Shown here piece after piece: positions 1 through 21,288 of a stretch of DNA of 21,288 nt (the stretch's first letter is position 1; every line of letters starts with the position of its first letter). A program made the position numbers and the translations under genes. Source of the stretch: a virus; IMG/VR virus record IMGVR_UViG_3300028131_000049, positions 1 through 21,288 of that record; one strand, written 5' to 3'. A model generated the notes under the pieces. It ran no database searches, was not told where the DNA came from, and saw nothing but the letters and a program-made list of their open reading frames with translations.

Positions 1-1
1 G

Positions 2-607
2 GACATGCAGAACCTGAGTAACCGTCAACAGGCTGCTGTGATGAATGCACAAGCCTTTCTCCAGATGGATATGAAGAACATGGACCTTGCTCAACAAACA
101 GAGTTGTTTAAGGCACAGAGTAATATCCAAGCTATCTTTAGTGACCAGGCTGCTGAAAACGCTGCTAAGCAATTCAACGCCTCTAGTGAGAACCAGACTA
201 ACCAGTTCTTTGCCACTATGGCACAGCAGGTTCAACAGTTCAATGCTGGTATGGAAGTGCAACGTGATCAGTTCAATGCGCAGAATGCTTTGATTGTAGC
301 ACAGGCTAATGCACAGTGGCGTCAGAATGCTTCTACCATCAACACAGCTGCCCAGAACCAAGCTAACGCCGATGCCGCTATGCAGACCAACCAAATGACA
401 CAGAACATGGTCGACACCCTGTGGCAACGTGAACGTGACATTATGGATTACGCCTTCCGTCAGTCAGAGAACGAAGCTGATAGAGCTCTTAGTGTCTTCT
501 TGGCGGATAAACAAGTAAGTCTTGCTGAATGGCAGACAGGGCAAGCTAACGCACAAGCAGACAAAGAAGGCAAGGGTTACCTAGTTAGCCGCCTGCTGTT
601 CGGTTGA
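2..607 (+). CDS. Q/A/N-rich virion protein, 5' end outside window
   Basis: An open frame runs from the window edge. The first ATG (base 5) has only four bases before it, so the gene probably starts upstream and about 200 residues are its C-terminal part. The visible protein is rich in Gln, Ala and Asn, predicted helical throughout, with heptad-like patches such as QFNAGMEVQRDQFNAQNA and no transmembrane segment. It precedes a lysozyme, a large coiled-coil protein and a giant protein in one operon, the same order of roles as the T7 internal core proteins. I therefore infer a small internal-core or ejection protein (T7 gp14-like role, similar size). This rests on position and composition, not on a recognised domain; a tail-associated structural protein is the alternative. 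Confidence 0.7.
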   Translation, partial: DMQNLSNRQQAAVMNAQAFLQMDMKNMDLAQQTELFKAQSNIQAIFSDQAAENAAKQFNASSENQTNQFFATMAQQVQQFNAGMEVQRDQFNAQNALIVAQANAQWRQNASTINTAAQNQANADAAMQTNQMTQNMVDTLWQRERDIMDYAFRQSENEADRALSVFLADKQVSLAEWQTGQANAQADKEGKGYLVSRLLFG

Positions 608-619
608 TAGGAGAAGAAT

Positions 620-1378
620 ATGTCATTCTATAAGAAGAAGTTAGAAGAAGCCCGTAAGCAAGTTGCAGAAGAAGAACGTCTAGCCAAACTAGATGGTGGT
701 GACTCTAAGTTTGGAGCTCCTACTGCTGCTCAACAGAAGGGTATCCAGCAGGAAGGCCTCATGCGTCCTAAAGCCCGTCCAGGTACAGGTGGTGAGGAAC
801 GTCAGACTAGCCTCGGTATGCAGCTTATGCGTCAGATGAACCAAGGTACTGACCCAGACACACACCTCGCCCCTGATGAGTCTCTTCGGCCACAAGCACG
901 TCCAGGCAGTACACTCGGTGAGAAACGTCCAAAGACATACTCAGATGTAGCACGCCCTACTGGAGAAGCCCCTGAGCGTATCAAGAGCAAGTTGGTAGCC
1001 CGTGGTCTCCCAGAACATATTGCTGAAGCCTTTGTATTGAACATGGCAGATGAGTCTGGCTTTGATGCAGGTGTTAATGAGAAGAACCCACTCGTAGCTG
1101 GCTCACGTGGTGGCTTTGGTCTATACCAACTGACAGGTCCACGCCGTAAAGCATTCGAAGCCTTTGCAGCAGAGAAGGGTGTCTCAGTAGATAATGAAGA
1201 TGTCCAGCTAGACTTTATGATGAAAGAACTAGCTACTACTGAGAAGGGGGCTGCTGAGCATATCTACGGTGCAACTAACACCTCCGATGCAGCTGTCGCT
1301 ATTGTAGACAAGTTCCTTCGCCCAGCAAAAGAACATCGTGAAAATCGTATAACTAAATATAAGAGGTACAGCGTATGA
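620..1378 (+). CDS. virion-associated lysozyme (phage tail lysozyme-like)
   Basis: 252 residues. Residues 1-115 are charged and flexible and carry two copies of an R-P-x-A-R-P-G motif (near residues 49-55 and 90-95). Residues about 118-250 look like the phage tail lysozyme fold: NMADESGFDAG holds the likely catalytic Glu145, followed by a Gly-rich GGFGLYQLTG segment typical of lysozyme/transglycosylase active sites. It would cleave peptidoglycan during entry rather than at lysis, because there is no signal peptide and it sits inside the virion operon. AGGAGAAG precedes the start by about 5 bases. The stop overlaps the next start (ATGA). In T7 a muralytic domain is fused to gp16; here it is a separate protein. 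Confidence 0.8.
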   Translation: MSFYKKKLEEARKQVAEEERLAKLDGGDSKFGAPTAAQQKGIQQEGLMRPKARPGTGGEERQTSLGMQLMRQMNQGTDPDTHLAPDESLRPQARPGSTLGEKRPKTYSDVARPTGEAPERIKSKLVARGLPEHIAEAFVLNMADESGFDAGVNEKNPLVAGSRGGFGLYQLTGPRRKAFEAFAAEKGVSVDNEDVQLDFMMKELATTEKGAAEHIYGATNTSDAAVAIVDKFLRPAKEHRENRITKYKRYSV

Positions 1379-1896
1379 TCCTTCCAGGACAAAGCCTTAC
1401 AGCGGAGCCAAAGAATGCTCCATACGAAAACCCACCAGAGATGACAAACCCTGATGATGCTGTTATGTGGCATCTAGAGCGCCTCACAGAAGAGGATCGT
1501 ATGGAAGCTTTGTTCGATATCCTCGAACTAGGTATGGATGTTGTAACGATCACTGAGGGCCTCCTACGGGGTGCTGTGATGGAGGGTCGTCACAGTGTTG
1601 ACGTGTCTATGATCATCGCACCTATTATCCATGAGTTTGTAGTCTCCTCCGCTAAACAAGCAGGTATCGAGTACGAAGAGGGTTTCCCTGATGATACCGA
1701 GAAGCGTGAACTTGTTAGGTACCAGATCAATAGCCGTAAAGCTGCTAAGAAACTATCTGAACTAGACATGGAGGTAGAGGACGAAAGCCCTGAGCTTGAC
1801 GTTGAAGACGATATGTCGATGCCAGAGGAAGTTGAGATGGATACAGTCAAAGAGGCCCCTAAGGGTCTTATGGCTCGTAAAGGAGATAAAGCATGA
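1375..1896 (+). CDS. acidic virion-operon protein of unknown function
   Basis: 173 residues, start overlapping the lysozyme stop and stop overlapping the next start (both ATGA), so translation is coupled. The N-terminus (PGQSLTAEPKNAPYENPPE) is Pro-rich, residues about 25-115 are predicted helical and globular, and residues about 130-165 form a strongly acidic stretch with repeated Glu/Asp and almost no structure-forming residues. The last residues turn basic (LMARKGDKA). I recognise no catalytic motif. The position between lysozyme and the coiled-coil protein suggests a structural or assembly factor, possibly an internal virion component. Confidence 0.8.
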   Translation: MILPGQSLTAEPKNAPYENPPEMTNPDDAVMWHLERLTEEDRMEALFDILELGMDVVTITEGLLRGAVMEGRHSVDVSMIIAPIIHEFVVSSAKQAGIEYEEGFPDDTEKRELVRYQINSRKAAKKLSELDMEVEDESPELDVEDDMSMPEEVEMDTVKEAPKGLMARKGDKA

Positions 1897-3650
1897 GTTT
1901 CTGGGGTGGTATGGCACGAGGCTTCAAGGATGCCTCAGAGAAGAAAGAACGGGATAAGGCTGTAGAGCTTCAGAAAGAGCGTCTAGCTATTCAAGATGCA
2001 CGGTATGAGTCGGAGACTGCACGGGCTGAGCGTTACCGTTCAGAGGATGTCGCGTTCCGTACACAAGAGTTCATGACACGTCAAGAGCAAATAGCTTTTG
2101 ACCGTAAGATGGCGGAGCGAGCAGATACCCGTGCTCAAGAGTCTGTTTATATTGACCGTCAGCTTGCCTTGATAGAGATTATGCCACCTGGTCTTGCATC
2201 ATCACTAGGAGGGGGTACCCCATCTAAAGGTGGTTCTAAAGGTGGTTCAACGGTGATGTCAGCAGAAGCTATCACTGAAGGTGCAACTATGTACCACAAC
2301 GAGTACCAAAACCTCAGTGAAGAGCAGAAGGACTCTGAGTTCTTTAAGATGCTTAAAGGTGACGCAGGTACACAAGCCTCCATGATGGCTTTTATAACAG
2401 CGCAGGCTCAAAAGGGTAACACTGTTACTCTAGGAGACCTCCCCAAGTACTTTAAGTACGCAGGTACTATCGAAGGTCAAGGGGAAGCTGAAGCTCAAAA
2501 GGCTTTGGAGATGCTTACTACAGGTGAAGGTATCACAGACCCTAAAAGCTTTGCTAAAGGTCTGGTTGCTTTTAAGAACTACAAACCTACTAAACACCTC
2601 TTCCAACAAACAGGAACCCCTACTAACTTGGAGGACCTTGATAAGCAGATGAGTTTCTGGGAAGCAGCTACTGAGACAGAAGCGGTTAGGAGCCTTAGTG
2701 GTCTACCGGATGGTCTCCGAGAAGAAACCCAGCAAGCCCTTGCTATGTTGGGGCAGAAAGCTACTCGTGTTCAAGGTCTTTCTAAGTTGGCTAAGCTTGG
2801 GTTCGGTAAAGCTGCTGCTGAGAAACATAACCTTCTGGATAACTCTGTTATTGGTAGTTCCTACACCTCTGAGGAAGCTGTGGTTACACCCCCTGGTGGA
2901 GGTACAGGTACAGCACCTGTAGTTACAGCTCCTAGCGCATCGAGGGGGTCGTCTACCTCCTTCGCAACTCCTCAGGAGTTGTCGGACGCCATTAAGGATG
3001 GTTTCACAGGACGGGCTAAGGTAGGTGATGAAATCTTAATAATAGAGGCACCAGCAGAGGGTCCTGAAGGTCTTACCCAAGGTTCTGTAGCACCTGAGCA
3101 AGGAGCTGCTGGTGGTGTAGACGAGAGTGGATTCAGTGTAAGCAATGTAGATACATCTCTTAAACCAGTACCTGAGCTTGATGCTCTGTTCGAAGAAGTT
3201 ATGACTGAAGGCGCACAGCCTAAGACAGTTATCCCTGACAACCGTCCTATTCGTGAGCCGCAGACTATCGAAGAGATCGAAAGTGGTATCGAAGGTGCTC
3301 TCGAAGGGGAAGCACTTGAGGAGAAGGTTGTTGCTGTTGAAGAGGAGCTCTTCGACCTTGGTGTCTACGAACCAACAAACGTGCAGGAGTTGGCTTACTT
3401 TAAGGAAGACCTTAATGTTCTTATCTCTGATCTTGAGATCCAAATCCCACCTGAGGTCCTTAAGGGTGTTGTAGAGAATGTTATTGCACGTGTTACTTAC
3501 AAAGCCGACGGTCCTAAGGATTACTCACGTCCCGAAGTCGAGCAAACAGAAGAGGCTATGGACTGGGATAATCGCAGAGGACGTGTACTCAGAACACCTG
3601 ATGATGAACTAGACGCAAGAGCTCGCCGTAACACAGGAAGGTCACGTTAA
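1893..3650 (+). CDS. internal virion protein, coiled-coil N-terminus (gp15-like role)
   Basis: 585 residues, with no recognised enzyme domain. Residues about 10-95 are a long charged Glu/Arg/Gln helix predicted to be a coiled coil. Residues about 105-125 are a Gly/Ser linker, and a second low-complexity Gly/Pro/Thr/Ser linker lies near residues 330-355. The C-terminal 200 residues are acidic and end in an Arg-rich tail. AAAGGAG lies upstream of the start. The neighbours (lysozyme before, giant protein after) and the size fit the middle member of a T7-like ejection complex (gp15 role). This is inference from order and architecture only. Confidence 0.75.
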   Translation: MSFWGGMARGFKDASEKKERDKAVELQKERLAIQDARYESETARAERYRSEDVAFRTQEFMTRQEQIAFDRKMAERADTRAQESVYIDRQLALIEIMPPGLASSLGGGTPSKGGSKGGSTVMSAEAITEGATMYHNEYQNLSEEQKDSEFFKMLKGDAGTQASMMAFITAQAQKGNTVTLGDLPKYFKYAGTIEGQGEAEAQKALEMLTTGEGITDPKSFAKGLVAFKNYKPTKHLFQQTGTPTNLEDLDKQMSFWEAATETEAVRSLSGLPDGLREETQQALAMLGQKATRVQGLSKLAKLGFGKAAAEKHNLLDNSVIGSSYTSEEAVVTPPGGGTGTAPVVTAPSASRGSSTSFATPQELSDAIKDGFTGRAKVGDEILIIEAPAEGPEGLTQGSVAPEQGAAGGVDESGFSVSNVDTSLKPVPELDALFEEVMTEGAQPKTVIPDNRPIREPQTIEEIESGIEGALEGEALEEKVVAVEEELFDLGVYEPTNVQELAYFKEDLNVLISDLEIQIPPEVLKGVVENVIARVTYKADGPKDYSRPEVEQTEEAMDWDNRRGRVLRTPDDELDARARRNTGRSR

Positions 3651-6600
3651 TGAGTTCCCTTCAAGACACTTTCAAACCAGTCAATGTGGCTAAGGAGAGA
3701 GGTAGGTTCGGGGAGGAAGAGGACGTTATCGGGAAGAGTGCCGAGGCGTTACCTCCTTTGTCTACTGATGATCTAGTATCTAAGAACCCAGGGATGATCC
3801 GTAGGGAAGTCCCAGAGGAAAAGACTCCTTTGTCTATTGATGATCTAATAGCTGAGAACCCAGGAATGATCCGCAGGGAAGTCTCAGAGGAAAAGACTCC
3901 TTTGTCTATTGATGATCTACTATCTGAGAACCCAGGGATGATCCGTAGGGAAGCCCCAGAGGACAGCGGTACTCCCTTTAATGGTCTTCTCCCTTCAGGT
4001 GTTGAACCTGGCTCCTATTCAGAGAATGATCTTATTGAACGCCCTGAGCTGTACAACCCTATCTTTGACTTTGTAAAGGATCGGTACGGTCGTTCGGCTG
4101 TGAGCAACAAAGACCGAGCTGAGGTCGTAGAGATGTTCCTTGAGAACCGCCGTGGTAACGCAGCGGGTAACTCTGTACGTGCTATCAGTGAGGCTGACTA
4201 CCTTATGGACGCCAAGGAAAACCCTGAGGCTATGCTTAAGGTAGGTAAGGCTTACGCTATCTATGAAGGTATGGCAGGTCTCTTCAGTAGTGAAGCTACG
4301 TGGGCTGAGACAGGTAGTGGGGTTGCTGATTACCTTTCTACTACACTCCTTGACCCTATTAACCTTGTAGGTGGTATTGTGGGCAAGGCAGTAGGCGGTA
4401 CAGCTATACGGACAGGTACTAAGACTGCTCAGACTATCGCACAGAAAGAAGTAGCTAAGCAGCTTATAAAAGGAGCTAGCCGTGAAGTAGCTAAGAAGGC
4501 AGGTACATCAGTCCTTAAGAAGGCTGGTGCTGCAGCAGCTGTAGAAGGTGCTCAAGAGGTAGCTGAGTTCTCTGCTAAGATGGCAGCTAACAAAGGTATC
4601 CAACGTGTTCTGACAAAGGCTGGTCTCAAGGAGATTGCAGCTACCACAGCTGTTGATGCCGTTGCTAACGCAGGTACTGAGTTCCTCTACCAACGTAGTC
4701 TACTTGAGACAGGTGTACAGGACGAGATAAGCAAAGGTGCTGTCGGTATTGCCGCTCTATCAGCCATGGCTATGGGTGGCATCCAAGCTGGTGTTGTAGC
4801 TAAACGTGGCTTCACAAATACAGCCCTTGTATCTGAGACAGTCCAGAAGGCTGACCCCAAGAAGATTGCAGCTGACCTAGAGAAGTCACTGCGGGAGTGG
4901 GCTGACCAGGCCCCTGAAGGCGAAGTAGCCTGGCTTACAAAGGTTAAGAACGGTGAGCAGATCACACCAGAGGATACTGACTTCTTTATTGACCTCCTCC
5001 TTGGCCGTACTGGTAAGGAGACAGCTGAGGAAGGCGCTGAGGAGGCTCCTCGTCTACGTGGTCTTGCTGAGATCATGCACGAAGGTGGTTACTTCTACGT
5101 CAAACGTACAGACGATGACACAATGTCTAACTGGATATCAGACTTCATGCGTGAGGAGCTAGACCAGGACGCCATCGACAGCCTTGTGGGTACGGTAGGT
5201 ATACCTAAGGGTCAGATGACAGTTGAAGCCTTCTCCGATGCTTTCGCTAACCGTATGAACGAGAGTGCTCGCATGATGAACAGTGTGGGTCAGGTGGCTA
5301 AACGGCTTGATACAAACCTTAAGGACCTCAACCTGAATGACTTCATGGAAGAAGCCCTTGGGCATAACCTTATTGCTGACATCGTGCCGCAAGCAGAGCG
5401 GTTCAAAGGTAAAGGTGCATTCCTTGCTAACGTAACTGAGTCACAGAACAAGTTCATCAGAAGCCTAGTGTCACACCCCTCCACGTCTATGCTCAACCTT
5501 GTTGGTTACAGCGGTGCTGCCGCTATAGACGCTGCTACAGATATCACAATGGCTCTGTACAAAGGTAATGTCGGTATTCTTAAGTCTGTCCTAAAAGGTG
5601 CTGACAGCGGTAAGAGTGAGCTGTTTGTAGCTAAGCAGCTGCTTCTGTCTGTTAAGGACCGTGTTAAGTTTGCTATGGACCCTGATATGACCCATGCTGC
5701 GTTCAAGAGCGCATTGCTTCGGAGCACAGGTGGTCTGGACACCCTTGACCGTACCTTGGCTGGTGGTATTGACGTAGTACAGTCAGTAGACGCTATGAGC
5801 CGTATGGGTGGTAAGGCTGGTAGAGTACAAGGTAACCTTGATACATGGATCAATGGTGTTCAACACGCTACATTCGTACACGCACAGGATAGTTTTACTA
5901 AGTCACAAGAGTACGTAAGCCAGATGAACAAGATGCTTCGTACTAAGTTTGGTAAAGAATGGGATGAGTTCTACTCCGATCCCAACGCTATAAAGATCAT
6001 GGCGACGAAGGAGTATAAGCAGCTTGAGCTTGATGCCGTTATGCGAACCCAAGAGAACATCTTCTCTAAGTCATACAAAGACAACAGTAAACTTGGTCAA
6101 GTGGCTGGTATGATTGAGGATGCACGTAACATCCCTGGCCTTGGCTTCATGATTCCATTCGGTAAGTTCTTCAACAACACTATTGATTTCGGTATCAAAC
6201 ATACACCTCTTCTTAACATCGCAGCTAAGAAGACCGGTAAGTACGCAGATAAGTCCTTCCTTGAGCTTAATGCACGTGGGGCTGTTGCAGCTGGTCTTGT
6301 ATACGGAATGGCTCAGGATGAGGACGAGAACCGCCGTAATGGCTTGGGTCTGTACGATGAGCTGGTAGATGGTGTTGTAATATCGCAACAGTACGACTAC
6401 CCTATCTCCTTGTTCAAGGCTGCATCACGTGTAGCCGCTTACAACATGGCAGGGGAGGACGTACCAGCTGAGATCATCACACAGATCGGTAAAGACTTCG
6501 GTGGCGGTGGTCTTACACGTAACCTCAACAAGACTACAGCTGAGTTTGCTGACTTCGGAGCCGCCCTCCTTGCAGGTGAGCTTAAGCAGGCAGGTGTAGA

Positions 6601-7348
6601 AGGCATCACTATTGCCTCTGACATTACAGCACAGGCTCTCAGTGGTTTCTTACGTCCGTATCAACCTATAGACACAGCTATTGGTCTTGCAACAGGTGCT
6701 AATCAACGCCCTAAGGACGTAGCACAGGGTAATAAGTTTGTAGGTAACTCCCTCCGTTATATCGACACTACAACTAGCTTCCTCCTTGGTAAGAGTGATC
6801 CACCTAAGGTAAGCTCTGCTACAGGTGAGATGGACCAGATGAGTACTGCTGCCTTCGGTGGCGCTCGTACACCAATGCTCACCAACCTCCAACGTGTTAT
6901 GAATGTTGTAGGAGTTGACCAATGGGGTCTTAACTCTGGTCTCTCAAAAGACAAGAAGGGTATGATACCTGAGGCTGTCAATGAGTACCAGCGTCAGGTC
7001 TACCTCGCTATGGAAGACTGGGCTGCGGCTAAGATGAACAACGAGGCGTTCCTTAAAGCCCCTGGAGACGTACAGAAGATGCACTACGAGGATCAGGTGA
7101 AGAAGGTGCGTAAAGAAGCTATGTTCATGCTTGTTGCCCGTTATAACGGCCCTCAGGACACACTGGGTGCCCAGTACGACATAATGAGTAAGCATAGCGT
7201 TGAAGCTGTTAAGGAAGCTCTTACGGAACTGGAGCTAGGGGATGACCTAGGTGCCTTGAACCTAGCACAGGTTAGTATCGTTAGATCACAGCTAGAAACA
7301 GCTGACTTCATCAAGCGTATGGAAGCCCCTGCAGCTACGTACGACTAG
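3650..7348 (+). CDS. giant internal virion / DNA-ejection protein (gp16-like role)
   Basis: 1232 residues, close to the size of T7 gp16 (about 1300). The start overlaps the previous stop (TAATG). The N-terminus carries three 24-residue tandem repeats (residues 36-107; see the repeat entry). Residues about 225-400 are rich in Ala/Gly/Val with alternating charged faces (for example DPINLVGGIVGKAVGGTA), as expected for amphipathic segments that could insert in a membrane. The remainder is mostly helical. I see no transglycosylase motif here; the muralytic activity is in the separate lysozyme. It is the last gene of the operon and ends just before the terminator. The inferred role is forming the conduit for DNA across the envelope at infection; no specific domain was recognised. 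Confidence 0.8.
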   Translation: MSSLQDTFKPVNVAKERGRFGEEEDVIGKSAEALPPLSTDDLVSKNPGMIRREVPEEKTPLSIDDLIAENPGMIRREVSEEKTPLSIDDLLSENPGMIRREAPEDSGTPFNGLLPSGVEPGSYSENDLIERPELYNPIFDFVKDRYGRSAVSNKDRAEVVEMFLENRRGNAAGNSVRAISEADYLMDAKENPEAMLKVGKAYAIYEGMAGLFSSEATWAETGSGVADYLSTTLLDPINLVGGIVGKAVGGTAIRTGTKTAQTIAQKEVAKQLIKGASREVAKKAGTSVLKKAGAAAAVEGAQEVAEFSAKMAANKGIQRVLTKAGLKEIAATTAVDAVANAGTEFLYQRSLLETGVQDEISKGAVGIAALSAMAMGGIQAGVVAKRGFTNTALVSETVQKADPKKIAADLEKSLREWADQAPEGEVAWLTKVKNGEQITPEDTDFFIDLLLGRTGKETAEEGAEEAPRLRGLAEIMHEGGYFYVKRTDDDTMSNWISDFMREELDQDAIDSLVGTVGIPKGQMTVEAFSDAFANRMNESARMMNSVGQVAKRLDTNLKDLNLNDFMEEALGHNLIADIVPQAERFKGKGAFLANVTESQNKFIRSLVSHPSTSMLNLVGYSGAAAIDAATDITMALYKGNVGILKSVLKGADSGKSELFVAKQLLLSVKDRVKFAMDPDMTHAAFKSALLRSTGGLDTLDRTLAGGIDVVQSVDAMSRMGGKAGRVQGNLDTWINGVQHATFVHAQDSFTKSQEYVSQMNKMLRTKFGKEWDEFYSDPNAIKIMATKEYKQLELDAVMRTQENIFSKSYKDNSKLGQVAGMIEDARNIPGLGFMIPFGKFFNNTIDFGIKHTPLLNIAAKKTGKYADKSFLELNARGAVAAGLVYGMAQDEDENRRNGLGLYDELVDGVVISQQYDYPISLFKAASRVAAYNMAGEDVPAEIITQIGKDFGGGGLTRNLNKTTAEFADFGAALLAGELKQAGVEGITIASDITAQALSGFLRPYQPIDTAIGLATGANQRPKDVAQGNKFVGNSLRYIDTTTSFLLGKSDPPKVSSATGEMDQMSTAAFGGARTPMLTNLQRVMNVVGVDQWGLNSGLSKDKKGMIPEAVNEYQRQVYLAMEDWAAAKMNNEAFLKAPGDVQKMHYEDQVKKVRKEAMFMLVARYNGPQDTLGAQYDIMSKHSVEAVKEALTELELGDDLGALNLAQVSIVRSQLETADFIKRMEAPAATYD
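3755..3970 (+). repeat. three tandem 72-bp in-frame repeats
   Basis: Units at 3755-3826, 3827-3898 and 3899-3970 encode PLSxDDLxxxNPGMIRREx(P/S)E plus a short linker, 24 residues each. The copies are nearly identical at DNA level, differing at only a few positions per unit. A degenerate fourth echo (ENDLIERPELYNP) follows in the protein. All are in frame, so copy number can change without breaking the gene. Confidence 0.95.
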
Positions 7349-7360
7349 TAGTCCAAACAC

Positions 7361-7396
7361 AAAAAGACCCCCCTCAGTTTTTACACCGAGAGGGGT
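7361..7396 (-). terminator. terminator between convergent operons
   Basis: Read on the - strand, ACCCCTCTCGG and CTGAGGGGGGT form an 11-bp stem (two G-U pairs) with an A-rich 8-base loop, followed by TCTTTTTG. On the + strand the wobbles become mismatches and only TTT follows, so it is better suited to stop leftward transcripts, though it may also serve the virion operon that ends at 7348. Confidence 0.85.
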
Positions 7397-7420
7397 TTAA
7401 AGTTAACAGTTAGTTAGTTC

Positions 7421-7660
7421 TTATTTATACTCGAGGATTAGGTCTGCATACCTAAATGCCTCTTCTACGAGTTCTTCTGCTCGTACTATATTACCAGAAG
7501 GAAGCAACCCAGCTAGTACCGAAGCTGCTAATTGTAACCGTAAGGTGGAGGGATCACCTGTAGGTACGGTCTTCTTAGTAACATTCCTCTTACCTTCTAC
7601 GAAGGCTTTAGCCTCTTGTTCCAGACTTGGAGCAGGGGGCTTCTTTCGTTTAGGGGCCAT
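7421..7660 (-). CDS. small basic-N-terminus protein, unknown
   Basis: 79 residues. The first 30 residues are Lys/Arg/Pro-rich (MAPKRKKPPAPS) and residues about 38-79 are predicted helical (LRLQLAASVLAGLL, then an acidic helix ending ADLILEYK). There is no transmembrane segment long enough to be certain and no catalytic motif. It begins two bases after the stop of the 27-residue membrane peptide (TAAGATG) and is the last gene before the terminator, so both are expressed from the promoter at 7780-7809. The Lys/Pro-rich start resembles the N-termini of the DUF3310 and ClpP-like proteins nearby. Function unknown. Confidence 0.7.
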   Translation of the reverse strand: MAPKRKKPPAPSLEQEAKAFVEGKRNVTKKTVPTGDPSTLRLQLAASVLAGLLPSGNIVRAEELVEEAFRYADLILEYK

Positions 7661-7661
7661 C

Positions 7662-7745
7662 TTAGATCAAACCAAAGAACTTAGATGCGAACACAAGACC
7701 GATAAGAAAGACAGCCGCCCATTTCCATGTGAATTTGAAACCCAT
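7662..7745 (-). CDS. 27-residue single-span membrane peptide
   Basis: A short frame of 27 codons: MGFKFTWKWAAVFLIGL then VFASKFFGLI. It has a Lys/Trp-bearing N-terminus, one hydrophobic helix (about residues 9-20) and one further Lys. AGAAGGA sits about 8 bases upstream of the ATG, the following gene starts at TAAGATG, and a near-consensus promoter lies directly upstream. These features together argue that it is real despite its size. Phage lysis or inhibitor peptides can look like this, but nothing in the sequence assigns a function. Confidence 0.6.
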   Translation of the reverse strand: MGFKFTWKWAAVFLIGLVFASKFFGLI

Positions 7746-7779
7746 AGTGATAATCCTTCTCTAATTAAACAATAGGAGG

Positions 7780-7809
7780 AGTATACCATAAGCACACCCC
7801 TCCTGTCAA
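7780..7809 (-). promoter_or_regulatory. sigma70-type promoter for the two small genes
   Basis: On the - strand TTGACA (7809-7804), an 18-bp spacer and TATACT (7785-7780). It lies just after the ClpP-like gene stop and reads into the 27-residue peptide and the 79-residue protein, which end at the terminator. Confidence 0.85.
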
Positions 7810-7815
7810 GTAGTT

Positions 7816-8508
7816 TTAATATGTCTGGATGATATCGTCGATGATGCCGTGTTTCTTACACTCCTCAGGGGTCAACCACTCATCTGTTGGGTGGAGGAGG
7901 TTCTTGCGGATGTACCGCTCAGACTTCTTTGTACACTTCTTGTAGTGGTCAATCATACGGGCGCTTGCCATGTCAAACTCTTTAACGATAGCCTGTAGTT
8001 CGTGTTCCTTCCCACGAGAACCCCAGCTATATTGATGTGACATAACTGAGGTGTTGTGTGTCAAGAGTCGTCGATCACCAGCCATAAGGGTGAGAACACC
8101 ACAAGAGGCTACCAGACCCTTACCGATAGTCACTACTGGAATCTCTGACATCATCATAGCGTCGATGAGGTGGAAGGCTGAGTGTACAGAGCCCCCAGGG
8201 CTGTTGATGATAAGAGTAAGCTGCTGTGGTCGTATCTCTTCGGGCATCAGGTTGTACTCGTAGATGGTAGCAACAAGAGGCATGATCTTTTCCTGATCAA
8301 ACTTGTCAACTAATAACATAAGTCCGTTCTCGCGGAGGTAGGAGCCAGGGGCCTGCATCTCTGGTGTTGGTTCAGGTGGGTTGCACTTAGGGCAGACAGA
8401 GGGTGCTGCTACAGGTTCAGAGGTCTTCGGAGTAACAGTCTTCTTCCTAGTGGCTGGTTTCTTGGCTGGTGTCTTCTTCTTAGCTGCGTTAATCATCTGT
8501 TCGAACAT
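7816..8508 (-). CDS. ClpP-like serine protease (cytoplasmic)
   Basis: 230 residues, family S14. The ClpP core runs from about residue 60: INSPGGSVHSAF (102-113), Ser135 in GLVASCGVL as nucleophile, His158 in VMSHQ and Asp209 in HPTDEWLT, so the Ser-His-Asp triad is complete. The oxyanion SPGG loop is present. The N-terminal 50 residues are an added Lys/Ala/Pro/Thr-rich tail followed by a CPKC motif (Cys39, Cys42). There is no signal peptide, so it should act in the cytoplasm. No AAA+ partner is encoded here, so it could use a host unfoldase or work alone. Phage S14 proteases often act as prohead proteases, but this one lies far from capsid genes and has its own promoter. AAAGGA precedes the ATG. 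Confidence 0.9.
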   Translation of the reverse strand: MFEQMINAAKKKTPAKKPATRKKTVTPKTSEPVAAPSVCPKCNPPEPTPEMQAPGSYLRENGLMLLVDKFDQEKIMPLVATIYEYNLMPEEIRPQQLTLIINSPGGSVHSAFHLIDAMMMSEIPVVTIGKGLVASCGVLTLMAGDRRLLTHNTSVMSHQYSWGSRGKEHELQAIVKEFDMASARMIDHYKKCTKKSERYIRKNLLHPTDEWLTPEECKKHGIIDDIIQTY

Positions 8509-8536
8509 TCTAGGTCCTTTCTAAAGACATTAAGTT

Positions 8537-8565
8537 AGTGTAACACACTGTTGCTAAAAGGTCAA
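8537..8565 (-). promoter_or_regulatory. sigma70-type promoter for the ClpP-like gene
   Basis: On the - strand TTGACC (8565-8560), 17 bp, TACACT (8542-8537). The -35 box overlaps the stop codon region of the SbmA-like gene, and no terminator separates the two genes. Confidence 0.75.
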
Positions 8566-9533
8566 GATGACTTGATCTGTGCCTCATACTCACGTAGTCG
8601 TTTGTACACTGAGATGAGCTCTATGATAGTGGGCCAAGACTTAATCAAGAACTGCATAGAACCCTCTACTCTACCAAAGGCACGGATGATTTGCTGCATC
8701 AAACCTAGTGAAATAAGACCACCTACAATAGCAGGAGCTAAGAAGATATAAGCAGTCAGGACATTAACTTGTAGATAGGCCATACGCACCACGTTAAACT
8801 TAAGGTACTGAAGATAACTAGTGAAGTGTATTGTACGTACATCCTCGAATAGCTCAGTTAACGCCTTAGGAGAGACAGTACCGTCGTCTTCCATCTTGAC
8901 AAGGTGTTTACGATACGCTGCTTCTTTCTTCTGGATGTCGTATTCAATGCCAACCAGCCGTAAGATATAACCACTAACAACAAGTAGCAAAGTACCGCCC
9001 AATGTCCAGACGAAAGCTCCTGTAACCAATCCATATTTCCAATCTCCAAACCAGAGGATAGACAACCCTGCGCCAAGACCCAGTAGTAGTGGGAAGAACT
9101 CGACGAGAATCATTACGCTCTCTATTAGTGAAACACCTAGACCTTCTACGATCCTCGTGTACTTGATCGTGTCTTCTTGGACACGTTGTGAAGCACCCTC
9201 AATGGTACGCCCTTTATCGAAGACCTCGTGGTACCACTCGACCATTGACGCTCTCCAGCGGAAGAGGAAGTGAGCGGTGACAAAGGAACCAACAAGACTG
9301 AGGGCAACCCAGGTACCAGCCAACCAACCAAAAGATGCAAGCCCTGCCCAGTACTCACCTATAGTCACAGACCCTGGGGTGGCAAGTGCCTTCTGGATCA
9401 GGTCGTAGAAGTCACCGAACCAGTGGTTAATCTGTACGTCTACTTGTACCTGTAACCATAGGGTACCTAGTATAAAGAAGGTGCCGAGGTAGGCCCAGAG
9501 GGCCCACTTCTTGCTTGTGTAAAAAACCCACAT
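8562..9533 (-). CDS. SbmA/BacA-like inner-membrane transporter
   Basis: 323 residues, a multi-pass membrane protein. From memory of E. coli SbmA it matches along its whole length: FYDLIQKAL (42-50), HFLFRWRASM (88-97), IEGASQRVQED (111-121), KKEAAYRKHLV (202-212) and a C-terminal LIKSWPTIIEL...YKRLRE region. SbmA/BacA proteins are proton-driven importers of peptides (microcins, bleomycin, Pro-rich peptides) without their own ATPase, and a relative in mycobacteria takes up cobalamin. No ATPase domain is present here either. Relative to SbmA it lacks about the first 70 residues, including the first membrane helix. I chose ATG at 9533 (TGATG overlap, GAAAGGAAG upstream) over the in-frame TTG one codon earlier. 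It is the last gene of the membrane operon. Confidence 0.92.
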   Translation of the reverse strand: MWVFYTSKKWALWAYLGTFFILGTLWLQVQVDVQINHWFGDFYDLIQKALATPGSVTIGEYWAGLASFGWLAGTWVALSLVGSFVTAHFLFRWRASMVEWYHEVFDKGRTIEGASQRVQEDTIKYTRIVEGLGVSLIESVMILVEFFPLLLGLGAGLSILWFGDWKYGLVTGAFVWTLGGTLLLVVSGYILRLVGIEYDIQKKEAAYRKHLVKMEDDGTVSPKALTELFEDVRTIHFTSYLQYLKFNVVRMAYLQVNVLTAYIFLAPAIVGGLISLGLMQQIIRAFGRVEGSMQFLIKSWPTIIELISVYKRLREYEAQIKSS

Positions 9534-9973
9534 CAACTCTTCCTTTCTGAGATGTCAGGGTTCTGCCAGTCGTCTATACGTAGTCCTTCGGCTCGTTCCC
9601 TATCTCCTTGTTCTTGGTCAAAGGAGCCACCCTGAGGAGACCCTTGCTCAGTCCTCTGCTTAGCTTGTTCTAGCTTTTCAGCATCATCCTGGTTGTAGGG
9701 GATAACGTAGAGACGATCACCTCGTTCTTTATCCCAGACCCATACCTTGATAAACTTACCTGTAGCTATATGGTGAATGTACAGGAACTCGTAGGATTGG
9801 TAGCCCTCGATGGGACTACCTAGTTGTTTAACGTAGTGTGTCTGCGTAACAGCCCCAAGTAAGATAGAAAGTGTAAGGGCTGATGCCTTAAAGAACCTAC
9901 CTAACTTGGAGTAGAACATAAGGAACACAACAAGTGTAACGAGTACTACGTATACTGTTTGAATGACTAACAT
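9533..9973 (-). CDS. two-helix membrane protein of unknown function
   Basis: 146 residues. Two hydrophobic helices (about 2-20 and 30-44) are separated by YSKLGRFFK, followed by a soluble domain with aromatic and beta-like segments (YEFLYIHHIATGKFIKVWVW, residues 61-80; then GDRLYVIPYNQDDAEKLE) and a Gln/Glu/Asp/Gly-rich low-complexity tail. I recognise no named family. The start overlaps the stop of the TolR-like gene (TAATG) and the stop overlaps the SbmA-like start (TGATG), so it is translated together with both. It may be an adaptor between the proton-channel-like pair and the transporter; that is inference from position only. Confidence 0.8.
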   Translation of the reverse strand: MLVIQTVYVVLVTLVVFLMFYSKLGRFFKASALTLSILLGAVTQTHYVKQLGSPIEGYQSYEFLYIHHIATGKFIKVWVWDKERGDRLYVIPYNQDDAEKLEQAKQRTEQGSPQGGSFDQEQGDRERAEGLRIDDWQNPDISERKS

Positions 9974-10557
9974 TATGGACCTTCCTCTCCTCTTAGTTTC
10001 ACTTCGATATCAGAACGAAGGTCCACTATCTCCCCGTCTACCACCCTGAAAGCCACAATAGTACGCTCCTGCCTAGGTGACAACGTAACAGAATCCTCGT
10101 GGTGTACCTTAAAGGGTTGGAGCCCTGTTATACGAAGGTTAACCGTTTCTGGGTCACCTTTCGATGAGAAGTAGTGTACGTTGATGATGTAGTCCCCGTC
10201 AGGCAAGACCGTCATAGTAGTGATCTCGTAGTTACGGGTAACCTCTACTCGCTCCCCGTTGATAACGAAAGTGTCACTGCCTTTACCAAGGTCATCCTTC
10301 TTTAGGGTTATGAACCCGTTGCTCTTGTACCCGTAGCTAACGATCTTACCGTCAGGACCACGGGTGTACAGGTCAAGGTCTCTTGTACTCTCATCATCCC
10401 ATGTCAACTCCACCATGATTACTACGGGTGGGTCAACCACCCCTGTTTTAGCGATAGGGTTTATCAACAGGAAAGCGATAACAAACAGAGAAGTGAAACC
10501 CACCAGGAGGTTAAACAACAAGTCAACGAACGCAAGGTTGCTTGAGTAACGTCTCAT
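9973..10557 (-). CDS. TolR/ExbD-like protein with DUF2135-like exported domain
   Basis: 194 residues. The short cytoplasmic start leads into one membrane helix (about 10-33) with an acidic residue at its beginning (AFVDLLFNLLVGF, Asp12), the place of the proton-carrying Asp in TolR, ExbD and MotB. The rest would lie in the periplasm. From residue 46 it resembles the YfaP/DUF2135 beta-sandwich: ELTWDDESTRDLDLYTRGP, then GDYIINVHYF. There is no OmpA-type peptidoglycan-binding or TolR-type C-terminal domain. The gene directly follows a TolQ/ExbB-like gene (one base between stop and ATG, GGAGG upstream), the usual pairing for such motors. The family call for the helix is likely; the DUF2135 call is tentative. 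Confidence 0.8.
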   Translation of the reverse strand: MRRYSSNLAFVDLLFNLLVGFTSLFVIAFLLINPIAKTGVVDPPVVIMVELTWDDESTRDLDLYTRGPDGKIVSYGYKSNGFITLKKDDLGKGSDTFVINGERVEVTRNYEITTMTVLPDGDYIINVHYFSSKGDPETVNLRITGLQPFKVHHEDSVTLSPRQERTIVAFRVVDGEIVDLRSDIEVKLRGEEGP

Positions 10558-10558
10558 A

Positions 10559-10990
10559 TCAACCCTCCAAGATGACTAGCTGTAGTTTTAACCAGAGTGA
10601 CGATAGGAGCCCTACAAGGGACGTTACAAGAGCAGTAGACATACCTGATGCAAGAACTCCGATAGCCTCTGTCATACTCTCTGTGGACGATGTGTCGATC
10701 TCTGTGAAGGCAGAGTCTAGTACAAGGAGGAACCCGAATAGAGTACCTACCATACCAAGGCTAAGAACTGCATCAGAGAGGAACCAGGACATGTTGTTAT
10801 CTTGTCCAACCATTTTCTTAGCACGTAGTCCCATCATGGACGATGAGATAATAGCTATACCTAGGATAATGAATGTCAACATTGTGCTGTCTGCTTCGTA
10901 TAACACATTACCTAGATTAAACCAGTACTGACCCCCTATAAGACCCAAGATACCGGCGTTAAACACGAAGTACCATTTCCAAGTTCTCAT
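10559..10990 (-). CDS. MotA/TolQ/ExbB-like proton channel subunit
   Basis: 143 residues, with hydrophobic segments near 6-26, 37-54, 72-93 and 108-133. The last two carry the family signature: LSLGMVGTLFGFL (77-89, compare LGLxGTVxG in TolQ/ExbB) and GVLASGMSTALVTSLVGLL (111-129, compare the A-L-x-T-T-x-x-G-L helix). It is shorter than ExbB/TolQ (about 230-245) because the large cytoplasmic loops are reduced. Such subunits form pentamers around a TolR/ExbD/MotB dimer and use the proton gradient to drive mechanical work; the matching partner gene follows immediately. AAGGA precedes the ATG by about 8 bases. Rare in phages as far as I know. Confidence 0.85.
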   Translation of the reverse strand: MRTWKWYFVFNAGILGLIGGQYWFNLGNVLYEADSTMLTFIILGIAIISSSMMGLRAKKMVGQDNNMSWFLSDAVLSLGMVGTLFGFLLVLDSAFTEIDTSSTESMTEAIGVLASGMSTALVTSLVGLLSSLWLKLQLVILEG

Positions 10991-10991
10991 C

Positions 10992-11627
10992 TTATAGTCC
11001 TTTCCGTAGGAGGTGCAACCTTGTTGAACCAGCGATACGGGTAGCAGCCCAGTTAGCTGGGAGGTCCCTTGGTTCCGTAAAGTCGTTATCTTTCATCTCA
11101 AAGAGTTTTAAGTCTTGTGTGGTAAGTAGTAGGAACGTACCAGAGTCTGTGTACCGGGAAACCATGTACGGTATCTGAAGCGTGTAACCCATGTTGAAGA
11201 AGTAACCAGCTGTCAAGGTACCCATATACTGACCTCCTTTTAAGCCATCAGAGAAGGTACCTCGGGCATTGTTAGCCCATGCCACATGGAACCCAAGGAG
11301 GCCCTCTGAGACCTTCTCTTTACCAGCTATAAAGGCCACAGCACAAGCGCTTAGACAGACCTCCCCTCGACGGACAACAGTTGTAAGACCGAGGTCCTTT
11401 ATTGTGTACCCAAGCTCGTACCCCTCCACAGCCACACCTCCGTTAGAGGACAGGACTAAAACCCTAATGCCTGTCTCCTCTACCTTAGCTCGTACCTTTG
11501 CTGAATCACCTTGGAGGATGTCCCCTGACAGATGGATGGCGTTTGATGTGGATGTGACGATGGCTGCGTGGGCGGAGCCTATGCCCAGTGTAAGGGCTGT
11601 TAGGACTCCTGCTAAACCTCGAATCAT
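10992..11627 (-). CDS. exported ClpP-like serine protease
   Basis: 211 residues with a clear signal peptide: MIRG, hydrophobic GVLTALTLGIG, and an A-H-A cleavage site after about residue 21. The mature protein has the ClpP/crotonase-type pattern of periplasmic ClpP-like proteins (COG3904): LVLSSNGGVAVEGYELG (57-73, oxyanion loop), CLSACAVAFIAG (91-102) with nucleophile Ser93, and GFHVAW with His114. The third catalytic residue is unclear (Asp161 is one candidate). Cys91 and Cys95 flank the Ser and could be oxidised in the periplasm. It overlaps the DUF3310 gene (ATGA), and the TolQ-like gene starts one base after its stop. It likely cleaves an envelope protein or a partner of the same operon. 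Confidence 0.85.
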   Translation of the reverse strand: MIRGLAGVLTALTLGIGSAHAAIVTSTSNAIHLSGDILQGDSAKVRAKVEETGIRVLVLSSNGGVAVEGYELGYTIKDLGLTTVVRRGEVCLSACAVAFIAGKEKVSEGLLGFHVAWANNARGTFSDGLKGGQYMGTLTAGYFFNMGYTLQIPYMVSRYTDSGTFLLLTTQDLKLFEMKDNDFTEPRDLPANWAATRIAGSTRLHLLRKGL

Positions 11628-11947
11628 TTGTGTATCTCCTTTAGTGTCTCATTGGCCCACTTCAGGTACTGTTCAGCTTTCGCCATGTCTTCTGTGGGGT
11701 TTCCTTTATAGAAAGCTCGATGGTTGTACTTCATTACGTTACCTCGACAGTAAGCGATGAAGCCTTCCTTGCCAAGAACTTGCTTGATGTAGTCGATACA
11801 TTCCACCCCAGCTTGGTTGTAGTGAAAGGGTTTATCAATGTTGTTGTAGTTGTTATCTTCGATACCGGAAGTCTTCTTAGCTGCGGCACCTTTATAAGTA
11901 GTTTCACGCTTAGTCTTGCCCTTAGGCTTTGGTTTCTGCGGGGCCAT
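11624..11947 (-). CDS. DUF3310 protein (T7 gp1.7-like domain)
   Basis: 107 residues. A Lys/Thr-rich N-terminus (1-35) precedes a DUF3310 domain: FHYNQAGVECIDYIKQVLG (41-59), CRGNVMKYNHRAFYKG (67-82) and EDMAKAEQYLKWA (86-98), the usual H-Y, E-c-I-D, G-N-x-x-K-Y and D-x-x-K-A-x-x-Y-L signature. In T7 the protein with this domain, gp1.7, is a nucleotide kinase, so a role in dNTP supply is plausible, in line with the RNR gene upstream. Whether this short version is active cannot be told. It is the first gene of the membrane operon. Confidence 0.88.
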   Translation of the reverse strand: MAPQKPKPKGKTKRETTYKGAAAKKTSGIEDNNYNNIDKPFHYNQAGVECIDYIKQVLGKEGFIAYCRGNVMKYNHRAFYKGNPTEDMAKAEQYLKWANETLKEIHK

Positions 11948-11967
11948 ATCTTTTCCTATTCTGTATT

Positions 11968-11997
11968 AAAAAAGGGGAAGACCTTGCGATCCTCCCC
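11968..11997 (-). terminator. hairpin plus U-run overlapping a transcription start
   Basis: On the - strand GGGGAGGA and TCTTCCCC form an 8-bp stem with an 8-base loop (TCGCAAGG), followed by TTTTTT. It would end transcripts of the RNR operon. It lies immediately after the promoter at 12001-12030, whose expected start (about 11994-11996) falls inside the 5' arm of the stem. Confidence 0.8.
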
Positions 11998-12000
11998 GTT

Positions 12001-12030
12001 AGTATATCATACTTGGTTATGTTATGTCAA
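12001..12030 (-). promoter_or_regulatory. sigma70-type promoter of the membrane operon
   Basis: On the - strand TTGACA (12030-12025), 18 bp, TATACT (12006-12001), starting three bases after the RNR stop codon. It reads into the DUF3310 gene and the membrane operon. Confidence 0.88.
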
Positions 12031-12032
12031 GG

Positions 12033-13799
12033 TCAACTACACTCACGTTGACCTGTATTGACGTCGAAGTAACAGGCTCCTCCCTCTTTCTCATCGACGA
12101 AGTCACTGTTGTCCTCTTCTACTTTCTCCTCTACTACATCCTCGGAGGAGGAGGCGTTGAGGATGCCGTAGCGCTTACCAGAGGCACGGAAAGTAGTACA
12201 ACCAGATGCACCTCCGTCATACGCAGCCATGTACACAGCTTTGAACTCATCCCATGACACATCGTCACCTACGTTACAGGTCTTAGAGCAAGCACTGTCT
12301 ACGTAGCGTGAGGCTAGGTTAAGAACCTCTACGTGGGTCAACACAGGGAGGTCATCAGCCTTGCGGCCTTTAACACCGAATGTGCGGTAACCGTAGTCGT
12401 CTACACGTTCAACCCGTGGGCCATCGAAGGTCTGGATAGTACGGTCAAAACCGTAGGAGAAGACTGGTTCGATACCCGACGAGACGTTGTCAGCTGAGAG
12501 GCTGATAGTACCAGTTGGTGCTACACTGAGTAGGTGGCTGTTACGGATACCATAGCGGCTGATCCTATCCCGAATGTCTGTTGGTAGTGTCTTTGCGAAG
12601 TCACTGTCGAGGAACTCTTCGCGGTACAACGGGAACGGTCCTTTCTCAGCCGCAAGAGATACAGAGGCTATATACGCTGTGTCACGGATAAGCTTCATGA
12701 TCTTCATGAGAGTAAGAAGGAACATAGGGGAGCCATACTCGTGGCCCATAGCTTCGATAGCGTTAGCTACACCTGTGACCCCAAGACCCATACGTCTTTT
12801 AGACTTAGCTTCTGCCTCTTGTGAAGGAAGAGGGTATACTGCTCGGTCAACTACATTGTCCATAGCACGTACGACATGCGGGATGTCATGCTTAAGGCTC
12901 TCGTAGTCAAACGAGTAGGTACCGTCACACTCGTAGATGTACTTGACTAGGTTGAATGAACCAAGGAGACATGCACCGTTTGGTGGCAAGGGTTGCTCAC
13001 CGCATGGGTTAGTCGCTGCAATAGTCTCGCAGTAGTGCAGGTTATTCTTCTTGTTAATACGGTCGATGAACAAGATGCCTGGTTCAGCCCAATCCCATGT
13101 ACTACGCAGGATGTCATCCCACAGGGCACGGGCATTGACAGTGTCATAGACACGGCCTTCAAAGACTAAATCAAAGGTATCATCTTCTTTAACAGCTTGC
13201 ATGAACTTGTCTGTGACACCTACTGATAGGTTGAACTGTGTAAAAGCTGTTGAATTGGTCTTGGCGTGGATGAATGAAGAAATGTCAGGGTGGTCTACCC
13301 GCAGTACACCCATCTGAGCGCCTCTACGGTGGCCAGCTGAGCTGATAGTCTTGCATACTGCGTCAAAGATACCCATGAAGCTCAGAGGACCACTAGAGCG
13401 GCTCTCTAGGCCCTTAATGAGGGCACCTGAGGGACGGAGGGTACTGAAGTCATAACCGATACCACCTCCAAGCTGCATAGTCTTAGCAGCCTCTTGTGCT
13501 GCGAGCATGATACCTTCCATAGAGTCAGGGATGGTCATACTCACAAAGCAGTTGTAAGCCGTGACGCGTCTAGGAGCACCCATAGCTGATTGTACCCGTC
13601 CAGCCGGCATGAAGCGCATGTCGTATAGGATATCACGGAACTCTTGGAAGTGGTGCTCGTCGTCCTTGAGTGCGTTGGCAACCCGTGTCATAGCCGCTCG
13701 AAAGCTCTCACCCTTCGACCGGTACTTCATCTGGTGAATCTCTTCAGACAGACCGATTGTTGGGCCTACTGGGCGGTCTGATTCTGAGTTCTTGATCAT
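12033..13799 (-). CDS. nrdJ: class II (B12-dependent) ribonucleotide reductase
   Basis: 588 residues. It reduces ribonucleotides to deoxyribonucleotides with an adenosylcobalamin-generated thiyl radical, in one polypeptide and without an NrdB radical subunit. Visible: Cys84 in AYNCFVSM, active-site NPCGE (Asn264, Cys266, Glu268) and Cys277 in PPNGACLLGSFN. The spacing of the last two cysteines (11) is that of Thermotoga NrdJ. A C-terminal shuttle motif (ACYFDVNTGQRECS) ends the protein. No ATP-cone precedes the core. No nrdB-like gene is in the window. AAAGGATAG precedes the ATG. It follows a MazG and an HNH gene and probably shares their promoter at 14748-14776. It makes the phage dependent on host cobalamin. 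Confidence 0.95.
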   Translation of the reverse strand: MIKNSESDRPVGPTIGLSEEIHQMKYRSKGESFRAAMTRVANALKDDEHHFQEFRDILYDMRFMPAGRVQSAMGAPRRVTAYNCFVSMTIPDSMEGIMLAAQEAAKTMQLGGGIGYDFSTLRPSGALIKGLESRSSGPLSFMGIFDAVCKTISSAGHRRGAQMGVLRVDHPDISSFIHAKTNSTAFTQFNLSVGVTDKFMQAVKEDDTFDLVFEGRVYDTVNARALWDDILRSTWDWAEPGILFIDRINKKNNLHYCETIAATNPCGEQPLPPNGACLLGSFNLVKYIYECDGTYSFDYESLKHDIPHVVRAMDNVVDRAVYPLPSQEAEAKSKRRMGLGVTGVANAIEAMGHEYGSPMFLLTLMKIMKLIRDTAYIASVSLAAEKGPFPLYREEFLDSDFAKTLPTDIRDRISRYGIRNSHLLSVAPTGTISLSADNVSSGIEPVFSYGFDRTIQTFDGPRVERVDDYGYRTFGVKGRKADDLPVLTHVEVLNLASRYVDSACSKTCNVGDDVSWDEFKAVYMAAYDGGASGCTTFRASGKRYGILNASSSEDVVEEKVEEDNSDFVDEKEGGACYFDVNTGQRECS

Positions 13800-13860
13800 A
13801 AGCTATCCTTTAATGTTTGTTCAATTAGTTGCATTACATAGTGGTATGAGTTGTATTCAC

Positions 13861-14265
13861 TCATCGGTTACGTCCCCTTAGTCGTCCCGAAATGGAGCTT
13901 TGTGAAATTCCAACTTGTTTAGAAATAGCATCTTGTGACATGCCCAAGTCGTTGTACATATAGTACAGGTCTTCTGTTTTTACATCGTGACGCCATCTGC
14001 CGCTTGTTTCACCTTGGCACATGGTTCCGTCTGCCCACTTGTCGTCGGAGTTGGATTGTGGGTTTCCAATGTAGAGGTGAGCGGGGTTGACACAAGCTCT
14101 GTTGTTACATGTGTGACACACTAGCTTACCCTCGATGGCGTCTCTTCCATAGAGAAGGCCCATTATGGTACGTGACACATTCTCCAACCTACCTTGGTAC
14201 TTAGCTCTGGGGTAACCATCCTTGTCTTTAACCCCGTGAGGCGTCTCTACGCAATCACCGATCAT
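13861..14265 (-). CDS. HNH endonuclease (free-standing, homing-type)
   Basis: 134 residues. The core LVCHTCNNRACVNPAHLYIG (48-67) is a zinc-stabilised HNH motif with Cys50, Cys53, Cys58 and the catalytic His region (His51, His63), followed by NPQSNSDD. The C-terminus (MSQDAISKQVGISQSSISGR, 109-128) is a helix-turn-helix, as expected for recognition of a DNA target. It overlaps the MazG stop by 11 bases. Lying directly before the RNR gene, it fits a mobile free-standing endonuclease that targets the corresponding endonuclease-free locus in related phages. Confidence 0.88.
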   Translation of the reverse strand: MIGDCVETPHGVKDKDGYPRAKYQGRLENVSRTIMGLLYGRDAIEGKLVCHTCNNRACVNPAHLYIGNPQSNSDDKWADGTMCQGETSGRWRHDVKTEDLYYMYNDLGMSQDAISKQVGISQSSISGRLRGRNR

Positions 14266-14569
14266 CGCCGGAACCCCCTAGCACACCTCTTGCTTGGCGG
14301 TCATCTAGTTTATCTACATTGAGTTCAATAACCTCCTCAAGGCTGCTCTCGAAGTAGTTAGCTAGGGCGGTAGCGTAGAACACTACATCACCTAACTCTT
14401 TGACGATGTCTTGGTTAGAGAAACGATTGGAGTCTCTAATAAGTTTCTTTATCTTCTCAGCTACCTCCCCTGCTTCTCCGACAAGACCTAGTGTATTCTC
14501 AATAAGCCTGTCATTACCTTCTGTCATGATCTTATCTTCAACCCAATAGGAGTACTCCATAGTATTCAT
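14255..14569 (-). CDS. mazG: MazG-like nucleotide pyrophosphohydrolase
   Basis: 104 residues, an all-helical NTP-PPase. Metal-binding signature: GLVGEAGEVAEKIKK (28-42: Glu32, Glu35, Glu38) and KELGDVVFY (57-65: Glu58, Asp61). It hydrolyses (d)NTPs or ppGpp-type nucleotides to monophosphates; marine phages use it for nucleotide pool control. Start overlaps the preceding stop (ATGA) with AGGAGG about 8 bases upstream. It is co-transcribed with the RNR, so a role in dNTP supply is likely. Confidence 0.92.
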   Translation of the reverse strand: MNTMEYSYWVEDKIMTEGNDRLIENTLGLVGEAGEVAEKIKKLIRDSNRFSNQDIVKELGDVVFYATALANYFESSLEEVIELNVDKLDDRQARGVLGGSGDDR

Positions 14570-14733
14570 TGACCAACCTCCTCCGCCAACACCTGTGTGA
14601 CAGAGAGGTCATCTAGGTCGTACAAGGCGTTCCTAAGTTGCTCAGACAAAGTAGCCTGTCGTTCAGCTACATCCTCCGTTAAGTAGAAGTAATCCTCGTC
14701 TACCTTAACCTTCATCGTTACTACATATTCCAT
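14566..14733 (-). CDS. small acidic protein, first gene of the RNR operon
   Basis: 55 residues from the ATG at 14733 (MEYVVTMKVKVDEDYFYLTE). A longer frame begins at 14748, but that ATG overlaps the -10 box of the promoter and cannot be on the transcript, so I take the inner start. A GGGAG stands 8 bases before it but lies close to the transcription start, so the leader would be very short. The protein has a beta-like start and an acidic helical remainder (EQLRNALYDLDDLSVTQVLA). No family recognised; it overlaps MazG by ATGA. Confidence 0.7.
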   Translation of the reverse strand: MEYVVTMKVKVDEDYFYLTEDVAERQATLSEQLRNALYDLDDLSVTQVLAEEVGQ

Positions 14734-14747
14734 ATGTCGAGCTCCCA

Positions 14748-14776
14748 ATTATATCACAGTGTTGTCTTTACGTCAA
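14748..14776 (-). promoter_or_regulatory. sigma70-type promoter of the mazG-nrdJ operon
   Basis: On the - strand TTGACG (14776-14771), 17 bp, consensus TATAAT (14753-14748). It abuts the U-run of the terminator at 14778-14804. Confidence 0.9.
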
Positions 14777-14777
14777 G

Positions 14778-14804
14778 ATAAAAGGGATGACTATTTGTCA
14801 CCCC
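14778..14804 (-). terminator. terminator of the replication operon
   Basis: On the - strand GGGGTGAC and GTCATCCC form an 8-bp stem (one G-U) with loop AAATA, followed by TTTTAT. It lies about 20 bases after the phosphoesterase stop and directly before the next promoter. Confidence 0.85.
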
Positions 14805-14824
14805 TGATACGATCATGTATGTCC

Positions 14825-15604
14825 TCATCCATATTCCCGTCTAAGTGTATCAAGCGATACCCATTGAGGCTCATAACAACCATCGGATACATTTCTTTTG
14901 ATGAGAACTCCTTTCCACCACTCCTTATTAGCTTGCCCAGCCCAAGCCTCCGCAGCGCCCTTATAACAGCCGACCACCGCCCCAATTGCACCATGAGAAC
15001 CAACGTCGTCCTTAAAATACATATCGCGCTTATGGCTGTGACCAACGCTGCAAGAGCGATACCGCTTTTGGATGAGAGCGTAAGCGTGATGTACACCACT
15101 AATGGCACGGCCAAAGTTACCAGCGCCCACGTAATGAGCGTAGTCAACGCCATCGTAATTATGAATGGCGGGGGCACCATCAACGTACTCATGGTACTCG
15201 TCGAACCACTTCTTAGTGTTGAGGTGCGAGAACGAGATTCCATACTTGTCTCCTTCAAGTCTTGGGTCATATGAGATTGCTGTTTTGATACGGTGCTCGT
15301 GGTTTCCTTCGAACCCGTAGAAAGCTGGACGCTTACGCCGTTGCTTCTTGAAACGGTAACGGAGCAAGTCCTGTGCTTCGTTGTATGACTCGATGTCACG
15401 TCCGTAGTTCTGTGATACTACCGCCTCTGGTTTACGTGTGTCGTAGGAGTTGAGGGACTTCATGTCCGCACCATCCCCTAGGTCCACTACGTAGTCAGGT
15501 TTAATGTCGTAGATGAGGCCACCTAACCAGTCAAACCGCTCATTGGTTGTTTCAGGTGTGGCGTGGCCGCAACTAAACACGATAGCTGTTTTACCTGTTG
15601 TCAT
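14825..15604 (-). CDS. calcineurin-like metallophosphoesterase
   Basis: 259 residues. Family motifs in order: DLGDGAD (41-47), FEGNHEHR (98-105), a His in YAHY (157), and VGHSHKRD (187-194), the GHxH motif. The usual first motif D-x-H is here C-G-H (SCGH, 11-14), so one metal ligand Asp is replaced by Cys12. Such enzymes cleave phosphodiesters of nucleic acids or nucleotides; the substrate is unknown. It is the last gene of the replication operon, its start overlapping the stop of endonuclease I (ATGA), so a role in DNA metabolism is likely. Confidence 0.85.
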   Translation of the reverse strand: MTTGKTAIVFSCGHATPETTNERFDWLGGLIYDIKPDYVVDLGDGADMKSLNSYDTRKPEAVVSQNYGRDIESYNEAQDLLRYRFKKQRRKRPAFYGFEGNHEHRIKTAISYDPRLEGDKYGISFSHLNTKKWFDEYHEYVDGAPAIHNYDGVDYAHYVGAGNFGRAISGVHHAYALIQKRYRSCSVGHSHKRDMYFKDDVGSHGAIGAVVGCYKGAAEAWAGQANKEWWKGVLIKRNVSDGCYEPQWVSLDTLRREYG

Positions 15605-16008
15605 TCTTTATTCTCCTCTGTGATCCACTCCTCTGGAATGGTCTTATCTGAGTAGAGGAACCCTTCCTTCTCACACCAATCGGAGTAAGAGCTCTTGGCC
15701 CCTTTATAGAGTTTAGCCCGTGAGTTACTGAACACGAACCGTATGTCAAGGTCAGGGTATTGCTTCTTGATCTCCTTGTGTTTACGTCGATCAGCTGAAA
15801 CAAACCTACCCTTGGTTTCAATGATGATACCATTCTCGAGAATAAAGTCAGGCGTGTAGCTACGCATCTTACTGTCAAGCCACTTGATCTTCATAGTCTC
15901 GTACTCGAAAGGAACCTCCCGTTCAGTGAGGTTTATACTCAGTGCCTCCTCTAACCCTGAACGGTAACCAGCCTGTATAGCCCTTTGTCGTGTGCTACTC
16001 TTCTTCAT
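15601..16008 (-). CDS. T7-like endonuclease I (Holliday junction resolvase)
   Basis: 135 residues. From memory it aligns with T7 gp3 almost end to end: RSGLEEAL (Glu20), YTPDF (Asp54) and ETKGRF (Glu64, Lys66) form the PD-(D/E)XK active site, followed by DLDIRFVFSNSRAKLYKG (86-103) and PEEWI. It acts as a dimer, resolves branched DNA and helps degrade host DNA. The ends overlap both neighbours by ATGA, so exonuclease, resolvase and phosphoesterase are translated as a unit. Confidence 0.95.
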   Translation of the reverse strand: MKKSSTRQRAIQAGYRSGLEEALSINLTEREVPFEYETMKIKWLDSKMRSYTPDFILENGIIIETKGRFVSADRRKHKEIKKQYPDLDIRFVFSNSRAKLYKGAKSSYSDWCEKEGFLYSDKTIPEEWITEENKE

Positions 16009-16868
16009 GACCAGTCCTCTACCTCTTTGACTTGTAGAGGTTTCTTGATCTTAGTCAGGTAGGTGGGTCCGTGGCTGTAAGCGAACATCTTAAGCCCAGG
16101 CCAGCAAGCCTTCTTGAACTCACAATAACTGCACTCCATACCCAGTTTCATGTTGGGTGATGTCTTGCTCTGAGGTACGTCCTCAAACCCACGCTCAGGT
16201 GGTGTCTTGGTTTTGACCATCTCTTTGATACGAGTGATCTCTTCTTCCTTTGTCTTCATCTCCTCAGTGAAGTCATACATACCCAAACAGATGTGTCCGT
16301 TAACCTTGTCGATAACCAAGAATGCACCGTGTGTCTTATTTGTCACAAGTGGATCATCTTTAGCTGCGTAGACGTAGGAGGAGAGTTGAGAGATATACCC
16401 GAAGGGGTCTTGCTCTCGTAGGTTACCCTCTTGGAACTTCTTGAAAGAGTAGGGAGATGCTGACTTAACATCAACGGTCATACCGTCAATGACACAATCT
16501 CGACTACCCTCGATACCGTGGGCCTCCATACGGTCCTGTTGACCTTCAACAGTGTGTCCTGCTTGCTGTGCGATACTTAAGGCAAGCTCTTCAATCATGT
16601 CACCGAAGTTAAACTTGAGCAGGGCGTTAGCTCGAAGCGGAATAGCAGTCTCAGGTTGGTTAATTTTGTACCATAGCTTACGATCACACGGTGTCCCTAA
16701 GGAGGACATAGATAGGTAAGCCCGTGGCTCCTGTGGTTTGCTGAACCTGTCAGCTACGATAGTTGAGTAGTTCTTGGCCATCTGGTCCCCTATTACAGAG
16801 TCCCATCCTTTCTTACCGAGTATCACGTCCTCCATGTCGGTTACTAGTGTTGAGATGTCTTTAGTCAT
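16005..16868 (-). CDS. Fe-S cluster PD-(D/E)XK exonuclease (Cas4/RecB-like)
   Basis: 287 residues. Nuclease core: GDMIEE (89-94), SRDCVIDG (122-129), VDVKSAS (132-138; Asp133, Lys135) and the Q-motif YISQLSSYVYA (158-168). Four cysteines are placed as in Cas4 and AddB: Cys61 in GTPCDRKLWY and Cys246, Cys249, Cys255 in MECSYCEFKKAC, which would hold a 4Fe-4S cluster. It stands where T7 has the gp6 exonuclease, next to endonuclease I and SSB, so it probably makes single-stranded ends for recombination and recycles host DNA. Confidence 0.9.
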   Translation of the reverse strand: MTKDISTLVTDMEDVILGKKGWDSVIGDQMAKNYSTIVADRFSKPQEPRAYLSMSSLGTPCDRKLWYKINQPETAIPLRANALLKFNFGDMIEELALSIAQQAGHTVEGQQDRMEAHGIEGSRDCVIDGMTVDVKSASPYSFKKFQEGNLREQDPFGYISQLSSYVYAAKDDPLVTNKTHGAFLVIDKVNGHICLGMYDFTEEMKTKEEEITRIKEMVKTKTPPERGFEDVPQSKTSPNMKLGMECSYCEFKKACWPGLKMFAYSHGPTYLTKIKKPLQVKEVEDWS

Positions 16869-16890
16869 TGGTTTCTCCTCATATTAGGTG

Positions 16891-16916
16891 AAGAAAGGGG
16901 CCGTAACCCCTCTCCT
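16891..16916 (-). other. stem-loop between HNH and exonuclease genes
   Basis: On the - strand AGGAGAGGGG pairs with CCCCTTTCTT (10 bp, two G-U) around loop TTACGG. No U-run follows (CACC), so it is not a standard terminator. It may be a processing site or a partial attenuator after the HNH gene. Confidence 0.55.
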
Positions 16917-16924
16917 TTGTTTAC

Positions 16925-17350
16925 CTAACCCTTAGCTGCTATTCCTTTTGAGCGGGGGCTTTTGACCCCTGTCCTACTTTTACAGTACTCTATGAACTTA
17001 GGCATATTTAGATTCTCCTTTTGAGTGCCCCACCTTAAGTTTTCAGGTCTGTTGTCTGTACCATCCTCATTAATATGGATGACGACTGAGGTGTCAGTTG
17101 GCTTTGGACCGTGGAAGGCTTCACATACAAGGGTATGTACCTTGTAGTTCTTCTTTCGGTAAGTCGTGCCCATGTACTTGTGCTTGGCTGTCTTACCAGC
17201 TTTACGCTCCTCCCCGTACCTCCAAAGGGTCTCTTGTTTCCGTGGAGCACCGTTAGGCATTGTTGAGGTTGGGTTGGGCAGCTTAAACTGCCCTAGCCCG
17301 TTAACGTAAGCTCCCTCTATGCTCAGGGAAGGTTTAACATCTACACTCAA
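16925..17350 (-). CDS. HNH homing-type endonuclease
   Basis: 141 residues. HNH_3-type core: YKVHTLVCEAFHGPKP (69-84, His72), VVIHINEDGTDNRPENLRWG (89-108, His92, Asn94, Asn104). Flanking Lys/Arg-rich segments could hold DNA. The first codon appears to be TTG at 17350, overlapping the SSB stop (TTGA), with GAGG upstream; the next in-frame ATG would remove 30 residues but keep the HNH core. It separates SSB from the exonuclease and looks like an insertion of a mobile endonuclease in the replication operon. Confidence 0.85.
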   Translation of the reverse strand: MSVDVKPSLSIEGAYVNGLGQFKLPNPTSTMPNGAPRKQETLWRYGEERKAGKTAKHKYMGTTYRKKNYKVHTLVCEAFHGPKPTDTSVVIHINEDGTDNRPENLRWGTQKENLNMPKFIEYCKSRTGVKSPRSKGIAAKG

Positions 17351-17889
17351 AAGGGCACCTCACCAGGAGACTCTTTAGAAGCTGGTGCAGCTTTGGGTGT
17401 TGGTGCTGCACTGCTTTGTGTGGTGTAGTTTCGAGGTTTGATTGAAGGGCCAGAACCACCTCCGCCTTCGAACTCAACGTGGTCAACAACCTGAACACCA
17501 CTTAGTCGGCAACCTTTACCCATCTTCGTATCGTATACGTCGAGGAACACAACACCTACCGAGCCGTTACCGATAAGACCGTCTGTCTCCATATCCCACT
17601 CCTCTCCAGCTGGGGTGAAGACCTGAGGGGCACCTGCTGCCCAGTCACGTCCAAACTTGTCGTTCCAAGGACGCTTGAATGTAACACGGATTCCTTTACC
17701 GTCTGGGTCTGGTTTACCTTGCTTACGTACACCAGCGTCCTTCATGGCTTTGAAGACATCATCTTCCATGAGGAGTGTAACTGTCGTAGCACCGTCTGTC
17801 TCTACGTCATACTCCCCGTTGTCACGGTTGGACTCGAAGAGTTTAGCCCACTCTAGCGTTCCTGTCAGTTCGATTGTTTTAGTAGCCAT
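17347..17889 (-). CDS. single-stranded DNA-binding protein
   Basis: 180 residues. Beta-rich N-terminal 135 residues consistent with an OB-fold (ITVTLL-type strands, GSVGVVFLDVYDTKMGKGCR, GVQVVDHVEF), then a Gly-rich stretch, a flexible Pro/Ala/Ser linker and a C-terminal tip SPGEVPF, the acidic-x-P-F ending that SSBs use to recruit partner proteins. It is likely the functional equivalent of T7 gp2.5. TAGGAG precedes the ATG; its own promoter lies in the end of the upstream HNH gene, as expected for a highly expressed protein. Confidence 0.85.
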   Translation of the reverse strand: MATKTIELTGTLEWAKLFESNRDNGEYDVETDGATTVTLLMEDDVFKAMKDAGVRKQGKPDPDGKGIRVTFKRPWNDKFGRDWAAGAPQVFTPAGEEWDMETDGLIGNGSVGVVFLDVYDTKMGKGCRLSGVQVVDHVEFEGGGGSGPSIKPRNYTTQSSAAPTPKAAPASKESPGEVPF

Positions 17890-17924
17890 GTGTATATCTC
17901 CTATAGCTCTTCTATTATTCGTGA

Positions 17925-17954
17925 ATTATAACATGTTTGATTGCATATAGTCAA
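17925..17954 (-). promoter_or_regulatory. sigma70-type promoter of the SSB-nuclease operon
   Basis: On the - strand TTGACT (17954-17949), 18 bp, consensus TATAAT (17930-17925). The TAA stop of the HNH gene (17928-17926) is contained in the -10 box. Confidence 0.88.
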
Positions 17955-18372
17955 GTACCTTTTTAAGTTCATCGACAGATGCATCATACTTAATTCGGTT
18001 AGCCCTAGCAGAGATGTATTTGACATTCCCTTTGACGTAACCAAGGTTAGGGTCGATCCTATCTAGGGCGGGTGACATATCCTGAGTCTTGTCATGTTTA
18101 ATAAAAGGCCTATCAAACACTGGGCAGTTATCAGTCCATATCTCCCCTAGATACTCAGGATCAAGGTCGTAAGGTACTCCATTCTTAGAGCACCAAGACC
18201 TCTTCAGGGTACATGTAGCTTTAAACCAGTCATTGGTGTATCTCTCCTTTGCTATTGTCTTCTTACAGATTTTACAGCGGCTATCCTTACCGTCCTTCAT
18301 CTGCTTGTTAGCGTGAAACTCAGAGTGTTCTTTCTCAGTTTCACAAACTACACAAACCTTAGTGAGTATCAT
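17926..18372 (-). CDS. HNH endonuclease (endonuclease VII-like)
   Basis: 148 residues. Zinc site CVVC (7-10) and CKIC (33-36), then a nuclease core ALDRIDPNLGYVKGNVKYIS (102-121) with ANRIK after it, the pattern of phage HNH/endonuclease VII-like proteins. The start overlaps the end of the DNA polymerase gene by 14 bases (GGGAGG upstream). As endonuclease I is also present, resolving junctions is covered, so a homing-type role near the polymerase gene is more likely, though a recombination nuclease is possible. Confidence 0.85.
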   Translation of the reverse strand: MILTKVCVVCETEKEHSEFHANKQMKDGKDSRCKICKKTIAKERYTNDWFKATCTLKRSWCSKNGVPYDLDPEYLGEIWTDNCPVFDRPFIKHDKTQDMSPALDRIDPNLGYVKGNVKYISARANRIKYDASVDELKKVLDYMQSNML

Positions 18373-20320
18373 ACCAAGTCCTCCCTAAGTCATAAGAACC
18401 TGGAGTTGGTATTCTAAAACCAAGTTCTTCACCAGTCTGCGTCATAGTAGTGGCTATGAGCTTACCCATGTGGTGTGCCTCTTCCTCAGTGCCTATAACT
18501 TCCACCTGATATTCATCATGAACAAAAGCCGTCATCTTGAAGTTGATACCTTCTGCCCTAGCTTTCTTGTGGAAGTTAATGAGGGTATGTTTCATCAACA
18601 CACTCTCCCCTGATTGAAGAAGACCCGCTAGTACTTTATACTCGCTAGGTACTTTAACCTTACGGCCATCGTACCCTGTGAAATACCCCTGTTCACCAAT
18701 GTAAGGGATAAGTCGTCTCTTTAAAGGGGCCAACCCATCAATACCCTGTTCAAAACGAGTACGAGCAGCTTGAGCCTCTCTTTGATTAACACCTAGTATC
18801 GAGGCAGTTTTAGCTACCCCTGCTCCAAGGAGCCAACTGTAGATGAAAGTCTTTGCGTCATCCCTTGTGGCACTCTCGACACCTAATGCACGTTTGTTAA
18901 CATTATGAATGTCTGTTTCATCCTCTTTATTGCCCTCCATAATAGCTAGTGCATACTGGTCAGCGTCAAAGTGTCGCCATAGGTAATCAGCAAGAACCCT
19001 AAGTTGGATACCGTCTGCGTCACAACCTACAAGATACGAACCATCAGGTGTACCCCAACACTGCCGTAAGAATCCATCGTATTTCTTCTTGACTTCTTCG
19101 ACTGGTGTTTTAGCATCTCCATGAAAGACTGAAGAGATGTTAGCTGTGTTAGGGTTGTTATGAGCACAACGCCCTGTCCAAGCCCCGATGTTGTTGATAG
19201 TACCGTGTATCCTCCCATCGTTACAGACCTGCCCTAGCCACTCAGACAGTGAGCTCCTACGTCCTTCTAGGGTAAGCCACTGGGCGAGGCCCTTAGCACC
19301 CTCAGGGGCGTCCTCAGGGAGTGTCAGTAGGTTCTCTTCTGACACCGTGTACCCGTACCGCTCTAGGTCAGCCTTCTTCTCGTCGTAGAACTTCTTATCC
19401 ATCTTGGCAACCTTCTTACCGTAAGGGTCACCGACCTTTAGGCGGAGGAACTTGATATGGGTAGCTGTCTTATCGAAAGGTTTCCAACCAGCATCCCACA
19501 GTGCATCAGCACGTACACGAGATGACCCAGGATTGAACGGTATGAAGTTGAAACACTGGAGCTCATCCCCGACTCTGTTAGTCAAGTCGTACTTCTCCTT
19601 GGCTTGTAGGACGTTGGAGTACAGTGTACCGTCTTGCTTCTCCCTGTATTTGATACTGTTCACTTGGAGTAGCTTAGGTGGGAAGTCTATTTGAAACTGA
19701 TCCCCTAGTTTATCCATCTCCTCTGTTACTTTGTCGAGTAGGTGACGTGCAAGCTCCTCATTAAAGTGGAAGCCGTGGTACTTAGTGCGGACTAGTTCGA
19801 TCTGTAGGTCATGTTCTGCTCTCAGTGAACGGGACCAGTCCTTGTCGTAGATTACATCGCTGAAGTGGTTGAACAAAGCTTCTGTAGTATCTAGGTCTCC
19901 TTCCCAGTAGTCGATCATGTCTTGGTTGAAGTTAGCGAAGTCAGTGTAGTCTCCTTTGTGAACACCTAGTCGGATACCCCAGCTCTTCAATGAGTGTGGG
20001 CCTTTGCCTCCTTGTGGAGTCAGTATGTCGTAGTCTACAGTACGTGAGACTATCAATGTGTCTAACACCTTTCGGGGGTCTAGGGGTTTGTCTAACCACT
20101 TGTTGAGGATAGGGAGGTCATACTGGATGAAATTATGGCCAACCATCTTGTCTAGTGAATGATGCCACTCAGTAGCAGCCCTGCGTGCAACCTCGTCCTC
20201 GTGGATGTTTTCAAAACGGAAGACCTCACCTGTGTCCGCCATCTTACCACCTACCAGCCAAATCCTATCGGGGTGGTCAACAGCGTTAGTCTCAATATCA
20301 CAGAACGCGATCCTTGGCAT
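18359..20320 (-). CDS. T7-type family A DNA polymerase
   Basis: 653 residues (T7 gp5: 704). 3'-5' exonuclease first: FCDIETN (Asp8, Glu10), HNFIQYDLPIL (Asp68) and YWEGDLDTTEAL (138-149). Polymerase: TGRCAHNNPNTANIS (382-396), motif A VGCDADGIQLRVLA (431-444, Asp434), motif B RDDAKTFIYSWLLGAG (486-501), motif C FVHDEYQVEV (599-608, Asp602, Glu603). All catalytic residues of both activities are present, so it should be a proofreading replicase working with the helicase upstream. GAGGAGAAAG precedes the ATG. Confidence 0.96.
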   Translation of the reverse strand: MPRIAFCDIETNAVDHPDRIWLVGGKMADTGEVFRFENIHEDEVARRAATEWHHSLDKMVGHNFIQYDLPILNKWLDKPLDPRKVLDTLIVSRTVDYDILTPQGGKGPHSLKSWGIRLGVHKGDYTDFANFNQDMIDYWEGDLDTTEALFNHFSDVIYDKDWSRSLRAEHDLQIELVRTKYHGFHFNEELARHLLDKVTEEMDKLGDQFQIDFPPKLLQVNSIKYREKQDGTLYSNVLQAKEKYDLTNRVGDELQCFNFIPFNPGSSRVRADALWDAGWKPFDKTATHIKFLRLKVGDPYGKKVAKMDKKFYDEKKADLERYGYTVSEENLLTLPEDAPEGAKGLAQWLTLEGRRSSLSEWLGQVCNDGRIHGTINNIGAWTGRCAHNNPNTANISSVFHGDAKTPVEEVKKKYDGFLRQCWGTPDGSYLVGCDADGIQLRVLADYLWRHFDADQYALAIMEGNKEDETDIHNVNKRALGVESATRDDAKTFIYSWLLGAGVAKTASILGVNQREAQAARTRFEQGIDGLAPLKRRLIPYIGEQGYFTGYDGRKVKVPSEYKVLAGLLQSGESVLMKHTLINFHKKARAEGINFKMTAFVHDEYQVEVIGTEEEAHHMGKLIATTMTQTGEELGFRIPTPGSYDLGRTWYDTH

Positions 20321-20332
20321 ACTTTCTCCTCT

Positions 20333-20590
20333 CTAGTGGTCCATCATCAGGAACAGTTCAATCTCATCTTGGAGTCTCTCTGCTCGATGAAGGTCACCTT
20401 GTGCTATAGCTTCTGCAAGCTCAACTTCTGTCTGAAGCATCTGTTTGTTGAGCTCACGTACAACGTCTTCATTCATCGGGTCAAACTCACCAAACTCATC
20501 GTCCATCTCACCGAAGTAGTCATCTTCTCCGTCGAGACAACCCGAACCATCGAACTCATAGTCATCGTCGTCATACATGTAATTATACAT
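20333..20590 (-). CDS. very acidic small protein, unknown
   Basis: 85 residues. Residues 1-43 are extremely acidic (MYDDDDYEFDG, EDDYFGEMDDEFGEFD) with interspersed Tyr/Phe; residues 41-85 form an amphipathic helix pair (LNKQMLQTEVELAEAIAQGD). The start overlaps the helicase stop by 8 bases, with AAGG close upstream; a second ATG four codons on is possible. The position between helicase and polymerase suggests a replication accessory role. The acidic half could mimic DNA, as some phage proteins do; that is inference. Confidence 0.75.
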   Translation of the reverse strand: MYNYMYDDDDYEFDGSGCLDGEDDYFGEMDDEFGEFDPMNEDVVRELNKQMLQTEVELAEAIAQGDLHRAERLQDEIELFLMMDH

Positions 20591-21288
20591 CGAAGCCTTC
20601 CCCTTCTGCTAGTATTGTTGTGTCTGGATCGTAGTATATACTACCTGCCTTCCCAAGTCTACTGAAAGGTCTGTTCTTGTCTACAACAAAGGTGGTAGTG
20701 TTGCGCTCATCCTCATCCTCGCTCTCGACGTCACGCTCTAGCTTGATACAAATGATAGCCTCTTCTTCAAGAGAACCTGCGTACTTGGTACGACCATCTT
20801 CGTTCACTTGAGAGATGAAGATAACCCCGATGTCCAGCTCCTTAGCTAGCTGGGCCATACGAGAGCCGACAGCTGTCAGGAGTGACGTAGCCCCATCAGC
20901 CCCCCCTTGAGAAAGGTAAGCCAGCCGCTGTACGTGGTCAATGAACACATAGTCAACACCGTAGACCGTAGCAGCCATCCGTACATAGTCAAGGATCTTC
21001 ATGGGATCGTCATGTGAGCGAAGCTCGAAGACAACAGTACGATCATCAGCGATACGTTGTGCGGCACCGATTACAGCATCTTCACTGACACCGTTAGCCG
21101 CTGCGTCCTCCTTAGTACGCACATTGATCCCTAGCTCGTATGTAGCCATCGCACGGTAGGTGGTGGAACGCATCTCCTCCATGTGCATCATAGCCACCTT
21201 TACGTCAGGGTCTGACTTAAGGAGACCGCACTCAAAGAAACGTACCATCTCTGTCTTACCACCACCACGAGGTGCCTTAACAAAAGTA
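20583..21288 (-). CDS. DnaB/gp4-like replicative helicase, 5' part outside window
   Basis: About 235 C-terminal residues are visible. An internal Met at 21248 should not be taken as the start: the frame continues to the window edge and encodes the Walker A motif there (PRGGGKTE, 21272-21249). Then follow Walker B in YVFIDHVQRLAY, the conserved VIFISQVN strand with sensor Gln, and an Arg-bearing end (VVDKNRPFSRLG). This is the RecA-like core of hexameric replicative helicases; whether a primase domain precedes it cannot be seen. It is followed without gap by the acidic protein and the DNA polymerase. Confidence 0.9.
   Translation of the reverse strand, partial: TFVKAPRGGGKTEMVRFFECGLLKSDPDVKVAMMHMEEMRSTTYRAMATYELGINVRTKEDAAANGVSEDAVIGAAQRIADDRTVVFELRSHDDPMKILDYVRMAATVYGVDYVFIDHVQRLAYLSQGGADGATSLLTAVGSRMAQLAKELDIGVIFISQVNEDGRTKYAGSLEEEAIICIKLERDVESEDEDERNTTTFVVDKNRPFSRLGKAGSIYYDPDTTILAEGEGFDV

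Follow-up and report, generated by a model that had tools for sequence, protein, structure and literature searches.

The locus and its neighbourhood

The window analysed here is a virus record of 21,288 bases. By sequence comparison it is a phage genome related to Roseobacter phages, with a backbone colinear with that of Roseobacter phage CRP-13 and a DNA polymerase 64% identical. Three adjacent genes on its minus strand, called A, B and C below, are our subject. Gene A (10559..10990) encodes a 143-residue channel subunit resembling MotA, TolQ and ExbB. Gene B (9973..10557), separated from A by one nucleotide, encodes 194 residues that comprise a single helix with Asp12 and a predicted periplasmic, DUF2135-like all-beta domain (residues 47-181). 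Gene C (9533..9973), which shares one nucleotide with B, encodes a third conserved membrane protein, of 146 residues.

An initial annotation had described A and B, at 9973-10990, as a two-gene device of the TolQR/ExbBD kind. Both reading frames were confirmed at these coordinates on the minus strand, and dN/dS values of 0.03-0.3 for A, B and C among the close relatives compared indicate that A and B are real genes under purifying selection. The adjacency of the pair likewise stands, but a third gene is conserved with it. B has flanking sequence of at least 1.3 kb to either side in 87 contigs, and in 84 of these A is the gene upstream of it; the three apparent misses are over-extended reading-frame starts, and A was found at all three loci. 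C lies downstream of B in 82 of the 87, and in four of the other five the next gene groups with C by BLAST. A-B-C is a conserved three-gene unit. A chance reading frame was set aside on the grounds of selection and synteny.

At the N terminus of C two helices are predicted; the protein also has a small alpha/beta domain and a tail that varies, and its AF2 model has a pLDDT of 86.9. A PDB fold search with C yielded no usable relative (best E 0.07), and no Pfam family was supported across C members. In both phages and chromosomes, the last residues of C tend to form a short lysine/proline motif, such as LLPEK or PPKD.

In the window the trio is flanked by a putative secreted protease and a peptide transporter. 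The former, encoded directly upstream of A (10992..11627, minus strand), is a putative ClpP/S49-like periplasmic enzyme, assigned from our own reading of a Ser...His arrangement; it had no Pfam match and only a weak one to phrog_30575. The transporter, an SbmA/BacA protein of 324 residues (8562..9536, minus strand), overlaps C by four nucleotides and matches PF05992 over the full length of the family (414.8 bits, E 3.5e-124, positions 2-315 of 315). The cassette ends in a ClpP-like protease lacking a signal peptide (7816..8508, minus strand; PF00574, E 6e-28). Two unrelated protease families occur upstream of A in different phage lineages: the ClpP/S49-like protein occurs in 45 contigs, in almost all of them directly upstream of A, and a trypsin-like protease (PF13365) takes its position in Rhizobium siphophages (21 contigs). 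Within the flanks covered, no protease lies beside the unit in the T4-like and Pootjesviridae types. SbmA (35 contigs) and the ClpP-like neighbour (37 contigs) follow C in the lineage of the window, and the window SbmA/BacA had no match in any cultured alphaproteobacterial phage record.

On one side of the cassette is ribonucleotide reductase and on the other the last early gene; glutaredoxin and PhoH occupy this place in CRP-13. Profile searches covering the initial 30 kb of CRP-13 and all of phage ICBM2 found no A, B or C, and tblastn with B matched neither phage. Given this absence from cultured relatives, the trio is an accessory cassette in the window. The adjoining ribonucleotide reductase gene (12033-13799) has ~23-30% identity to those of CRP-13 and ICBM2 amid many flanking genes at 60-70%, and was thus probably replaced.

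Gene A is a remote MotA/ExbB homologue

The window A protein scores 17.8 bits (E 0.003) against PF01618 (MotA_ExbB), for which the curated cut-off is 22.9 bits. The same family is matched by all eight A-family members tested, the window protein included (best E 3e-6), and two chromosomal relatives exceed the cut-off with 28.3 and 28.8 bits. A PDB search with A-family profiles retrieves MotA, ZorA, ExbB, TolQ and PomA. In hhalign, A aligns with Escherichia coli ExbB at E 3e-5, with GTLFGF opposite GTVWGI and the second pore helices also paired; E. coli MotA gave no useful match to A by this method. These Pfam, PDB-profile and ExbB alignments bear out the proposal that the larger subunit is MotA/ExbB-like, and on sequence grounds A is a remote MotA/ExbB homologue.

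The A family carries the pore-lining motifs GxxGT..G and T/S..G, as in MotA, TolQ and ExbB. Conserved positions are G79, G82, T83 and G86 in helix 3 and S124 and G127 in helix 4. By alignment column counts, G82 is present in 157 of 157 A copies and G86 in 156 of 157, a serine or threonine occupies position 124 in 157 of 157, and the threonine of the GT column (T83) is kept in 89 of 102 phage copies. We take the position 124 column to be that of TolQ T178 and ExbB T181. D34, between helices 1 and 2, is near-invariant, and in the window protein only ~45 residues separate it from the GxxGT motif. Hydropathy shows three strong helices in window A and four in some homologues; A thus likely has four helices in MotA-like order. 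Most phage A proteins have 130-165 residues.

Gene B combines a channel-type aspartate with an unusual periplasmic domain

Like the small subunits MotB, TolR and ExbD, B has a single N-terminal helix with a channel-type aspartate. Among copies covering the site, Asp12 is present in 97 of 97 phage and 11 of 11 prophage B proteins, so its expected conservation among homologues was upheld there, and both this conservation and the monomer model support its assignment as a channel-type residue on the B helix. It is also found in 34 of 44 chromosomal copies. The other ten form one clade (L155, L157, L158, L160, L161, L163 and L190-L193) with valine at the Asp12 column and an aspartate four residues, or one helical turn, earlier; an aspartate one turn before the column also occurs in most other chromosomal copies. 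A weak hhalign match pairs B D12 with MotB D32.

The AlphaFold model of B, built on a 48-sequence alignment, has a mean pLDDT of 91.6; in it, residues 3-32 form a helix, and 11 strands make up an all-beta domain between residues 47 and 181. Invariant residues of the domain (W53, D60, D62, L85, D88, G91, E111 and G121) include an acidic cluster, which leads us to suggest that the domain perhaps binds or depends on Ca2+; the PDB fold search with B lists calcium-bound proteins at insignificant E-values. The initial annotation had proposed a beta-sandwich in place of the usual TolR/ExbD or OmpA domain, and this agrees with the all-beta model and with the searches. Neither a TolR/ExbD nor an OmpA family is among the 25 Pfam families listed for the 48 members, hhalign gave no meaningful match of B to ExbD, and no OmpA-like fold is among the PDB fold matches listed.

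The further description of the domain as DUF2135-like holds in part. B aligns with E. coli YfaP at an hhalign probability of 93%, covering YfaP only in its C-terminal part, and four of the 48 B members have weak Pfam DUF2135 matches (best E 3e-4), but window B had no match to DUF2135 (PF09906) at E <= 1 and did not reach the curated cut-off. We therefore regard the domain as distantly related to DUF2135 and not as a formal member. Other weak Pfam matches among B members were to PPC and MotB_plug. A PDB fold search with B yielded no usable relative (best E 0.014). Four matches at E <= 0.001 came from a viral fold library; most of them lie within large phage proteins and indicate only that this type of domain recurs.

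Distribution in phages

About 100 B loci were gathered by scanning IMG/VR with sequence patterns and by running tblastn against annotated phages; an alignment of nine mixed B proteins was too divergent for pattern scans. A-B-C is conserved in ~90 virus contigs. Carriers with A before and C after B include zobellvirus-like podoviruses, T4-like contigs, large Rhizobium myoviruses (Pootjesviridae), Rhizobium siphophages of the 16-3 type and one 238-kb contig. B occurs in 27 Rhizobium and Sinorhizobium phage records, all of which name it hypothetical or p040, and A-B-C is unannotated in every phage record examined. The cultured carriers were reached through B, tblastn with window A having found nothing in cultured phages.

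The position of the unit differs by lineage: it lies in an early operon in the group of the window, beside lysis genes in Rhizobium siphophages and among replication genes in T4-like contigs. Thus, its timing points to no single function.

Some phages have insertions between A and B. Homing-endonuclease-type ORFs (Seg-like or GIY-YIG type) occur there in several Rhizobium phages and in Sinorhizobium phages (as in L007 and L009), and other phages have small ORFs without assignment at this place. Three IMG/VR contigs contain a tandem A-like copy (L012:3161-4614, L070:5568-6547 and L072:3781-4648), which is an in-frame chimera of B residues 1-36, including the helix with Asp12, and A from the loop between helices 1 and 2 onward. 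A normal B follows wherever the contig reaches far enough. Helix 2 of the chimera differs from that of A, and thus the chimera is probably not a plain assembly artefact.

A cellular counterpart in alphaproteobacteria

B is present in ~15% of sampled alphaproteobacterial genomes, mostly in a chromosomal A-B-C operon. In profile searches, 43 of 397 genomes in the order of Rhizobium and 69 of 385 in its class had B, ~60 of these 69 with a strong full-length match. Some of the cellular loci are prophages, and B is present in prophages of several rhizobia; most of the loci inspected are A-B-C operons beside ordinary genes. Pfam matches and our own reading identify these neighbours as amino-acid-kinase (pyrH-like), cytidylyltransferase, PqqC-type, radical-SAM, phosphoribosyltransferase, MazG and COX15 genes. 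Judged by homology and gene order, A-B-C is an uncharacterised operon of alphaproteobacterial chromosomes. In an unrooted tree of B, the chromosomal copies fall on one side of a branch with support 92, adjoining phage lineages.

Chromosomal A-B-C is often flanked by a gene for a Sel1-repeat protein upstream, weakly like flagellar MotX, or for a DUF3108-like lipoprotein downstream (for example, L156:5815-6384, L174:238-939 and L179:246-941). Both are possible periplasmic partners of A-B-C.

Cellular A carries ~70 extra residues between its second and third helices. From the periplasmic aspartate to GxxGT, chromosomal proteins mostly have ~110-130 residues, most phage proteins 38-55, and those of two small-genome phage groups 62-66. 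The larger subunit had been called minimal, and its 143 residues and MotA/ExbB relationship fit that word, but the small size reflects a cytoplasmic segment that is missing relative to the longer cellular version.

In the family searched around a Roseobacter genome, B was found in five of 249 genomes (~2%). Thus, a phage infecting such a host would in most cases supply a function missing from it.

A candidate envelope motor and its alternatives

Known motors of the 5:2 class power flagella and are also at work in nutrient uptake, cell division, gliding and phage defence. From homology we consider it likely that A and B would form an A5B2 proton channel-motor that passes movement to the B head, with C coupling or gating it. 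Five A subunits would surround a dimer of B helices, and the path of the protons would lead to Asp12 of B and along helices 3 and 4 of A, which are lined with Thr and Ser. This would set up a movement that is handed on to the periplasmic beta domain of B, which may act as the effector, perhaps in a Ca2+-dependent manner. C would be a dedicated membrane partner that couples A-B to its target or gates the channel. We infer that the phage would use this assembly during infection, and A-B-C is probably, on balance, a compact, phage-borne, ion-driven motor of the 5:2 class working on the host envelope. Its precise job is more speculative. The leading candidate is that the unit turns over or remodels periplasmic and outer-membrane material together with the secreted phage protease, and in the lineage of the window the released peptides may be re-imported by SbmA. 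We regard this purpose as doubtful, and the protease is not adjacent in every phage lineage, so that its link with the unit may be incidental.

Other readings of the unit draw on its differing settings. An accessory role in lysis, in which the proton-motive force powers a weakening of the outer envelope before or during lysis, in a spanin-like manner or against Tol-Pal, is suggested by Rhizobium siphophages, where the unit lies just downstream of the tail-fibre/endolysin region, with lysozyme and an Rz-like spanin in L099 and endolysin in L091. That spanin already lies beside the unit in L099, and replacement of a spanin is rejected there. Additionally, the window unit belongs to an early, replication-side operon (the related ICBM2 has its endolysin on the opposite strand with structural genes), T4-like relatives hold the unit among replication genes, and chromosomal copies have no lysis role; we consider a lysis function distinctly unlikely. 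Superinfection exclusion or lysogenic conversion, with the unit and the secreted protease altering the envelope so that injection by other phages is blocked, seems to us unlikely. It would suit the accessory, 'moron-like' place at the end of the early operon, the annotated attL that the unit adjoins in Rhizobium phage RHph_TM3_3_14B and the prophages of several rhizobia that contain it. However, relatives of the window were isolated as lytic phages, and the cellular homologues at the loci inspected are not beside recognised defence genes.

Phage A and B could instead act as decoys, either co-assembling with a 5:2 complex of the host or blocking it, be it Tol-Pal, ExbBD, Zorya or the host's own A-B-C. 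The shorter phage A (38-55 against ~110-130 residues from Asp to GxxGT) and the matches of A profiles to ZorA are compatible with interference, but the channel residues are kept under purifying selection, and a third gene and a transporter travel with the pair. Additionally, with B in only ~2% of genomes in the Roseobacter-type family, a host A-B-C target would be rare and a decoy unlikely there. Overall we judge interference very unlikely. Small phage membrane proteins are often holins, and the unit might be no proton device at all, with A a membrane protein of the holin kind and B serving as a structural or adhesion domain anchored in the membrane. This would agree with the presence of the B domain type inside large phage proteins, and is highly improbable given the specific MotA/ExbB homology, the conserved Asp, Thr and Gly columns and the A-B-C operons in chromosomes.

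For the motor reading that we prefer, it is quite possible, if short of probable, that A-B-C is the first recognised phage-encoded motor driven by the proton-motive force. It would then be a minimal 5:2 engine, perhaps the smallest in nature, and would power a periplasmic effector while the phage infects its host; it would also represent an envelope machine of alphaproteobacteria that has so far had no name, the phage form being its compact and independently transmitted version. If so, viruses carry their own engines for powering work on the envelope, in a version widespread in marine and rhizobial phages, and the small phage A could offer a minimal scaffold on which to study the conversion of proton flow into motion.

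Comparison with known systems

A aligns with the ExbB/TolQ pore helices (MotA helices 3-4) of the MotAB, TolQR and ExbBD 5:2 motors (PMC9389320). As in those systems, B has one helix with a channel-type aspartate followed by a periplasmic domain, and the genes are adjacent. Unlike them, the unit is phage-encoded and includes a third conserved gene, phage A is without the large cytoplasmic part, and B has a DUF2135-like beta domain where known small subunits have a TolR/ExbD or OmpA domain. A TonB-type system was set aside, no TonB-like gene having been noticed in the unit.

Generic non-flagellar MotAB-like transporters are similar in having a compact cytoplasmic domain and varied extra domains, which in the accessible portion of one account include DUF3450 and DUF2341 appended to A subunits and, on B, a compact fold that binds peptidoglycan (PMC12505986). 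That portion describes neither a B-type domain nor a protein C nor a phage-encoded motor, and across the accessible text of this source and PMC9389320 we found no phage-encoded motor and no B-type domain. Our literature search, with coverage mostly outside subscription journals, found no report of a phage-encoded ExbB/TolQ-like motor.

In the PDB sequence search with the A profile, ZorA of the Zorya system ranks with the top matches (8qyh and 8qyd). In contrast to ZorAB, no OmpA-like domain was found in B, A is without the long ZorA tail, and the unit is carried by phages, against which Zorya acts. Membership of Zorya was rejected on the absence of an OmpA domain in B; no ZorC-, ZorD- or ZorE-type partner was noticed beside A-B, the neighbours being the protease, C, SbmA and ClpP. 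DUF2135/YfaP proteins have the motif W..DxDL..P.G..Y in common with B, but no MotA/ExbB partner is annotated beside YfaP in E. coli.

With carriers such as Rhizobium phage 16-3 in culture, what A-B-C does can be tested directly. Phage 16-3 differs from the window in having an extra ORF between A and B, no SbmA and a trypsin-like protease upstream, but its p038, p040 and p042 correspond directly to A, B and C by homology and are arranged alike.
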